Positions 1 to 64,000 of a stretch of 64,000 nt of DNA are shown piece after piece (within the stretch, counting starts at the first letter, position 1; every line of letters starts with the position of its first letter). The stretch is from an uncultured Lachnospiraceae bacterium (GTDB lineage Bacteria > Bacillota > Clostridia > Lachnospirales > Lachnospiraceae): contig CALWLH010000012.1 in assembly GCA_944381475.1 (NCBI GenBank), positions 1-64,000 on the forward strand, given 5' to 3'. The translations under genes were made by a program, and so were the position numbers. The notes beneath the pieces were generated by a model. It saw nothing but the letters and a program-made list of their open reading frames with translations. It searched no databases and had not been told where the DNA came from.

Positions 1-101
1 GGTGGTGTCTGGTATGCGTGGAGGGTTACCCCCTGGGATTTGGAAAGCTTTCCGGCACGACCTTGAAAAACAAGTATCTCTCCGGCTGGAGATGGCAGTA
101 G
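1..101 (+). CDS. 3' end of a probable RsmF-type rRNA cytosine-C5 methyltransferase (partial)
   Basis: The window opens inside a gene. Its last 32 codons can be read from base 3 to a TAG at 99-101. The tail contains GYPLGFGK and LKNKY and ends in GWRWQ. From family knowledge this resembles the C-terminal tail of RsmF / NOL1-NOP2-Sun 16S rRNA methyltransferases of Firmicutes, which often precede a pseudouridine synthase gene, as here. The stop lies 8 bases before the next ATG, and the ribosome binding site of that gene overlaps the stop, so the two are probably co-transcribed. The catalytic part is outside the window, so the call rests on the tail and the neighbour only. Confidence 0.5.
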   Translation, partial: WCLVCVEGYPLGFGKLSGTTLKNKYLSGWRWQ

Positions 102-109
102 GAGGACCT

Positions 110-823
110 ATGGCAGATCAGAAAAGACTGGATAAGCTTTTAGGCGAGCTGGGGATAGGCTCCCGCTCCCAGATCAAGGAGGCTGCAAAAAAGGGACGAA
201 TCACGCTGAACGGGGTAACTGTAAAAGACACAGGAATAAAAGTGGACTGGGAGCAGGATGTGGTCTGTCTGGATGGGGAGCTTTTAACCTATGTGGATTT
301 TGAGTATATTATGCTGAATAAACCTGCGGGAGTGGTTAGCGCCACAGAGGATGAAAGGCAGAAAACGGTGCTGGATTTGATAGGGGACAGTGTCAGAAGG
401 GATCTGTTTCCCGTTGGAAGGCTTGATCTTGATACAGAGGGACTGGTGCTTTTGACAAACGACGGAGCGCTTGCCCACGGACTGCTGTCACCCAAACGCC
501 ATGTGGACAAGACCTATTATCTGGAAACGGATGTGCCCATTCCCACAGAGGCGGTTTCTTTGATGGCAGCAGGCTTTCAGGTCGATGAGGAGCTGACAGC
601 TCTTCCCGCTTTATTGGAGCTTGTGGAAGAAAAAAAGGCTTATCTGACCATCCACGAGGGAAAATTTCATCAGGTGAAGCGGATGATGCAGGCCGTGGGG
701 TGTCAGGTTACATATCTGAAGAGAATTTCCATGGGCAGCCTGATGCTGGATCCCTCTCTGAAGCCGGGAGAATACAGAAGACTCACGGAGGAGGAACTAT
801 CAGCATTGAGGAGGTTGTTATGA
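110..823 (+). CDS. RsuA/RluB-family rRNA pseudouridine synthase
   Basis: This enzyme isomerises a specific uridine in rRNA to pseudouridine in the cytoplasm. The 237-residue product has an N-terminal S4 RNA-binding domain (about residues 4-60). It then has the catalytic core with the family motif GRLDLDTEGLVLLTNDG, in which D106 is the expected nucleophile. The KPAGVVSA motif and the C-terminal EGKFHQVKRM motif are also typical. The ATG at 110 is chosen because AGGAGG lies 6 bases upstream; an upstream in-frame extension has no family similarity. Family members differ in target (16S U516 or 23S U2605-type sites), and sequence alone does not decide between them. The stop overlaps the next start by four bases (ATGA). 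Confidence 0.9.
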   Translation: MADQKRLDKLLGELGIGSRSQIKEAAKKGRITLNGVTVKDTGIKVDWEQDVVCLDGELLTYVDFEYIMLNKPAGVVSATEDERQKTVLDLIGDSVRRDLFPVGRLDLDTEGLVLLTNDGALAHGLLSPKRHVDKTYYLETDVPIPTEAVSLMAAGFQVDEELTALPALLELVEEKKAYLTIHEGKFHQVKRMMQAVGCQVTYLKRISMGSLMLDPSLKPGEYRRLTEEELSALRRLL

Positions 824-1485
824 GAAAATATATTGAAGATATACTTGCAGAAACCCAGGCGGTGCTGTTTGACCTGGACGGCACCCTGGTGGACTCCATG
901 TGGATCTGGAAAAGCATTGATATTGAGTATCTGGGGCGCTTCGGCATTTCCTACCAGGAGGGTCTGCAGCAGCAGATCGAGGGTATGAGCTTTTCTGAGA
1001 CGGCCCTGTATTTCAAAGAGCATTTTCAGATTCCGGACAGCATTGACCAGATGAAGAGCGATTGGAATGCCATGGCCTATGACAAGTATTCCCGGGAGGT
1101 GCCCTTTAAGCCGGGAGCCGAAAGATTTCTTGAAGAGCTTAAAGCACGGGGAATCAAGGTGGGAATAGCCACCAGTAATTCTATTGAACTGGTTGGCGCT
1201 GTACTGGATGCTCTTGGGGCAAGGGAGATGATCGATACCGTTGTCACTGGATGTGAGGTTGCCCACGGAAAGCCTTCACCGGATATATATCTGGAAGCGG
1301 CAAGCCGCCTCAGAGCCCAAACCTCCCGCTGCCTTGTTTTTGAGGACATCATTCCTGGAATCCAAGCTGCAAAGGCCGCCGGCATGTATGTTTTTTCTGT
1401 GGAGGATCCTTATTCAGAACAATTCAGGAAGCAAAAGCGTGCCCAGGCTGATGGCTACATAAGAGATTATATGGATTTCTTTTAG
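820..1485 (+). CDS. HAD-superfamily phosphatase / beta-phosphoglucomutase-like hydrolase
   Basis: The 221-residue product is a haloacid-dehalogenase-fold hydrolase. The nucleophile motif DLDGTLVDS is at about residues 18-26. A TSNS motif II, the lysine of HGKPSPDIY (motif III) and the acidic motif IV in VFEDIIPGIQAA follow. The helical insert between motifs I and II is a C1-type cap, as in beta-phosphoglucomutase and phosphoglycolate phosphatase. The substrate cannot be told from sequence; a sugar phosphate or another small phosphate ester is likely. The start overlaps the pseudouridine synthase stop (ATGA), with GAGGAGG just upstream, so the two genes are translationally coupled. Confidence 0.88.
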   Translation: MRKYIEDILAETQAVLFDLDGTLVDSMWIWKSIDIEYLGRFGISYQEGLQQQIEGMSFSETALYFKEHFQIPDSIDQMKSDWNAMAYDKYSREVPFKPGAERFLEELKARGIKVGIATSNSIELVGAVLDALGAREMIDTVVTGCEVAHGKPSPDIYLEAASRLRAQTSRCLVFEDIIPGIQAAKAAGMYVFSVEDPYSEQFRKQKRAQADGYIRDYMDFF

Positions 1486-1523
1486 ACACGGTATCTCATG
1501 AAGGGCTGACAGGAGGAGAGCAT

Positions 1524-2090
1524 ATGTTCCCCAAAAAAGGAGAGCGCGGATATATCAGAGGGAAGAAAATTAAATATCTTTTGCTGGCATTGCTGCTGGC
1601 CATCCTTATTTTAGCATTTTTTCTGACGGGTTTTTTCATAACCGGAGACACTAAAAATATTTTTTCTATTCTCGCGGTTCTGACAGCGCTGCCCTTTGCT
1701 AATATGATCACCGTCTATGCTGCAATATTTCCGTACCAGGCTCCCTGCCAGGAAGAGTATGACAAAGTGGCGGAGGCTGCCGGGGAAGGGCTTTTTTGTA
1801 CAGAGCTGGTGGTTACCTGCGGGAATATGAAGAATATTTATCTTCCCTATGTCTATGTGGAAAAGGATATGGTGCTGGCGTATTCTCCCACAAAGAATAT
1901 AAGGTCTGAAAAATATGAGGAGTATCTTTCCGGTATGCTTGGGGCAAACAGGCTTCAGCTAAAGGTGAAGGTGTTTACCCAGCTTACTCCATTTATACGA
2001 AGGCTTAAGGATATGGAACATATCCCCGAAAATCAGGCGGATGAAAAGCATCTGGAGGCTGCGGCGGTGATGAAGGGACTGGCAATATAG
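1524..2090 (+). CDS. Two-TM membrane protein of unknown function
   Basis: I do not recognise this family. The 188-residue product has a basic N-terminus and two closely spaced hydrophobic segments (about residues 18-42 and 47-68). A soluble region of about 115 residues follows, with mixed charge and no catalytic motif that I can name. The first helices are rich in Leu, Ile and Phe, and the tail probably faces the cytoplasm. The start is set by an AGGAGGA at about 1511. It lies between the HAD phosphatase and an RluA-type pseudouridine synthase with short gaps and is likely in the same operon. The tail could bind the membrane-proximal side of another protein, but that is a guess. Confidence 0.6.
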   Translation: MFPKKGERGYIRGKKIKYLLLALLLAILILAFFLTGFFITGDTKNIFSILAVLTALPFANMITVYAAIFPYQAPCQEEYDKVAEAAGEGLFCTELVVTCGNMKNIYLPYVYVEKDMVLAYSPTKNIRSEKYEEYLSGMLGANRLQLKVKVFTQLTPFIRRLKDMEHIPENQADEKHLEAAAVMKGLAI

Positions 2091-2105
2091 TAAAAGGATG
2101 GACAT

Positions 2106-3131
2106 ATGCAGATTTTTGAAATAGGTATGAACGAGGCAGGACAGCGGTTGGATAAATATCTGGGAAAGCTGATGCCCTCCGCTCCCAAAAGCTTTATTTA
2201 CCGGATGCTGCGAAAGAAAAATATCCTGTTGAATGACCGAAGGGCGGAGGGAAGCGAGAAAACACAGCATGGAGATGTTGTCAAGCTCTTTTTGTCTGAT
2301 TCGACCATCAGCCAGATGCGGGGAGGAGATCAGCAGGTGCAAAGCGCCGGGCATAGATTTTGCGCTCCAGCTGCTTCTTCACTGGAAATACTTTATCAGG
2401 ATGCCCATGTGATGCTTGTAAATAAGCCTCAGGGAATGCTTTCTCAAAAAAGTCAGCCGTCTGATGTATCCATGGTGGAACTGATCATCAGTTATCTGAC
2501 TGAAAGCGGAGTGATGAATCCGGAGCAGCTAAAAACCTTTCATCCCTCTGTAGTAAATCGCCTGGACCGGAACACCAGCGGCATACTCTGCGCAGGGATT
2601 TCCCTGCCGGGACTGCAGGATTTCAGCGCTCTTTTCAGGGAGCGAACCATGAAAAAAGAGTATTTATGCCTTGTAAAGGGCTGCGTGAAAGGTGATATGC
2701 ATCTGAAGGGATATCTTTTAAAAAACCATAGAACCAATCAGGTGGAAATTTTCTCCCGAAAACCGAAAAATCCGGAGGCCTCCTACATTGAAACCGTTTT
2801 TACCCCGCTGTCTGTGGGCAAGGCTTCTGCGCTGCTGTGTGCGGATTTGATTACCGGGCGTTCCCATCAGATCAGGGCCCATTTGGCCTCCATCGGTCAT
2901 CCCATTATTGGCGATACAAAATATGGAGACATGCAGCTCAATCGCCGGATGAAGAACAAATACGGGATTAACTGCCAGTGCCTCCATGCCTGGCGCATGA
3001 CTTTTCCGGTTCTATCCGGTGCTTTGGCGGGCCTGTCACAAAAGCAGATTTCAGCTCCATTGCCGGACAATTTTAAATATGTGATGGAAGGAGAGGATTT
3101 ATCATGGCCGCCTGGTCGGGAAGAGGCTTGA
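2106..3131 (+). CDS. RluA/RluC-family pseudouridine synthase
   Basis: This is a second pseudouridine synthase, acting on 23S rRNA or tRNA. The 341-residue protein starts with an S4-like domain (residues 10-60). A linker of about 35 residues follows, and then the catalytic domain with VNRLDRNTSGI, where D154 is the expected catalytic aspartate. The motifs LVNKPQGMLS and TGRSHQIRAHL match the RluA superfamily. The length fits RluC-like proteins. The gene overlaps recU by 28 bases, so the two are coupled. It differs clearly from the RsuA-type gene at the window start and from the RluD-type gene at 50.5 kb, giving three pseudouridine synthases in the window. Confidence 0.9.
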   Translation: MQIFEIGMNEAGQRLDKYLGKLMPSAPKSFIYRMLRKKNILLNDRRAEGSEKTQHGDVVKLFLSDSTISQMRGGDQQVQSAGHRFCAPAASSLEILYQDAHVMLVNKPQGMLSQKSQPSDVSMVELIISYLTESGVMNPEQLKTFHPSVVNRLDRNTSGILCAGISLPGLQDFSALFRERTMKKEYLCLVKGCVKGDMHLKGYLLKNHRTNQVEIFSRKPKNPEASYIETVFTPLSVGKASALLCADLITGRSHQIRAHLASIGHPIIGDTKYGDMQLNRRMKNKYGINCQCLHAWRMTFPVLSGALAGLSQKQISAPLPDNFKYVMEGEDLSWPPGREEA

Positions 3132-3655
3132 GAGGCAGCTCCTTGGAGGAGCTGCTCAATCATACGTTGGAATTGTACAGGGAAAAGCATCTGGCTCTGA
3201 TTCAGAAAGTGCCCACGCCTATTACCCCCATCGAAATTGACAAGCAGACAAGGCATATTACTCTGGCATATTTTGATGCCAAGAGCACAGTGGACTATAT
3301 CGGCGTGGTGCAGGGGATTCCTGTATGCTTTGACGCCAAAGAATGCGCGGAGGATTCCTTTCCCATGAGGAATATACACCGGCACCAGATAGAATTTATG
3401 CAGGACTTTGAGCGCCAGGATGGCATATCCTTTTTTGTCATTTTTTATACTGGTCAGTACCGGATGTTTTATGTGCCTCTTGCCATTGTGGAGCGCTGCT
3501 GGAATAGAGCAGAGCAGGGCGGCCGCAAAAGCATGACCTTTGAGGAGATGAGGGAGGGCAGCTATGAGATGAACCTCACCCATTTAGGCTTTGTACCTCT
3601 CCTGGAAGCGCTGCAAAGTGATCTGGATCACAGGGACAGGAATATTTCTGAATAG
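3104..3655 (+). CDS. recU: Holliday junction resolvase RecU
   Basis: RecU cuts Holliday junctions during recombination and repair in Firmicutes. The 183-residue product carries the core that starts with LAYFDAKSTVDYIGVVQG and continues to CFDAKE, which holds the acidic metal ligands and the lysine of the PD-(D/E)xK-type active site. The length is near the Bacillus protein (about 200). The ATG at 3104 follows GGAAGGAGAGG and lies inside the end of the preceding pseudouridine synthase gene. In many Firmicutes recU is next to a class A penicillin-binding protein gene; that neighbour is missing here. Confidence 0.9.
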   Translation: MAAWSGRGLRGSSLEELLNHTLELYREKHLALIQKVPTPITPIEIDKQTRHITLAYFDAKSTVDYIGVVQGIPVCFDAKECAEDSFPMRNIHRHQIEFMQDFERQDGISFFVIFYTGQYRMFYVPLAIVERCWNRAEQGGRKSMTFEEMREGSYEMNLTHLGFVPLLEALQSDLDHRDRNISE

Positions 3656-3664
3656 CAGAAATCA

Positions 3665-3693
3665 TTGACAGGGCAAAAATGTTTTGATATAAT
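3665..3693 (+). promoter_or_regulatory. Sigma-A promoter of the his operon
   Basis: A perfect consensus pair is visible: TTGACA at 3665-3670 and TATAAT at 3688-3693, with a 17-base spacer. It starts 10 bases after the recU stop and lies about 105 bases before hisZ. The leader of about 100 bases has no T-box consensus that I can find, so regulation of this strong promoter is not evident. Confidence 0.85.
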
Positions 3694-3799
3694 GCGCATG
3701 TTGCGGTATACTACTATGCTACTATGATAACACTTTAAACCGGTAAAGCATTTAGGGAAACAATTAGGGAGGGAAGCCCCTTTGGGCAGGTTTTGAGCA

Positions 3800-5032
3800 A
3801 TGAAAAACAGTTTATTACATACCCCGGAAGGCGTTCGTGACAGATATAATCTGGAGTGCGCCAGGAAGGAATATACCAGAAAGCGAATCATGAAGGTGCT
3901 CCACAGCTATGGCTATAGGGATATTGAGACGCCCACCTTTGAATTTTTTGATATTTTCAACAAGGATCGGGGCAGCGTGGCCTCAAAGGATATGTTCAAA
4001 TTCTTTGACAAGGAGGGAAATACTCTGGTATTAAGACCGGATATCACCCCGGCCATTGCCAGGGCTGTGGCCAAATACTATGCGGAGGAGGACATGCCGG
4101 TTCGCCTTTCCTATTCGGGCAATACCTTTTTTAACAGCTCCAGCTATCAGGGGCGCATGAAGGAGGTGACCCAGCTGGGGGCAGAGCTGATCGGCGACGA
4201 GACCAGCGACGCAGATGCGGAGCTGATTTCCATGATCATTCACAGCTTAAGGGCTTCCGGCCTGGAGGAATTTCAGGTGGAAATCGGTCATACGGGTTTT
4301 TTTGCCGGTCTTGTGGAGGAGGCTGGCATCTCAGAGGAGGAGGCGGAGGAGCTGAAGCTTCTTCTTGAGAATAAGAATTATTTCGGGATTGAAGAGCTTC
4401 TTCATGCCAATGAGCATGTTCCCACTGCCTGCAAGGAGATGATTTTAAGATTTTCCGAGACCTTTGGACAGATTGAACAGATTTCCGCCATTAAAGAGCT
4501 GACGGACAATAAGACCATCATTGCCTCCATTGAATATCTGGAAAAGCTGTATCAGATTTTAACCGTTTACAATCTTGAAAAATACGTTTATTTTGATCTG
4601 GGTATCATCGGGCATTACAAATATTATACGGGAATTATCTTTCAGGCCTATACCTATGGCACGGGAGAACTGATTGTCACCGGAGGGCGCTATGACAAGC
4701 TCATCGCCCAGTTTGGAAAGGACTGCGCCAGCGTAGGCTTCGGCATTAACCTGGATCAGCTGATGCTGGCTCTGGACAGACAAAAAATTGCGATTGACGC
4801 AGATATTACTGCCTCCATTCTGCTCTATGAGCGGGAGAAAAAGGAGCAGGCTATCAGACGGGCCTGCGGGCTTCGGGAGCAGGGAGTACGGCTTCAGCTC
4901 ATGAAAAAATTCAGGGAAAAGACGCTTGAGGACTATTTGGCGCTGGCAAGGAGAAGCTTCATCGACCGAATCTATTATATTGACGCCGCGGGCAATGAGC
5001 AGGTGATTCCTGTTGAAGAAAGGTTGGAATAA
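3800..5032 (+). CDS. hisZ: ATP phosphoribosyltransferase regulatory subunit HisZ
   Basis: HisZ is a paralogue of histidyl-tRNA synthetase that pairs with the short HisG and gives it histidine feedback control at the first step of histidine synthesis. The 410-residue protein has class II synthetase-like motifs: TPEGVRD near the start, the motif 2 region with [11 protein letters not shown], and the motif 3-like region GGRYDKL. It lacks a C-terminal anticodon-binding domain of full HisRS type, although a short alpha/beta tail is present. Placement directly before a 213-residue HisG supports HisZ over HisS. Start at 3800; the spacing to hisG is 5 bases. Confidence 0.93.
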
Positions 5033-5037
5033 AATAC

Positions 5038-5679
5038 ATGAAAGACAGATATATCACGGTGGCGCTGGCAAAGGGACGTCTTGCCAAAAAAGCCATGGAG
5101 ATGTTTGAGAAGATTGGCGTCACCTGCCGGGAGATGGAGGATGAAAAGACCAGGAAGCTGATTTTTGTCAACGAAGATTTGAAGATGCGCTTTTTCCTGG
5201 CCAAGGCCAACGATGTACCCACCTATGTGGAGTACGGAGCGGCAGATATTGGCATCGTGGGGAAGGATACCATCATGGAGGAGGGCCGTTCATTATATGA
5301 GGTGATTGATCTGAAATTCGGCAAATGCCGCATGTGTGTCTGCGGTCCTGCGTCTGCCAGAGAGCTCCTGCAAAACCATACCCAGATTCGGGTGGCAACC
5401 AAATATCCCAACATTGCAAAGGATTATTTTTACAACAGAAAGCATCAGACCGTGGAGATCATCAAGCTGAACGGCTCCATTGAGCTGGCGCCAATTGTGG
5501 GTCTGTCGGAGGTCATCGTGGATATCGTGGAGACCGGCTCCACCCTTCGGGAGAACGGCCTGGAGGTGCTGGAGGAGGTGGCTCCTCTGTCCGCCCGCAT
5601 GGTTGTAAACCGGGTCAGCATGAAGATGGAAAATGCCCGTATTTCAAGGCTGATCAGGGATTTGAAAACTATTTTGTAG
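5038..5679 (+). CDS. hisG: ATP phosphoribosyltransferase catalytic subunit HisG (short form)
   Basis: HisG joins ATP and PRPP to make phosphoribosyl-ATP, the committed step of histidine synthesis. At 213 residues it is the short form that lacks the regulatory ACT-like domain and needs HisZ, whose gene is immediately upstream. The N-terminal VALAKGRL, the central [12 protein letters not shown] and the PRPP-binding loop [14 protein letters not shown] are all present. The gap to hisZ is five bases. A separate weaker promoter follows before hisD. Confidence 0.95.
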
Positions 5680-5690
5680 GTGAAAAATAT

Positions 5691-5720
5691 TTGATCTAAT
5701 TGTTTATAAACTGGTATACT
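5691..5720 (+). promoter_or_regulatory. Possible internal promoter before hisD
   Basis: TTGATC at 5691-5696 and TATACT at 5715-5720 are separated by 18 bases in the 81-base gap between hisG and hisD. The match is good but not perfect. It could give extra transcription of hisD and the genes after it. Confidence 0.5.
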
Positions 5721-5760
5721 AACTTTAAAGAGAGATATCCAGAAAATATAGGAGGAGAAT

Positions 5761-7062
5761 ATGAGAATCGTTCAATTGACAGATGAGAGCAAGAAGAATC
5801 TGATGTCTGAGTTGATCAAGCGCAGTCCCAACTATTATCAGGAATATGCGGATACCGTTCAGGAGATTTTGGATAATGTCCGGGACAGAGGGGATGAGGC
5901 GGTATTTGAGTATACCCAAAAATTTGACGGGGCGGTGATCACGGCGGATACAATCCGCATTACACAGGAGGAGATCCAGGAGGCCATGGCACAGATCGAT
6001 CCGGCCCTTATGGAAACCATGAAGAGATCCCTGAATAACATCAGGGAATACCACGAAAAGCAAAAACAGTACAGCTGGTTTGACAGTAAGCCGGACGGCA
6101 GTATTCTGGGACAGAAGATCACCCCCATTGACAGCGTGGGCGTGTATGTTCCAGGAGGCAAGGCGGCTTACCCCTCCTCGGTGCTGATGAATATTATTCC
6201 TGCAAAGGTGGCAGGCGTGGGGAGAATCGTCATGACCACACCCTGCAACAGGGAGGGAAGGGTGAATCCTGCAACTCTGGCCGCAGCGTACCTGGCAGGC
6301 GCCACCGAGATGTATAAATGCGGCGGCGCCCAGGCTATCGGCGCCCTGGCCTTCGGCACAGAATCCATCCCGAAGGTGGATAAGATCGTTGGGCCGGGAA
6401 ATATTTATGTTGCCCTTGCCAAGAAGGCGGTTTACGGCTATGTGAGCATTGATTCTGTGGCAGGCCCCAGTGAAATAATGGTCATTGCCGATGAGACGGC
6501 AAATCCTCATTATCTGGGGGCGGATTTACTCAGCCAGGCGGAGCATGATGAGCTGGCCAGTGCGATATTGGTAACCACCAGCATGGAGCTGGCAGAGAAG
6601 GTCTCTGCTGAAACCGATGCCTTTATCGAAAAGCTTTCCAGGAAGGAGATTATCACGAAATCCCGGGACAATTACGGCTATATCCTGGTTGTGGATACCC
6701 TCCAGGAGGCCATCGACGCAGTGAACGAGATTGCTCCGGAGCATCTGGAGATTCTGACAAAAGACCCCTTCACTGTCATGACAAAGATCAGGAATGCGGG
6801 AGCCATGTTCCTGGGAGAGTATTCCAGCGAGCCTCTTGGAGATTATTTTGCGGGACCAAACCATGTGCTTCCAACAAACGGTACGGCGAAATTCTTTTCA
6901 CCACTGTCCGTTGACGATTATGTAAAGAAGTCCAGTATTATCTATTATACCCGCGAGGCCCTGGAGCCTATTCACGAGGATATTATCCGTTTTGCCAACA
7001 GCGAGCACTTAACAGCGCACGCCAATTCCATTGCCGTGCGGTTTGAAGAGCAGAAGAAATAA
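5761..7062 (+). CDS. hisD: Histidinol dehydrogenase
   Basis: HisD carries out the last two steps of histidine synthesis, oxidising L-histidinol to L-histidine with two NAD and a zinc ion. The 433-residue length is normal. The family signature runs through the segment starting GGAQAIGALAFGTESIP and the segment VGPGNIYVALAKK. The zinc and catalytic region has DLLSQAEHDE with its Gln and His, then the catalytic Glu-His pair in NEIAPEHLEI and the late SEHLTAHANSIAVR. A strong GGAGG precedes the ATG. A 206-base gap with an intergenic repeat separates it from hisA. Confidence 0.96.
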   Translation: MRIVQLTDESKKNLMSELIKRSPNYYQEYADTVQEILDNVRDRGDEAVFEYTQKFDGAVITADTIRITQEEIQEAMAQIDPALMETMKRSLNNIREYHEKQKQYSWFDSKPDGSILGQKITPIDSVGVYVPGGKAAYPSSVLMNIIPAKVAGVGRIVMTTPCNREGRVNPATLAAAYLAGATEMYKCGGAQAIGALAFGTESIPKVDKIVGPGNIYVALAKKAVYGYVSIDSVAGPSEIMVIADETANPHYLGADLLSQAEHDELASAILVTTSMELAEKVSAETDAFIEKLSRKEIITKSRDNYGYILVVDTLQEAIDAVNEIAPEHLEILTKDPFTVMTKIRNAGAMFLGEYSSEPLGDYFAGPNHVLPTNGTAKFFSPLSVDDYVKKSSIIYYTREALEPIHEDIIRFANSEHLTAHANSIAVRFEEQKK

Positions 7063-7111
7063 ATCTCCATGGTGCTTTTAAACTTTGAACTGGCATAGAA
7101 ATAAGAGTGAA

Positions 7112-7224
7112 CCTTCATGCGCCCAGTGACCGGACATACCACCGTACTATGAAAATCTGGCGCGCGCTTGGCATACCTGATTTGGTGCCGCCTATCCGGC
7201 GGCGGGACTTTCGGGGTAATTGCT
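7112..7224 (+). repeat. Dispersed intergenic repeat, copy 1 (interrupted by 37 bp)
   Basis: The stretch matches the reverse complement of 37123-37198 at about 66 of 76 positions once 37 bases are removed. The shared core has a hairpin GCCGCC-TATCC-GGCGGC (7186-7202) and a GC-rich segment near 7120-7133. The extra 37 bases (7141-7177) are bounded by a direct repeat of CATACC (7135-7140 and 7172-7177), which looks like a target-site duplication. It fills the hisD-hisA gap and ends about 30 bases before the hisA ribosome binding site. I see no coding capacity. Confidence 0.75.
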
Positions 7225-7268
7225 GCTGAAGGGTTTCAGTGCGAACAGCTATTCTGAAAGGAGACGCG

Positions 7269-7991
7269 ATGAGATTATATCCTGCAATTGATATCAAGGA
7301 CGGCAAATGTGTGCGCTTAAGACAGGGAAAATTTGATGATGTAAATGTATATGCGGAAAATCCCGTGGATATCGCCAAGGCCTGGGAGCGGGCAGGGGCA
7401 TCCTACATTCATCTGGTGGATCTGGATGGAGCCCTGATGGGCAGAGGCGTGAACCGTGACGTGATCCGAAAGATTGCAAGCTCCGTGTATGTTCCGGTGC
7501 AGCTGGGAGGAGGTATCCGCACAAAGGCAGATTTGGAGGAGGTTTTTGAGCTGGGCGTTGCCAGGGCTATTATCGGAACAAAGGCGGTTTCGGAGCCTGC
7601 TTTTGTAAAGGAGTGCATCAATACCTTTGGAGCGGACCGGATTGTTGTAGGGATTGACGCCAAGAATGGTCTGGTTGCAGTACAGGGCTGGGGTGAGGTC
7701 AGCGACGTGACGGCTTTGGATCTGGGCCGTGAGATGAAAAAGCTGGGAGTGAAAACCATTGTATACACGGACATCTCTAAGGATGGAATGCTGGAGGGAC
7801 CCAATATTGCCGCAACCAGAGAGCTGTCCGATGCCGCAGGTATTGATATTATTGCCTCTGGAGGGGTGTCCACCATGGAGGATTTGGAAAAACTTCACGC
7901 AAATGGTATACATGGGGCAATTATCGGGAAGGCTCTTTACGAAAAGCGCATCGATTTGGCCAGGGCAGTCAGCGTTTTTGAAATATTTTAA
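7269..7991 (+). CDS. hisA: Phosphoribosylformimino-5-aminoimidazole carboxamide ribotide isomerase HisA
   Basis: HisA is a TIM-barrel isomerase that opens the aminoaldose ring of ProFAR to the ketose PRFAR. The product of 240 residues begins LYPAIDIKDGKCVRL with the catalytic Asp in strand 1. It has the phosphate-binding GGGIRT in strand 3 and the second catalytic Asp in a strand 5 VVGIDA motif. The C-terminal half has TDISKDGMLEGPN and the second phosphate site ASGGVS. The ATG at 7269 follows AAAGGAGA; an earlier in-frame start lacks support. The usual next gene, hisF, is missing. Confidence 0.95.
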   Translation: MRLYPAIDIKDGKCVRLRQGKFDDVNVYAENPVDIAKAWERAGASYIHLVDLDGALMGRGVNRDVIRKIASSVYVPVQLGGGIRTKADLEEVFELGVARAIIGTKAVSEPAFVKECINTFGADRIVVGIDAKNGLVAVQGWGEVSDVTALDLGREMKKLGVKTIVYTDISKDGMLEGPNIAATRELSDAAGIDIIASGGVSTMEDLEKLHANGIHGAIIGKALYEKRIDLARAVSVFEIF

Positions 7992-8051
7992 AACAGAGCA
8001 TTTAGAAATAATAGCAGAGGAAAGCCGCTGTGATGGCGGCAGGTATAGGAC

Positions 8052-9101
8052 ATGAATTTATATCAGAGAATACCGGTGGTATATCTGCCGGAGGGATTTG
8101 ATGAGGAGAAGGTTCTGGCAAGGGCAAAAGAGTATCGGGACGCCCTTTGCGCAGGACTTCTTCTTGTGGAGCAGTCCTCCTGCGACGAGGGACATGAGAG
8201 GGCCATTCATTTTGTAAAGAAGCTGAAGGAGCAATCCGATTTAAAACTGTATTTGTGCGGAAATGTATATCGGTTTGAGGATACAAAGAAGTATCTCTAT
8301 GCCGGCGCTTCGACTGTATACTGCAGCCCTTCAAATCCAGAAGAAAAGACGGCCTTTGAGGAAGGCTCAAAGCGATTTGGACTGGACAAGGTGCAGCTTT
8401 TGGACGTGCTTGCAGATGTGGAAGGGACAGAGGGGCAGGAGCTGGTAAAGGAGGGCGTGATCCCTGTTGAAATATTGCAGCCTGCCTTTGCCTGGGGGGA
8501 TGTGAAGACCGATGAAAAGGGCCTTGTCCCCGCTATTGTGCAGGACTATCGCACCGGGGAGGTGCTGATGCTGGCCTACATGAATGAGGACGCCTATAAC
8601 GAGACCCTTCGCACCGGCCGGATGGTGTATTACAGCCGAAGCCGCAGGGAGCAGTGGGTCAAGGGACTTACCAGCGGTCATTATCAGTATGTGAAGAGCA
8701 TGTATCTGGACTGTGACCATGACACCATCCTGGCAAAGGTGCGTCAGATTGGCGCGGCATGTCATACCGGCTCCCACAGCTGTTTTTTCAATGAGGTTTT
8801 CGCAAAGCCGGAGGAAACCGTCAATCCCCATACCGTTCTTGAGAGTGTTATGGGTACCATTCTTGACCGCAGGGAGCATCCCAAGGAGGGCTCCTATACC
8901 AATTACCTTTTTGACAAGGGAATAGACAAGATCTTGAAAAAGTGCGGGGAGGAGGCCACGGAGATCGTGATCGCGGCGAAGAACCCGGACAAGGAGGAGA
9001 TCAAGTACGAGATCGCAGATTTCCTGTACCATGTGATGGTGCTGATGGCGGAGAAGGGCGTAACCTGGGATGAGGTCATGACGGAGCTGGCAAACAGATA
9101 G
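8052..9101 (+). CDS. hisIE: Phosphoribosyl-AMP cyclohydrolase / phosphoribosyl-ATP pyrophosphatase HisIE with extra N-terminal domain
   Basis: Steps 2 and 3 of histidine synthesis. The HisI part (about residues 155-250) has the metal-binding D220-C-D-H-D224 motif and the zinc cysteines C237 and C244. The HisE part (about 262-349) has [14 protein letters not shown] and the helix [13 protein letters not shown]. The total of 349 residues is some 140 longer than common HisIE proteins (about 200-215). Residues 1-125 read like a decayed HisA/HisF half-barrel: strand-like [27 protein letters not shown] and VQLLDVL alternate with helices, but the catalytic Asp of strand 1 is absent. It occupies the place where hisF usually lies between hisA and hisI. 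The extension may be structural. Confidence 0.92.
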
Positions 9102-9117
9102 AAAGAGGTGTTTACAG

Positions 9118-10359
9118 ATGTCAGAGGTTTTAGATCGTTTTATCAGCTATGTGAAAATAGATACCCAGTCCATGGAAGGAGCAGAGGCTGTTCCCTCCAC
9201 AAAAAAGCAGTTTCTACTGGCGAAAAAGCTGTACAATGAGCTTTTGGAGATGGGGGCTGAAAATGTGAGACTGGATGAGGAACATGCCTACGTGTATGCC
9301 ACGATCCCCTCCAACCTGCCAAAGGACAGGGAGGTTCCGGCCATAGGCTTTATCGCTCACATGGATACATCCCCAGCGGTTTCCGGAGAAAATGTGAATC
9401 CCCGGATCATCAGGAATTATGATGGAAAGGACATTGTGCTGAACGAGGAGTACACACTTTTGGCGGAGGAGTTTCCGGAAATAACCGATTATAAGGGCTG
9501 GGATATTGTGGTAACAGACGGCACAACCCTTTTGGGGGCGGATGACAAGGCGGGCGTGGCGGAGATCATGACCATGGCTCACTACTTTCTGTCCCATCCG
9601 GAGATTCCACATGGGACAATCCAGATCGGCTTTACCCCGGATGAGGAGGTTGGCCGGGGTGTGGATTATTTTGATGTGCCGGGCTTTGGCGCGGACTATG
9701 CCTACACCGTGGACGGGGGTGCGCTGGGAGAGCTGGAGTATGAGAATTTCAACGCCCTGAATATACAGGTGGTGGTAAAGGGGATGAGCATCCACCCCGG
9801 CGGGGCAAAGGGCAAAATGAAAAATGCCCTTCTGGTTTCCATGGAGTTTCAGAATATGCTTCCCACCTTTGCAAATCCTGCCTACACGGAGCGCTACGAG
9901 GGATTTTATCACTTGGACGAGATGCACGGGGGAGTGGACGAAACAGTGATGAGCTACATCATCCGGGATCATGATGCGAAGAAATTTAACGACAAAGTCA
10001 AGTTTGCTTATCAGATCGCCACATTTTTAAATACCAAGTACGGCGCTGGCACGGTAACCATTCGTGAGTGCGGAGGCTATCGGAACATGAAGGAGATGAT
10101 TGAGCCCCACATGGAGCTCATTGATCTGGCGGCAAAGGCCATGGAGGAAGCAGGCATCACACCGGTGATCAGTCCCATCCGTGGAGGCACAGACGGGGCA
10201 AGGCTTTCCTACATGGGTCTCCCCTGTCCGAATCTGTGTACCGGCGGACATAACTGTCACGGACGTTTTGAGTATATCCCGGTGCAGTCCCTGGAAAAAA
10301 CTACAGAAATTCTCATCAGACTTGTAGGAAAATATGCCGTATTCACGGAGGAAAAATGA
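9118..10359 (+). CDS. pepT: Peptidase T (tripeptidase)
   Basis: PepT is a cytoplasmic zinc aminopeptidase of the M20 family that removes the N-terminal residue from tripeptides. The 413-residue length matches the family. Zinc-binding motifs are in order: AHMDTSPAV, then GADDKAG with the bridging Asp, then the catalytic DEEVG, and a late GGTDGARLS with [11 protein letters not shown] holding a ligand His. The ribosome binding site is AAAGAGG before the ATG. The stop overlaps the next start by ATGA, so it is coupled to the radical SAM gene. Confidence 0.95.
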
Positions 10360-12281
10360 GAAAATTAGCTTTAAGCGATGAAATCCTACTGAGTGTGGAA
10401 AAGCCTGCCAGATATATCGGAGGAGAGTTCAATGCTGCCAATAAGGACTTTGACGCCATGGATGTGAACATCTGCTTCTGCTTCCCGGATGTGTATGAGA
10501 TTGGCATGTCCCACCTTGGTATTCAGATTCTATACGATATGTTCAACCGCTGGGAGGGAATCTACTGTGATCGGGTTTATTCCCCCTGGCCGGATCTGGA
10601 TAAGATTATGCGGGAGCAGAAGATCCCGCTTTTTGGCGTGGAATCCCAGCGCCCCGTGAAGGATTTTGACATTCTTTGCGTCACCCTGCAGTATGAGATG
10701 TGCTACACAAATGTGCTACAGGTTATCGATCTGAGTCAGATACCTTTACTTTCAAAGGACCGGGGAGATGATGATCCCATCGTGATCGGAGGCGGCCCCT
10801 GCGCCTACAATCCGGAGCCCATTGCGGATTTCTTTGATATCTTCTATATCGGCGAGGGGGAGACCCAGTATCAGAGGCTGACGGAGCTCTATAAGAAAGT
10901 GAGAAGGGAAGCTGGAGGGGACTGGCGCCAGCAGTTTTTGAGACAGGCGTCCCATATCCCCGGCATGTATGTTCCATCCCTCTACGAAGTCACCTACTAC
11001 GACCAGGGGGGGATGGAGGGGGACAACCCTGCTCCCAGACCGGAGCTTGCCGGGACCATCGCCTCCTTTAGACCCCTGTATGAGGATGTTCCGGAAAGGA
11101 TTCGCAAGGAAATCGTGACGGATGTCAGCGACACCTATTATCCGGATGCACCTCTGGTGCCCTTTATCAGAGCCACTCAGGACCGGGTGGTGCTGGAGAT
11201 CCAGAGGGGCTGTATCAGAGGGTGCCGCTTCTGCCAGGCAGGCATGATCTACAGGCCGGTGCGGGAGAGGAGCATTGATTTCCTGAAGGAGAAGGCGGTA
11301 AAGCTTCTGGAGAGCACAGGGCATGAGGAGATTACCCTGAGCTCCTTAAGCTCCAGCGATTATTCCCATCTGGAGGAGCTGGTAAACTTTCTTATTGACA
11401 ATTTCCACGGACAGGGAGTGAATGTGTCCCTGCCCTCCCTTCGCATTGACGCCTTTTTTCTGGATTTCATGAGCAAGGTACAGGATATCAGAAAGAGCAG
11501 CCTGACCTTTGCGCCGGAGGCGGGAACCCAGAGGCTTAGAAACGTGATCAACAAGGGCTTAACAGAGGAGGATATTTTAAATGGCGCGGCACTGGCCTTT
11601 GAGGGGGGATGGAACCGGGTCAAGCTTTACTTTATGCTGGGCATTCCCACGGAGACTGTGGAGGATATGGAGGGAATCCCCATTTTAGCGGACAAGATTG
11701 CCCGCCGCTTTTATGAGATCCCGAAGGATCAGAGGAATGGACGGGTTCAGATTGTGGCCAGCTCCTCCTTTTTTGTCACAAAGCCCTTTACCCCCTTTCA
11801 GTGGGCGGGGATGTGTACCAAGGAGGAGTTTATTGCCAAGGCCAGACATGTGCGCAACAAATTTAAGGAGATGAGAAATGCCAAGAGCTTAAAATACAGC
11901 TGGCATGAGGCGGACGAGACGGTGATGGAGGGGGTTCTCGCAAGAGGGGACAGAAGGCTTGCCCCTGCTATTCTGGAGGCGTACAGAATGGGCTGTATGT
12001 TTGATGCCTGGTCCGACTTTTTCCACTATGACCGCTGGCTTTTGGCCCTGGAAAAGTGGGGTATTGATATCGATTTTTATAATTCAAGAACCCGCGTTTA
12101 CGAGGAGATCCTTCCCTGGGATTTTCTGGACTGCGGCGTTACGAAAAAATTTCTGTGGCGGGAATGGGAGAAGGCCCAGCAGGAGCTTGTGACGGCCAAT
12201 TGCCGTATGGGCTGCTCCGGCTGCGGGGCCCTGGTGTTTGGAGGAGGTGTCTGCTTTGAAGATAAGAGTGAAGTTCGGTAA
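10356..12281 (+). CDS. B12-binding-domain radical SAM protein, TIGR03960 family
   Basis: The 641-residue protein has an N-terminal B12-binding-like region (roughly residues 30-200, with [17 protein letters not shown]). A radical SAM domain follows with the cluster motif C286-x3-C290-x2-C293 in [13 protein letters not shown]. Later motifs [13 protein letters not shown] and FMLGIPTET fit the SAM-binding barrel. The C-terminus has CxxGCxxCG-like cysteines (CRMGCSGCG) that may bind a second cluster. From family knowledge this gene nearly always precedes a DUF2344 gene, as here, and often rng and rplU. The reaction is not established as far as I know; an RNA or ribosome modification role is an inference from context. 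Confidence 0.88.
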
Positions 12282-12987
12282 ATACGGCGGACTGAAATTT
12301 GTGGGACATCTGGACATCATGCGCTACTTCCAGAAATGTATGCGCCGGGCGAAGGTGGATATACGGTACAGCACCGGCTTTTCTCCCCATCAGATCATGT
12401 CCTTTGCCCAGCCCCTGGGCCTGGGGGTGACCAGTGACGGGGAATATATGGATATTGAAGTCAATTCCACCGATACATCGGAGCGGATGATCCAGCGCAT
12501 CAATGCGGCGAATGTGGAGGATATCCGTATCTACAGCTACAGGCTCCTTCCTGAGAAGGCAAAGACTGGTATGGCCATCATTGCCGCTGCGGATTATGAG
12601 GTACGGTTCCGGTATGGCTGCCCTTTTGACCTGAAAGAAGCCTGGCCCCGGTTTATGGAGCAGACACAGATTTTGATAGAAAAGCAGACCAAATCCGGAA
12701 AAAAGGAAACAGATATCAAGCCGCTGATTTATGAACATTATCCCATGGAGGATGGACTGTTTTTGAAGCTGTCCTGCGGAAGCGTGGTGAATCTGAAGCC
12801 GGAGACGGTGATGGAGGCGCTGTATTCCTTTGCGGGCTTTACTCTGGGCCCGCTTGATCTGCTGCTCCACAGAAAAGAGCTCTACGGGGAGCTGGCCCAG
12901 AAGGAATCGGAGGAACACTGCTTTCTGGCCCTGGAGGAAATGGGGGTGGATATCACGGAACCCATGTGCGAAGGACAGAGCAGGTAA
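12256..12987 (+). CDS. DUF2344 / TIGR03936 radical-SAM-linked protein
   Basis: This is the conserved partner of the upstream radical SAM protein; in some bacteria the two are fused. The 243-residue product starts with the family motif beginning [16 protein letters not shown]. It then has a region with FSPHQIMSFAQPLGLGVTSDGEYMD, which resembles the tRNA or RNA-binding parts of other radical SAM helpers. The likely start is the TTG at 12256, with GGAGGAGG eight bases upstream. This overlaps the end of the radical SAM gene by 26 bases. Function is unknown. Coupling suggests a complex with the radical SAM enzyme. Confidence 0.85.
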   Translation: MKIRVKFGKYGGLKFVGHLDIMRYFQKCMRRAKVDIRYSTGFSPHQIMSFAQPLGLGVTSDGEYMDIEVNSTDTSERMIQRINAANVEDIRIYSYRLLPEKAKTGMAIIAAADYEVRFRYGCPFDLKEAWPRFMEQTQILIEKQTKSGKKETDIKPLIYEHYPMEDGLFLKLSCGSVVNLKPETVMEALYSFAGFTLGPLDLLLHRKELYGELAQKESEEHCFLALEEMGVDITEPMCEGQSR

Positions 12988-13058
12988 ACTTACTCCAACG
13001 AATTCCAAAGGCCGTTCTGGAACGGGAAGCAATACTTTGAAATTAGGACAAACAGAAA

Positions 13059-14267
13059 ATGAAACGAGTATTACTGCACAAGGACAATCAGATCTTAAGC
13101 GTCCTGCTGGATGGCACAAACCGTGCATGGGATTTGGGCTGCTATGAAGAAGCTCCCCGGAGTATAGGAGATATTCTGATATGCAGGGTCAGGGATGTGG
13201 CGCAGAATATACAGGCTGCCTTTGTGGACATTGGGACCGGGACAAACGCCTACTTACCCTTGGCTGACCTGGGAGAACATACAGTTTTCACGAAGAAGAA
13301 TGGAAAAAAGCAGATTGTTCCCGGGGATGAGCTGCTGGTTCAGATTTCCAAGGAGCCCATCAAGACAAAACCTGCCGCCGTTACCACAAAGCTGTCCATT
13401 TCCGGAAAGCATGTGGCGGTAGCTGCTGACGGAAAGGGCGCTGTTCATTTCAGCAAAAAAATTTCTGATAGGGCGTTTCGGGACAGAATAGCTTCACTGC
13501 TGTCAGAGATTTTGGACCGTCGGTTCTCCATGGTGCTTCGGACAAATGCACCGGAGGCGGAGGATGAGACCATCCTGTCAGAGGCGGCGGGGATTCAAAA
13601 TAAGCTTGCAGAGCTGCTCCAGAAAGCACCCTATCAGGTCTGCTTGACCTGCCTATACGAAGCGCTTCCAGACTGGCTGGCGGAGCTGCGGGATACCAGG
13701 GATGAGGAGCTGGAGGAGGTTGTCACAGACGACCAGGTTCTTTATTCCAGGATTCTTTCAGAAAAGGAGCCGCTCCTTGGAGATAGGACGGTTCTGCGCC
13801 TGTATGAGGATCATCAGCTTCCCCTGATCAAGGCTTATCCAATCGAAAAAATCCTGCGGGAGGCCCTGGCGGAGCGGGTCTGGATGAAATCCGGCGGGTA
13901 CCTGGTGATCCAGCCCACGGAGGCCCTGGTGGTGATCGACGTCAACAGCGGAAAATCTGAATATAAGGGTGGGAACCGCCAGGCAGCCCTGCGGCTGAAT
14001 CTGGAGGCTGCCAGGGAGGCTGCAAGGCAGATCCGCATACGAAATTTATCCGGAATCATTCTCATTGATTTTATCAACATGAATGACGAGGAGATGAAGC
14101 AGGAGCTTCTAAGAGCATTGTCCGCATTTTTGCGCCAGGACCGGGTTCACACCTTGCTCATGGGAATGACCAGGCTGGAGCTGACGGAGATTACCAGAAA
14201 AAAAGTACACAGACCCTTGTATCAGACTGGAGCTAAGAGCTTTTTAAGCGAACCGGATTCGGTTTGA
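13059..14267 (+). CDS. rng: Ribonuclease E/G family endoribonuclease (short, RNase G-like)
   Basis: This family cleaves single-stranded RNA in rRNA and mRNA maturation. The 402-residue product has an S1-like RNA-binding domain (about residues 35-120, with AAFVDIGTGTNAYLPL). The DNase I-like catalytic part has the two metal-binding aspartates in VVIDVNSGK and IILIDFINM. It ends shortly after the catalytic region at GAKSFLSEPDSV. The usual zinc-link with a CPxC motif and the small C-terminal domain are missing, so it is about 80 residues shorter than E. coli RNase G. A hairpin terminator follows directly. Gene order radical SAM, DUF2344, rng is typical, but rplU is 39 kb away here. Confidence 0.87.
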   Translation: MKRVLLHKDNQILSVLLDGTNRAWDLGCYEEAPRSIGDILICRVRDVAQNIQAAFVDIGTGTNAYLPLADLGEHTVFTKKNGKKQIVPGDELLVQISKEPIKTKPAAVTTKLSISGKHVAVAADGKGAVHFSKKISDRAFRDRIASLLSEILDRRFSMVLRTNAPEAEDETILSEAAGIQNKLAELLQKAPYQVCLTCLYEALPDWLAELRDTRDEELEEVVTDDQVLYSRILSEKEPLLGDRTVLRLYEDHQLPLIKAYPIEKILREALAERVWMKSGGYLVIQPTEALVVIDVNSGKSEYKGGNRQAALRLNLEAAREAARQIRIRNLSGIILIDFINMNDEEMKQELLRALSAFLRQDRVHTLLMGMTRLELTEITRKKVHRPLYQTGAKSFLSEPDSV

Positions 14268-14271
14268 CGGA

Positions 14272-14306
14272 CGGGGCTCTTGTGAACTGCAGTCCCGGAT
14301 TTTTTG
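14272..14306 (+). terminator. Rho-independent terminator after rng
   Basis: CGGGGCT (14272-14278) pairs with AGTCCCG (14291-14297), including one G-U pair. A run of T follows (14300-14305). It lies 5 bases after the rng stop and ends the pepT-rng run. Confidence 0.65.
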
Positions 14307-14335
14307 AATTTTACCACAATTTTTTTGAAATACTC

Positions 14336-14364
14336 TTGACATTTTTTCAATTTGCGTATATGAT
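14336..14364 (+). promoter_or_regulatory. Promoter of tRNA-Thr
   Basis: TTGACA at 14336-14341 and TATGAT at 14359-14364 are separated by 17 bases. The predicted start of transcription is about 11 bases before the tRNA. Confidence 0.75.
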
Positions 14365-14381
14365 TTGCAGGTATAAAAAAC

Positions 14382-14454
<73 letters not shown>

Positions 14455-14461
14455 TCTTAGG

Positions 14462-14488
14462 CAGTATCGAGTTTCTCGATACTGTTTT
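14462..14488 (+). terminator. Terminator after tRNA-Thr
   Basis: A perfect 10-bp stem, CAGTATCGAG (14462-14471) with CTCGATACTG (14475-14484), has a TTT loop and is followed by TTTT. Confidence 0.85.
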
Positions 14489-14526
14489 GCTATAAGGATT
14501 TAAAATGACAGACGGAGGAGAGGAAC

Positions 14527-15612
14527 ATGGAAAGCAAGTTCAAGGTGGGCATTTTAGGCGGTACAGGCATGGTTGGCCAGAGATTTATCTCTTTGCTGGA
14601 AAATCATCCCTGGTTCGAGGTGACGGTGGTGGCGGCAAGCCCCCGGTCAGCTGGAAAGACCTACGAGGAGGCTGTAGGCGCCAGATGGAAGATGGAAACG
14701 CCCATGCCTGAGGCTGTAAAGAAGATGGTGGTATTAAATGTCAACGAGGTGGAGAAGGTTGCCTCTCAGGTGGATTTTGTCTTCAGTGCAGTAGATATGA
14801 CCAAGGATGAGATTAAGGCTATCGAGGAGGCCTATGCCAAGACAGAGACTCCCGTTGTTTCTAATAACAGCGCCCATCGCTGGACGCCGGACGTTCCCAT
14901 GGTTGTTCCGGAAATCAACCCGGAGCACTATGAGATTATTCCCTTTCAGAGAAAGAGACTGGGAACCACAAGGGGCTTTGTGACAGTGAAGCCCAACTGC
15001 TCCATCCAGAGCTATACCCCTATGCTTCATGCCATCAAGGAATTTGAACCCACCGTGGTGGTTGCCACCACCTATCAGGCTATTTCCGGAGCAGGAAAGA
15101 CCTTTAAGGATTGGCCGGAGATGGAGGGAAACATCATTCCCTATATCGGCGGTGAGGAGGAAAAGAGCGAAAAGGAGCCTTTGCGAATCTGGGGACATAT
15201 TCAGGATGGCGCCATCGTTCCTGCTGCTTCGCCCATTATCACCACCCAGTGCCTTCGGGTGCCGGTATTGGACGGTCACACAGCGGCCGTATTCATGAAT
15301 CTGAACAAAAAGGTTTCTAAGGAAGAAATCATCGAAAAGTGGGTGAATTACAGCGGAGAGCCCCAGAAGCTTGCGCTTCCCAGCGCGCCGAAGCAGTTCA
15401 TCCAGTATCTGGAGGATGACAACAGACCCCAGGTACTTTTGGACAAGAATTTTGAGCATGGTATGGGCGTATCTGTTGGCAGACTTCGCCCGGATACGGT
15501 TTATGACTGGAAGTTTGTGGGCCTTTCCCACAACACCCTTCGCGGTGCTGCAGGCGGCGGCGTCCTTTCCGCGGAGATGCTGGTGGCAAAGGGCTACATC
15601 ACAAAGAAATGA
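14527..15612 (+). CDS. asd: Aspartate-semialdehyde dehydrogenase
   Basis: Asd reduces aspartyl phosphate to aspartate semialdehyde, feeding lysine, diaminopimelate, threonine and methionine synthesis. The 361-residue protein has the N-terminal NADP fold motif ILGGTGMVGQRF. The active-site cysteine lies in KPNCSIQSYTP, and late motifs include QAISGAGKTF, DGHTAAV and the C-terminal HNTLRGAAGGGV. The PNCSIQ form of the active site and the length fit the archaeal/fungal-type subfamily found in many Clostridia rather than the E. coli type. The start follows GGAGGAGAGGA. A perfect hairpin terminator follows, so it may be a single-gene unit. Confidence 0.94.
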   Translation: MESKFKVGILGGTGMVGQRFISLLENHPWFEVTVVAASPRSAGKTYEEAVGARWKMETPMPEAVKKMVVLNVNEVEKVASQVDFVFSAVDMTKDEIKAIEEAYAKTETPVVSNNSAHRWTPDVPMVVPEINPEHYEIIPFQRKRLGTTRGFVTVKPNCSIQSYTPMLHAIKEFEPTVVVATTYQAISGAGKTFKDWPEMEGNIIPYIGGEEEKSEKEPLRIWGHIQDGAIVPAASPIITTQCLRVPVLDGHTAAVFMNLNKKVSKEEIIEKWVNYSGEPQKLALPSAPKQFIQYLEDDNRPQVLLDKNFEHGMGVSVGRLRPDTVYDWKFVGLSHNTLRGAAGGGVLSAEMLVAKGYITKK

Positions 15613-15618
15613 CTTTTT

Positions 15619-15645
15619 CCGGCGTCCTTTGGACGCCGGATTTTT
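15619..15645 (+). terminator. Terminator after asd
   Basis: CCGGCGTCC (15619-15627) and GGACGCCGG (15631-15639) form a perfect 9-bp stem with a TTT loop, followed by ATTTTT. Confidence 0.92.
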
Positions 15646-15711
15646 CGTCCAGGCATACCTGCTCTCAGTGCTGCATAAGATAAAGCAGTGTATACATATG
15701 GGGGAAGCGCA

Positions 15712-16020
15712 TTGGGTGGAGCAAAGCAGAAGGAACAGAAAAATGCCTGTCTTTCCGGCAGACGCATACGTCTGGCTGAAGCCCTGGACATACCGAAGGA
15801 AACGGTTTACGGTCTGTCCTGTGTGACCATGATCGGGGACAGGGAGATTTATATTGAAAATTATATGAGTATCCTGGAATATACGGACAAAAAGCTGCGC
15901 CTCCGGGTTAAGGGGGGAAATCTTCTGATTACGGGCTGCAGAATCTGTATTCTTTATTTCAATGACACGGATATGCAGGTTCGCGGCTGCATAGACCAGA
16001 TTCAATTTGAGAGAAGGTAG
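15712..16020 (+). CDS. yqfC: Sporulation protein YqfC
   Basis: YqfC is a small protein made in the mother cell during sporulation in Firmicutes; the molecular role is not settled. The product of about 102 residues has the family core LDIPKETVYGLSCVTMIGDREIYIENYMSILEY and ends in a beta-rich part with VKGGNLLITG (core given as short overlapping motifs: LDIPKETVY, MIGDREIYIEN). The start is uncertain: TTG at 15712 with GGGGGAAG upstream gives the usual length, while GTG at 15688 would add eight residues but has no clear ribosome binding site. The next gene is yqfD, as in Bacillus. Confidence 0.8.
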   Translation: MGGAKQKEQKNACLSGRRIRLAEALDIPKETVYGLSCVTMIGDREIYIENYMSILEYTDKKLRLRVKGGNLLITGCRICILYFNDTDMQVRGCIDQIQFERR

Positions 16021-16118
16021 AAAACGATATGCAGGGGGATGTCCATATATTGAGAACAGGAAGCATTATTTATGGTATAAGAAAATACTCCTGCTCATAG
16101 GATATAACAGTACAGATC

Positions 16119-17351
16119 ATGGGGCTACATATGGAATCCAATGTGCAGAGAAAAATTTGCGGCTATGTGCGGATTCAGATTACGGGGAGCGGTCAGGAAC
16201 GCTTCTTCAACCTGTGCAGCTATCGGCAGATTTTCCCCTCAAATGTAATCTACAGGGATGGAACATGCATCTGCGAAATCCTCCTGAAGGATTACTGGAA
16301 TATCAAATCCCTTGTAAAAAAGACCGGGATAAAGGTCAGGCTGCTGGATAAATGCGGTCTGCCCTTTTTTGTTTACAGGTACAAGAAAAGAGGCGCCCTG
16401 GTGGCAGGGCTATTTCTGGCAGTTGTATTTCTCTATGTGATGAGCCTGCATATATGGAGTATCGATTTTCAGGGAAACACCTACTATTCCGATGAAGTCC
16501 TCATGAGCTTTCTGGAATCCATCGGCATCAAAAACGGTATGAAAAGCAGCAGAATTCTGTGTGATGACGTGGAGAGCGCCATGAGAATTGCCTTTGATGA
16601 GATCACCTGGGTATCCGTGGAGATTGACGGCACACTTCTCAGGGTCAACTTAAAGGAAAACCTGAATACCCAGACGATTCCCGAAAAAAGTACCGAGACA
16701 AGGGATCTGGTATCGGATTATGATGGTGTGGTGCTGTCCATCATCACTAGGACGGGTACTCCCAAGGTAAAGGCCGGGGATGTGGTGACGAAGGGACAGG
16801 TGTTGGTCAGCGGTGTTATAGAACTCCATGACGACGCCCAGATGGTTACGGGAAATCGGGTTGTCTATGCGGATGCGGATATCTATGTACAGACGGAGTA
16901 TGAGATGGATATGCGGATTGCTCAGAGCTATGAAGTGGATCAGGTGGTTCACGAAAATAAGGGGCTGTATATAAGCATTTTAGGACGGGATCAGACATTT
17001 TTGCTCCCGGTTTCCTTTGATTACCCTGTCAGGAAGGAAACGGATATCACCCAGCTGAAGCTTTTTGAAAATTTTTATCTGCCTGTTTTTGTGGGATCAG
17101 TGGATATACAGTATTATGATACGGTGACCTGTTTTTACGAGGAGGAGGAGTTTTTAAACCATTGTCAGGAAATTTTAAATGAGGAATTGGCAAATTTAGA
17201 AAAAAAAGGGGTGGAAATTATGGAAAATCACGTTATAATACAGAGTGATGACTTGTGCGCATATCTGCGTGGGACATTGACCCTGAAGGTTCAGGCAGGA
17301 GTTTCGGCGCCTGTCACCATGCCGGAGGTTGCGCCGGATCAATCGCAGTAA
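16119..17351 (+). CDS. yqfD: Sporulation protein YqfD
   Basis: YqfD is a membrane protein needed for spore formation in Bacillus and conserved in spore-forming Clostridia. The 410-residue product has an N-terminal soluble part, one clear membrane helix at about residues 90-108 (GALVAGLFLAVVFLYVMSL) and a long external part. The segment after the helix (FQGNTYYSDEVLMSFLESIGI) resembles a POTRA/FtsQ-like fold, and the motif VKAGDVVTKGQVLVSG is typical of the family. The start lacks a clear ribosome binding site; ATG at 16131 is an alternative. Order yqfC-yqfD-phoH-ybeY is conserved in Firmicutes. Confidence 0.87.
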   Translation: MGLHMESNVQRKICGYVRIQITGSGQERFFNLCSYRQIFPSNVIYRDGTCICEILLKDYWNIKSLVKKTGIKVRLLDKCGLPFFVYRYKKRGALVAGLFLAVVFLYVMSLHIWSIDFQGNTYYSDEVLMSFLESIGIKNGMKSSRILCDDVESAMRIAFDEITWVSVEIDGTLLRVNLKENLNTQTIPEKSTETRDLVSDYDGVVLSIITRTGTPKVKAGDVVTKGQVLVSGVIELHDDAQMVTGNRVVYADADIYVQTEYEMDMRIAQSYEVDQVVHENKGLYISILGRDQTFLLPVSFDYPVRKETDITQLKLFENFYLPVFVGSVDIQYYDTVTCFYEEEEFLNHCQEILNEELANLEKKGVEIMENHVIIQSDDLCAYLRGTLTLKVQAGVSAPVTMPEVAPDQSQ

Positions 17352-17386
17352 AGGAGAAATCGCGATTTGGCGATATGATTTAGTGA

Positions 17387-18382
17387 ATGGGTGTATTACA
17401 AACGGTTATGAATATCCCGGTGGAGCATCAGAAAAATGTCTTTGGCCCCTTTGATATGTATATTAAAAAGATAGAAAGATCCCTGCATGTGACGGTGATC
17501 ATGAGGGAGGGAGAGCTGAAAATCATTGGGCCGGAGGCAGCCATTGATTCCGCAAAGAGGGTGTTTCTGACGCTGACGGAGCTCTCCAAAAGAGGCAATG
17601 AGATTGCGGAGCAAAATGTTGACTATGCTATTGCCATGAGCTTTAAGGAAAAGGAGAACAAGCTTCTGGAGTTTGATGAGGATATGATCTGCCGCACCAT
17701 CCAGGGAAAGCCCATTAAGCCAAAAACGCTGGGGCAGAAGCGGTATGTGGACGCCATCAGAAAAAATATGATCGTCTTCGGTGTGGGGCCTGCCGGAACC
17801 GGAAAAACCTACCTGGGTATGGCCATGGCCATACAGGCATTTAAGGAGGATCAGGTGTCCAGAATCATCCTCACCCGCCCCGCCATTGAGGCGGGCGAAA
17901 AGCTGGGATTTCTTCCGGGAGATATGCAGAGCAAGGTAGATCCCTATCTTCGGCCGCTCTACGATGCTCTGTATCAGATCATGGGGCCCGACAGCTTTCA
18001 GCACAATATGGAAAAGGGCCTGATCGAGGGGGCGCCCCTGGCCTATATGCGGGGACGTACGCTGGACAACTCCTATATCATTCTTGACGAGGCTCAAAAT
18101 ACAACGCCTGCTCAGATGAAGATGTTTCTGACCCGTATCGGCTTCGGCTCGAAGGTGATCATTACTGGAGACCTGACCCAGAAGGATCTGCCTGCGGGAA
18201 CCCAGTCAGGTCTTGACAGCGCGCTGATGATTCTAAAAAATATTGAGGATATCGGCATCATCCACTTTACAAATGCAGATGTGGTGCGCCATCCCCTGGT
18301 TCAGCGAATCGTGGAGGCATATGAGAAGTATGAGCAGAAAAATCCCCAGAAGATGATAAAGGACAAGAGACATGACAGTTGA
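17387..18382 (+). CDS. phoH: PhoH-like ATPase (YbeZ type)
   Basis: PhoH-type proteins are P-loop ATPases linked to RNA metabolism and are nearly always next to ybeY. The 331-residue product has a KH-like N-terminal part (about residues 10-70). It has the Walker A motif GPAGTGKT at 134-141 and Walker B in YIILDEAQNT, followed by TRIGFGSKVIITGDLTQ. The ATG at 17387 is preceded in frame by TGA, so it is the first possible start; the AAGGAG upstream is about 30 bases away, so initiation looks weak. The 3' end overlaps ybeY by 11 bases. Confidence 0.92.
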   Translation: MGVLQTVMNIPVEHQKNVFGPFDMYIKKIERSLHVTVIMREGELKIIGPEAAIDSAKRVFLTLTELSKRGNEIAEQNVDYAIAMSFKEKENKLLEFDEDMICRTIQGKPIKPKTLGQKRYVDAIRKNMIVFGVGPAGTGKTYLGMAMAIQAFKEDQVSRIILTRPAIEAGEKLGFLPGDMQSKVDPYLRPLYDALYQIMGPDSFQHNMEKGLIEGAPLAYMRGRTLDNSYIILDEAQNTTPAQMKMFLTRIGFGSKVIITGDLTQKDLPAGTQSGLDSALMILKNIEDIGIIHFTNADVVRHPLVQRIVEAYEKYEQKNPQKMIKDKRHDS

Positions 18383-18866
18383 TATTGAATATGAAACAGA
18401 TATTCTGCTGGAGCTTCCTTGCAGGAATATCATCGAAAGGGTTGTTCGTGCTGCCCTGGATTACGAAAAATGTCCCTATGAGGCCTGTGTAAGTGTGGTT
18501 TTGACAGATAATAAAAATATTCATCAGGTGAATCTGGAAACCCGGCAGATTGACGCGCCCACAGATGTACTTTCTTTTCCCATGAACGAATTTCCTGCGC
18601 CAGGAGATTTTTCCAGGCTTGAGGATGACCCGGACAGCTTTGACCCGGACAGCGGAGAGCTGCTTCTGGGAGATATCATGATTTCAGCAGAAAAGGTTAT
18701 GGAGCAAGCAAGGGCCTATGGTCACAGCGAGACAAGGGAGCTGGCCTTTCTGGTGGCCCACAGTATGCTCCACCTGATGGGATATGATCACATGGAGGAC
18801 GAGGAGCGTCTGGATATGGAGCACCGTCAGCGGGAGATTCTGGAGAGCATCGGCATCCTACGATAG
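18372..18866 (+). CDS. ybeY: Endoribonuclease YbeY (16S rRNA maturation)
   Basis: YbeY is a zinc-dependent endoribonuclease that takes part in 16S rRNA 3'-end maturation and ribosome quality control. The 164-residue product has the signature HSMLHLMGYDHMEDEE, with three zinc-binding histidines in an HxxxHxxxxxH pattern. The upstream motif TDVLSFPM is also typical. The start lies inside the 3' end of phoH (11-base overlap), indicating coupled translation. In Bacillus the next genes are dgkA, cdd and era; here a flippase gene follows instead. Confidence 0.93.
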   Translation: MTVDIEYETDILLELPCRNIIERVVRAALDYEKCPYEACVSVVLTDNKNIHQVNLETRQIDAPTDVLSFPMNEFPAPGDFSRLEDDPDSFDPDSGELLLGDIMISAEKVMEQARAYGHSETRELAFLVAHSMLHLMGYDHMEDEERLDMEHRQREILESIGILR

Positions 18867-18874
18867 GAGAAATT

Positions 18875-20569
18875 ATGAGCAATAACCAAAATGAAAAGAA
18901 CACAGTTTTAGTACAGGGAACCATTCTGGCTGCGGCATCACTGCTTGTGCGGCTGATCGGCCTTATTTACCGCGTTCCCATGACACGAATTATAGGAGAG
19001 GCGGGCATCGGGTATTACTCTACAGCATATCAGGTTTACAATGTGATACTGCTTCTTTCATCATACAGTATGCCCCAGGCTGTCTCTAAGCTTATGGCCA
19101 TGCGGCTTGGGAGGCGCCAGTACAGGAATGCAAACAGGTATTTTTTATGCTCCCTTCTTGTAAGCGCTATTTCAGGTTTTCTTTTCTTCTGTATTATGTA
19201 TTTTGGCGCGGATTTTATTGCAGGTACCATGCTGAATGCGGAGCTGGCGGCATTTTCCATCCGAATGCTGGCGCCCACGGTGCTGGTTATGGCCTTTTTG
19301 GGTGTGTTCAGGGGCTTTTTTCAAGGCTTCAGAACCATGGTTCCCACTGCTATTTCCCAGATTTTGGAGCAGATCATCAATGCCATCGCCAGCGTGATCG
19401 GCGCGTATGTTCTTTTTAATAAGGGCTTGCAGACGGATCTGGTGAAGGGCACTACGGAATACTCCGCGGCTCTTGGAGCGATGGGCGGAACCATCGGCAC
19501 ATTGGCGGGAGCGGCAGCGGCTCTTGCCTTCATACTTTTTTTGTTTGCTGTTTCCTATTCCACTCTTCGGGCAAAAATGCGAAGGGAGCCTGCAAGAAGA
19601 GTCTTTAAATATGACAGGGTTTTCAGCGACATTTTGCTGATGATCACGCCCATTGTCATCAGTACATTTATTTTTCATATACTCAATCTTATTGACAATG
19701 GCATCTACGGCTCATACATGACAGGCATGGGTGTGGATGAAAAACAGTATATGTCTGTTTGGGGCGTTTACTCCGGAAAATATCAGCTCCTGATCAATCT
19801 TCCCATTGCCCTTGCCACGGCACTGGCTTCATCAGTTATACCGGAGCTGACAAGAGCTGTGGAACAGAGGGATCGGGGAGGAATCAGTCAGAAAATAGAT
19901 ATTTCCATCCGCTTTACGACCCTGATAACCATTCCCGCCATGATAGGTCTTGCTGTACTTGGCTCTGACCTGGTGGCTTTGCTTTTCGGTTCGGGTCCGT
20001 CAGCCGCAGATGCGGGAGAAATGCTGATTTACGGTGCTCTGGCAGTGCTGTTCTTCGCCTGTGCAACCATCAGCAATGGTATTTTACATGGCCTTGGAAA
20101 AATGTTTACAACTGTCCGCAATGCGCTCATTGCTTTGGCTGTTCATCTGATCGTGCTGGTGCTGTCGCTCTGGGTTATGAGCTGGAATATCAATGGCGTT
20201 GTCTTCTCATACACAGTATTCGGATTTGTCGTGTCAATACTGAACTATTTCAGCATCGTTGAGGCTTCCAATTTCCGGGGCTCCTTGGTAAAGACCTATC
20301 TTCTTCCCCTAGCCGCATCCGTGGTTATGGGAATGTGTGTTTACATTATCAATTTTGTTTTAACCAGGGGACTGGGGATTGTAATCCACCATGCAGCCAT
20401 TGTGCGGCTGATCTCAGTCTGTATTTCCATTGCTGTCGGCGTTGTGGTTTATTTCGTGGCAGCTATAGTTTTTCGCGCAGCAGATGAGACAGATTTATTG
20501 GATATGCCCATGGGAGCCAGAATGATCCGCATAGCAAAGCGGATGCATTTACTTCATTCGGATGAATAA
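18875..20569 (+). CDS. MviN/SpoVB-like lipid-linked oligosaccharide flippase
   Basis: This 564-residue protein has about 14 hydrophobic segments spread over its whole length, as in the MOP superfamily polysaccharide exporters. The N-terminal part with TILAAASLLVRLIGLIYRVPMTRIIG and GIGYYSTAYQVYNV (quoted as short pieces) is typical of SpoVB/YtgP/YabM proteins of Firmicutes. These move lipid-linked precursors across the cytoplasmic membrane for peptidoglycan, spore cortex or polysaccharide. The start has AGGAGAAATT just before it and is 8 bases after ybeY. With yqfC and yqfD upstream a sporulation role is possible, but YtgP-like Lipid II flippase function in growing cells cannot be excluded. 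Confidence 0.85.
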   Translation: MSNNQNEKNTVLVQGTILAAASLLVRLIGLIYRVPMTRIIGEAGIGYYSTAYQVYNVILLLSSYSMPQAVSKLMAMRLGRRQYRNANRYFLCSLLVSAISGFLFFCIMYFGADFIAGTMLNAELAAFSIRMLAPTVLVMAFLGVFRGFFQGFRTMVPTAISQILEQIINAIASVIGAYVLFNKGLQTDLVKGTTEYSAALGAMGGTIGTLAGAAAALAFILFLFAVSYSTLRAKMRREPARRVFKYDRVFSDILLMITPIVISTFIFHILNLIDNGIYGSYMTGMGVDEKQYMSVWGVYSGKYQLLINLPIALATALASSVIPELTRAVEQRDRGGISQKIDISIRFTTLITIPAMIGLAVLGSDLVALLFGSGPSAADAGEMLIYGALAVLFFACATISNGILHGLGKMFTTVRNALIALAVHLIVLVLSLWVMSWNINGVVFSYTVFGFVVSILNYFSIVEASNFRGSLVKTYLLPLAASVVMGMCVYIINFVLTRGLGIVIHHAAIVRLISVCISIAVGVVVYFVAAIVFRAADETDLLDMPMGARMIRIAKRMHLLHSDE

Positions 20570-20616
20570 ATTTTTAAATAGAGCAGATACTATACGTAAA
20601 TCAAAGGGGGTGCCTT

Positions 20617-21138
20617 ATGAAAAACGTTTATGTGTTCTGCTCTTTTGCGGTTTTAATGGTGATAATGGCTGTATCGCTGGTTCAGGTTCATATAAAGCTC
20701 AGAACGTTTACCCAGGAGCTTTCAGATATGACCCAGCTTCAGGAACAGGAAATGTCCCAGCAGGATTCGCGCATGGAGTTGATAGAAAGCAGTTTGGAGC
20801 GGGTTCACGACGCGCTTTCAGCCTTGGAGGAGACTGACACCCCCGGAAAGGTGATGGAGGAGGCTGTGGCATCCTTAAAGGCGCAGGAAAACGAAGGCGC
20901 AGAGCAGAGCAGCGAAGTAGCTGAAACCCATGAGCAAAGCCAGCAGGCTGAAGGATATGATATCCGGCTTGGTGAGGGCGTGATCTATGTATACATCACA
21001 GGAGAGAGGGAGCCTATGATCACACTTCCTATTTCTGGTGTGGATCTGACAGAGGAGCAGGCTTCTGACCTGGAGCAGGGAATCCATATCCAGGATATAC
21101 AGCAGGTTTACTATCTATTGGAATCCTATTCAAGCTGA
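20617..21138 (+). CDS. Membrane-anchored coiled-coil protein of unknown function
   Basis: I do not recognise this family. The 173-residue product has an N-terminal membrane segment or signal anchor (about residues 4-24). A heptad-like stretch rich in Gln, Glu and Leu (about 32-80) follows, then a low-complexity acidic Gln-Ser-Glu linker (90-113). The compact C-terminal part has strand-like segments (GVIYVYITG, MITLPISGVDL) and a helical end. AAAGGGGG lies before the ATG. It follows the flippase gene by 47 bases and is probably co-transcribed. The shape suggests an extracytoplasmic partner or stalk protein, which is an inference. Confidence 0.6.
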   Translation: MKNVYVFCSFAVLMVIMAVSLVQVHIKLRTFTQELSDMTQLQEQEMSQQDSRMELIESSLERVHDALSALEETDTPGKVMEEAVASLKAQENEGAEQSSEVAETHEQSQQAEGYDIRLGEGVIYVYITGEREPMITLPISGVDLTEEQASDLEQGIHIQDIQQVYYLLESYSS

Positions 21139-21239
21139 ATTTCGCCTGTGCTTTATGAATCCTGCAGCAGTCCATGTCATGCAGGGCAGCTGCGGCAGAA
21201 AAATGTCAATAGTTTTTGTATTATAGGTAAAAAGAAGAT

Positions 21240-22487
21240 ATGAAGAAAATTGCAATTGTAGGGGCGGGCGCATCGGGTCTGGCTGCGGCAATAACCGCAG
21301 CCAGATGCGGCGCGGAGGTTTGCCTGTTTGAACAGCGGGAAACTGCGGCCAAAAAACTGCTTGTCACCGGTAACGGAAAATGTAATTTCCTGAACGAAGA
21401 TCAGTGGGCAGGGCATTTTCACAGTCAGAATCCAGCGCTTGCAGAAAAAATACTGGAGGAGCTTCCCTATAAGGAGCTACTGGATTTTTTTGAGGGAATG
21501 GGGATTTTGCCCTATTCCAGAAAGGGATATCTCTATCCCATGTCCGGGCAGGCCCAGAGTATACATATGGCGCTGATCGAAACAGCAAAATCCCTGGGAG
21601 TATTGTTTTGCTGCAGCACAAGGGTGGAAAAAATAGAACGCTGCAGGGGACATTTTATTATTCACACAGACGGAAAAAATTCAGCGAGGGCAAATGCGCT
21701 TATTTTGTCCACGGGTACAAGAGCCGGTACGAAAATCAAGGAAAATCCTGGAGCTGCCCTGGTTCAGTCGTTTGGACATCATATAATCCCCTTCACTCCT
21801 GCGCTTTGTGCGCTGCGCTCTGATGGATTGATATGCCGTTATTGGCATGGTGTGAGAACCCAGGCGGAGCTGACGCTTTTGGTAGATGGAAAAGCCGCAG
21901 CTAGTGAAAAAGGCGAGCTGATGCTGACAGACTACGGGATAAGCGGTATACCTGCTTTTCAGGTCAGCCATCTGGTGGCTCCAGCGCTGCGGGAAAAAAA
22001 GAACGTATTGGCTCATGTGGACTGGCTGCCTGGGATTGACAAGGATGCCCTTATGAGGTTTCTCGATAATCTTTCTGTGAGCTTTCCTTTCAGGAAGGTT
22101 TCCGGCCTTTTATATGGAATTCTGCCCGTAAAGCTGGCAGATTCCCTGATCGTTGAGGCAACCAAGAGGGAGGAGGAGCTAAAAGAGCTGGGAGCCCATA
22201 TGATGAGCTGGAATCATATGAGCGTGTCTCAGAAAAATGCCATCATTAAAAATATAAAGCATTTTTTACTTCCCGTCATGGGGGTAAATGACTTTGAGCA
22301 TGCGCAGGTATGCGCGGGGGGAGTGCCCCTGACAGAAATTGAAATCCCTGCGTGCAGATCAAAGCTTGATAATGAACTCTATCTGACAGGTGAGCTTTTG
22401 GATGTTCATGGAGACTGCGGAGGCTACAATCTCCAGTGGGCATGGACTACAGGTATTATTGCGGGCCGCGGGGCAGCAAAAACCTGA
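21240..22487 (+). CDS. HI0933/BaiN-type FAD-dependent oxidoreductase
   Basis: The 415-residue flavoprotein starts with the FAD-binding Rossmann motif IVGAGASGLAAAI and has the family signature KKLLVTGNGKCNF soon after. The C-terminal part has YLTGELLDVHGDCGGYNLQWAWTTG, the second FAD contact region typical of the HI0933 family. Members include the bile-acid dehydrogenase BaiN in gut Clostridia, but most members have no assigned substrate. The ribosome binding site is weak (AGAAGA). It is followed by another FAD protein gene 32 bases downstream. Confidence 0.87.
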   Translation: MKKIAIVGAGASGLAAAITAARCGAEVCLFEQRETAAKKLLVTGNGKCNFLNEDQWAGHFHSQNPALAEKILEELPYKELLDFFEGMGILPYSRKGYLYPMSGQAQSIHMALIETAKSLGVLFCCSTRVEKIERCRGHFIIHTDGKNSARANALILSTGTRAGTKIKENPGAALVQSFGHHIIPFTPALCALRSDGLICRYWHGVRTQAELTLLVDGKAAASEKGELMLTDYGISGIPAFQVSHLVAPALREKKNVLAHVDWLPGIDKDALMRFLDNLSVSFPFRKVSGLLYGILPVKLADSLIVEATKREEELKELGAHMMSWNHMSVSQKNAIIKNIKHFLLPVMGVNDFEHAQVCAGGVPLTEIEIPACRSKLDNELYLTGELLDVHGDCGGYNLQWAWTTGIIAGRGAAKT

Positions 22488-22519
22488 GAAGGGGAGTTAC
22501 GAAAGGTTAGGGCAGATCA

Positions 22520-24154
22520 ATGATACTGATTAGAGGGATAAAGCTGCGCCCTGGAGAGCGCGATGAAAGACTGAAAAAAAAGACAGTGGGAATACTGGGC
22601 TGCAGGCCGGATCAGCTGACTGCAATGAAGCTGATGCGGGAGTCCCTGGACGCCAGAAAGAAACCGGATATTTTTTGTGTTTATGAGGTAATGGTTTCCC
22701 TGTCATGCTGCCATAGTCTGGAGCAGGAGCGGGCATATATCAAAAAGCATCATATCAAATCCGCAGAGGCAGTTTCGGATATGAAATATATATTTCCCTT
22801 TCAGTCAGAGAGCGGCAATGAAAAACCCATTATTGTGGGAATGGGGCCTGCCGGATTATTTTGCGGGCTGATGCTGGCCAGAGCAGGATATAAACCGATT
22901 ATATTAGAGAGGGGAAAGTCCCTGGAGGAGCGGACAAAGGATGTGGAAGATTTCTGGAGCGGAAGCCCTCTAAACCCGGAATCAAATGTCCAATTTGGAG
23001 AAGGGGGAGCCGGAACCTTCAGCGATGGCAAGCTGAATACGTTGGTGAAGGGCTCCAGGGACATCCATCGCTTTGTTCTGGAGGAATTTGTAAGATTCGG
23101 CGCGCCGGAGGAAATCCTTTACTCTTCCAAGCCCCACATTGGAACAGATATATTGCGCACAGTTGTAAAAAATATGCGTCAGGAGATCATTGCGCTGGGA
23201 GGAGAGGTGCGCTTTAAAAGCAGAATGGACGCGCTTATTTGTGAGAAGGGCAGATTGAAAGGCGTGGTATATTTGGAGGAGGGTGTGAAGCGCAGGCTTT
23301 CCTGCCAACACCTTTGCCTTGCCATTGGGCACAGTGCAAGGGATACCTTTCAGGTTCTCCATAAAATGCAGGTTTCCATGGAGCCGAAGCCCTTTGCGGT
23401 GGGAGTACGTATAGAGCATCCTCAGAGTATGATCAACGAAGCCCAGTACGGTAAAGACGCAGCTTTGGAAAAGCTTCCAACGGCCTCTTATAAGCTTACG
23501 GCAAAGGCCGATAACGGCCGGTCAGTATACTCATTTTGCATGTGTCCCGGGGGCTTCGTGGTAAACGCATCCTCAGAACCCGGCCGTCTGGCGGTTAACG
23601 GCATGAGCTATGCAGCCAGAGACGGGGAAAATGCAAACAGCGCCATTGTGGTAGGGGTTCATCCACAGGATTTGGACAGCTCCGATCTGTTCTGCGGTTT
23701 GCATTTCCAGGAGCAGCTGGAAGCAAAAGCTTACAGACTGGCAAACGGTGCGGTGCCAGTTCAGACCTACGGAGATTTTCAGGCCGATAAGAAAAGTACA
23801 TGTTTGGGAGCGGTAAATCCACAGGTAAAGGGTGCATGGAGCTTTGCAAACCTGAGAGAACTCTTCCCTGATTTTATCAACGAAGCACTGCTGTCGGCTA
23901 TTCCGCAGTTTGGGGAAAAGCTCATAGGCTTTGACCGAGCTGATGCCCTGCTGCTGGGAGTGGAGAGCAGAACCTCCTCTCCTGTACGGATCATCCGGGA
24001 TAAAACCTTCCAGAGCAATATCCAGGGACTTTTTCCATGCGGGGAAGGCGCAGGATATGCGGGAGGCATCACTTCTGCGGCTATGGACGGTATCCGTGTA
24101 GCGGAAGCTATGGCCCGCAGCATAAATGCGAAAAAAGTGGATGACTTATCATAG
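22520..24154 (+). CDS. COG2509-type FAD-dependent dehydrogenase
   Basis: The 544-residue product has an N-terminal domain of about 90 residues that is distinct from the flavin domain. An FAD-binding motif follows, VGMGPAGLFCGLMLARAG, at about residues 112-129. The motifs VQFGEGGAGTFSDGKLNT and PCGEGAGYAGGITSAAMDG are typical of the COG2509 family, usually annotated as uncharacterised FAD-dependent dehydrogenase. No substrate is known to me. Its position directly after the HI0933-type gene suggests that both flavoproteins are made together. Confidence 0.85.
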   Translation: MILIRGIKLRPGERDERLKKKTVGILGCRPDQLTAMKLMRESLDARKKPDIFCVYEVMVSLSCCHSLEQERAYIKKHHIKSAEAVSDMKYIFPFQSESGNEKPIIVGMGPAGLFCGLMLARAGYKPIILERGKSLEERTKDVEDFWSGSPLNPESNVQFGEGGAGTFSDGKLNTLVKGSRDIHRFVLEEFVRFGAPEEILYSSKPHIGTDILRTVVKNMRQEIIALGGEVRFKSRMDALICEKGRLKGVVYLEEGVKRRLSCQHLCLAIGHSARDTFQVLHKMQVSMEPKPFAVGVRIEHPQSMINEAQYGKDAALEKLPTASYKLTAKADNGRSVYSFCMCPGGFVVNASSEPGRLAVNGMSYAARDGENANSAIVVGVHPQDLDSSDLFCGLHFQEQLEAKAYRLANGAVPVQTYGDFQADKKSTCLGAVNPQVKGAWSFANLRELFPDFINEALLSAIPQFGEKLIGFDRADALLLGVESRTSSPVRIIRDKTFQSNIQGLFPCGEGAGYAGGITSAAMDGIRVAEAMARSINAKKVDDLS

Positions 24155-24230
24155 AAAATGTAGTAAAATATAAGGATAGGAAAAAATAGCTCCTGTTTAA
24201 TTATCAGCCCGAGGTGAAGACGTTGACAGA

Positions 24231-24245
24231 TTGTACGGCGTACAA
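24231..24245. promoter_or_regulatory. Operator-like palindrome upstream of proB
   Basis: TTGTAC and GTACAA form a perfect 6-bp inverted repeat around GGC. A TTGACA hexamer lies just before it (24223-24228) and a half-site CGTACAA recurs at about 24273-24279. No good -10 lies at normal spacing from that TTGACA, so a promoter here is only possible. Confidence 0.4.
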
Positions 24246-24303
24246 AGGCGTTTATAACTTGAAAGGATGGTTCGTACAACAGGAAGCAATAAAGGACATG
24301 AAA

Positions 24304-25134
24304 ATGAATTTTAGAGAGAAGCTGAAGGACAAGAAAAGAATAGTGGTAAAAATCGGTTCCTCCTCCCTTACGCATCCGGAGACGGGAAATATGAATTATA
24401 GCAAGATTGAGCAGCTTATAAGAACGCTTACAGATATCCATGGAACCGGAAGGGATGTGGTGTTAGTATCCTCTGGCGCAATTGCTGTGGGAAGACAGGT
24501 GATGAATATAAAGCCCCAGACCCTCAGCGAAAAGCAGGCGTTGGCGGCTATTGGCCAGGCCAGGCTGATGATGACCTATCAAAAGCTTTTCGCGGAATAC
24601 AATCAGGTAACAGGGCAGATCCTGATGACCAAAAACACAATGGTCAACGCATTAAACCGCCGGCTGGCCCAGAATACCTTTGAGGAGCTTCTTCATCTCG
24701 GCGTGATACCCATTGTAAACGAAAATGACACTGTTTCCACATATGAGATTGAGTTTGGCGATAACGACAGGCTTTCTGCTATTGTTGCTGCCTTGATCCA
24801 TGCGGATTTATTGATACTTCTGTCAGATATTGACGGATTCTATACGGATGATCCTCATAAAAACCCGGATGCAAGGCTTATAAGCCTTGTCCCTGAGATC
24901 AATGAGGATTTCCTTAATATGGGTAAGGGAACAAGCACGGATATCGGAACTGGGGGGATGTCAGCAAAGCTGTCAGCAGCCCGGGTTGCTACAGACTCCG
25001 GCGCTGATATGGTAATTATGAACGGTGATAGGCTTGATGCTATTCCCCAGGTACTTAAAGGAGAAGAAATAGGAACGCTGTTCTTAGCTCACAAGAATAA
25101 AAATTTTGATCTGATCGATTATCTGTCAGACTAG
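24304..25134 (+). CDS. proB: Glutamate 5-kinase
   Basis: ProB phosphorylates glutamate to gamma-glutamyl phosphate, the first step of proline synthesis. The 276-residue product is the short form without a C-terminal PUA domain, common in Firmicutes. Motifs are RIVVKIGSSSLT at the N-terminus, VSSGAIAVG, the glutamate-binding NENDTVST with EFGDNDRLSAIVA, and the ATP-binding DIDGFYTDDP and GTGGMSAK. Of three possible starts, ATG 24304 is best spaced from AAAGGA (24291-24296); ATG 24298 and an upstream GTG are less likely. Its partner proA lies 2 kb downstream in the same run. Confidence 0.93.
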   Translation: MNFREKLKDKKRIVVKIGSSSLTHPETGNMNYSKIEQLIRTLTDIHGTGRDVVLVSSGAIAVGRQVMNIKPQTLSEKQALAAIGQARLMMTYQKLFAEYNQVTGQILMTKNTMVNALNRRLAQNTFEELLHLGVIPIVNENDTVSTYEIEFGDNDRLSAIVAALIHADLLILLSDIDGFYTDDPHKNPDARLISLVPEINEDFLNMGKGTSTDIGTGGMSAKLSAARVATDSGADMVIMNGDRLDAIPQVLKGEEIGTLFLAHKNKNFDLIDYLSD

Positions 25135-25145
25135 CAGGAGTGTCT

Positions 25146-26363
25146 ATGGACATAAAAATCATTCCAAAGGAAGAGGGAACAGTGCTGTATTCCATCAGCA
25201 AGGATATGGTGCTGATGCTCCGGCCCCATATGCGCACAGCTCCTGGTTCAGGAGGCGTTATTCCCTTTGCAAGGGTGGACTATTATCTGTACCATTTAAA
25301 AAAGAATGTAAGGGAGGAGCTTCTTCCCGATGTCGAAAAATATATGGTTGCAAACCTTTGCTTTTGCGAGCGGGAGGCCAGTGAAATCTATTTTTTTCAC
25401 ATTGAATATACCAAATTTCCGGTAGCGACGTTTCTGCTGTTCAGCTATAACATTCATCAGCAGATTTGCAAGGAGGTATACAGATTTGAGGACAACTTGA
25501 AGCTTTATGAACGGGATAAAAAGATCGATCTGTTTATTCTTAATGCAAGTTACTTTTTGATGCAGTTTCGGATGAATGTTTCCAATTACAGAGGGACCTA
25601 TAAGGGCTTTATGAAATTTTCATCCTTTCTGTATGACCGCAATAACAAGATGCGGTTTGAAATTTATGATCAGCGCTTCACCAAATACGGTATTATGCAG
25701 ATGCTTCCCGTGGCCAACAATGTGTGTGCGGTGCGATTGGGCTATAACCTGATTGAGGATCAGCGCTATGAGCATCTGATGAAGAAAGAGTCTGCGGAGG
25801 AAACGATCGGACTCATCTCTATTTCTCAGTTTATAGGAGATCTGCTGCTGAAGCTCCCCATCGTTTCCATGGAGATCATCGACGAGGTTTACTGGGATAA
25901 AACCTTTTCCCCCATCAGCAGGCAGGGAAAGTATGTGATTTTCAGCAGAATTTCCAGGGATGATTTTTCGCAGGAAATTATCTTCTATCAGTATATAACT
26001 AAGGAAACGATCATGCTTTTGAATAAGAATCCTTATAATCCGGAAAAGCTTATGCCAAGCGTGCTGATCAATAGTCCATATATAATTAAAGAAAGAAGAA
26101 AATTTATAGAATTTTATAATATCAGTAAAAATGCGGTGGATGTACGGCTGCCCATAGGAACGAAGATTGTTGATATTCAAAACAATTTGCTGGTAATACA
26201 GACTAAAAAGAACAGATTGTTTTCCAAGAACCAGGAGGACTATTTTGAGGTATATCAGTTCTCCGGAATGAAGATGCTGTACAGGGAACGTGCCAGGGAT
26301 ATTCAGGTGCTATCCACATCGCCTGATAATCTTCTGATATTTGTCCAGGAAAGGTCGGTGTGA
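25146..26363 (+). CDS. Conserved protein of unknown function inside the proB-proA run
   Basis: I do not recognise this 405-residue protein. It has no signal peptide, no clear membrane helix and no catalytic motif that I can name. It is rich in Phe, Tyr, Ile and Lys. The C-terminal third has repeated strand-like segments (GTKIVDIQNNLLVIQTKK, EVYQFSGMKMLYRE, IQVLSTSPDNLLIFVQE) that look like beta-propeller or WD-like blades. The ATG at 25146 follows CAGGAG by 5 bases. It sits 11 bases after proB and 1 base before a DUF896 gene, so it is in the same operon. A cytoplasmic structural role is possible, but I give no function. Confidence 0.6.
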   Translation: MDIKIIPKEEGTVLYSISKDMVLMLRPHMRTAPGSGGVIPFARVDYYLYHLKKNVREELLPDVEKYMVANLCFCEREASEIYFFHIEYTKFPVATFLLFSYNIHQQICKEVYRFEDNLKLYERDKKIDLFILNASYFLMQFRMNVSNYRGTYKGFMKFSSFLYDRNNKMRFEIYDQRFTKYGIMQMLPVANNVCAVRLGYNLIEDQRYEHLMKKESAEETIGLISISQFIGDLLLKLPIVSMEIIDEVYWDKTFSPISRQGKYVIFSRISRDDFSQEIIFYQYITKETIMLLNKNPYNPEKLMPSVLINSPYIIKERRKFIEFYNISKNAVDVRLPIGTKIVDIQNNLLVIQTKKNRLFSKNQEDYFEVYQFSGMKMLYRERARDIQVLSTSPDNLLIFVQERSV

Positions 26364-26364
26364 G

Positions 26365-26589
26365 ATGACAGAGGAAGATATCAAACGGATCAATGAGTTA
26401 TATAAAAAAGAGAAGGAAGGAACCTTAACAGTGGAGGAGCGCCGGGAACAGGCGAATCTGCGGGCGGCCTATCTGGAGAGCATTCGTAAAGGTATTAGGG
26501 CCCAGCTGGAAACCATTAAGATCAAGCAGCCGGACGGCACCCTGATCGATGTGAAAAAGCGTCATGATGATAAGTATGGAAAATCGTAA
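26365..26589 (+). CDS. DUF896 small helical protein (YnzC family)
   Basis: The 74-residue product matches the DUF896 family: it starts MTEEDIKRINELYKKEKEG, continues with LTVEERREQANLRAAYLE, and has the ending motif IKQPDGTLIDVK. In Bacillus the homologue YnzC lies in the SOS-induced yneA operon. Here it is instead in the proline cluster, while the YneA-like gene is at 59 kb. Two helices form a hairpin in the known fold. The role is not established. It starts one base after the preceding stop and overlaps the next gene. Confidence 0.88.
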   Translation: MTEEDIKRINELYKKEKEGTLTVEERREQANLRAAYLESIRKGIRAQLETIKIKQPDGTLIDVKKRHDDKYGKS

Positions 26590-27175
26590 TCGATCCGTCA
26601 TTGAGCAGAAAAGGCTTGTCAGGGAGATGCTGCTGACAGCCCGGAAAAATCATGATTCCCAGCAGGCGCAGAAAAAAAGCCGTGGTATCTGTGAAGGGAT
26701 TAAAGCGCTGAGGGAGTTTCAGGATGCGGCTGTGATATATGGATATATTCCGGTGCGGGGAGAGGTAGATGTGCGTTCCCTTCTGGAGGAGGCATTTAGA
26801 CAAGAGAAACGAGTTGCGCTTCCCAGATGTCTGGATAGGCGGGGGCATATGGCTTTTTTTGAGATCCGGTCTTTTTCGGATCTGGTACCGGGAGCTTTTC
26901 ATATTCCTGAACCAGGGGAGGGACTGAAAAAAATGGATGTCAGGAATGGCGTGATGCTGGTTCCCGGTGTGGGCTATGATCGATCCTGCAGCAGATTGGG
27001 ATATGGAGGCGGATATTATGACCGCTTTATCGGAAAAACAGCCGGCGTAAGCTGCATTGCCCCGGCATATGATTTTCAGCTTACGGATTTGCTGCCGGTG
27101 GAAGTTCATGATGCAAGGGTGGATATGATTGTAACTGAAAAACAGATTATAAAAAGGAGGATGGAAGATGATTGA
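26564..27175 (+). CDS. 5-formyltetrahydrofolate cyclo-ligase
   Basis: This enzyme converts 5-formyl-THF to 5,10-methenyl-THF with ATP, recycling the stored folate form. The 203-residue product has the basic N-terminal nucleotide region ([13 protein letters not shown]), the YIPVRGEVD motif and the diagnostic loop [20 protein letters not shown]. The start is unclear: ATGs at 26564, 26567 and 26576 all lie within the end of the DUF896 gene and none has a strong ribosome binding site. The 3' end overlaps proA by 8 bases, so translation is probably coupled on both sides. Confidence 0.9.
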
Positions 27176-28415
27176 TTTAAGACCCATTGGGCTGACAGCC
27201 AGAGAGGCGGCCTTCTTCTTAAATAAAGCTAAGACTGATGAAAAAAACAGGGTGCTTTTGACGGCGGCAGAGGATTTGACCAAGGCGGCGGAGGATATTT
27301 TAAAGGCCAATCAGAAGGATATCCAGGCAGCAAGGGCAGCCGGTATGAAGGAGTCCTTAGTGGATCGCCTAAAGCTCACGAAGGCCCGTATAGAGGCTAT
27401 GGCCGAAGGCCTTCGCCAGATTGTCTCCTTAGACGACCCCATCGGGGAGGTTCTGGAGATGAAAAAACGTCCCAATGGTCTGCTGATCGGTAAAATGGTT
27501 GTTCCCTTAGGGGTTATCGCCATGATCTACGAATCCAGACCCAATGTGACAGTGGATGCCTTCGGACTCTGCTTTAAGACCGGAAATGCCGTTGTCTTAA
27601 AGGGGGGCAGCGACGCCATCCATTCCAATATCTGTATCGCGCATATTTTGCAGGAGGCCCTTGATAAAAACGGATTTCCGACAGGCTGTGTCCAGCTTAT
27701 AGAAGATACGGACAGAGAAACCGTGAAGGAGCTTCTGCGGATGAATGAGTACATCGATGTGATCATTCCCAGAGGCGGTGCAGGTCTGATCCGGATGGTG
27801 GTTCAAAACAGCACGGTCCCTGTTATAGAGACGGGTACTGGAAACTGCCATGTGTATGTGGATGAGTCGGCGGACCTGAATATGGCTCTTGATATCATTG
27901 AAAACGCCAAGACACAGCGCACAGGAGTGTGCAATGCCTGTGAGTCTGTGGTGGTGCATGAGGCGGTTGTGGAGAAGTTTTCAAAGCTTCTGGCAGAGCG
28001 GCTTTCAAAGAAAAATGTGGAGATCCGTGGGGATGAGATTGCCAGACAGTTTGAGGGCAGCTTTGTTCCTGCCACGGAGGAGGATTGGGGAACGGAGTAT
28101 CTGGATCTGATTCTATCCTTTAAGACGGTGTCCTCCATTGATGAGGCCATCCGTCATATCAACAAATACAACACCGGGCATTCCGAGGCCATTATCACCC
28201 GGGATTATGAAAATGCCCAAAGATTTTTGAACGAGATAGACGCCGCCGCTGTCTATGTGAATGCCTCCACCAGATTTACGGATGGATTTGAATTTGGCTT
28301 TGGCGCTGAGATCGGCATCAGCACCCAGAAGCTCCACGCAAGGGGGCCCATGGGGCTGATGGCGCTTACATCTACGAAATATATCATCTACGGAAATGGC
28401 CAGGTAAGAAAATAG
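27168..28415 (+). CDS. proA: Gamma-glutamyl phosphate reductase
   Basis: ProA reduces gamma-glutamyl phosphate to glutamate semialdehyde, the second step of proline synthesis. The 415-residue length is normal. The aldehyde dehydrogenase fold is visible with [16 protein letters not shown], the GNAVVLKGG segment, [12 protein letters not shown] and the catalytic cysteine in [14 protein letters not shown]. The C-terminal part [22 protein letters not shown] is the family signature. AAAAGGAGG precedes the ATG. No base separates its stop from the first codon of miaB, so both genes are likely on one transcript. Confidence 0.96.
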
Positions 28416-29876
28416 ATGTTTAACGAAAAGGATTTAACAGCGATTGATTTAACCCAGGAGGCGACGGCAGAGGAGCCTCTTCGCCAGTATTATTTTATGG
28501 CAAAACTGAGGGAGCTGGTAAAGACTCTTTCCGAGGAAAGAGGACGCCCGCTTCTGGTGTACAATCTGGTGGTTGGCTGCCAGATGAACGCCAAGGATTC
28601 GGAAAAGCTCCTGGGAATACTTTTGCAGGCTGGCTTTGTAGAGACAGAGGCGGAGGACGGGGCAGACCTGGTGGTCTATAACACCTGCACGGTGCGGGAG
28701 AATGCCAATCAAAAGGTTTACGGCCGCCTGGGATACCTGAACAGCCTGAAGCGCCAGAATCCGGATATGCTGATCGCCATGTGCGGCTGTATGATGCAGG
28801 AACCCCATGTGGTGGAGACTATCCGCACGAAATATCGCTTTGTAGATCTGGTGTTTGGAACCCATAATATCTATAAGATTGCGGAGCTTTTATATCTGCG
28901 CGTCACCACCGGGAAAATGGTGATCGATATTTTAAAGGATGCAAAGACCATTGTGGAGGATCTTCCTGCCCAGAGGAAGTACAGCTTCAAGTCCGGGGTC
29001 AATATTATGTTTGGCTGCAATAATTTCTGTACCTACTGCATCGTCCCCTACGTGCGGGGGCGGGAGCGCTCCAGGAAGGCGGAGGATATATTGAAGGAAA
29101 TTCGTCAGCTGGTGGCCGACGGCGTGGTGGAGGTGATGCTTTTAGGGCAAAATGTCAACTCCTACGGCAAGGATTTGGAGGAGCCCGTCAGCTTTGCAAG
29201 TCTTCTGCGAAGGGTGAATGATATTCCGGGGTTAAAGAGGATTCGCTTTATGACCTCCCATCCCAAGGATTTGTCCGATGAGCTGATTGAGGCCATGAGG
29301 GACTGCGAAAAAGTCTGCAGACATCTCCACCTTCCCCTCCAGTCCGGAAGCTCACGGATATTGGAGAGAATGAACCGCCATTATACGAAGGAGCAGTACC
29401 TGATGCTGGTGGACAAGATCAGGAGAGAAATACCGGATATGGCTCTGACCACAGATATAATTGTAGGATTTCCCGGAGAGACAGAGGAGGACTTTGAGGA
29501 TACCATGGATGTGGTCAGGCGTGTGCGCTATGACAGCGCCTTTACCTTTATCTACTCTAAACGGACGGGAACCCCGGCGGCTTCCATGCCTGACCAGGTT
29601 GCGCCGGGGGTGGTGAAGGAACGCTTTGACCGGCTGCTAAAGCTGGTTCAGCAGATTGCCTCTGAAACCGTGGGTAAGGACTGCGGGAAAGTACTGGAGG
29701 CTCTGGTGGAAGAGGAGGATGAGCATCAGCCAGGCTTCATAACCGGACGTCTCAGCAACAATGTGATGGTGCATTTCCCCGGAGGAAGGGAGTTGATTGG
29801 AACAATTGTCCCTGTGCGCCTTACGGAGGCAAAGGGCTTTTACTATCTGGGCCGCATGGAGCCATATAAAGAATAA
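28416..29876 (+). CDS. miaB: tRNA-2-methylthio-N6-dimethylallyladenosine synthase MiaB
   Basis: MiaB is a radical SAM methylthiotransferase that adds a methylthio group to i6A37 of tRNAs. The 486-residue product has an N-terminal UPF0004 domain with three cluster-binding cysteines (GCQMNAKDSEK, YNTCTVRENA, AMCGCMMQE). The radical SAM motif is CNNFCTYCIVPYVRGRERSR, and a C-terminal TRAM domain follows. The start at 28416 lies directly after the proA stop. It is the natural partner of MiaA, whose gene lies 6 kb downstream after mutS and mutL; i6A made by MiaA is the MiaB substrate. Confidence 0.95.
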   Translation: MFNEKDLTAIDLTQEATAEEPLRQYYFMAKLRELVKTLSEERGRPLLVYNLVVGCQMNAKDSEKLLGILLQAGFVETEAEDGADLVVYNTCTVRENANQKVYGRLGYLNSLKRQNPDMLIAMCGCMMQEPHVVETIRTKYRFVDLVFGTHNIYKIAELLYLRVTTGKMVIDILKDAKTIVEDLPAQRKYSFKSGVNIMFGCNNFCTYCIVPYVRGRERSRKAEDILKEIRQLVADGVVEVMLLGQNVNSYGKDLEEPVSFASLLRRVNDIPGLKRIRFMTSHPKDLSDELIEAMRDCEKVCRHLHLPLQSGSSRILERMNRHYTKEQYLMLVDKIRREIPDMALTTDIIVGFPGETEEDFEDTMDVVRRVRYDSAFTFIYSKRTGTPAASMPDQVAPGVVKERFDRLLKLVQQIASETVGKDCGKVLEALVEEEDEHQPGFITGRLSNNVMVHFPGGRELIGTIVPVRLTEAKGFYYLGRMEPYKE

Positions 29877-29914
29877 ATACAGCATGAAAAGCTTAGAAGG
29901 ATTGGTGTTAAAGG

Positions 29915-32590
29915 ATGAGCAAACTGTCACCGGAGGAAATGAAAAAACTGTCACCGATGATGACGCAGTATTTAAAGACCAAGGATGAATATGGGGACTG
30001 CATCCTCTTTTACCGGCTGGGGGATTTCTATGAAATGTTCTTTGACGACGCCGTCACTGTTTCCAAAGAGCTGGAGCTGGTGCTGACGGGCAAGGACTGT
30101 GGTCTGGATGAGAGGGCGCCCATGTGCGGTATTCCCTATCATGCGGTGGAGGTCTATCTGGAAAAGCTGGTGAAAAATGGTCATAAGGTGGCTATAGCGG
30201 AACAGCTGGAGGATCCGAAGCAGGCAAAGGGGCTGGTGAAGCGGGATGTAATCCGGGTGGTTACCCCTGGAACCATTCTGGCATCTCCATCCATGGATGA
30301 GACCAAAAACAATTATCTCATGTGCATTGTCTATGTGGGAAATGCCTACGGCATCTCCGTGTCCGATGTGACCACAGGGGAATTTCTTCTCTCGGACATG
30401 AAGGATCAGACAGAGCTTTTAGACGAGGTTTTCAGATTTCAGCCCGCAGAGCTTATCTGCAATGAGGCCATCTGCATGAGCGGTATCAATTTTGAAGCCG
30501 TAAAGGAGCGGATTGGTTTTACCATGAGCACCCTGCCAAACAGATATTTTGATGATCTTGCCTGCAATAAAATCATCTGCGAGCATTTTCATATAGGCAC
30601 TATTGCGGGACTGGGGATTGCAGACTTTGGCAATGGGGTGATAGCGGCCGGCGCGCTTTTGCAGTATCTGTACGAGACCCAGAAAAATGACCTTCCCCAT
30701 CTGACGTCCCTGAAGCCCTATACTCCCGGCAGGTTTATGATTCTTGACACCTCCACCAGGAGAAATCTGGAGCTGACGGAAACCATGCGGGAGAAGCAGA
30801 AGAGGGGAACCCTTTTATGGGTGCTTGACAAGACCAAAACCGCCATGGGTGCAAGACTTTTGCGCCAGTATATCGAGCAGCCCCTGGTAAACAAGGAGGA
30901 AATCTTACTTCGCCAGGATGCCATCGGGGAGCTGATGGAACATTACATCGACCGGGAGGAGCTTCGGGAATATCTTCAGCCGATTTATGATCTGGAGAGA
31001 CTTGTGGGACGGATCAGTTACAAATCCGCCAATCCCAAGGATCTGATCGCTCTCAAAAGCTCTATGGAGATGCTGCCCCATATCAAAAGGATTATCACGG
31101 GCTTTAAAAAGAAGGCATTTTTAGACTGTGCCGGGGAACTGGATACCCTGGAGGATCTGTACGATCTCATCAGCAGAGCCATCGTGGATGATCCCCCGAT
31201 GCTTGTCCATGACGGAGGAATCATCAGGCCAGGATACCATGAGGAGGCAGATCAGCTTCGCAGCGCTAAGACGGAGGGAAAGAACTGGCTGGCGCAGCTG
31301 GAGGCGGAGGAACGGGAAAAAACCGGAATCAAAAATCTGCGAATAAAATTTAACAAGGTATTTGGCTATTATCTGGAGGTGACAAATTCCTTCAAGGATC
31401 TGGTACCGGACTATTATGAGCGCAAGCAGACCCTGGTGGGAGCCGAGCGTTACACAACAAAGAGACTGAAAGAGCTGGAAAATACGATTCTGGGCGCTGA
31501 TGACAGGCTCACCACCTTGGAGTATGAGCTGTTCTGCCAGGTGCGGGATACCATCGGCGCTCAGGTGGGCCGAATCCAGTCCACAGCCCAGGCAGTGGCC
31601 AGGCTGGATGTGTACTGTTCCCTGGCTGTGGCTGCAGAGCAGAACAATTATGTGCGGCCTCATATCAATGAAAAGGGATTGATAAAGGTTTCTGACGGCC
31701 GTCATCCTGTGGTGGAGAAGATGATTACCAATGACCTTTTTGTGTCAAATGATGTGCTTCTGGACAGCCACTCCAACAGAATTTCCATTATTACCGGTCC
31801 AAATATGGCGGGTAAATCCACCTATATGCGCCAGGTGGCGCTGATTTGTCTGATGGCACAGATCGGTTCCTTTGTTCCTGCCCGGGAGGCGGATATCTGC
31901 CTTTGCGACAGAATTTTTACAAGGGTTGGCGCCAGTGATGATCTGGCCAGCGGACAGTCCACCTTTATGGTGGAGATGACGGAGGTTTCCAACATCCTGC
32001 GAAATGCAACGAAAAACAGTCTGATTGTTCTGGATGAGATCGGCCGGGGTACCAGTACATATGACGGGATGAGTATCGCTTGGGCGGTGGTGGAATACAT
32101 CAGCGATCCAAAGCTTTTGGGGGCAAAGACCCTTTTTGCCACCCATTATCACGAGCTTACTGAGCTGGAGGGGGCCATCAGCGGTGTGAACAATTACTGC
32201 ATTGCCGTGAAGGAGCAGGGCGATGACATTATTTTTCTGAGAAAGATCATTCAGGGTGGAGCGGATAAGAGCTATGGCATTCAGGTGGCCAAGCTGGCCG
32301 GGGTGCCGGAGAAGGTGATTGCCCGGGCCAAGGAGCTGGTGCAGCAGCTTTCCGAGGCGGATATCGCCCAAAGTGCCAGGGAGGTTGCCAAAAATGGCAT
32401 GTCGGGCAAGACATCCAAACGGGTACAGAAGCCGGATGACGTGGATTCCAACCAAATGACCCTTTTTGACACGGTTCGGGAGGATGATATTATTAAAAAA
32501 CTGCAGGAGATGGATATCGGACAGATGACTCCCATGGATGCGCTGAACACCCTTTATCAATGGCAGAATTTATTAAGAAACAGATTTTAA
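29915..32590 (+). CDS. mutS: DNA mismatch repair protein MutS
   Basis: MutS recognises mispaired bases and small loops. The 891-residue product has the N-terminal mismatch-binding domain with DFYEMFFDDA, including the Phe-x-Glu contact. The connector, lever and clamp domains follow, and then the ATPase domain with Walker A GPNMAGKST, the NxxxxQS segment and Walker B LIVLDEIGRGTSTYDG. A C-terminal region of about 90 residues with DDVDSNQMTLF resembles a beta-clamp-binding QxxLF-type motif. The start has only a weak AAAGG. It is followed by mutL 39 bases later. Confidence 0.97.
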   Translation: MSKLSPEEMKKLSPMMTQYLKTKDEYGDCILFYRLGDFYEMFFDDAVTVSKELELVLTGKDCGLDERAPMCGIPYHAVEVYLEKLVKNGHKVAIAEQLEDPKQAKGLVKRDVIRVVTPGTILASPSMDETKNNYLMCIVYVGNAYGISVSDVTTGEFLLSDMKDQTELLDEVFRFQPAELICNEAICMSGINFEAVKERIGFTMSTLPNRYFDDLACNKIICEHFHIGTIAGLGIADFGNGVIAAGALLQYLYETQKNDLPHLTSLKPYTPGRFMILDTSTRRNLELTETMREKQKRGTLLWVLDKTKTAMGARLLRQYIEQPLVNKEEILLRQDAIGELMEHYIDREELREYLQPIYDLERLVGRISYKSANPKDLIALKSSMEMLPHIKRIITGFKKKAFLDCAGELDTLEDLYDLISRAIVDDPPMLVHDGGIIRPGYHEEADQLRSAKTEGKNWLAQLEAEEREKTGIKNLRIKFNKVFGYYLEVTNSFKDLVPDYYERKQTLVGAERYTTKRLKELENTILGADDRLTTLEYELFCQVRDTIGAQVGRIQSTAQAVARLDVYCSLAVAAEQNNYVRPHINEKGLIKVSDGRHPVVEKMITNDLFVSNDVLLDSHSNRISIITGPNMAGKSTYMRQVALICLMAQIGSFVPAREADICLCDRIFTRVGASDDLASGQSTFMVEMTEVSNILRNATKNSLIVLDEIGRGTSTYDGMSIAWAVVEYISDPKLLGAKTLFATHYHELTELEGAISGVNNYCIAVKEQGDDIIFLRKIIQGGADKSYGIQVAKLAGVPEKVIARAKELVQQLSEADIAQSAREVAKNGMSGKTSKRVQKPDDVDSNQMTLFDTVREDDIIKKLQEMDIGQMTPMDALNTLYQWQNLLRNRF

Positions 32591-32629
32591 AATTTTCCGG
32601 CACATACCGGTAGAAGGCGGGAAGAAAAA

Positions 32630-34561
32630 TTGGGAAAGATTCGGGTACTGGATGAGAATACAGTCAATCAGATTGCGGCGGGGGAGGTGATTGACCGCCC
32701 TTCTTCTGTTGTAAAGGAGCTTTTGGAAAATGCCATCGATGCGGGAGCAAAGGCCGTCACCGTTGAGATTAAGGAGGGGGGCTTAAGTCTGATTCGCATC
32801 ACAGACAACGGAAGCGGTATTGGCGCAGACGACATTCACAATGCGTTTGTGGCTCATGCCACCAGCAAGATTAAAGATGCGGCGGATCTGGTCAGCGTTT
32901 CCTCCCTTGGCTTTCGCGGGGAGGCTCTTTCAAGCATTGCGGCTGTGTGCCGGGTGGAGCTGATCACCAAAACCAGGGATTCCGTTACTGGAATCTGCTA
33001 CAAAATTGAGGGAGGCCGGGAAGTTTCCCTTGAGGAGATCGGCGCGCCGGATGGCACCACCTTCCTGGTAAGAGATATCTTTTACAACACTCCTGCCAGA
33101 AGAAAATTTTTAAAGACCAGTCAAACGGAGGGACTCTATATCAGCGAGCTGGTGGAACGCATTGCCATGAGCAGGCCGGATATTTCCTTTAGGCTGATTA
33201 TGAACGGACAGAATAAGCTGTATACCTCGGGAAACGGGAAATTAAAGGATGTGATCTATTCTATTTTTGGTAAGGATATCGCTTCCAATCTGATTCCTGT
33301 GAAGCTAAAGCTGGCAGGACTTTCCGTTACAGGCTTTGTGGGAAAACCGGTGATCAACCGGGGAAACAGGGCCTTTGAGAATTATTTTGTCAATGGGCGT
33401 TATGTGAAAAGCAGGGTGATCAGCAAGGCCATCGAGGATGCCTATAAACCCTACATGATGCAGCATAAATATCCCTTTACGGTGCTTTTGATCGATATTC
33501 CTCCGGAGCTTTTGGATGTGAATGTGCATCCTGCAAAGATGGAGCTTCGTTTCAGACAGGAGGAGGCGCTGTATCAGGAACTGATGAAGGCCATTGGAAC
33601 TGCCATAAGGACCCAGGAGCTGGTGGTTGAAACCCGCTTTAAGGAAGAACTGCCCAGGGGAACACATGTAGCGGAAAAAAACACCTACGGTTTGGCAAAG
33701 CCTGCCGTTCCCAGAAGACCGGAGCCCTTTGAAACGCTTCGTTTATTGGCCGAGAAACCACAGGAAACAAAGGATAGGGCTCAGGGAGATACCCTGGATA
33801 CCCAGGAAGAAGCGCTCCCCCAGGCTCCTGTTTCGAATGCTGCTGCCGGACAGCCTGCCGGGACAGAACCAAGCTCAGTTTCAGAACAGAAGAATTCTTT
33901 AAAAAATGAAGCCAGGCAGGGGGAGGTTTTTGATGCGGTTCAGATGGAACTTTTTGATGACAGGCTTCTCTCAAAAAAGGCCCGCAGCAGACACCGGCTC
34001 ATCGGTCAGCTTTTTGAGACCTATTGGCTTATCGAATATGAGGAGAAGCTGTTTATCATTGACCAGCATGCGGCTCATGAAAAGGTGCTGTATGAACGGA
34101 CTATGAAGGACATGGCAGCGCGTGAGGCCTCATCACAGCTCCTCAATCCCTCCATTATGCTGCATCTCACCGACAGACAGCGGGCTGCCCTTGAGGAAAA
34201 TATGGAGTATCTTGTCAGACTGGGCTTTGAGATCAGCAATTTCGGAGGAAATACCTATTCCGTCAGCGCCCTTCCCGCAAATCTCTTTTCCCTGAATCAG
34301 GTGGATCTGCTGATTGAGCTTCTGGATGATCTGGCTGACGAAATCGGCCATGTGGGCAGCCAGACCATTATGGACAGAGTGGCCTCCATGTCATGCAAAG
34401 CGGCAGTCAAAGGGAATATGCGGCTGACCCCTGCGGAGGCGGATGCGCTGATCGACGAGCTGCTGACCCTGGACAATCCATATGCCTGCCCCCATGGCAG
34501 ACCAACCATCATATCCATGACAAAATACGAGATCGAGAAAAAATTTAGGAGAGTATTGTAG
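32630..34561 (+). CDS. mutL: DNA mismatch repair protein MutL (endonuclease type)
   Basis: MutL links MutS to strand incision. The 643-residue protein has the GHKL ATPase domain (IRVLDENTVNQIAAGEV, ENAIDAGA, TDNGSGI, SLGFRGEAL). After a variable acidic linker (about residues 360-440) it has a C-terminal domain with the metal-binding endonuclease motif DQHAAHEKVLYE (DQHAx2Ex4E form) and a late CPHGRP. This predicts a nicking MutL, as in species without MutH. The start codon is TTG, and the nearest ribosome binding site-like sequence is GGCGGGAAG. The next gene miaA follows within 10 bases. Confidence 0.96.
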   Translation: MGKIRVLDENTVNQIAAGEVIDRPSSVVKELLENAIDAGAKAVTVEIKEGGLSLIRITDNGSGIGADDIHNAFVAHATSKIKDAADLVSVSSLGFRGEALSSIAAVCRVELITKTRDSVTGICYKIEGGREVSLEEIGAPDGTTFLVRDIFYNTPARRKFLKTSQTEGLYISELVERIAMSRPDISFRLIMNGQNKLYTSGNGKLKDVIYSIFGKDIASNLIPVKLKLAGLSVTGFVGKPVINRGNRAFENYFVNGRYVKSRVISKAIEDAYKPYMMQHKYPFTVLLIDIPPELLDVNVHPAKMELRFRQEEALYQELMKAIGTAIRTQELVVETRFKEELPRGTHVAEKNTYGLAKPAVPRRPEPFETLRLLAEKPQETKDRAQGDTLDTQEEALPQAPVSNAAAGQPAGTEPSSVSEQKNSLKNEARQGEVFDAVQMELFDDRLLSKKARSRHRLIGQLFETYWLIEYEEKLFIIDQHAAHEKVLYERTMKDMAAREASSQLLNPSIMLHLTDRQRAALEENMEYLVRLGFEISNFGGNTYSVSALPANLFSLNQVDLLIELLDDLADEIGHVGSQTIMDRVASMSCKAAVKGNMRLTPAEADALIDELLTLDNPYACPHGRPTIISMTKYEIEKKFRRVL

Positions 34562-34570
34562 AGGTTGGAA

Positions 34571-35518
34571 ATGGACAAGAAACCATTGATCATCCTGACA
34601 GGCCCCACTGCTGTTGGCAAGACGGACTTATCCATTGCTCTGGCAAAGGCGGTAAGAGGTTCTGTCATCAGCGCCGATTCCATGCAGGTATATAAATATA
34701 TGGACATTGGCTCCGCAAAAATCACACCGGAACAGATGCAGGGGATTCCCCATTATCTGGTGGATTGTTTGGAGCCCTCAGAGGATTTTAATGTAGTGAA
34801 TTTCCAGCGCCTGGCAAAGAAGGCTCTTTCTGAAATTTATGGGGCCGGCCGACTTCCCATCGTCACCGGAGGGACAGGCTTTTATATCCAGGCGCTTCTC
34901 CGTGACATCAATTTTACAGACTGCGACGAGGATATTTCCTACAGACAGGAGCTGGAGACGCTTGCCGGGAAGAAGGGAAGCGGCGTACTTCACGAGATGC
35001 TGGGGGAAGTGGACCCGGCCAGCGCAAAGGCCATCCATCCAAACAATACAAAGAGAATCATCCGGGCGTTGGAGTTTTATCATAAAACAGGTATCCGGAT
35101 TTCCGAGCATAATGAGAGAGAGCGTTTAAAGGAAGCCGCCTACAACAGCGCCTATTTTGTTTTAAATCTGCCCCGCCCTCTGCTTTATAAGCGTATTGAC
35201 CAAAGAGTGGACAGCATGATGGAAGCGGGACTGGTTGAAGAGGTAAAGGGCCTTCTGGAACGGGGATGTACCAGGGATATGGTTGCCATGCAGGGGCTGG
35301 GCTACAAGGAAATCATCGATTATCTGAAGGGGAACTGTACCTTGGAGCAGGCTGTATACATTATCAAGAGAGACACCAGGCATTTTGCTAAGCGCCAGCT
35401 GACCTGGTTTGCCAGAGAGCGGGATGTAATCTGGATTGAAAAGGAACAGTTTTCATCCGCCGACGTTCTTCTGGATTATATGCTGAATATTCTTAGAGAA
35501 AAACAGATCATTTTATGA
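34571..35518 (+). CDS. miaA: tRNA dimethylallyltransferase MiaA
   Basis: MiaA adds an isopentenyl group to A37 of tRNAs that read UNN codons, making i6A for MiaB. The 315-residue product begins with the P-loop ILTGPTAVGKTDLSIALA. It then has the motif SADSMQVYKYMDIGSAK and, later, TGGTGFYIQALL. ATG at 34571 is preferred because GAGG lies six bases upstream; an in-frame TTG at 34565 would add two residues. The gene lies 9 bases after mutL, giving the common miaB-mutS-mutL-miaA order. Confidence 0.95.
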   Translation: MDKKPLIILTGPTAVGKTDLSIALAKAVRGSVISADSMQVYKYMDIGSAKITPEQMQGIPHYLVDCLEPSEDFNVVNFQRLAKKALSEIYGAGRLPIVTGGTGFYIQALLRDINFTDCDEDISYRQELETLAGKKGSGVLHEMLGEVDPASAKAIHPNNTKRIIRALEFYHKTGIRISEHNERERLKEAAYNSAYFVLNLPRPLLYKRIDQRVDSMMEAGLVEEVKGLLERGCTRDMVAMQGLGYKEIIDYLKGNCTLEQAVYIIKRDTRHFAKRQLTWFARERDVIWIEKEQFSSADVLLDYMLNILREKQIIL

Positions 35519-35568
35519 ACTTTTGTGAATTTTTTTGATTCTGACTGGAAAAAACACAGCCGGTATTG

Positions 35569-35613
35569 TATACTGAAGGACAATACATGTGCAGGATTAT
35601 AAGGGGAGGTATC
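35569..35613 (+). promoter_or_regulatory. Possible promoter and ribosome binding site of the PLP lyase gene
   Basis: A TATACT hexamer at 35569-35574 and a strong AGGGGAGG at about 35602-35609 precede the ATG at 35614. The -35 region 17 bases upstream (TGGAAA) is a weak match, so the promoter call is tentative. Confidence 0.4.
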
Positions 35614-36978
35614 ATGATAGGAGAAGAGCAATTATTAACCCTTCAGGGGCTGTATGAAAAAATGGGAATAAAAAGTGATATCTACGAATACGGGGAGATG
35701 GTTTTGGAGGAGCTAAAGCCCCGCTTTGACGGAATTGACCAGATTGCTGAATACAATCAGCTGAAGGTTTTGGGCGCCATGCAGAAGCACAGGGTCAGCG
35801 CAGAGCATTTTAATCCCAGCAGCGGCTATGGCTATGATGACGCGGGAAGGGATACTCTGGAAAAGGTATACGCCTCCGTTTTTCATACAGAGGCGGCTCT
35901 TGTACGTCCTCAGATTGTTTCCGGAACCCATGCTCTGGCAGTAGCCCTTTTTGGCATCCTTCGTCCGGGGGACGAGCTTTTATCCATTGGAGGAAAGCCC
36001 TATGATACCATGGAAGAGGTGATTGGTATCCGGAACTGTCCCGGTTCTCTGAAGGATTTTGGCGTCACCTATGCCCAGGCGGAGCTGTTTTCAGACGGCT
36101 CCTTTGACTATGATGAGATTGAGGATCTTTTAAATGAAAAAACAAAAATGATTCTCATTCAGCGATCAAAGGGATATCAGACCAGACCATCCTTTTCTGT
36201 CAATCAGATAGGGGAGGCCATCGCCTTTATCCGGGAAAAAAAGCCTGAGGCAGTGATCATGGTGGACAATTGTTATGGAGAATTCGTAGATGTGATCGAG
36301 CCTTCCGATGTGGGAGCTGACCTGGTGGTAGGTTCTCTGATTAAGAATCCAGGAGGCGGTCTGGCTGAGGCTGGAGGATATATCGCCGGCCGGAAGGATC
36401 TGATCCGCTTATGCTCCTACCGGCTTACTGCTCCGGGAATCGGAAATGAGGTCGGAGCAAACCTGGGTGTTTTAAAAAATTTCTATCAGGGCTTATTTTT
36501 AGCGCCGGTGGTTGTTGCCTCCGCTTTGAAGGGCGCAATATTTGCCGCATCGCTCTATGAAAAGCTCGGCTTTAGGGTTGTTCCTGCAGCCGATGAAGAG
36601 AGAAATGATATCATTCAGGCTATTGAGTTTGGATCCCCAGAGGGTGTGATCGCATTCTGTAAGGGCATTCAGTCCGCGGCTCCTGTTGACAGCTATGTGA
36701 CGCCGGAGGGTGGAGATATGCCGGGGTATGAGGCGCCTGTAATCATGGCTGCAGGAGCTTTTGTTCAGGGCTCATCCATTGAGCTCAGCGCAGATGGTCC
36801 CCTGACAGAACCCTATGCTGTATATTTCCAGGGCGGACTCACCTGGCAGCATGCAAAGTATGGGATACTTCGTTCGCTGCAGGAGGTAAACGACCATGGC
36901 GTCACACCGCCGGAGCGTCCCGATGACAGTTATATTGACCCGGAGGATTATGAGGATCCGGATGAAGATTTCATATAA
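35614..36978 (+). CDS. Methionine gamma-lyase-like PLP protein (aluminium resistance / YnbB family)
   Basis: The 454-residue product belongs to the Cys/Met metabolism fold-type I PLP enzymes of the YnbB family, often called aluminium resistance protein. The N-terminal part has HFNPSSGYGYDDAGRDTLEKVYA. The substrate and PLP region has VSGTHALAVALFGIL, the Asp of MVDNCYGEFVD and the PLP-lysine region GSLIKNPGGGLAEAGGYIAG, with the lysine in SLIKNPGG. The C-terminus is very acidic. In Firmicutes this gene often follows miaA and hfq. The true substrate is not settled. The ATG is chosen for its AGGGGAGG. Confidence 0.88.
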   Translation: MIGEEQLLTLQGLYEKMGIKSDIYEYGEMVLEELKPRFDGIDQIAEYNQLKVLGAMQKHRVSAEHFNPSSGYGYDDAGRDTLEKVYASVFHTEAALVRPQIVSGTHALAVALFGILRPGDELLSIGGKPYDTMEEVIGIRNCPGSLKDFGVTYAQAELFSDGSFDYDEIEDLLNEKTKMILIQRSKGYQTRPSFSVNQIGEAIAFIREKKPEAVIMVDNCYGEFVDVIEPSDVGADLVVGSLIKNPGGGLAEAGGYIAGRKDLIRLCSYRLTAPGIGNEVGANLGVLKNFYQGLFLAPVVVASALKGAIFAASLYEKLGFRVVPAADEERNDIIQAIEFGSPEGVIAFCKGIQSAAPVDSYVTPEGGDMPGYEAPVIMAAGAFVQGSSIELSADGPLTEPYAVYFQGGLTWQHAKYGILRSLQEVNDHGVTPPERPDDSYIDPEDYEDPDEDFI

Positions 36979-37385
36979 AGATCAACGATACTAGGATTCT
37001 GCGGACAAGACAATCCGCTGATTTCATTGTTTCGGCGTAATACATGATTATCACAGGTCATGACTGGTAGCGGGCTGTCGAGTATATAAGGGCGGGCCGC
37101 TATTATGATTTCAAACCTCAAAAGCCATTACCCTGAAGGTCCTGCCGCCGGATAGGCGGCATCAATTCAGATATGTCCGGCCACCGGGCGCATGAGGGCT
37201 TATTTTGAATTGCGCAATATATCGACAAAAACTTCATGATTATTCCTCTATACAATAAAAGGAAATTGTGATAAAATATTTCATGTCAATGGCATGACTG
37301 CCTGGCGATAAGATGAAATCCTGCATTTGGATTCTATCTGAATTGGAATACTTTATGTACCTGCCGGGGTACAGGGAGGAAAAAT
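36979..37385. other. 407-base gene-free region
   Basis: I see no gene here. It holds a weak hairpin after the PLP gene (GCGGA/TCCGC near 37000), the second copy of the dispersed 76-bp repeat (37123-37198), an AT-rich stretch around 37230-37280 that may hold a promoter, and a small GTACC/GGGTAC hairpin just before the ribosome binding site AGGGAGG of the DUF4321 gene. Confidence 0.6.
37123..37198 (-). repeat. Dispersed intergenic repeat, copy 2 (uninterrupted, inverted)
   Basis: Read on the minus strand this 76-base stretch matches 7112-7224 without the 37-base insert, with about 10 differences. It includes the same GCCGCC-TATCC-GGCGGC hairpin and a CCGG-TGG-CCGG segment that pairs better than in copy 1. 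It lies far from coding ends, in the middle of the gap. Confidence 0.75.
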
Positions 37386-37652
37386 ATGGCTGGTAAAAAT
37401 ACCGTTGGGAAAAATAACTGGGCGCTGTTTTTATTACTGTTGTGCGGCATAGTGATTGGCGGCTTTATAGGCAGCCTGGTTGAGAATGTTGGAGCCTTAA
37501 GCTGGCTGGCCTATGGGCAGAGCTTTGGGCTGACACAGCCCATTGTACTGGATCTTGGCATACTGGCTCTGACATTTGGTTTAAGCATTCATATCAATAT
37601 TGCTGCAATACTGGGAGTTGTGATTGCAGCGATTCTTTACAGATTCCTGTGA
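37386..37652 (+). CDS. DUF4321 small membrane protein
   Basis: The 88-residue product has two hydrophobic segments (about residues 13-31 and 53-87) joined by a short loop with VENVGALSWLAYGQSFGL. This matches my memory of DUF4321, a family common in Clostridia that often sits before radC or mreB. The basic N-terminus (MAGKNTVGKNN) suggests a cytoplasmic start. AGGGAGG precedes the ATG. Function is unknown. It is separated from radC by 30 bases and is probably the first gene of the cell-shape operon. Confidence 0.8.
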   Translation: MAGKNTVGKNNWALFLLLLCGIVIGGFIGSLVENVGALSWLAYGQSFGLTQPIVLDLGILALTFGLSIHINIAAILGVVIAAILYRFL

Positions 37653-37682
37653 TACATCTCCCCTTTGGGGAAGGAATCAAAT

Positions 37683-38372
37683 ATGGGAAGTTTAAAAAAT
37701 ATACCGGCTGGGGAACAGCCCTATGAGAAATGTAAGGCTTTTGGACCGGAAATACTGACAGATTCAGAGCTGCTTGCGGTATTTATCAGGACAGGCACCA
37801 GGGATGAAAATCCCATTCAGGTTGCAAGGCATGTCCTAAGAAGCTCGGGGAAGGACAGCCTGGTGGGGCTTATGCAGATGAGCTTAAAGGATTACATGTC
37901 CATAAAGGGAATTGGCGAGGTGAAAGCCATTCAGCTTTTGTGTCTGGCCGAACTGTCAAAGCGGATTGCAAGACAGCAGGCGGCTTCTAACTTACAGATG
38001 AACAGTCCCGGTTCTATAGCGGACTATTATATGGAAAGACTTCGCCATGAAAAACATGAGCAGGTATGGATCTGTCTGTTTGACACAAAATGCAAGCTGA
38101 TCTGCGACAGGATGATAAGCGCAGGCACAGCCAATGCATCTCTGATTTCTCCTAGAGAGATATACGCATTCGCCCTTAAAAATGAGGCGGTTTATCTGGC
38201 TCTGGTTCACAATCATCCCAGCGGCGATCCCGCTCCAAGTGATGAGGACATTGCCGTAACCAGACGTGTGGCGGATGCAGGTTCTATCATGGACATCAAA
38301 TTAATTGACCATATTATTATTGGAGACAGAGATTACACAAGCTTAAAAAAAATCGGATTGATAAATGAATGA
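37683..38372 (+). CDS. radC: RadC family JAB-domain protein
   Basis: The 229-residue product has an N-terminal helix-hairpin-helix-like part (SIKGIGEVKAIQLL) and a C-terminal JAB/MPN metalloprotease-like domain. The zinc motif is visible as HNHPSGDPAPSDED, together with the acidic residue in the upstream strand. The historic link to DNA repair is weak, and the biochemical role is not established. ATG 37683 is chosen for AAGGA 7 bases upstream. Its stop overlaps the mreC start. In most Firmicutes mreB lies between radC and mreC; it is absent here. Confidence 0.9.
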   Translation: MGSLKNIPAGEQPYEKCKAFGPEILTDSELLAVFIRTGTRDENPIQVARHVLRSSGKDSLVGLMQMSLKDYMSIKGIGEVKAIQLLCLAELSKRIARQQAASNLQMNSPGSIADYYMERLRHEKHEQVWICLFDTKCKLICDRMISAGTANASLISPREIYAFALKNEAVYLALVHNHPSGDPAPSDEDIAVTRRVADAGSIMDIKLIDHIIIGDRDYTSLKKIGLINE

Positions 38373-39226
38373 AGAGAAAACTTAAAATTTTTCTGAAAAT
38401 TAAATACATTCTGATGATCCTGACCATCGTTATGCTGGGGCTTGTGGTTGTCACCTATAGTATGGGCGGAAGCATATACAGCTACAAAAATATGCTGTCC
38501 AGTGCCATATCCCCTATCAGAAATTCCATACAGGGCATCAGGGATTTTTTTACAGGCATATCGGAGAGGAATGCTGACCGGGAGGAACTGCTGGCTGAGG
38601 TTGAAGCGCTTCAGGCCGAGAACGAGGAGCTTCGTCAGCAGATATCTGATTTCAGCTCTGAAAAATATGAACTTAATGAGCTCCGGGATCTTTTAAATCT
38701 TGCCCAAAGCTATTCAGAATATTCCACTGTCGGTGCAACAGTAATAGCAAAAAACACAGGAAACTGGTTCTATGAATTTACCATCGACAAGGGATCGGAG
38801 GACGGCATTGAACTGGATATGAATGTTCTTGCCAGAGGCGGCCTAGCGGGAATAGTGACGGATGTGGGTAAGAATTACAGCATTGTAACCAGCATTATAG
38901 CGGATGATATGAACGTCAGTGCCGTATCCTCCACAGGCAGGGATTCCTGTATTGTAAGCGGTGATCTGGAGCTTCTTGATGAGGGCTATATCCGCCTGAT
39001 GTATCTGCCCGGCGATGCTTCTGTAGGAGAATACGAGCGTATTATCACCTCCACAACAAGCAGCAAATATCTGCCGGGAATTTTAATTGGTTATGCCTTT
39101 AACATTACCATGGACAGCAATGAGCTTACTCAGTCAGGATATCTGATTCCCGCAGTGGATTTTGCGCATCTGGAGCATGTGGTTGTCATTCAGAAAACAA
39201 AGACGTCCATGCTGCAGGAGGAGTAA
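38369..39226 (+). CDS. mreC: Rod shape-determining protein MreC
   Basis: MreC is a bitopic membrane protein that helps organise the lateral wall synthesis complex with MreD, RodA and PBP2. The 285-residue product has one N-terminal membrane helix (about residues 12-32). A coiled coil (about 70-105, with LLAEVEALQAENEELRQQI) follows, and then the conserved external beta-rich domain with VIAKNTGNWFYEFTIDKGSEDGI. The ATG overlaps the radC stop by 4 bases. Length and layout are normal for the family. Confidence 0.93.
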   Translation: MKRKLKIFLKIKYILMILTIVMLGLVVVTYSMGGSIYSYKNMLSSAISPIRNSIQGIRDFFTGISERNADREELLAEVEALQAENEELRQQISDFSSEKYELNELRDLLNLAQSYSEYSTVGATVIAKNTGNWFYEFTIDKGSEDGIELDMNVLARGGLAGIVTDVGKNYSIVTSIIADDMNVSAVSSTGRDSCIVSGDLELLDEGYIRLMYLPGDASVGEYERIITSTTSSKYLPGILIGYAFNITMDSNELTQSGYLIPAVDFAHLEHVVVIQKTKTSMLQEE

Positions 39227-39235
39227 AGGAGTCCT

Positions 39236-39754
39236 ATGCTTCGATTGATTGGAACCGTTTTACTTATCTTACTTTCATATCTGCTGCAGACCAGCGTGCT
39301 TGGAATGCTTCCGTTTATCCAGACTACGCCCAATCTGCTTCTTGTGATCACCTTTTCCATCGGCCTTCTGCGGGGAAAAGAGGAGGGAATGATTACAGGC
39401 GCCTTCTGCGGGCTTTTTCTGGACCTGATGAGCGGCGGGTATCTGGGGTTTTATGGCTTGATTTATATGTATATCGGTTTTATGTGCGGATTGCTTTACC
39501 AGCATATTGATGTAGATATTCCGCTGGTTCCGATAGTGCTGTGCTTTGTATGCCAGGCCCTGTATCATTTTTATATTTTTATCTTTCGCTTTTTACTTCG
39601 CGGCAGACTGGGAATTGGCGCATACCTGAATAATATCATTCTGCCCGAGCTTGTACTGACAACTGTTATCGGAATATTCCTTTATGGAGCAGTGATGCTT
39701 TTGAACGGTGTCCTGGAGGACTATGAGAAAAGGAGTGCATTAAAATTTGTTTAG
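39236..39754 (+). CDS. mreD: Rod shape-determining protein MreD
   Basis: MreD is an integral membrane partner of MreC. The 172-residue product has about five hydrophobic segments and the typical N-terminal pattern with FIQTTPNLLLVITFSIGLLRG. A GLFLDLMSGGYLGFYGLIYMYIG segment follows. Position and size fit MreD well, although the family is weakly conserved in sequence. AAAGGAG lies before the ATG, 9 bases after mreC. The 3' end overlaps the PBP2 start by 8 bases. Confidence 0.9.
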   Translation: MLRLIGTVLLILLSYLLQTSVLGMLPFIQTTPNLLLVITFSIGLLRGKEEGMITGAFCGLFLDLMSGGYLGFYGLIYMYIGFMCGLLYQHIDVDIPLVPIVLCFVCQALYHFYIFIFRFLLRGRLGIGAYLNNIILPELVLTTVIGIFLYGAVMLLNGVLEDYEKRSALKFV

Positions 39755-42638
39755 GGAATTATGGGAAATTTTTAAAGAATTTATGCACAGGCTCGTACAT
39801 TCCCGCCTGTTTCCTGTGACAATTTTTTTTGTTGTGCTGTTTAGTATTCTTGCTTTCAGACTTTTCCAGCTGCAGATCCTGGAAACAGAGGAGCATCAGA
39901 ATGACTATATACAGATGACCCTGTCAACAGTTTCCACAGAGGCCGTCCGCGGCAATATATACGACTGCAACGGGGTTCTTCTTGCCTATGACGAGCTGGT
40001 TTATTCAGTAACGCTGAAGGATACAGGCTATTATGAAAAGAATGCAGATAAGAATCAGATGATACTGGAGCTTATTCATCTGCTTGATGCCTGTGACGAA
40101 AAGGTAGAGGTATCCATCCCCATCGGTATGGCTGAAAGCGGCAGCAGGGGCTCTTACACCTATACCACCACATCAGAAACAAGAAAAAAACAGTTTCTCA
40201 GGGATATTTACGGATGTTCGCTGAGTGATCTTGATCGTGAGGACGGCAAATATCCATCGGATATATCTGCGGATGAGGCCATCGAGATCATGAAGGATAA
40301 TTACTATTTCGATACCTGGAAGGATGCGGAGGGCAGCCTGGTCGTACTAGATGCCTATGATACCCTGCGGGTTGTGGCAATCCGCTACAGACTTGCACAA
40401 AATCTCTATCAAAAATATATATCAATACCTGTTGCCTCCAATGTTAAGGAGACCACTATGGCAACTGTCATGGAATACTCAAATGAGCTTCAGGGGGTGG
40501 ATGTGGAAGAGGATTATATCCGCGTCTATCCGGATGGAGAGTATTTCGCCCAGATTATCGGATATACAGGTCTTGCCAACTCCGATGAGCTTGCTTCACT
40601 GCAGGAGGATGACCCAACCTATGAGAGCGGGGATGTGGTGGGAAAAAGCGGTATCGAATCCCTTATGGAACAGCAGCTTTCCGGTACAAAGGGATCAAGA
40701 ACCATGTATCTTGACAGCACAGGAAAGGTCCTGGAGGTTATCTCCGAAGATGAGGCTGTGGTGGGCAACGATATCTATCTGACTATTGAGCATGACCTGA
40801 CTATTGCCTGCTATAAGCTTTTGGAGCAGCAGATGGCCAGCATCATCCTTACATACCTGACACCGGATGATGTGGAGGATCGTGTACTGGCCACAGAGGG
40901 TATTCGGATCTCCATAAAGGATGTCTATTACCACCTTTTTGACAATAATGTCATATCCATCAGTCAGCTTTATGACGAGGACGCTCCTTCCTGGGAGCAG
41001 GAGATTGCTGAGCAGATTGATTCTGTCCGTTTACAGGCACTGGAGGTCATACGCCAGGAGCTTTCCACGGATACGCCCCGTGCAGTCAATGCGCTTGAGG
41101 AGGATATGCAGGACTACATGCAGTATGCATTTACCTATCTGTGCTCGGAATCCGGTTATCTGAACCAGGATGCTTTGGATAAGACGTCAGACAGCTATAA
41201 AGCGGTTTTAAACGGCGAGGGAAATTTGCGGGATTTTTTATACGGAGAGATTGCCAAAAGCGGCGTTGTAAATATAACGGCTCTCACTACCGATGAGGTA
41301 TATTATGAAAGTGATCTGATCTATGAGCTTCTTACAGAGGCTCTGCTCTCAGACCTGGCAGAGGATGTAGACTTTACAAAGATATTTATTGAGCATTTGA
41401 TTGATGAAGATATAATCGCCCCTTGGCTCATCTGCGAGACGCTTTATTCCCAGGAAATCATTGATCGTGATCCTGTCAGCGAAGCAAGTCTAATGAACGC
41501 GGATTTTCAGACATGCTATCAGTTTATGTTTGACTGTATATCAGAGCTCATGATTACCCCTGCCCAGCTGGCCCTTGACCCCTGCAACGGCTCCGTGATT
41601 GTTACCGATGTGAACACGGGAGAGATCCGTGCGCTGGTTTCCTATCCCAGCTATGACAACAATATGTTTTCAGGAACAGTGGACGCCGCATATTACAGCT
41701 CCCTGCTTGCAGACGGATCCAACCCGCTGTTCAATTATGCAACCCAGGCTCGCTCCGCTCCCGGTTCCACCTTTAAGATGCTGACCTCCATTGCTGCTAT
41801 GGAGGAGGGGCTGGTTACCCGCAGTACCACATTTGACTGTACGGGAATTTTTGATCTTGTGGAGCCTGCAGCGAAATGTTGGATTTATACAGAACAGAAC
41901 ATTGGTCATGGCCCCTTAAATGTGGTCGGAGCACTGGCCAATTCCTGTAATTTCTTTTTTTACAATGTGGGCTATGAGCTTAGCCTTGAAGAGAATGGAA
42001 CCTTTAACGAACAGCTCGGTATTGAAAAGCTGGCCAAGTATGCAGCGATGCTGGGCCTTGATGAAAAAAGCGGAGCGGAGCTGCCAGAATATTCGCCCCA
42101 GATTTCTTCAGAATACCCTATAACCTCTGCTATAGGACAGGGTACAAATAACTATGCTCCTATACAGATGGCAAGATATGTTACAGCTATAGCAAATAAG
42201 GGTACGCTTTTTGATCTGACACTTCTACAGCAGGTTGTTGATCATGAGGGAAATGTTGTGGATGACTGCCAGAATGCTTTTGAAGCTATTGAAGGCATAT
42301 CAGAGGATACATGGGATGCTGTCCACGAAGGTATGTATCAGGTAACGCACAGCGGTACTGTATCAGGGTATTACAATACGGTGGACTTCGATGTTTCCGG
42401 AAAAACCGGCTCTGCCCAGGAGGATCTTTACAGGCCGAATCATGCGCTTTTTGTAAGCTTTGGGCCTTCTGAAAATCCTGAGATAACCGTGACATGTACC
42501 ATCAGAAACGGATATTCATCAGGGTATACAGCTGCCCTGGCTCGGGAAATATACAAGTATTATTTTGGCAAGATTACACTGGATGACATAACAGGTACAA
42601 GAATCATTCAAAACAGCGGAACCACCGTTGGAGATTAA
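39747..42638 (+). CDS. mrdA: Class B penicillin-binding protein 2 (MrdA-like) with a long insert
   Basis: This is the D,D-transpeptidase of the elongation machinery. The 963-residue product has one N-terminal membrane helix (about residues 20-40) and a PBP dimer domain. The transpeptidase domain has S674-T-F-K677, S733-C-N735 and K886-T-G888, so all three catalytic motifs are intact. Usual PBP2 proteins have 600-700 residues. The surplus is mainly an acidic, helix-rich insert of about 250 residues (about 358-612), between the IEHDLTIACYKLLE helix and the CNGSVIVTDVNTGEIRAL strand. The TTG start overlaps the mreD end, with AGGAG 11 bases upstream. Confidence 0.92.
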   Translation: MFRELWEIFKEFMHRLVHSRLFPVTIFFVVLFSILAFRLFQLQILETEEHQNDYIQMTLSTVSTEAVRGNIYDCNGVLLAYDELVYSVTLKDTGYYEKNADKNQMILELIHLLDACDEKVEVSIPIGMAESGSRGSYTYTTTSETRKKQFLRDIYGCSLSDLDREDGKYPSDISADEAIEIMKDNYYFDTWKDAEGSLVVLDAYDTLRVVAIRYRLAQNLYQKYISIPVASNVKETTMATVMEYSNELQGVDVEEDYIRVYPDGEYFAQIIGYTGLANSDELASLQEDDPTYESGDVVGKSGIESLMEQQLSGTKGSRTMYLDSTGKVLEVISEDEAVVGNDIYLTIEHDLTIACYKLLEQQMASIILTYLTPDDVEDRVLATEGIRISIKDVYYHLFDNNVISISQLYDEDAPSWEQEIAEQIDSVRLQALEVIRQELSTDTPRAVNALEEDMQDYMQYAFTYLCSESGYLNQDALDKTSDSYKAVLNGEGNLRDFLYGEIAKSGVVNITALTTDEVYYESDLIYELLTEALLSDLAEDVDFTKIFIEHLIDEDIIAPWLICETLYSQEIIDRDPVSEASLMNADFQTCYQFMFDCISELMITPAQLALDPCNGSVIVTDVNTGEIRALVSYPSYDNNMFSGTVDAAYYSSLLADGSNPLFNYATQARSAPGSTFKMLTSIAAMEEGLVTRSTTFDCTGIFDLVEPAAKCWIYTEQNIGHGPLNVVGALANSCNFFFYNVGYELSLEENGTFNEQLGIEKLAKYAAMLGLDEKSGAELPEYSPQISSEYPITSAIGQGTNNYAPIQMARYVTAIANKGTLFDLTLLQQVVDHEGNVVDDCQNAFEAIEGISEDTWDAVHEGMYQVTHSGTVSGYYNTVDFDVSGKTGSAQEDLYRPNHALFVSFGPSENPEITVTCTIRNGYSSGYTAALAREIYKYYFGKITLDDITGTRIIQNSGTTVGD

Positions 42639-42656
42639 ATAATTTTCCATTTTCGG

Positions 42657-42730
42657 GAGGTAAAATTTGGAAGTACACTTCCAAATCTACCATGATGACG
42701 CAGCAAGTGCGTCGGAAAGAGGTAAAAATG
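42657..42730 (+). repeat. 73-bp hairpin repeat carrying a ribosome binding site, copy 1 (before minD)
   Basis: This stretch is nearly identical to 56023-56095. It contains the inverted repeat TTTGGAAGT/ACTTCCAAA, a second hairpin GACGCA-GCAAG-TGCGTC, and ends in GAAAGAGGTAAAAATG, which is the ribosome binding site and start codon of minD. In frame with minD it could add MMTQQVRRKEVK, but the ATG after AGAGG is the better start. It fills the place where minC lies in other Firmicutes. Confidence 0.85.
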
Positions 42731-43522
42731 AGTGAAGTAATTGTTGTAACATCTGGCAAGGGCGGCGTGGGAAAAACAACCACCTCTGCAAATATCGGTA
42801 CGGGTCTGGCCATACTTGGAAACAAGGTTGTAATGATCGACACGGATATCGGTCTGAGAAATCTGGATGTTGTCATGGGATTGGAAAACAGGATTGTTTA
42901 TAACTTAATTGATGTGGTTGAGGGAAGCTGCCGCATAAAACAGGCTCTTATTAAGGACAAACGTTATCCCAATCTTTATCTGCTCCCAACTGCTCAGACA
43001 AGGGATAAAACCGCAGTCAGCCCATCACAGATGCGGCGGCTTACAGCCGAGCTGCGGGAGGAATTTGATTATGTGATACTTGATTGTCCTGCCGGAATAG
43101 AGCAGGGATTTCAAAACGCCATTGCAGGAGCTGACCGCGCGATAGTTGTTACTGTACCGGAGATTTCTGCCATCCGTGATGCGGATCGAATCATCGGTCT
43201 GCTGGAAGCCCACGGGATTCATGGGATTGACCTGATTATCAACCGTATGCGCATGGATATGGTTCGTCAGGGAGATATGATGTCGATAGAGGATATCGAG
43301 GAGCTTCTGGCCGTACCTGTGATAGGGGCGATACCCGATGATAAAAACATTATTATATCCACGAATCAGGGAGAACCGGTATGCGCTGGAAATAGTATTA
43401 CAGGACAAATTTATATTAATATCTGCAGACGTATCATGGGTGAAAATATACCTATTTCTGATCTGAGCGCTGGCTCTGGGGTCAGAGGTTTTATTCAGGG
43501 ACTTTTCCGTAAAACCTCCTGA
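42728..43522 (+). CDS. minD: Septum site-determining ATPase MinD
   Basis: MinD is a ParA-type ATPase that binds the membrane and, with MinC, blocks polar cell division. The 264-residue product has the deviant Walker A motif SGKGGVGKTTTSANIG with the signature lysine. It also has DTDIGLRNLDVVMG (switch I region), YVILDCPAGIEQGF, and a C-terminal amphipathic tail (VRGFIQGLFRKTS) for membrane binding. minC and minE, the usual neighbours, are absent. The start is provided by the 73-bp repeat. An earlier in-frame ATG inside the repeat is less likely. Confidence 0.95.
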   Translation: MSEVIVVTSGKGGVGKTTTSANIGTGLAILGNKVVMIDTDIGLRNLDVVMGLENRIVYNLIDVVEGSCRIKQALIKDKRYPNLYLLPTAQTRDKTAVSPSQMRRLTAELREEFDYVILDCPAGIEQGFQNAIAGADRAIVVTVPEISAIRDADRIIGLLEAHGIHGIDLIINRMRMDMVRQGDMMSIEDIEELLAVPVIGAIPDDKNIIISTNQGEPVCAGNSITGQIYINICRRIMGENIPISDLSAGSGVRGFIQGLFRKTS

Positions 43523-43577
43523 TTGCTGCCGGAAATAGCCGGAAAGACCTTAGCTGTGACAAAATTATATAAATGCT

Positions 43578-44747
43578 ATGTTTGAAAATTATCATCTTAA
43601 AAATCTGAATATACGTATTATACTCTATGTTTTGACACTGAGTATTCTGGGTGTTCTGCTGATATACAGCGCTACAAATAAATCGACATTCTACGCAAAC
43701 TACTATAAGCGTCAGATATTCGGCATCTGTGTAGGCGTGGCAGCCATGCTTGTTATGACATTGATCAGCTATAAGCTGGTTTTGAAGTTGTGGCCAGTAA
43801 TATATATTATTGATATGGCTCTTCTTCTGCTTACACATTTTGCAGGTGAAACCAATGGGGGCGCTAAGCGCTGGGTGAAGCTGCCCCTGATCGGGCAAAT
43901 ACAGCCCTCTGACTTTACAAAGCTGGCCATCGTTGTATGTCTTGCGGCTCTGATCGGATACTTTAAGGAAAAAATAAACAAGCCTTTTGTCTGGCTCCTG
44001 ATTATTTTGATGGTTGGACCCCATATTTTTCTTGTGTTGCTTCAGCCGGACCTTTCCACAACCATATTGATGTGCGTGATTGTTGCATTGATGCTGTACG
44101 TGGCAAAGCTCAGCTACAGAGTAATATTTGCCTGCGTTGGCGCCGCAGTACCAGTTGTGGGATATTTTATTTTTTTTATTTTAAGTCATTCCATGGAGGA
44201 GCTTCAGGAGCTTGCTGCCAAAAATTATCAGTTGAAACGAATTCTGTCATTTATATGGCCGAACCAGTTTCAGGACAGCATTTACCAGCAGCAAAATTCC
44301 GTCATGGCAATTGGCAGCGGCGGGCTGTTTGGCAAGGGACTGAATACTACAACATTTGAATCTGTCAAAAACGGTAATTTTATTTCGGAATCCCACACAG
44401 ACTTTATTTTTACCATTGCCGGAGAGGAGCTTGGCTTTGTTGGATGTATCATTATCATCCTCTTGCTGCTTCTTCTGGTAATTGAATGCCTGTTTATAGC
44501 AAAAAATGCCGACACAACAGCCGGCAGAAGCATATGCGTGGGTTTTGCCACGATGTATGCCATGCAGGCCTTTTTCAATATTGCTGTGGCAACCTGGCTC
44601 ATGCCCAATACCGGTCTGCCCCTGCCATTTATCAGCTATGGTCTCAGCTCCATAATCAGCATGTATATGTCCATAGGCATTGTACTGAATGTAGGACTTC
44701 AGCGAAAGCTCAAAGAGAAGGAGCACACTGTTTTTTCTGATTTATAA
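43578..44747 (+). CDS. rodA: Peptidoglycan glycosyltransferase RodA
   Basis: RodA is the SEDS-family glycosyltransferase that polymerises Lipid II for side-wall growth with PBP2. The 389-residue product has about ten membrane segments. Motifs include GAKRWVKLPLIGQIQPSDFTKLA, the conserved LLQPDLSTT with the essential Asp, and the C-terminal TGLPLPFISYGLSS. The start is poorly supported by a ribosome binding site; it is the first ATG with the family's N-terminus. Being in the same run as pbp2 supports RodA over FtsW. Confidence 0.93.
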   Translation: MFENYHLKNLNIRIILYVLTLSILGVLLIYSATNKSTFYANYYKRQIFGICVGVAAMLVMTLISYKLVLKLWPVIYIIDMALLLLTHFAGETNGGAKRWVKLPLIGQIQPSDFTKLAIVVCLAALIGYFKEKINKPFVWLLIILMVGPHIFLVLLQPDLSTTILMCVIVALMLYVAKLSYRVIFACVGAAVPVVGYFIFFILSHSMEELQELAAKNYQLKRILSFIWPNQFQDSIYQQQNSVMAIGSGGLFGKGLNTTTFESVKNGNFISESHTDFIFTIAGEELGFVGCIIIILLLLLLVIECLFIAKNADTTAGRSICVGFATMYAMQAFFNIAVATWLMPNTGLPLPFISYGLSSIISMYMSIGIVLNVGLQRKLKEKEHTVFSDL

Positions 44748-44786
44748 TGCCAGGTTTACATATTTTTACCCGGAAGGAGAGTGCAT

Positions 44787-45182
44787 ATGAATATTGGATT
44801 AATCGCCCACGATGCAAAAAAAACATTGATGCAGAATTTTTGTGTTGCATATCGCAATATTCTCAGTAACCACACGCTTTTTGCCACTGGTACCACAGGA
44901 AGAATGATTGAGGAGGCAGTAAATCTTCCAGTACACAAATTACTCGCCGGTCATCTTGGAGGAGAATTACAGCTTTGTGCATTGATTGAGGATAATCAGC
45001 TTGATGCCGTTATTTTTCTTCGCGATCCTCTGACTCCTAAAACAAATGATCCGGAGCCCCAGAATGTAATACAGTTATGCGATCAGTCGCCCATTCCTAT
45101 TGCAACAAATCTTGCCTCGGCGGAGCTTTTGATACACGCAATAGACAGAGGGGAGCTTGAGTGGAGGAATGTATACAAATGA
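44787..45182 (+). CDS. mgsA: Methylglyoxal synthase-like protein with altered active site
   Basis: The 131-residue product aligns without gaps over the MgsA core (constant offset of 11 to the E. coli protein). Retained are H8 (E. coli H19), K12, T34-G-T-T37 for phosphate binding and D80 (D91). The catalytic base D71 is E60 in GGELQ, H98 is N87 in TNDPE, D101 is E90, and S65 is A54. Typical MgsA converts dihydroxyacetone phosphate to methylglyoxal. With these changes full activity is doubtful, and a binding or sensing role is an inference. GGAAGGAG precedes the ATG. It is in the common place after rodA and overlaps the next gene by ATGA. Confidence 0.85.
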   Translation: MNIGLIAHDAKKTLMQNFCVAYRNILSNHTLFATGTTGRMIEEAVNLPVHKLLAGHLGGELQLCALIEDNQLDAVIFLRDPLTPKTNDPEPQNVIQLCDQSPIPIATNLASAELLIHAIDRGELEWRNVYK

Positions 45183-46150
45183 GAAATAAATTTTTTATGG
45201 CGGCGATTCTTCTGCTGACAGGAGTGCTGCTTATGGGGTGTTCAAATACCAGCTCCTCATTTCTTCAGCCATATGCGTTTTCAGATGACACATCTGAATT
45301 GAACGCTGATATGGAAAAAAACAGGAGGCTGGAAAGCTTTGCCAAGGATCAGGTTATGCTGCTGAATGATTCTGCGTATCCTGTTGAAAATGTCACCGCA
45401 GAAGCGGCTCTGCTGTTCGCTCTTGACGAAAATAATTCTGTTATACTGTGCAAGAATGCATATGGCGCCTTTCAGCCTGGAAATATAACAAAAATCATTG
45501 CTTGTGATTACATTTTGCGTAACTATGATGTATATTCAGAGGTTATGATTGATTCCAGTATTTTCAGTGTAGATTCTTCTCTGTGGTCCTGCCATTTCAC
45601 CAAAAATGATCTGGTAAAAATGAAGGATCTGATCTATGCGGCCGTGATGTATTGCGCAAATGATGTGATTATCCCTTTAAGCATTTATACGGAAGGCGAC
45701 ACAAAATATCTTACAGAAGAAATGAATGCATATATGGCTGAGTTGGGAGCGGAAAGCACAAATTTTGTCAATTGTTACGGTACAGAGACCAGTGGGCAGC
45801 AGACAACAATTTATGATTTATATTTATTTTTAAGGAACGCCGTTGAGAATAAGGATCTGATGGAAATGCTGGAGACAAGATCTTATAACTGCCAGTATTC
45901 AAACGGAGATTCCCGACAGGGGCTGGTGTTTACAAATGCTCTTCCATATTTTGTTCAGGAAGTGGTGAGCAGCTCCGGCTTAACCATCGGGGGCGGCGTC
46001 TGTGAAGCAGAGGAGACGAATCCAACCCAGATGCTTACCATTGCTGAAGATGCGGAAGGTATGCGTTATGTTGCGTTTGTGGCAGGATGCAGCGGTTATG
46101 CTGACTGTTTAGCTCAGACAGAGGAAATTCTTTCCAAGATTGCCAATTAA
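45179..46150 (+). CDS. DacA-like (S11) lipoprotein lacking catalytic residues
   Basis: The 323-residue product has a lipoprotein signal ending in LMGC21, so it should be anchored outside the membrane. The body aligns with D-Ala-D-Ala carboxypeptidases (S11): AALLFALDENNSVIL, QPGNITKIIACDYIL, MKDLIYAAVMYCAND, ELGAESTNFVNCYG and TTIYDLYLFLRNAV. The catalytic motifs are changed: SxxK is N102-I-T-K105, SxN is C159-A-N161, and KTG is replaced by LTIGGG near 268. A penicillin-binding fold without carboxypeptidase activity is therefore predicted. The start overlaps the MgsA-like gene by ATGA, and GGAGG lies 11 bases upstream. Confidence 0.8.
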   Translation: MRNKFFMAAILLLTGVLLMGCSNTSSSFLQPYAFSDDTSELNADMEKNRRLESFAKDQVMLLNDSAYPVENVTAEAALLFALDENNSVILCKNAYGAFQPGNITKIIACDYILRNYDVYSEVMIDSSIFSVDSSLWSCHFTKNDLVKMKDLIYAAVMYCANDVIIPLSIYTEGDTKYLTEEMNAYMAELGAESTNFVNCYGTETSGQQTTIYDLYLFLRNAVENKDLMEMLETRSYNCQYSNGDSRQGLVFTNALPYFVQEVVSSSGLTIGGGVCEAEETNPTQMLTIAEDAEGMRYVAFVAGCSGYADCLAQTEEILSKIAN

Positions 46151-46277
46151 GGATTGCAAATTGGGGCCAGTCATATTATAATATCATTAACAATTTTCAG
46201 AGAAACATACAAAAGCGGTTGTGCGTTTCCCGCTTTGAGTATGAAAAAAACGAATAACGCACAGAAGCGAGGGGAAT

Positions 46278-46694
46278 ATGATAGAGATTGTTGCAGGTAA
46301 GAGGGGCGTTGGCAAGACGAAATGTATCCTGGATAAGGCAAATAAGGCCATAACGCAGACGGATGGCACGATTGTTTATCTGGATAAAAGTACGCAGCAT
46401 ATGTATGAATTAAACAGCAGAATCCGTCTGATAAACATTATGGATTATCCCGTAAATTCCTATGATGCATTTTTAGGCTTTGTTGCGGGCATTATTTCAC
46501 AGGATTTCGACCTTCAGGAGATTTACTTTGACAGCTTTTTAAAGATTTCAAAAGCCGAGGAAGGTCAGCTTGCCCAGGTTATTGATACTCTTAAGACTTT
46601 AAGTGAGCAGCATCATATCACTTTTATCATCAGCATCTCCATGGATGCGGAGGATCTTCCTGAAAACGCCAGAGAATTGGTAATTAATACATAA
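46278..46694 (+). CDS. Small P-loop protein of unknown function
   Basis: The 138-residue product starts MIEIVAGKRGVGKTK, with a Walker A motif at residues 7-14. It has YLDKSTQHMYELN, a DYPVNSYDAFLGFVAGIISQDFDLQEIYFDSF segment that includes a Walker B-like acidic strand (IYFDSF), and IISISMDAEDLPENA near the end. It looks like a minimal RecA- or AAA-type fold. Some Lachnospiraceae relatives carry a doubtful twitching-motility label; I see no support for that. GAGGGGA precedes the ATG. It follows the DacA-like gene by 127 bases and is closed by a hairpin terminator. Confidence 0.65.
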   Translation: MIEIVAGKRGVGKTKCILDKANKAITQTDGTIVYLDKSTQHMYELNSRIRLINIMDYPVNSYDAFLGFVAGIISQDFDLQEIYFDSFLKISKAEEGQLAQVIDTLKTLSEQHHITFIISISMDAEDLPENARELVINT

Positions 46695-46708
46695 TACTAT
46701 GTACCAGA

Positions 46709-46740
46709 AGGGGCTGTTGTAAGGCAACGGCCCCTCATTT
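46709..46740 (+). terminator. Hairpin terminator between the P-loop gene and DUF378
   Basis: AGGGGCTGTTG (46709-46719) pairs with CAACGGCCCCT (46725-46735) with one G-U pair and a 5-base loop. The T-tail is short (CATTT). It lies between convergent genes and may serve both. Confidence 0.75.
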
Positions 46741-46750
46741 ACGCAGATGC

Positions 46751-46957
46751 CTATTCTACATCCCGTACACGGCCGTACATACTAATTAAGTATAGTCCGG
46801 CAAGACCAACTACCGCATATATGATGCGGCTGATGAGATTTGATTCGCCAAACAGAAATGCTACAAGATTAAACTTGAAAAAACCAATAAGTCCCCAGTT
46901 AATAGCACCTATGATAGCGATTGTCAGTATCGTATAATCTAAAGCTTTGGAATTCAT
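46751..46957 (-). CDS. DUF378 small membrane protein (YuzA family)
   Basis: The 68-residue product has two hydrophobic segments and the family motif IIGAINWGLIGFFKFNLVAFLFG near the start, followed by RIIYAVVGLAGLYLI. This matches DUF378, a family of small membrane proteins with no known role that is common in Firmicutes. On the minus strand AAGGAGG lies before the ATG. It is the only minus-strand gene between recU and the recombinase and lies back to back with the HlyD-like gene. The 105-base gap between them likely holds both promoters. Confidence 0.85.
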   Translation of the reverse strand: MNSKALDYTILTIAIIGAINWGLIGFFKFNLVAFLFGESNLISRIIYAVVGLAGLYLISMYGRVRDVE

Positions 46958-47062
46958 GCTGCTGCCTCCTTTTCGCAGTTAGTTTGTATTCGCTTTTAGT
47001 ATGCGAAATATTTTTTTGTTTATTATGGTTTTTATTTCCATTTTGTTTTGAAAGGAGGCGTT

Positions 47063-48487
47063 ATGGCTTCAGAAAAGAAAAAAAGATTTGAAAAAAACAG
47101 ACAAAAATCCAACTCAAATCTGCAGCGCCTTCTTCCTGCTCAGGAGCGCTTTCACCTCCATTTTTCTGCTGTAATTTTTTTTATATTGCTAATTTATATC
47201 ATTATATTAGTTATCAGATATATAGCAAAAGATACAACAGGGATATATGAGGTTGTACAGGGCAACAGCGGACAACCCCCTTCGTACCAGGCTTTGATTC
47301 TTCGAGATGAGAATATCTACTATGCGGAGCATAGCGGCTTTGTAAATTATTATTGCGCGCAGGGTGACCGCTTGCGGGTGAATGCTGCTGTATGCACTTT
47401 GGATGAGCATGGGGATTTTCTTTCTCAGCTGGTTATTTCAGACAATGAATTAAGCGACGAATCCATGATGCGGCTTAAAAATGTACTTCGTACCCTGAGT
47501 ATATCTTATGACCCCAACAATTTTGGAGACCTCTATACGGAAAAGAGCACATTGAATTCAACGCTTCTTTCTCTCTTGACAGAGGAAAATATTGCCAACA
47601 GGGTGAACGCATCAGATGAATACACCTTTCAGGTTACCAAAACGCCTGTCAGCGGAACCTTTGTTTCAAGCTATGATGGCTATGAGGATTTTGATCTGTC
47701 GAATTTCAGCGCTGTTCAAATTGCACCGGATACCTACGCTCTGAATACGATTATTTCCGGGCAGCTGGTTGAGGCAGGGGCGCCGCTGTATAAAATAATA
47801 CCTTCCGATTCCTTCAGCATCATATTTCAGATGTCGGAGGATGATCAGGTTACTTATTGGGAAAATACGACGTTGACAGTTTATTTTCCAGACATTGATA
47901 AAAATATTACGGGCACTTTTTCTTTTATATTTGACCAGGAGGGAAATCGGTATGCCCGTGTAGATTTTTCGGAGTATGGATATCTGCTTGCAAATACACG
48001 ATTTACAAATATTGAGATTTCCTCAAATCTTATCGAGGGATTAAAAATACCTTCATCCTCACTGGTAAATAAGGATTTCTTATTAATTCCTAAGAGCTTC
48101 TGTACCAGGGGAGGTAATTCTAATCAGTATGGCTGTATGCTCCAGTACTATGAGAATGGAGAATTGAATGCCAGATTTGCCCCGATATCAATCGTCAGCG
48201 AATATGAGGAATATTATCTTGTAGATTCCGGCGCCTTTGATGAGGGAGCTGTTTTGTTAAATCCGGAGGATTCCTCGGATATGTATGAAATCGGCGCCAA
48301 GAAAATGCTTCAGGGTGTTTATTGCGTGAATAAAGGATATGCTGTATTCCAGCTGGTAAATATCCTGGCTCAGCTTGACGATGGCTATGTGATTGTTGAA
48401 GAGGGGTATTACAATAGCATATCTCGTTATGATCGTATCGCATTAAATGGAGCGCTTATCCAGGAAGGAGAGATTATATATCAATGA
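47063..48487 (+). CDS. HlyD-like membrane-fusion/adaptor protein, orphan in a division cluster
   Basis: The 474-residue product has a basic cytoplasmic N-terminus (residues 1-40). One membrane helix (about 41-62) follows, and then a long external part. Two lipoyl/barrel-sandwich-like halves can be seen: the first near EHSGFVNYYCAQGDRLRVNAAVCTL, the second near VSGTFVSSYDGYEDFD and TIISGQLVEAGAPLYKI. A helical hairpin lies between and a beta-rich region behind. This fits HlyD-type adaptors. No ABC transporter or outer-membrane partner gene is near, and a one-membrane Firmicute is expected. AAAGGAGG precedes ATG 47063. The stop overlaps ylmE by ATGA, linking it to cell division genes. Confidence 0.75.
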   Translation: MASEKKKRFEKNRQKSNSNLQRLLPAQERFHLHFSAVIFFILLIYIIILVIRYIAKDTTGIYEVVQGNSGQPPSYQALILRDENIYYAEHSGFVNYYCAQGDRLRVNAAVCTLDEHGDFLSQLVISDNELSDESMMRLKNVLRTLSISYDPNNFGDLYTEKSTLNSTLLSLLTEENIANRVNASDEYTFQVTKTPVSGTFVSSYDGYEDFDLSNFSAVQIAPDTYALNTIISGQLVEAGAPLYKIIPSDSFSIIFQMSEDDQVTYWENTTLTVYFPDIDKNITGTFSFIFDQEGNRYARVDFSEYGYLLANTRFTNIEISSNLIEGLKIPSSSLVNKDFLLIPKSFCTRGGNSNQYGCMLQYYENGELNARFAPISIVSEYEEYYLVDSGAFDEGAVLLNPEDSSDMYEIGAKKMLQGVYCVNKGYAVFQLVNILAQLDDGYVIVEEGYYNSISRYDRIALNGALIQEGEIIYQ

Positions 48488-49191
48488 TTGCTGAAAATTT
48501 GCAGGAAATCCGAAGCCGTATCGCGGCAGCTGCGCATCGCGCCGGACGTAATGAAAGTGATATCAAGCTGATCGCGGTCAGCAAAACCAAACCGGTGGAG
48601 ATGATTGAGGAGTGTATCAAGGCAGGCCAGTATGTTTTCGGGGAAAATAAGGTTCAGGAGCTTGTTCATAAAATCCCTCAGCTTCCGGAAAAACTGGAGT
48701 GGCATCTGATTGGCCATTTGCAGAAAAATAAGGTGAAATATATTGTGGATCAGGTAGAGCTTATCCACTCGGTGGACACAGTCGCCCTGGCAGAGCAGAT
48801 TCAAAAGGAAGCGGCTAAAAAGAAATGTGATGTGAACATACTGCTCGAAGTGAACGTGGCCAGAGAGGACACAAAATCAGGCTTTTACATGGAGGATGTA
48901 TATGACGCATGCCGTCAAATTTCAAAATTTCCAAATGTTCACGTCCGGGGATTGATGACAGTTGCGCCGTTTGTGGCAAATCCGGAAGAAAATCGTGTAA
49001 TTTTTCAAAATCTAAAGCATCTTTTAGTTGACATTCAGGGTAAAAAAGTAGATAATATTCATATGACTGAGTTGTCAATGGGAATGACCAATGATTATGA
49101 AATAGCCGTGGAAGAGGGCGCTACGATGGTCAGGGTAGGCACAGCGATTTTTGGCGCTCGGAACTATGGTGAAAAAAATGATATCAATTAG
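48484..49191 (+). CDS. ylmE: YggS/YlmE-family PLP-binding protein
   Basis: The family binds pyridoxal phosphate and takes part in PLP homeostasis; no clear enzyme reaction is known. The 235-residue product has the PLP-lysine in LIAVSKTKPVEMI, the motif FGENKVQEL, then WHLIGHLQKNKVKY and the C-terminal LSMGMTNDYEIAVEEGATMVRVGTAIFG. This is a complete single-domain TIM-barrel protein of normal length. In Gram-positive bacteria ylmE stands next to sepF, as here. The start overlaps the preceding gene by four bases. Confidence 0.95.
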   Translation: MIAENLQEIRSRIAAAAHRAGRNESDIKLIAVSKTKPVEMIEECIKAGQYVFGENKVQELVHKIPQLPEKLEWHLIGHLQKNKVKYIVDQVELIHSVDTVALAEQIQKEAAKKKCDVNILLEVNVAREDTKSGFYMEDVYDACRQISKFPNVHVRGLMTVAPFVANPEENRVIFQNLKHLLVDIQGKKVDNIHMTELSMGMTNDYEIAVEEGATMVRVGTAIFGARNYGEKNDIN

Positions 49192-49202
49192 GGAGAATGA
49201 TG

Positions 49203-49883
49203 ATGAGTATGATGGATGGAATTAAGAACAGATTTCATGTTGATGTCCTTGATGAAGAGAATGAGGATTTTGACGATTTTGATGATATGGACGATTTTGA
49301 AGATGATGAGGAGACCAGCGGCGGTTTCTTCAGTAATCTTTTCAAACGCAAGCGCTATGAAGATGACGTAACGGAGGATGAGGGTTCAGCTGCTCCAGCT
49401 TCGGATACATCATTTAGAAGATATGTATCGTCTGCATCTAAGGCAGAAAAGTCACCCGTAACTGCAAGAACTACAGATAATATCAAAGCATTTGCTGAGC
49501 CTTCTGGAGAGAAACGTCAGTCACAGGAGCGCAGTAATACCAGAACAGGAGGTGCGAGAGTAATCCCTATGAGTAAAGCGATTGGAAATGCCGGTTCCAT
49601 GCCCAAAAAGAACTCTGATATATATATGATCAAGCCAAAAACCGAGGAGGATGCCCGTGTAGCTGTAGATCATCTCCTAAGCGGAGAGGTCGTCATTATC
49701 AATCTTGAGGGATTAAACCTTGAAATTGCCCAATATGTAACGGATTTCGTTACCGGCGCAAATTACTCCATTGGCGGCAATTTTAATACGATTAACAGCC
49801 AGGTTCTTGTATTTGCCCCCTCCGATGTTCAGATGACGGGCGCTTTTATTGACGGACAAACTGATAATACAAGAGATTTTTGA
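49203..49883 (+). CDS. sepF: Cell division protein SepF
   Basis: SepF binds FtsZ and the membrane and helps form the division septum. The product of 226 residues starts with a short amphipathic helix (MDGIKNRFHV). A very acidic stretch (about residues 17-40) and a variable basic and polar linker follow. The C-terminal SepF domain (about 138-222) begins SDIYMIKPKTEEDARVAVDH and ends with the NSQVLVFAPSDV motif. Several ATG codons lie in a row at 49197, 49200, 49203 and 49209; 49203 has the best distance to GGGAGA. At over 220 residues it is longer than the Bacillus protein (about 150), because of the linker. Confidence 0.92.
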   Translation: MSMMDGIKNRFHVDVLDEENEDFDDFDDMDDFEDDEETSGGFFSNLFKRKRYEDDVTEDEGSAAPASDTSFRRYVSSASKAEKSPVTARTTDNIKAFAEPSGEKRQSQERSNTRTGGARVIPMSKAIGNAGSMPKKNSDIYMIKPKTEEDARVAVDHLLSGEVVIINLEGLNLEIAQYVTDFVTGANYSIGGNFNTINSQVLVFAPSDVQMTGAFIDGQTDNTRDF

Positions 49884-49902
49884 TCTTCAAGCTGTATAAT
49901 TG

Positions 49903-49935
49903 GGCCATTGCTTTGCTGCAATGGCCTTTTATTTT
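49903..49935 (+). terminator. Terminator after sepF
   Basis: GGCCATTGC (49903-49911) and GCAATGGCC (49918-49926) form a perfect 9-bp stem with a 6-base loop, followed by TTTTATTTT. Confidence 0.93.
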
Positions 49936-49961
49936 GATTGCGCCATTGAAAGGAAATGATT

Positions 49962-50495
49962 ATGAAGAAGGCAAAACAGATTATAGTACGCAATGTACTG
50001 GGAATACTGGCCGTGGCCCTTCTGGTATTTCTGGATCAGTTTACCAAATATCTTGCCGTAGAACATTTAAAAGGAAAAAGCTCATATATTGTTATAAACG
50101 GTATCCTTGAGCTTCAATATGCAGAAAACAGAGGAGCCGCCTTTGGAATATTTCAGAACAGGCAAATTGGACTTGTAATAATGTCAGTAGTTATTCTGCT
50201 TGTTATTCTGTTTTTATTTGAGACGACTCCTTTTAAAAAGCGTCTTATTCCTCTGCAGCTGGTTTACATTTTGGTTATAGCAGGGGCTGTGGGAAATATG
50301 ATTGACCGTATCAGGCAAAATTATGTTGTTGATTTTATCTATTTTCGTGTTATCAATTTTCCTAATTTTAATATTGCGGACATGTGTGTAACGGGCGCAT
50401 GTATTTTGCTCATCATTTTGATGCTTTTCGTTTATAAAGACGACGAGCAGCTCACTTGCTTATCCAAGAATAAGAAAAAGGATGTAAATGCGTGA
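49962..50495 (+). CDS. lspA: Lipoprotein signal peptidase II
   Basis: LspA is the aspartic membrane protease that removes signal peptides from diacylated prolipoproteins, such as the DacA-like lipoprotein in this window. The 177-residue product has four hydrophobic segments. Conserved motifs are FLDQFTKYLA, ENRGAAFGIFQ, and the catalytic aspartates in GAVGNMIDRIRQNYVVDFI. ATG 49962 is chosen because AAAGGA is seven bases upstream; ATG 49956 is too close. It overlaps the next gene by GTGA, the common lspA-rluD pair. Confidence 0.95.
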   Translation: MKKAKQIIVRNVLGILAVALLVFLDQFTKYLAVEHLKGKSSYIVINGILELQYAENRGAAFGIFQNRQIGLVIMSVVILLVILFLFETTPFKKRLIPLQLVYILVIAGAVGNMIDRIRQNYVVDFIYFRVINFPNFNIADMCVTGACILLIILMLFVYKDDEQLTCLSKNKKKDVNA

Positions 50496-51394
50496 AACAT
50501 ACATTTGTGGTATCAGAAAACTATGAGGAAGAACGTATTGACCATTATCTTGCCCTTCTGAACAGTGAAATTACAAGAAGCTATCTGCAAAAGCTTATTA
50601 AAGCCGGTGAGATTCTTGTAAACGGAAAACCTGTAAAGGCAAGCTACAGAGTTGCTGCAGATGATGTTATTGATTTAAATATTCCAGAAATGATTGCTCC
50701 GGATATACTTCCAGAGAATATTCCGCTGGATATTTTATATGAGGATGAGGATCTGATTTTAATTAATAAACCTAAGGGGATGGTTGTTCATCCTGCGCCA
50801 GGTCATTACAGCGGTACGCTTGTCAACGCGCTGATGTATCACTGCGGCGCTTCTCTTTCCGGAATTAACGGGGTGATGCGCCCTGGCATTGTGCACCGGA
50901 TAGACAGGGATACAACCGGGGTTATTATTGCCTGCAAAAATGACCGCTCCCACCAGGTTATCGCTGCCCAGCTCAAGGAGCATAGCATAACAAGGCGTTA
51001 TTATGCATTGGTCTGCGGGAATCTAAAGGAAGAGGAGGGAACGATCGACGCTCCTATCGGAAGACATCCCACGGACCGAAAGCGTATGGCTGTAAACTAC
51101 GACCATGGAAAACCTGCCATCACCCATTACCGTGTGTTGGAGCGTTTTGGAACATATACATGGATCGAATGCCAGCTGGAGACAGGCCGGACGCATCAGA
51201 TTCGGGTTCACATGGCAAAGCTGGGACATCCCTTGCTGGGAGATGAGGTATACGGCGGAGAAACCAGGAGAAATCTGATTGGACAGTGCCTTCACGCATA
51301 CGTGCTGGGTTTTGTGCACCCAAAAACACATGCGTATATGGAATTTACGGCGCCTCTGCCGGAGTATTTTAAAAAGCTCATTACAAATATATAA
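50492..51394 (+). CDS. rluD: RluD-family 23S rRNA pseudouridine synthase
   Basis: This is an RluA-superfamily pseudouridine synthase of RluD type. The 300-residue product has an S4 domain (about residues 12-65). The catalytic part has INKPKGMVVHPAPGH, the motif HRIDRDTTGV with catalytic D138, and ETGRTHQIRVHMAKLGHPLLGD. The GTG start overlaps the lspA stop, a well-conserved pairing in bacteria, which supports the RluD assignment over RluC. It is followed by a 172-base gap with a long palindrome. Confidence 0.92.
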   Translation: MKHTFVVSENYEEERIDHYLALLNSEITRSYLQKLIKAGEILVNGKPVKASYRVAADDVIDLNIPEMIAPDILPENIPLDILYEDEDLILINKPKGMVVHPAPGHYSGTLVNALMYHCGASLSGINGVMRPGIVHRIDRDTTGVIIACKNDRSHQVIAAQLKEHSITRRYYALVCGNLKEEEGTIDAPIGRHPTDRKRMAVNYDHGKPAITHYRVLERFGTYTWIECQLETGRTHQIRVHMAKLGHPLLGDEVYGGETRRNLIGQCLHAYVLGFVHPKTHAYMEFTAPLPEYFKKLITNI

Positions 51395-51448
51395 CGTTCA
51401 TTTGATTCCGGCTCTGATAGTAAATATAATTGTATAAACAATTCAAAA

Positions 51449-51493
51449 TGCGTAGGAAAATTGCTTGCATATTTTCCTACGCAGTGGTAGAAT
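51449..51493. promoter_or_regulatory. Promoter overlapped by a 13-bp palindrome
   Basis: A perfect inverted repeat has arms at 51449-51461 and 51471-51483 around a 9-base loop. A promoter-like pair, TTGCAT (51465-51470) and TAGAAT (51488-51493) with 17 bases between, overlaps it: the -35 lies in the loop and the right arm is in the spacer. It could be an operator, an RNA hairpin ending the rluD message, or both. No T-run follows. Confidence 0.5.
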
Positions 51494-51566
51494 ATTGCTA
51501 TAAAATATGGATGACCTGGGGATAATCATTTTTCATTATTCGGGTTGACAGAAACGGAGGTTTCTT

Positions 51567-52202
51567 ATGAAGGGAAATACTGTGATCACCATAGGACGGG
51601 AAACCGGAAGCGGCGGTAGAATGATTGGCAAAATGCTGGCTGAGCGTATGGGCGTAAAATTTTACGACAAGGAGCTGATCCAACTGGCAGCAAAGGAAAG
51701 CGGGCTGTGCCAGGAAATATTTGAAACCTATGACGAAAAGCCCACCAACAGCTTTTTATATTCCCTGGCTATGGACACCTATTCCGGGAACTTTGGCGCG
51801 GCAAATAATCTTATGAGCAGCCTGCCCTTAAATCACAAGGTGTTTTTAGCCCAGTTTGAGGCTATCAAAAACCTGGCTCTGCGTGAAAGCTGTGTAATCG
51901 TGGGCAGATGTGCAGATTACGCACTTGCGGATTATCCCAATACCACGAGCATTTTTATTTCCGGGAAAATGGATGATAAAATTGCCGCCATTATGGAGCG
52001 TTACGGAAAGACTGCGGATGAGGCTAAGAGCATCATCACAAAGAGTGATAAGAAACGATCAAACTATTATAATTTTTACTCCGGAAAAAAGTGGGGTGAT
52101 GCAAGAAGCTATGATCTTTGCCTAAACAGCAGCGTCATCGGCTATGAGGGATGCGTGGACATCGTTCTTGACTTTGTCGAAAAGAAAAAAAAGAAGGCGT
52201 AA
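51567..52202 (+). CDS. Cytidylate kinase-like P-loop protein
   Basis: The 211-residue product begins with ITIGRETGSGGRMIGKMLAE, a P-loop typical of the cytidylate-kinase-like family (not true Cmk). KFYDKELIQLAAKESG and IVGRCADYALADYP follow, with the nucleoside kinase fold, and it ends with a Lys-rich tail. Family members are common in Lachnospiraceae and their substrate is unknown. GGAGG precedes the ATG. The gene has its own promoter and a strong terminator, so it is a single-gene unit. Confidence 0.85.
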   Translation: MKGNTVITIGRETGSGGRMIGKMLAERMGVKFYDKELIQLAAKESGLCQEIFETYDEKPTNSFLYSLAMDTYSGNFGAANNLMSSLPLNHKVFLAQFEAIKNLALRESCVIVGRCADYALADYPNTTSIFISGKMDDKIAAIMERYGKTADEAKSIITKSDKKRSNYYNFYSGKKWGDARSYDLCLNSSVIGYEGCVDIVLDFVEKKKKKA

Positions 52203-52243
52203 TATCGCAGTGAGCAGCTTTGCTGCGTGCTGTGCGACATCGC

Positions 52244-52285
52244 AAATCGAGTAGGGGGCTCTTTTCCCCTACTCGATTTTTTCCA
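52244..52285. terminator. Strong bidirectional terminator
   Basis: A 14-bp perfect stem (52244-52257 with 52266-52279) has an 8-base loop. It is followed by a T run on the + strand and, because the stem starts with A residues, by T residues on the minus strand. It separates the kinase-like gene from the convergent recombinase gene. Confidence 0.93.
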
Positions 52286-52288
52286 GCT

Positions 52289-53350
52289 CTAGGTGTTTTT
52301 TGGCGCTTCATCCTCACGAAGGCGGACCTTATTTCTAGCCTGCCTTCTCTGATCCTCTGCGATGGCGGCATAGTGCTTCCGGGTTGTATTGACGTCACTG
52401 TGTCCAAGAACATCTGCCACAAGATAGATATCGCCGGTGGCCTGGTAAAGACTGGTGCCGTAGGTGCTCCGCAGCTTATGGGGGGTGATTTTTTTATAGC
52501 CGGTAACCAGCTGGGTGTATTTTTTTACCAGTTTTTCTACGGATCGCACGCTGATGCGCTTCATCTGAAGGGAGAGGAAAAGAGCCTCCTCATGGCCGCT
52601 GGCAGGGATCAGGTGACGTCGCTGCTCTAAATACATGTCCATGGCGTTCATTACCTCGTCACCAAAATATACAGTGGATTCCTTTCCGCCCTTTCTAAAT
52701 ACCCGGATACAGCCCTCCCGCTCGTCATAGTCCGTTAGATTTAATCCCACGCACTCAGAAACGCGGATGCCGGTGCCCAGGAGGAGTGTGATCAGCGCCA
52801 GATCCCGGACGGCGGTTTTTTCGTGATAGCTGCGCTGCTTTTGGGTGAGCTTGTCACCGGATTCAACCAGATCCAGCAGCTCCGCCACTTCACCAGGATC
52901 AAGGCGGATGATATTTTTGTCGTGGAGCTTTGGCGTCTGCAGCAGGGCTGCGGGATTCTTTGTAATCCGCTCCGTCTGTATAAAATAGTTGTAAAAGGAT
53001 TTCAGGGAGGATACCTTTCTCTTGATGGCCCGTTCCCCGTTCATATGCTCCTGCTCTGCGTCCCCCTTGTAATATTTCACATATTCAAGGAAGTGTTCAA
53101 GATCAGTGACATGAAGCTGTTCCAGCTCTGTTAACGTGATGGAGACGGTCTCCCTTCCTTTAAATTTTGGGTGTTCCGCAACCAGAAATTTAAAAAAAAT
53201 AGTGAGATCATAGGCATAGGCAATTCTAGTTCTTGAGGCGGTTCTGTGCTCAATACCGCGAAAATAGTCCCCTGCGTAGTCCGGAAGAATTTTGCAGAGG
53301 CTCCGAAGGTGGAGGATATTTTCCCTGTCAACCTGCTCCTTATACTCCAT
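52289..53350 (-). CDS. Tyrosine recombinase (XerC/XerD-like)
   Basis: This is a site-specific recombinase of the tyrosine family. The product of about 353 residues has an N-terminal SAM-like DNA-binding domain and a C-terminal catalytic domain. All key residues are visible: Arg in GTGIRVSECVGL, Lys in RKGGKESTVYF, His-x-x-Arg in TPHKLRSTYG, His in VLGHSDVNTTRKHYA, and the nucleophile Tyr at its end. The start ATG follows GAAGG; an in-frame GTG two codons earlier is possible. It is a lone gene with no attachment site, integration repeats or phage genes beside it. It could be a chromosome dimer resolvase or a relic of an element. Confidence 0.85.
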   Translation of the reverse strand: MEYKEQVDRENILHLRSLCKILPDYAGDYFRGIEHRTASRTRIAYAYDLTIFFKFLVAEHPKFKGRETVSITLTELEQLHVTDLEHFLEYVKYYKGDAEQEHMNGERAIKRKVSSLKSFYNYFIQTERITKNPAALLQTPKLHDKNIIRLDPGEVAELLDLVESGDKLTQKQRSYHEKTAVRDLALITLLLGTGIRVSECVGLNLTDYDEREGCIRVFRKGGKESTVYFGDEVMNAMDMYLEQRRHLIPASGHEEALFLSLQMKRISVRSVEKLVKKYTQLVTGYKKITPHKLRSTYGTSLYQATGDIYLVADVLGHSDVNTTRKHYAAIAEDQRRQARNKVRLREDEAPKNT

Positions 53351-53568
53351 ATGCACACCTTCTTTGCTAAAATTTCTTAAACTTCGGATAATGATTTCTC
53401 CCAGAGTTCCTTATACATTATAAATCAAGTCCTTTCTCCCTGCAACAGAAAATATTAAAGAAAGGATCAAAACTCTGATGGAGAAGAGGCGACACCCAGT
53501 TACGGGGGAAGATTTTCGAGAAATCGTTTTTCTTGGCAAGAGAAAATAAATAACCTGGCATAAAACTA

Positions 53569-53597
53569 TTGACTTTTGTGATTTCAAATGCTAGAAT
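53569..53597 (+). promoter_or_regulatory. Promoter of the rplU-prp-rpmA run
   Basis: TTGACT at 53569-53574 and TAGAAT at 53592-53597 have a 17-base spacer, and a TG dinucleotide one base before the -10 gives an extended -10. This should be a strong promoter, as expected for ribosomal protein genes. Confidence 0.82.
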
Positions 53598-53603
53598 AGC
53601 AAA

Positions 53604-53684
53604 GTATGCCGCTCAGTGTGGTTTTAAAGCTCTGCTCCGCAGACACCGAAACTGGCGAGTAAAGATAAATAGGAGGTGTGCCAC
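53604..53684 (+). ncRNA. Candidate L21 leader (rplU autoregulatory leader)
   Basis: The 80-base untranslated region between the rplU promoter and its ATG has GC-rich, pairable segments (CTCTGCTCCGCAGA) and purine-rich joints, and ends in AGGAGG. Firmicutes have a conserved L21 leader at this position that controls rplU. I identify it by position, size and structure only; a covariance-model search was not run. Confidence 0.55.
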
Positions 53685-53993
53685 ATGTATGCAATTATTG
53701 CGACTGGTGGAAAGCAGTACAAGGTAGAAGAAGGAGATACGATCAAGGTTGAAAAGCTTGATGCAGAGGCTGATACTACCTATACTTTTGATCAGGTACT
53801 TGCAGTAAATAATGGAGAGCTGGTAATCGGCAATCCCACTGTTGCAGGTGCAACTGTATCCGCTACTGTTGTTGGTAATGGCAAGGCCAAGAAGGTTGTC
53901 GTTTACAAGTACAAGAGAAAGACCGGATACCACAAGAAGAATGGTCACAGACAGCAGTATACAGAGTTGAAGATCGACAAGATCAACGCTTAA
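53685..53993 (+). CDS. rplU: 50S ribosomal protein L21
   Basis: L21 binds 23S rRNA in the large subunit. The 102-residue protein starts [18 protein letters not shown] and ends [24 protein letters not shown], the family signature at the C-terminus with its basic stretch. ATG 53685 follows AGGAGG by 7 bases; an upstream GTG at 53676 is rejected. It is the first gene of the rplU-prp-rpmA-obgE-yhbY run. In related genomes rng stands just upstream; here a recombinase does. Confidence 0.98.
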
Positions 53994-53999
53994 TCTGTT

Positions 54000-54368
54000 A
54001 TGATCATTGTTCATGTTTTATTTGATGAAAGCCTTGAATATTTTGGCTTTCGCGTCAGCGGACATGCCGGATATGATGATTACGGCAAAGACATCGTCTG
54101 TGCTGCTGTATCTGCAGTGACGCTCGGTATGGTCAACGCCACGCTGGAGCTGACGGATGCAGGAGTGATTTATGAGGCCGGAGATAATGGCCTGCTTCGC
54201 TTTAAGTATGATGAGAAGCCCGGACATGACGCTAAGCTGCTCTTTCAGACCATGCTTTTGACCTTACAGAGCATTGAAGAGCAGTATGGCAGGGAGTTTT
54301 TACAGATTAAATATGTACAAAAGCTCCAGAACAAACAGTATATTTCGATTAAAAATCAGGAGGTGTGA
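54000..54368 (+). CDS. prp: Ribosomal-processing cysteine protease Prp
   Basis: Prp removes the N-terminal extension of L27 in Firmicutes. The 122-residue product has the catalytic His in FRVSGHAGYDDYG and the catalytic Cys in DIVCAAVSAV, at the expected distance. The gene lies exactly between rplU and rpmA, as in Bacillus (ysxB) and Staphylococcus. The next gene encodes an L27 with the matching cleavable leader, so the pair is complete. Confidence 0.95.
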   Translation: MIIVHVLFDESLEYFGFRVSGHAGYDDYGKDIVCAAVSAVTLGMVNATLELTDAGVIYEAGDNGLLRFKYDEKPGHDAKLLFQTMLLTLQSIEEQYGREFLQIKYVQKLQNKQYISIKNQEV

Positions 54369-54371
54369 ACC

Positions 54372-54656
54372 ATGTTAAAGATGAACCTTCAGTTTTTCGC
54401 TCATAAGAAGGGTGTTGGTTCTACCAAGAACGGTAGAGATTCCGAGTCCAAGAGACTTGGCGCTAAGAGAGCAGATGGTCAGGTAGTTAAGGCTGGTAAT
54501 ATTCTTTACAGACAGCGCGGAACCAAGATCCATCCCGGAAACAACGTTGGTATCGGCAGCGATGATACCCTGTTTGCAAAGGTGGACGGCGTTGTTCGTT
54601 TTGAGAGAAAGGGCAGAGACAAGAAGCAGGTTTCCGTATATCCTGTTGCTGAATAG
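54372..54656 (+). CDS. rpmA: 50S ribosomal protein L27 with Prp-cleavable N-terminus
   Basis: L27 lies near the peptidyl transferase centre. The 94-residue product starts [17 protein letters not shown]. The first nine residues match the Firmicute-specific leader cut by Prp between FF and A. The mature protein then begins with AHKKG, followed by [19 protein letters not shown], the L27 signature. AGGAGG lies before the ATG. It is 3 bases after prp, so both products are made together. Confidence 0.97.
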
Positions 54657-54742
54657 TGCCTGTTACATGGAACTGAAACTGATGGCTTCAAATCTGTCAA
54701 GGATTTGGAGCCACTCTTTATATTGGAAGGTTTGGTAATCTT

Positions 54743-56023
54743 ATGTTTGCAGATCGCGCAAAAATATATATTCGCTCCGGCAAGGGCGGAGACGGCCATG
54801 TAAGCTTTAGAAGGGAGCTGTATGTGGCCGCAGGAGGTCCGGACGGGGGCGACGGCGGACGGGGCGGAGATATCATCTTTGAGGTGGACAAGGGTATGAA
54901 TACCCTGACCGATTACCGCCATAAGACAAAGTATGTTGCGGGAGACGGCCAGGAGGGCAATAAGAAGCGCATGCACGGCGCCGACGGAAAGGATCTTGTG
55001 CTGAGAGTCCCTGAGGGAACCGTTCTCCGTGAGTATAACAGCGGCAAGATTGTGGCTGATATGTCAGGAGAAAACCAGCGTGTCACCGTGCTGAAGGGAG
55101 GCAGAGGCGGTCTGGGCAATATGCACTTCGCGACCTCCACCATGCAGGTGCCCAAATATGCCCAGCCCGGCCAGGAGGCTCAGGAGCTGACGCTTCTGAT
55201 GGAGCTGAAATGCATAGCGGACGTGGGGCTGGTAGGCTTTCCAAATGTGGGGAAATCCACATTTTTGACTCGGGTTTCCAATGCCCGCCCGCAGATCGCC
55301 AATTACCATTTCACAACCCTGAACCCTCACCTAGGAGTGGTGGATTTCCAGGGAATCGACGGCTTTGTCATTGCTGATATTCCGGGACTTATCCAGGGGG
55401 CATCGGAGGGAGTTGGCCTGGGACATGATTTTCTGCGCCATATTGAGCGGACAAAGGTTATCATCCATATTGTGGACGCTGCTTCTGTGGAGGGACGGGA
55501 TCCTATTGCCGATATCCGGGCTATCCGCAAAGAGTTAAAGGCCTATGATCCCAAGATGCTGGAAAAGCCTGAAATTATAGCCGCAAATAAGATGGATGCC
55601 CTGTCCCAGGAGGAGCAGGACGCAGTAATCGCTCTTTTGCGGGAGGAATTCGGGGATCAGATGGAGGTATATCCCATATCGGCAGTCAGCGGCAGGGGAA
55701 TCAAGGAGCTTTTATATGCGGTAAAAAAACTCCTGGCGGCTGTTCCTGCCGCGCCTACGGTATTTGAAAGTGAGTTTGAATATAATTCTGCCAGCGACAG
55801 CTCCCTGCCCTTTACGGTCAATGTGGAGGACGGCGTCTTTGTTGTTGAAGGCCCTCGGATTGAGAAAATGCTTGGATATACCAATCTTGATTCCGAGAAG
55901 GGGTTTGAATTTTTCCAGAAATTCCTGAAGGATACAGGAATTCTGACTCAGCTGGAAAATCTGGGAATTCAGGACGGCGATACTGTTCGTATGTACGGAC
56001 TGCAGTTTGACTATTACAAATAG
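54743..56023 (+). CDS. obgE: GTPase ObgE/CgtA
   Basis: Obg is an essential GTPase of large-subunit assembly, also linked to sporulation and stress. The 426-residue product has the glycine-rich Obg domain (residues 1-158), then the GTPase domain with G1 GFPNVGKST, G3 DIPGLIQGA and G4 ANKMD. A C-terminal OCT domain (about 345-426) follows, ending in DGDTVRMYGLQFDYYK. All three domains match the Bacillus Obg layout. The stop overlaps the first bases of the second 73-bp repeat copy. Confidence 0.97.
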   Translation: MFADRAKIYIRSGKGGDGHVSFRRELYVAAGGPDGGDGGRGGDIIFEVDKGMNTLTDYRHKTKYVAGDGQEGNKKRMHGADGKDLVLRVPEGTVLREYNSGKIVADMSGENQRVTVLKGGRGGLGNMHFATSTMQVPKYAQPGQEAQELTLLMELKCIADVGLVGFPNVGKSTFLTRVSNARPQIANYHFTTLNPHLGVVDFQGIDGFVIADIPGLIQGASEGVGLGHDFLRHIERTKVIIHIVDAASVEGRDPIADIRAIRKELKAYDPKMLEKPEIIAANKMDALSQEEQDAVIALLREEFGDQMEVYPISAVSGRGIKELLYAVKKLLAAVPAAPTVFESEFEYNSASDSSLPFTVNVEDGVFVVEGPRIEKMLGYTNLDSEKGFEFFQKFLKDTGILTQLENLGIQDGDTVRMYGLQFDYYK

Positions 56024-56095
56024 AGGTAAGTTTGGAAGTAAACTTCCAAATCTACCATAATGACGCAGCGAGTGCGTCAGAAAGAGGTAAAAATG
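56023..56095 (+). repeat. 73-bp hairpin repeat carrying a ribosome binding site, copy 2 (before yhbY)
   Basis: It is nearly identical to 42657-42730, in the same orientation. It has TTTGGAAGT/ACTTCCAAA, then the hairpin TGACGCA-GCGAG-TGCGTCA, and ends in GAAAGAGGTAAAAATG, which forms the ribosome binding site and start codon of yhbY. It begins at the last base of the obgE stop codon. Confidence 0.85.
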
Positions 56096-56389
56096 ACAAC
56101 AAAACAGCGTTCTTATTTAAAGGGGCTTGCCATGACCATGGATCCAATCTTCCAGGTGGGAAAGGGAAGCGTTTCTGAGGAAATGATCAGGGCCATAGCA
56201 GAAGCCCTGGAGGCCAGAGAGCTGATCAAATTAAATGTTTTAAAGAATTGTCTGGATGATCCGAAGGAGATCGCATCTATAATTGCAGAGCATACCCACG
56301 CAGAGGTTGTTCAGGTTATCGGCAGAAAGATTGTCCTTTACAAGCAGGCTTATGAACCGGAGAAAAGGAAAATTGTCCTTCCCAAATAG
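56093..56389 (+). CDS. yhbY: YhbY-family (CRM domain) RNA-binding protein
   Basis: YhbY binds pre-50S ribosomal RNA and acts in subunit assembly, in line with its place behind obgE. The 98-residue product has the CRM-domain pattern: QRSYLKGLAMTMDPIFQVGKGSVSEEM (given in short parts), then the strand and loop with VLKNCLDDPKEIASII, and VVQVIGRKIVLYK. Its ATG at 56093 takes its AGAGG from the 73-bp repeat. A longer reading inside the repeat (MTQRVRQKEVK) is likely not made as family members start at this ATG. Confidence 0.93.
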   Translation: MTTKQRSYLKGLAMTMDPIFQVGKGSVSEEMIRAIAEALEARELIKLNVLKNCLDDPKEIASIIAEHTHAEVVQVIGRKIVLYKQAYEPEKRKIVLPK

Positions 56390-56425
56390 ACAAGCCTGCC
56401 CCTGCCGTCAAAGGTTAATTGGAAT

Positions 56426-57040
56426 ATGAGTGAAAAAAAAACTGTGGGGATTATGGGAGGAACCTTTAATCCCATTCATAACGGTCACATAGCGATTGCA
56501 AAAGCCGCCAGAGACGCCTGCGGTCTGGATTTGGTAGTATTTATGCCAAATGGAAGTCCCGCATATAAAGTAAAGCCGGATATTTCCGATGAGGACCGGG
56601 GAAAAATGGTGCAGTGCGCCATAGCAGGGTATCCGGATTTTGTATATTCTGACTTTGAGATTTCTCAGCATGATGTGACCTACACTGCCAGGACCCTTCC
56701 TGCATTCAAAAAGCTGCATCCTGATTGGAATTTGTATTATATTGTGGGTTCCGATTCTCTCTGCTATATGGACAAATGGTATCATCCGGAAATCATTTTT
56801 GCGGAGGCTGTGGTTGTCGCAGCCTGCCGCGACACGGAAAGCATTGACGAAATGGAGCAGTACAGGCAGTTTTTGCTTGCCCGCTTTCACGCTGATATCC
56901 GGCTGGTCTTTAACGAGACCGTGCCGGTTTCCTCTACGGAAATACGAAATAAGATCAGAAAGCACCAGTCTGTGCAGGGACTGCTGCCGCCAGCTGTGGA
57001 AAATTATATCAAAACCAGGGGACTTTATCATGGAGAATGA
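56426..57040 (+). CDS. nadD: Nicotinate-nucleotide adenylyltransferase
   Basis: NadD joins nicotinate mononucleotide and ATP to make NaAD in NAD synthesis. The 204-residue product has the nucleotidyltransferase motif GGTFNPIHNGHIAIA near the start with the HxGH signature. It has IVGSDSLCYMDKWY in the middle and the C-terminal SSTEIRNKI motif. It overlaps yqeK by 11 bases, the conserved nadD-yqeK-rsfS order. Confidence 0.96.
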   Translation: MSEKKTVGIMGGTFNPIHNGHIAIAKAARDACGLDLVVFMPNGSPAYKVKPDISDEDRGKMVQCAIAGYPDFVYSDFEISQHDVTYTARTLPAFKKLHPDWNLYYIVGSDSLCYMDKWYHPEIIFAEAVVVAACRDTESIDEMEQYRQFLLARFHADIRLVFNETVPVSSTEIRNKIRKHQSVQGLLPPAVENYIKTRGLYHGE

Positions 57041-57629
57041 ATATTTTTCTCATATAAGAAAAAAAATAAAAAAGGTATTGGACAAGGACCGCTATCGGCA
57101 TACCCTGGGGGTGGCATCCACGGCTGTCTGTTTGGCCATGCGCTATGAAGTGGATTTGGAGAGAGCTAAACTGGCAGGTCTGCTCCATGACTGCGCCAAA
57201 TGTATTCCTGATAAGAAGAAATATGAGCTTTGCACGGAGTTTCATATTTCTCTGACCGAAACAGAAAAACACAACCCTTCTCTGCTTCATGCCAAGCTTG
57301 GCGCATATATTGCCCGGGAACAGTATGGCATCACTGACCAGGAGGTGCTGGATTCCATCACATGGCATACCACCGGCAAGGGAGATATGACAACGCTGGA
57401 AAAAATCATTTTTATTGCAGACTATATTGAACCCGGAAGAACAAAGCAGAAAAATTTAGCCCTGATCAGAAAAATGGCTTTCATGAATCTGGATGAAGCC
57501 ATGTACCTGATTACAAGGGATACACTGGAATATTTATCAAAAACATCGGCTCCAGTTGACGAAAAAACCAGGGAAGCATATGAATTTTATTCAGAATTAC
57601 ATAATAACAAAACGGAGGAATTGAAATGA
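57030..57629 (+). CDS. yqeK: HD-domain hydrolase YqeK (Ap4A hydrolase type)
   Basis: YqeK-type proteins cleave diadenosine tetraphosphate into two ADP. The 199-residue product has the HD motif: HTLGVASTAVCLAMRY, then LLHDCAKCIP with the catalytic His-Asp pair, a later His in LLHAKLGAYIA, and WHTTGKGDMTTLEKIIFIADYIE. The start lies in the last bases of nadD. The stop overlaps rsfS by 4 bases. Confidence 0.94.
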   Translation: MENEYFSHIRKKIKKVLDKDRYRHTLGVASTAVCLAMRYEVDLERAKLAGLLHDCAKCIPDKKKYELCTEFHISLTETEKHNPSLLHAKLGAYIAREQYGITDQEVLDSITWHTTGKGDMTTLEKIIFIADYIEPGRTKQKNLALIRKMAFMNLDEAMYLITRDTLEYLSKTSAPVDEKTREAYEFYSELHNNKTEELK

Positions 57630-57970
57630 CAAACGAGCTTGTAAGGCTGGCTTACGGAGCCATCGAGGAGAAGAAGGGCCAGGAGATCATGGTGATCGAC
57701 ATCAGCCAGGTTTCATCCATTGCAGATTATTTTATCATTGCAAGCGGCACCAATGTGCGTCAGGTTCAGGCCATCAGTGACAGTGTAACAGAAGTCCTAG
57801 GAGCAAATGGATATAATTACAAATCGATGGAGGGCTTTGAAAATGCAAACTGGGTCCTGCTGGATTACGGCGATACAATTATCCATATTTTCAACCAGGA
57901 GGACAGGCGCTTTTATGATCTGGAGCGGATCTGGAGGGATGGAAAGCTGATCGAAAGGGAAAATCTGTAA
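57626..57970 (+). CDS. rsfS: Ribosome silencing factor RsfS
   Basis: RsfS binds L14 of the large subunit and blocks joining with the small subunit when nutrients run out. The 114-residue product has the family motif VIDISQVSSIADYFIIASGTN, then NWVLLDYGDTIIHIF and the end motif RRFYDLERIWRDGKLI. It overlaps yqeK by ATGA and is closed by a bidirectional terminator shared with lexA. Confidence 0.95.
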   Translation: MTNELVRLAYGAIEEKKGQEIMVIDISQVSSIADYFIIASGTNVRQVQAISDSVTEVLGANGYNYKSMEGFENANWVLLDYGDTIIHIFNQEDRRFYDLERIWRDGKLIERENL

Positions 57971-58063
57971 AAGTCAGCATTTGTACCTACATGAAAAGTT
58001 GATTTTTAAGTTTGACAACTGATTATGAATATATTTACCATATTGGGATAAAATATTGTAAAA

Positions 58064-58102
58064 GCCAGCTGACACGGAGTGTTCAGCTGGCAGTTTTTTT
58101 TT
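58064..58102. terminator. Bidirectional terminator between rsfS and lexA
   Basis: GCCAGCTGA (58064-58072) and TCAGCTGGC (58083-58091) form a 9-bp stem with pairable bases in the loop (CAC/GTG). Nine T residues follow on the + strand. On the minus strand the stem is followed by TTTTACAATATTTT. Confidence 0.92.
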
Positions 58103-58117
58103 CACTGTATGAAATTT

Positions 58118-58744
58118 TTAATCAAATTTGCGATATAGTCCAATTACTTTTCCCAAAATCTGTACCTCATTGACAATGATCGGCTCCATGGTATCATTCT
58201 CTGGCTGAAGGCGATAGTAGCCCTTTTCCTTATAAAAAGTCTTGACAGTTGCTGAGTCACCCACAAGCGCCACGACAATTTCTCCGTTGCGGGCTGTAGA
58301 CTGTTCGCTGACAAGAACCATATCTCCATCTAATATGCCGACATTGATCATGCTTTCGCCATGTACATTTAACATGAACACATTGCTTCCGGAGGGAAGA
58401 AACTCGGCATTCAGCGCAAAATAGTCTGTGATATTTTGATCTGCAAAAATGGGTTCCCCGGCAGCCACATTTCCTACGATGGGAATGTTGACCGTTTCCT
58501 GGCGGGCTCCGTAAAAATTATCATCCAAGATCTCGATGGCCCTGGGTTTGGTAGGATCCCTTCTGATATAGCCCTTTCTTTCCAAGGTAGAAAGCTGTGC
58601 GTGAACAGAAGAGGTGGAGCGGAGGCAAACCGCCTCGCAAATTTCCCTCACCGACGGCGGATACCCTTTTTTGATAATTTCCGATTTCATATAATCAAGA
58701 ATTTCGCGCTGCTTCTCAGTTAAAGCTTCCCTAAAAGACGACAT
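58118..58744 (-). CDS. lexA: SOS repressor LexA
   Basis: LexA represses SOS genes and cleaves itself when RecA is activated. The 208-residue product has an N-terminal winged helix (about residues 5-65, with recognition helix [21 protein letters not shown]). The cleavage site is A95-G96 in NVAAGEPI, and the catalytic pair is S131 and K168. The ribosome binding site is GGGAGG. Its promoter faces away from the YneA-like gene, in the same arrangement as in Bacillus. Confidence 0.97.
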
Positions 58745-58780
58745 ACATTACCTCCCGTGCTTGGATTTATTCTGTAAAAC

Positions 58781-58809
58781 AGTATAGCACATGCAGCGGA
58801 AAAATGCAA
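58781..58809 (-). promoter_or_regulatory. Promoter of lexA
   Basis: On the minus strand TTGCAT (58809-58804) and TATACT (58786-58781) are separated by 17 bases. A GAAA-ATTT-GTTC stretch at 58821-58832, just upstream, resembles a LexA box with one half-site mismatch. Confidence 0.7.
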
Positions 58810-58853
58810 ACACTTGTTTAGAAAATTTGTTCGCAAAAATTTGTTCGGAAGTA

Positions 58854-58882
58854 TTGACAAATCTACGTTCGAGTGATATTAT
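58854..58882 (+). promoter_or_regulatory. Promoter of the YneA-like gene
   Basis: TTGACA (58854-58859) and TATTAT (58877-58882) have a 17-base spacer. Two LexA-like boxes follow directly. Confidence 0.8.
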
Positions 58883-58883
58883 A

Positions 58884-58908
58884 AAACAAACGTTCAGAAC
58901 AGATGTTT
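58884..58908 (+). promoter_or_regulatory. Two tandem LexA boxes
   Basis: The Firmicute LexA box has the form GAAC-N4-GTTC with purine-rich to pyrimidine spacer (RNRY). AAAC-AAAC-GTTC (58884-58895) and GAAC-AGAT-GTTT (58897-58908) each differ by one base in one half-site and both fit the RNRY spacer. They are one base apart and lie in the start region of transcription, a good place for repression. Confidence 0.65.
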
Positions 58909-58953
58909 TTAGAGGATATCTATATTTTGGGGAAGAAGGGAAGGTCAGATACT

Positions 58954-59250
58954 ATGAAAAAATCAACAGTCGCTGTACTTGTTTCTTTGATCACAGTTTT
59001 ATTTATCGGGTGCGTGTTTGCTCAGGCAAAGACTCCTGAGCAGAATATGAACAATCGAACCAAATGCTATAAAAGTATTGAGATTCAGGCTGGAGACACC
59101 CTCTGGAGCATAGCAGAAGAGTATATGACAGAAGAATATTACTCTGTGGAGGCATATGTAAAGGACGTTCAGGAGATTAACGGTTTTAACGGAAACAGGA
59201 TCTACGAAGGATGTTATCTAGTGGTTCCTTACTACAGTGATCAGAGATAA
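58954..59250 (+). CDS. yneA: YneA-like LysM protein (SOS cell-division inhibitor)
   Basis: In Bacillus YneA delays cell division during the SOS response. The 98-residue product has an N-terminal signal or membrane segment (about residues 5-25). A single LysM domain follows: IEIQAGDTLWSIAEEY, then NGFNGNRIYEGCYLVVPY. Size, layout, divergent position to lexA and LexA-like boxes all support the call. GAAGG lies before ATG 58954. No yneB resolvase or ynzC gene follows (a DUF896 gene is at 26.4 kb). The link to division is inferred from the homologue. Confidence 0.82.
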   Translation: MKKSTVAVLVSLITVLFIGCVFAQAKTPEQNMNNRTKCYKSIEIQAGDTLWSIAEEYMTEEYYSVEAYVKDVQEINGFNGNRIYEGCYLVVPYYSDQR

Positions 59251-59277
59251 TCCAGAAATTGTGAAAGGTATAGCTAA

Positions 59278-59315
59278 CGGGCAGTATCAGGAACACTCTG
59301 TACTGCCCGCTTTCT
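59278..59315 (+). terminator. Terminator after the YneA-like gene
   Basis: CGGGCAGTA (59278-59286) pairs with TACTGCCCG (59301-59309) over a 14-base loop, followed by CTTTCT. It lies between convergent genes and may also act on the glmS transcript. Confidence 0.75.
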
Positions 59316-59412
59316 AATCCTCATCCGACCTGCTGAGACACCATGCGCTCTGCATGAAGATACCCTTCAGTTTTACATGCCGCTGGGGTGCTATAAAATT
59401 GATAGATAATCC

Positions 59413-61230
59413 TTATTCTACTGTCACGGATTTTGCCAGGTTTCTGGGCATATCCACATCCAGTCCCCGCCCATAGGAGGTATAGTATGCAATAAGCTGC
59501 AGGACCACTGCCGCCGGGAATACGGAAAACAGATCATCCACCTCAGGAATAGTCAGCTGCTGCTGACAGATTTCCTCCGGAACCCTCAGATCCGCCTCGG
59601 TGATCAGGAGCACATATGCGCCTCTGGAGGACACTTCCTTTATATTGGAAATGGTTTTATTAAAAACCTTACGCTGTGTAGCGATGGCGATTACCGGAAT
59701 CCCCGGCGTAATCAGCGCGATGGTTCCGTGCTTCAACTCCCCGGCGGCATAGGCCTCCGCATGAATATAGCTGATTTCCTTGAGTTTTAAGGCGCCCTCC
59801 AGCGAAAGGGTATAATCGATGCCCCTTCCGATAAAAAACGCATCCTGGGCCTCTAAAAGGCATATGGAGGCATTCTGTATTTCCTCCCTGTTGTCCAGAA
59901 CCTGCTGGATAGCAGGGATCACATCAAGGAGATCTCCTATAAATTTTCTGGCTGCTTCCTCGGAAATACAGCCCTTTACCAGTCCGATCCGGCAGCCAAT
60001 CACATATAAAGTAGCGATCTGCACAGTATAAGCCTTTGTGGAGGCCACGGCGATTTCCGGACCTGCATGGGTATAGACCACATAATCGCTTTCACGGGCG
60101 ATTGTGGAGCCCTTTACATTCACCACGGAAAGGGTTTTGGCACCGTAGGATTTTGAAAGCCGCAGAGCCTCCAGGGTATCGATGGTTTCACCGGATTGGG
60201 AAACAGCGATGACCAAGGTGTGGGCATCAATGATAGGACTGTCATAGCGGTATTCGCTGGCAATGGAAACAGTCACAGGGATGCGCATCATGGGCTCCAC
60301 CATGGATTTAAAGATCATTCCCGCATGCATAGCCGTTCCGCAGGCAATCACGCGAATCTCGTGAATATCCTTTAATATCTCGTCGTCCACGCCATCGGAC
60401 AGAAGAGAGGGAAGTCCATCCTGAATACGGGGCATGACGGTGCCGCGGATTACCTCGGGCTGTTCCATGATTTCCTTCATCATGTAATGCTCGTAACCCC
60501 CCTTTTGTGCGGCCTCAATATTCCAGCTAACCGTTAAGCTTTCAGGCTTTGCCATCTGTCCATCAAGGGTTTCTACCTTTATATCATCCTTTGTCAGCGT
60601 CACAATATGGTATTCCGGAACGATGAAATATGTTTGTGAATATTGAATGATGGCGGTTAGGTCGGAAGCAATGATTGAACCATCTGCGAAGTGTGCCGCA
60701 ACCATGGGGCTCACATTCCTGATGGCAAAAATCTTATCCGGAACATCCTGAAACATGATGCAGAAAGCAAAAGAGCCAATCATATGCTTCATGGCCTGGC
60801 GGATCGCATAATATGGATCACCCTTATAAAAATGATTGATGACAGCGGCTGCAACTTCCGTATCTGTCTCGGACTTGACCATATGTTCCAGATTGAATTT
60901 TTCAATCAGCTCGTGATAGTTTTCTATAATTCCGTTATGGATCAGGGCTACACGGCCAACCAGATGCGGATGGGCATTTTCATCTGTCACACCTCCGTGG
61001 GTTGCCCATCTGGTATGTCCGATACCGCATGTAGAGGAGGAATCCAGATCCTCGCAAAACTGGCGAAGGGTTTCGACCTTTCCAGCCTTCTTGACGATTT
61101 GAAAAGGCTGATCCTTATATTGCAATGCAATGCCGGCGCTGTCATAGCCGCGGTATTCCAGTCTTGCAAGCCCATCAATCAGAAGCTTTTTTGCCTCAAT
61201 ATTTCCGGTAAAACCGATGATTCCACACAT
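59413..61230 (-). CDS. glmS: Glutamine-fructose-6-phosphate aminotransferase GlmS
   Basis: GlmS makes glucosamine-6-phosphate for the cell wall from fructose-6-phosphate and glutamine. The 605-residue product begins MCGIIGFTGN, with Cys2 as the glutaminase nucleophile. It has the GHTRWATHG loop and two SIS sugar-isomerase domains (VIAVSQSGETIDTLEALRLS and IGRGIDYTLSLEGALKLKEISY). It ends in RNLAKSVTVE, the typical C-terminal tail. AGGAGG precedes the ATG on the minus strand. I see no glmS ribozyme in the 400 bases upstream. Confidence 0.97.
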   Translation of the reverse strand: MCGIIGFTGNIEAKKLLIDGLARLEYRGYDSAGIALQYKDQPFQIVKKAGKVETLRQFCEDLDSSSTCGIGHTRWATHGGVTDENAHPHLVGRVALIHNGIIENYHELIEKFNLEHMVKSETDTEVAAAVINHFYKGDPYYAIRQAMKHMIGSFAFCIMFQDVPDKIFAIRNVSPMVAAHFADGSIIASDLTAIIQYSQTYFIVPEYHIVTLTKDDIKVETLDGQMAKPESLTVSWNIEAAQKGGYEHYMMKEIMEQPEVIRGTVMPRIQDGLPSLLSDGVDDEILKDIHEIRVIACGTAMHAGMIFKSMVEPMMRIPVTVSIASEYRYDSPIIDAHTLVIAVSQSGETIDTLEALRLSKSYGAKTLSVVNVKGSTIARESDYVVYTHAGPEIAVASTKAYTVQIATLYVIGCRIGLVKGCISEEAARKFIGDLLDVIPAIQQVLDNREEIQNASICLLEAQDAFFIGRGIDYTLSLEGALKLKEISYIHAEAYAAGELKHGTIALITPGIPVIAIATQRKVFNKTISNIKEVSSRGAYVLLITEADLRVPEEICQQQLTIPEVDDLFSVFPAAVVLQLIAYYTSYGRGLDVDMPRNLAKSVTVE

Positions 61231-61636
61231 AAATTAATCCTCCTGGGTCATCCTGATTTTTCATCTATGATTATGTTTCTAATTCTTTTTTTAGCACAAT
61301 TCAATCCGTGATATTAGGGGTCAAAAAAAACTTTTGACCCCAACATCTACTTGAGAAGTATATCATAAAACCAGGTGATTTACAAGCATTTGGTCGAGAG
61401 GGCTATTTTTCATGGCGCAAACTATTCGTTAAACCTGGGTTTTGCGAATAGTTTCTAATCGAATTTATATATCAGGTCATACTGCTCCCATAGCTGTTAG
61501 AATGTTGTAAAGCATATTTTTATCATACAGTATATGCTTGCAAAACACTTATAAATATGCTATGCTGGATGCCTGCCTTAAAATCATACAGAGCATCCCA
61601 TCATAACCCCCGCCTCACTTGCATAGGAGTATTTCC
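61231..61636. other. 406-base gene-free region with three hairpins
   Basis: No gene is supported here. Three inverted repeats stand out: GGGGTCAAAA/TTTTGACCCC (61317-61341), AAACTATTCG/CGAATAGTTT (61419-61428 with 61445-61454, with an inner AAAC/GTTT pair) and AAGCATAT/ATATGCTT (61510-61539). On the minus strand they form the glmS leader or upstream region. The third is closer to the gene at 61637. None has the T-run of a clear terminator. Confidence 0.6.
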
Positions 61637-62725
61637 ATGAAGGATTATAATCATATTGATTGTCATAATTCTGCGGAGAATTATCAAATTGAAAACGCTG
61701 AACATCCACATCGGTTTGGTAAAATCTTTACTGAGCCAGGTATTTCTGAAAGAAATCCCAAGCTTGTTCGCTGCTGCGAAATCTGCGGCTATGTGGAGGT
61801 CATCGGCATCATTGTGCAAAATCCCCAGTATACAAAGCCTTTTTATGACCGCCCCAGCAAAATTTCACCGGTGGTAAAACGACAGCTTTTCAGTTTGGGT
61901 GCCGCAGCTGCCTGCATAGGTTTTGCAGCCTATGGTATACACTTTATTTCAGATACTTTTTGCAGACCATGCCTGAAATCTCCTGGTACGTCTTCAAGGG
62001 ACGAAGCAAAATCAGCGTTTCAAAATGATTCAAGAAAACATTGGAATTACGAAACGTTGGCCGAAGCCACATATATAAAGGAAACAGAACCGAATAAGTT
62101 ACATATAGAGGAGACAGCACATACATGGAATACAATTGAAACGTTTTTAAGCTTGGAGTTTGAAACCGAAATAGCTACAGTAGAGGCGGCCCATGAAACT
62201 GAAAATCTCCCAGGTATCTTTATAGATGATAATCCTACAGCAGAAACGGATAAGGAGTCTCCCTCCTCTCCCGCCACCATCGGGTTTATGGATACAGAAG
62301 TTGAATGGCCCGCAGACATGGAGCATAGCATAACCTCGATAACTGATGCCGGTGAAACTGAGGGGCAGACGGCCATGGCCGGGTATCCGGCGAATACTTC
62401 TGAAACGGCAGCGTTTTCAATGGATACCGCTGTGACGGTCACGGCATCAGAGGATTATTCATGGCTTACAGGTGAACTTTTAAATGGAAAGGATATAATC
62501 CGGCTGATAGAATCCGGAGCGCCCGTGGAAATCATAACAAATTCCGGAAAAAAGCTTTGCGCGAATTGCTCTGTTAAGGGAGCTTCTCCTCTCTCGGACA
62601 GAAGTCAGATTCGGGAGACAGATTTATACACGGCGAACGTAACTGTGATTGATCATCAGCAGGTAATTGTACTTAATATTTTTGATAAATTTATTTTGGA
62701 AAAAGAAGATACGCAAAAGCGTTAA
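61637..62725 (+). CDS. Zinc-ribbon-like, single-TM protein with Thr/Glu-rich stalk; function unknown
   Basis: I do not recognise this 362-residue protein. The N-terminal part (1-75) has His and Cys residues (HIDCHNS, HPHRFG, RCCEICGYVEVIG) that could bind zinc. A single membrane helix follows at about 86-105 (LFSLGAAAACIGFAAYGIHF). Residues 110-280 are low in complexity, rich in Thr, Glu, Ser and Ala, like an extended external stalk. The C-terminal part (about 280-355, WLTGELLNGKDIIRLIESG and VTVIDHQQVIVLNIF) looks like a small folded domain. TAGGAG lies before ATG 61637. The coding strand seems ordinary in codon use, and the gene stands alone. Confidence 0.6.
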   Translation: MKDYNHIDCHNSAENYQIENAEHPHRFGKIFTEPGISERNPKLVRCCEICGYVEVIGIIVQNPQYTKPFYDRPSKISPVVKRQLFSLGAAAACIGFAAYGIHFISDTFCRPCLKSPGTSSRDEAKSAFQNDSRKHWNYETLAEATYIKETEPNKLHIEETAHTWNTIETFLSLEFETEIATVEAAHETENLPGIFIDDNPTAETDKESPSSPATIGFMDTEVEWPADMEHSITSITDAGETEGQTAMAGYPANTSETAAFSMDTAVTVTASEDYSWLTGELLNGKDIIRLIESGAPVEIITNSGKKLCANCSVKGASPLSDRSQIRETDLYTANVTVIDHQQVIVLNIFDKFILEKEDTQKR

Positions 62726-62916
62726 AGGGTTTGCGATTTTTTATTGTATTTTTAATCCGCTATGTATGGGAGGTTTCCCTCCCTATATATGAAGCAAAAG
62801 GCCCCTTGCGGATTTTCATTCCTCCGATGATATATACTATGTGGCCGGTTTCAAAAGGTGATTTTCAAATCAAAATGTGCTGCTGCTCTCCTGCGCTCAA
62901 AAAAAACTAAAAAACA

Positions 62917-62948
62917 TATAATAATACATAACAGCGTCAGGAGGAAAT
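62917..62948 (+). promoter_or_regulatory. Possible promoter and ribosome binding site of the ABC transporter
   Basis: A perfect TATAAT at 62917-62922 lies 26 bases before the ATG, but no good -35 is at 17 bases. AGGAGG (about 62939-62944) precedes the start. The upstream 200 bases have a GGGAGG/CCTCCC hairpin near 62770; I see no TPP or other riboswitch that I can name. Confidence 0.45.
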
Positions 62949-63725
62949 ATGGAACCTGTTTTATCCCTTAAAAATATCTCCTATGCTTATCATACAGCCC
63001 AGGCAGAAACGCCTGTGCTTTCAGATATTTCATTGGATGTATTTCAGGGGGAATTTATTTCTATTGTAGGGCCTTCAGGGTGTGGAAAATCGACGCTTCT
63101 GTCGATCATCAATGGTCTGCTGAAGCCAGATGAGGGAACGCTTCTTCTTGGAGAAAACACTGGAGGAGACTCACCTGTGAAGGTAGGGTATATGCTCCAG
63201 CGCGACCAGCTTTTCGAGTGGAGAACCATTTGGCAGAATGCAATCCTGGGTCTTGAAATTACCCATCAGCTTAACGAAAAAAACATGAAGAAAACCATGG
63301 AGCGCCTCAAATTCTATGATCTATATGATTTTAAGGACAGCTACCCCAGCCAGCTGTCGGGAGGGATGAGACAGCGCGTGGCCCTTGTGCGGACACTGGC
63401 CCTGGAGCCCCAGCTGCTGCTCTTAGACGAACCTTTTTCAGCCTTGGATTATCAGACAAGACTGATGGTGTCAGATGACATCTGTATGCTGATCAAAAAG
63501 GAAAAGCGTACCGCGCTTCTTGTCACCCATGATCTGTCAGAGGCCATCAGCACAGCCGACAGGATTCTGGTTCTCTCAAAACGTCCTGCAGGCATAAAAG
63601 CAGATATACCGATCCAGTTTGAGACGGCGGATCTGTCACCCCTTGAAAGGAGGAACAGTCCTCTCTTTTCTGCATATTTCAATAAAATATGGAAGGAGCT
63701 GATCGGTCATGAACAACATCAGTGA
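62949..63725 (+). CDS. ABC transporter ATP-binding protein (NitT/TauT type)
   Basis: This is the ATPase of an importer for a small organic or inorganic anion, or a thiamine precursor; the substrate cannot be told. The 258-residue product has Walker A GPSGCGKST, a Q-loop in YMLQRDQLFEWRTIWQNA, the signature LSGGMRQRVALVRTL, Walker B LLLLDEPFSALD and the His switch TALLVTHDLSEA. These are all intact and typical for the SsuB/TauB/ThiZ group. The 3' end overlaps the permease gene by 17 bases. No binding protein gene is in the window; it may lie beyond the edge. Confidence 0.93.
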   Translation: MEPVLSLKNISYAYHTAQAETPVLSDISLDVFQGEFISIVGPSGCGKSTLLSIINGLLKPDEGTLLLGENTGGDSPVKVGYMLQRDQLFEWRTIWQNAILGLEITHQLNEKNMKKTMERLKFYDLYDFKDSYPSQLSGGMRQRVALVRTLALEPQLLLLDEPFSALDYQTRLMVSDDICMLIKKEKRTALLVTHDLSEAISTADRILVLSKRPAGIKADIPIQFETADLSPLERRNSPLFSAYFNKIWKELIGHEQHQ

Positions 63726-64000
63726 GACGCAAAGGATCTATCTCTCCCATGCCAGACGAAAAAAAGTGCTGATTCATCTGCTTAGAATCGGGCTGCTGGT
63801 TGCGATTCTTGTTTTCTGGGAGGTCAGTGCCAGGCTGGGATGGATTGATGATTTCATCTTCAGCAGTCCTAGTCTGATTGGAGCCTGTGCCCTGGATATG
63901 ATTCGGGATGGATTACTTCAGATGCATCTAATGGCAACTCTAAAGGTGACGATCCTAAGCTTTCTGTTGGTCACTCTTCTGTCCATCGTCAGTGCATTAC
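63709..64000 (+). CDS. ABC transporter permease (partial, 5' end)
   Basis: The first 97 codons of a membrane permease are present. The start is ATG 63709, with GGAAGGAG upstream, inside the end of the ATPase gene. A basic cytoplasmic N-terminus with SHARRKK is followed by a first membrane helix (about residues 24-41), then SARLGWIDDFIFSSPS, a motif typical of SsuC/TauC-type permeases where the loop precedes the second helix. The remaining helices and the EAA loop are outside the window, so the family is clear but not the substrate. Confidence 0.88.
   Translation, partial: MNNISETQRIYLSHARRKKVLIHLLRIGLLVAILVFWEVSARLGWIDDFIFSSPSLIGACALDMIRDGLLQMHLMATLKVTILSFLLVTLLSIVSAL

Follow-up and report, generated by a model that had tools for sequence, protein, structure and literature searches.

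A one-pass membrane protein with a probable zinc-ribbon head and two diverged relatives in a Lachnospiraceae genus

Introduction

What does a bacterial protein do that joins a cysteine- and histidine-rich head to a membrane helix, a long acidic stalk and a small terminal domain, and does it have kin? The question is raised by a gene near the end of a 64,000-nucleotide stretch of DNA from an uncultured Lachnospiraceae bacterium (CALWLH010000012.1, positions 1 to 64,000), here called the window. Sequence comparison establishes the gene, its layout, two relatives, one of which keeps the HxHxF...CxxC motif of the head, a homologous C-terminal domain and a stalk of near-constant length in the three members. 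What the protein does is discussed below in conditional terms.

Results

The reading frame and its name

The gene lies on the forward strand at 61637..62725, stop codon included, starts with ATG and encodes 362 amino acids; an AGGAG ribosome-binding site, read from the sequence, stands 7 bases before the ATG (61625..61629, forward strand). Not one of 2000 base shuffles of the region 61231-62948 contained an open frame of 362 codons. With the 16 other window genes as reference set, the codon index of the frame is 0.633, as compared with 0.539, 0.610 and 0.586 for the three alternative readings tried. This is the lowest value of the 17 window genes scored, the others ranging from 0.661 to 0.773, and the GC3 of the gene, 0.39, is also the lowest of the 17. 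The frame is thus a real 362-codon gene, and the layout given in a preliminary description of the locus (Cys/His-rich head, one helix, stalk and small terminal domain) was confirmed.

No naming match for the 362-aa protein was found in Pfam, NCBIfam, PHROGs, PADLOC or PDB sequences, none of the paper titles listed by a literature search dealt with a family of this kind, and Rfam gave no match at E<=1 across the gene or its flanking gaps. The preliminary description had been unable to name a family. The protein is nevertheless not an orphan, since two relatives were found.

Two relatives within the genus

We examined three other genomes of the genus, and two of them, RUI338 (G002) and UBA4292 (G003), both Lachnospiraceae, have one further member each. 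The order of parts is common to the three proteins: a Cys/His head, one helix, an acidic Thr/Glu stalk and a C-terminal domain. The RUI338 member is a 370-aa frame located 11 kb from obg that gave a weak score with the head (E 0.018), and the UBA4292 member, of 337 aa, gave a weak score with the full-length protein (E 4.3e-4). The members are 23% identical overall, stalk included. A ribosome-binding site is present in two of the three, the RUI338 copy having no clear site before either of its possible starts.

Searches of 61 and 299 genomes returned weak scores only. With a profile of the three C-terminal domains, a single member was detected in each of G000, G002 and G003, and G001, the remaining genome of the genus (76% complete), gave none; at E<=5, the four genomes gave the three members plus two chance frames. 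A pattern scan of 84,980 species with the three C-terminal domains gave 46 stretches, of which two, RUI338 and UBA4292, were confirmed; as the scan needs short conserved patterns and may omit the window's genome, distant members could be missed. Another profile (A2) matched 15 of 348 family genomes at E<=0.05, two of these being the members, and none of the 11 that were read among the other 13 looks related (L113 and L118 were left out). With the full window protein, we found 42 pattern stretches in genome contigs, in collections that may omit the window's genome, and 3 in viral contigs, none confirmed, and a best E of 4 against plasmids (tblastn). The C-terminal domain gave a best E of 0.05 against phages (tblastn), and in viral contigs neither the 99 stretches found with a C-terminal profile (A3) nor the 11 found with the UBA4292 protein were confirmed. 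As far as searched, the family is lineage-restricted and has so far been seen in one Lachnospiraceae genus only. The Obg protein encoded on the window contig shares 82, 81 and 75% identity with those of the three other genomes of the genus, and the contig thus fits its genome.

The head and its probable zinc ribbon

Residues 1-84 form a head with eight Cys and His residues (H6, C9, H10, H23, H25, C46, C47 and C50). Within it lies a probable zinc ribbon, HPHRF...RCCEICGYVEVIGI (residues 23-58; 61703..61810, forward strand), whose likely ligands, judged from conservation in RUI338 and a three-strand model, are H23, H25, C47 and C50. The HxHxF-x19-CxxC arrangement is kept in the RUI338 relative, and the residues identical in the two heads are H23, H25, F27, C47, C50, Y52, E54, I56 and G57. 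The head plus helix are 26% identical between the window and RUI338, and none of 3000 shuffles scored as well as the two heads. The UBA4292 head gave no significant alignment, with 106 of 3000 shuffles as good against the window and 623 of 3000 against RUI338, and contains two HxF...CxxC units; as it cannot be aligned with confidence, conservation there is one of motif kind and not residue by residue. By these comparisons, the three members have the same kind of inner domain, and in two of them it is plainly homologous. Within the window, the pattern H.F.{8,24}C..C occurs in this frame alone among the 96 ATG-starting frames of at least 100 aa.

The preliminary description had tied its proposal of a zinc ribbon to conservation of the Cys and His residues, and this held in part: RUI338 keeps four of the eight in the head (H23, H25, C47 and C50) but not H6, C9, H10 and C46, nor the pairs C109/C112 in the stalk and C308/C311 in the terminal domain. 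A structure model of the head is of low confidence (pLDDT 58.9, pTM 0.35), with block means of pLDDT 64-80 for residues 21-60; it places strands at residues 27-33, 42-47 and 53-58, with the CxxC between the second and third. Zinc ribbons, as a fold class, are characterized by a three-stranded sheet, two metal knuckles and four Cys or His ligands. Foldseek searches with this model gave a best E of 0.57, which is not significant; NrdR entries made up nine of the 50 matches listed and ribosomal L44e one, both of which we take to be zinc-ribbon proteins. In VIA, NrdR accounted for four of the 23 matches listed, at Z 2.1-2.3 and below unrelated helices at 3.0. The zinc-ribbon guess has in its favor the HxHxF...CxxC of RUI338, the two HxF...CxxC units of UBA4292 and, in the low-confidence model, three strands round the CxxC, and we consider the head a probable zinc-binding ribbon.

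Searching with the head at E<=0.1, we obtained matches in 34 of 299 family genomes, the own genome included. Two of these were useful, both in G002: the relative itself (C45:132714, E 0.018) and a protein of the same genus with many ribbons, against which the head scores weakly (E 6e-4 in that one genome). Such many-ribbon proteins of Lachnospiraceae (for example L068:5233-7176, reverse strand, 647 aa) resemble the head in their H-x-F...CxxCG ribbons but carry these in series, with a C-terminal helix and neither stalk nor terminal domain. The G002 protein shows many H-F...CxxCG repeats, and no Pfam family matches it above cut-off. A recurrent false lead was provided by matches at query positions 22-79 in frames of about 600-666 aa; the three that were read (L024-L026) look like threonyl-tRNA synthetases, which we presume them to be.

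Membrane helix and stalk

Hydropathy and modeling place a membrane helix at about residues 86-105 (61892..61951, forward strand), with a basic KR on the head side and an acidic stretch beyond. Its best 19-residue hydropathy is a weak 1.56, as compared with 3.12 and 2.38 in the relatives. In all three members, basic residues precede the helix and the acidic stalk follows it. The basic flank of a membrane helix lies in the cytosol by the positive-inside rule, and the head would therefore be cytosolic and the terminal domain outside; the one-pass topology with the head inside, as proposed earlier, fits the flanking charges of every member.

The stalk, acidic and of Thr/Glu/Ala/Ser-rich composition, covers residues 106-278 (61952..62470, forward strand) and consists of 15% Thr and 13% Glu. 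Its low complexity and a length of about 170 residues had been noted before, and we measured 173. The corresponding stalks of RUI338 and UBA4292 are 187 and 179 residues long, and the net charges of the three are -25, -36 and -24, respectively. Stalk length thus varies little, and this, together with the fast change of the protein described below, would suit a spacer that spans the wall in a surface protein.

The C-terminal domain

The terminal domain, GELLNGKDIIRLIESGAPVEIITNSG..., is a small alpha/beta domain that begins near residue 279, runs to residue 362 (62471..62722, forward strand) and contains LLNGKDIIRLIESG. It is 84 residues long in the window, 65 in RUI338 and 57 in UBA4292. In three leave-one-out tests, an HMM of any two sequences scored the third above 5000 of 5000 shuffles, and each of the three pairs beat 3000 of 3000 shuffles. 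These comparisons indicate that the outer domain is shared by descent in the three members; invariant columns are G1, G6, I10, L12, G16, N24 and G26, followed by D, Y, T and F. An AF2 model from the three sequences reached pLDDT 81 and pTM 0.68 in the best of five runs (pLDDT 72, 67, 46 and 46 in the others) and has the predicted order strand, helix, two short strands and two long strands. The model allowed no fold assignment against the PDB (best E 0.98), a viral fold library (best E 0.027, small phage proteins, TM 0.46) or VIA (best Z 3.4). A search with the domain gave matches in 13 of 299 genomes at E<=0.1, the own genome included; among the 12 others, we read six frames in full and one as an alignment, and none of these seven is related.

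Possible kinship with small proteins of Tad loci

The C-terminal domain might be derived from membrane proteins of about 150 aa that stand beside TadA-like ATPases in Lachnospiraceae, making the window protein an accessory of a Tad-type pilus. A consensus query for the small proteins brought up authentic examples in 24 of the 200 Lachnospiraceae genomes searched; their motifs are MENSLKG...VSGSEVxNVIRKF...YINP...FTQ. In the two loci that were read (G123 and G188), they adjoin ATPases whose best NCBIfam match, far below cut-off, is the TadA family. Examples are L155:6650-7099 and L156:5708-6148 and 6165-6620, and NCBIfam names neither of the two scanned.

A collinear profile match to the C-terminal domain was obtained by hhalign with 12 hand-picked small proteins of 29 (P 7.8e-4), and a profile of all 29 gave E 0.0016-0.0018, with none of 200 column shuffles as good in either mode. 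The hhalign probability, however, is only 25% for the 12-row subset and 6-15% for all 29, and tests with single sequences were mixed, shuffles being as good in 0 of 2923 cases for RUI338, 48 of 2994 for the window and 355 of 2976 for UBA4292. In the reverse test, 28 small proteins had a mean of 1.96, as compared with 0.71 for shuffles. The small proteins consist of an N-terminal helix and then the domain, without head or stalk, and their YINP..F.G motif is absent from the window domain. Moreover, a profile search of the window's genome found no such small protein at E<=1, and no tad gene was seen beside any member. A pilus accessory is therefore improbable, and the profile matches point to a possible kinship, not to membership. 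One of the small Tad-locus proteins gave 12 stretches in viral contigs, none confirmed. A 1295-codon frame in G002 (L158, G002:C15:57802) matches a profile of the small proteins (A5) at E 0.0028.

Genomic context and rate of change

The observation that the gene stands alone is correct: glmS lies upstream in divergent orientation and an ABC ATPase gene starts 223 bp downstream. The hairpin-rich gap described beside it applies to the upstream side, where folding of the glmS strand gave a z of -3.96, matched by 0 of 100 shuffles, and there are four pairs of inverted repeats. It does not apply to the downstream side, where one bulged hairpin is predicted (approximately 62762-62790), the z is -0.95 and the settings used revealed no inverted repeat.

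In RUI338 and UBA4292, the family gene occupies one orthologous place; the window copy is elsewhere, and no neighbor gene is common to all three. Upstream of the two relatives, on the other strand, are genes for a LuxR-type response regulator, a histidine kinase and a 7TM sensor, and downstream, also on the other strand, a permease gene; UBA4292 has one extra gene between the trio and the family gene, a putative glycosidase as we take it to be. Of the neighbors in these two genomes, the permease (81% identity) and the response regulator (74%) are the best kept, followed by the kinase at 44% and the 7TM sensor at 43%; the family proteins can be aligned over their last 65 residues only, at 32%. 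The kinase and the sensor are thus changing fast too, and the family protein is the fastest of these.

Discussion

Two related genomes share the layout of the window protein with very different letters, and it is therefore probably an envelope sensor or tether. The explanation that we favor, though with less than even confidence, is a fast-evolving trans-wall sensor or tether whose function we infer from sequence. The head would lie in the cytosol, folded round zinc, and a disordered stalk would cross the peptidoglycan and display the small C-terminal domain outside. One step further, the outer domain might meet a ligand or an envelope partner and the ribbon might bind a cytosolic protein; with an outer and an inner contact, the protein would act as a one-pass sensor or tether comparable to TcaA or RsgI.

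The most serious competitor, which we nonetheless regard as rather unlikely, is a plain display or adhesion protein, in which the ribbon serves only as a cap or anchor on the inside, the outer domain attaches to a glycan, the host or a neighbor cell, and no signal passes. Fast change is common among surface proteins, and this, together with an acidic Thr-rich stalk of steady length and neighbors that differ between the window and the relatives, is what such a protein would be expected to show; yet the head ligands and a CxYxExIG motif are kept between the window and RUI338, which is more than an inert cap needs. The neighbors of the relatives suggest another role, as an accessory of the two-component trio that stands divergently upstream in both. 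In RUI338, 75 bp separate the start of the family gene from the 7TM sensor gene, or 102 bp with the ATG as start, and UBA4292 has the same trio with a single gene between, but the trio has no tblastn match at E 1e-3 in the 64-kb window, and we give this role a low probability.

That the gene is decaying or barely used appears very unlikely: GC3 and codon index values that are the lowest among the 17 genes scored, the low identity of the members and the lack of a clear ribosome-binding site in RUI338 would agree with it, but the frame is open in three genomes, two of them have a ribosome-binding site, and the C-terminal domain is homologous. Least credible of all is a zinc-dependent anti-sigma factor, an idea raised in the preliminary description and favored by the topology only. 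The motif of the ZAS anti-sigma factors, HxxxCxxC, is absent from all three members, and neither Pfam nor NCBIfam gives an anti-sigma match. The same description had seen no adjacent sigma factor gene, and we likewise recognized none among the neighbors read, some of them named by eye, which are glmS and the ABC ATPase gene in the window and the two-component genes, the putative glycosidase and the permease in the relatives.

The sensor or tether that we favor has its closest parallels in TcaA of Staphylococcus aureus and the RsgI anti-sigma factors of Clostridium thermocellum. The domains of TcaA are contained in Pfam and NCBIfam and the RsgI N-terminal domain in Pfam; the window protein has no Pfam or NCBIfam match to TcaA sequence domains up to E 10 and no RsgI N-terminal domain in either library. 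TcaA has a predicted zinc finger inside, one membrane span and most of the protein outside (PMC10328498), and in these respects the window protein resembles it, differing in that its outside consists of a low-complexity stalk plus one small new domain. The RsgI factors have an inside N-terminal domain, a helix, a trans-wall region and an outside sensor (PMC12203970). The window protein, with a topology deduced from sequence, would share the inside domain, the single helix, the trans-wall region and the outside domain, but it has a ribbon-like head instead and no SigI gene was seen adjacent. By analogy, it would work most like TcaA and RsgI, and by the tests made it belongs to neither.

A more specific picture, and a distinctly doubtful one, is a novel one-pass relay in the envelope, in which the cytosolic output is the ribbon in place of an anti-sigma or kinase domain, the small new domain, once borrowed from membrane proteins of pilus loci, is kept beyond the wall by the stalk, and selection acts on the length of the stalk and not on its sequence. 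If the protein does signal, the trans-wall sensors known from Gram-positive bacteria would gain a variant with a zinc-ribbon output; if it does not, it would be an ordinary lineage-specific surface protein. In either case, an apparent orphan can belong to a family of layout, in which the order of parts, the stalk length and, in two of three members, the metal ligands outlast the sequence.

Observations at adjoining loci

We searched for glmS in 397 family genomes, of which 359 matched at 1e-150, and examined the 29 best among the foreign loci (L069-L097), none of which had a phmmer match to the window protein within 1.5 kb upstream of glmS. At four of them (L089, L091, L092 and L094), a divergent protein of 328-436 aa stands upstream of glmS, with a helix at its N-terminus and a tail of low complexity that is rich in Glu, Ala and Ser. 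By eye, the four resemble one another, and in phmmer they show no likeness to the window protein.

The glmS leader of the window (61231-61636, reverse strand) folds unusually well (z -3.96); GGGGTCAAAA...TTTTGACCCC stands at 61317-61341, and an inverted repeat of 17 nt lies at 61419-61454. Rfam detected no glmS ribozyme in it at E<=1, and of 19 related glmS loci that were scanned (L069-L087), 12 have the ribozyme family RF00234. The window glmS (59413-61230) reaches 66% identity with its counterparts in other genera and 48-49% with those of G002 and G001 in its own genus, where Obg is 81-82% identical. The sequences suggest either a replaced gene or two old lineages of glmS.

Just past the end of the window, on the same contig, the ABC permease gene that follows the window's ATPase gene (L065:1709-3553) ends early, BPD_transp_1 being matched to position 144 of 184, and near its end part of a serine recombinase, on the other strand, runs off the contig. 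A mobile element may sit in this permease gene.
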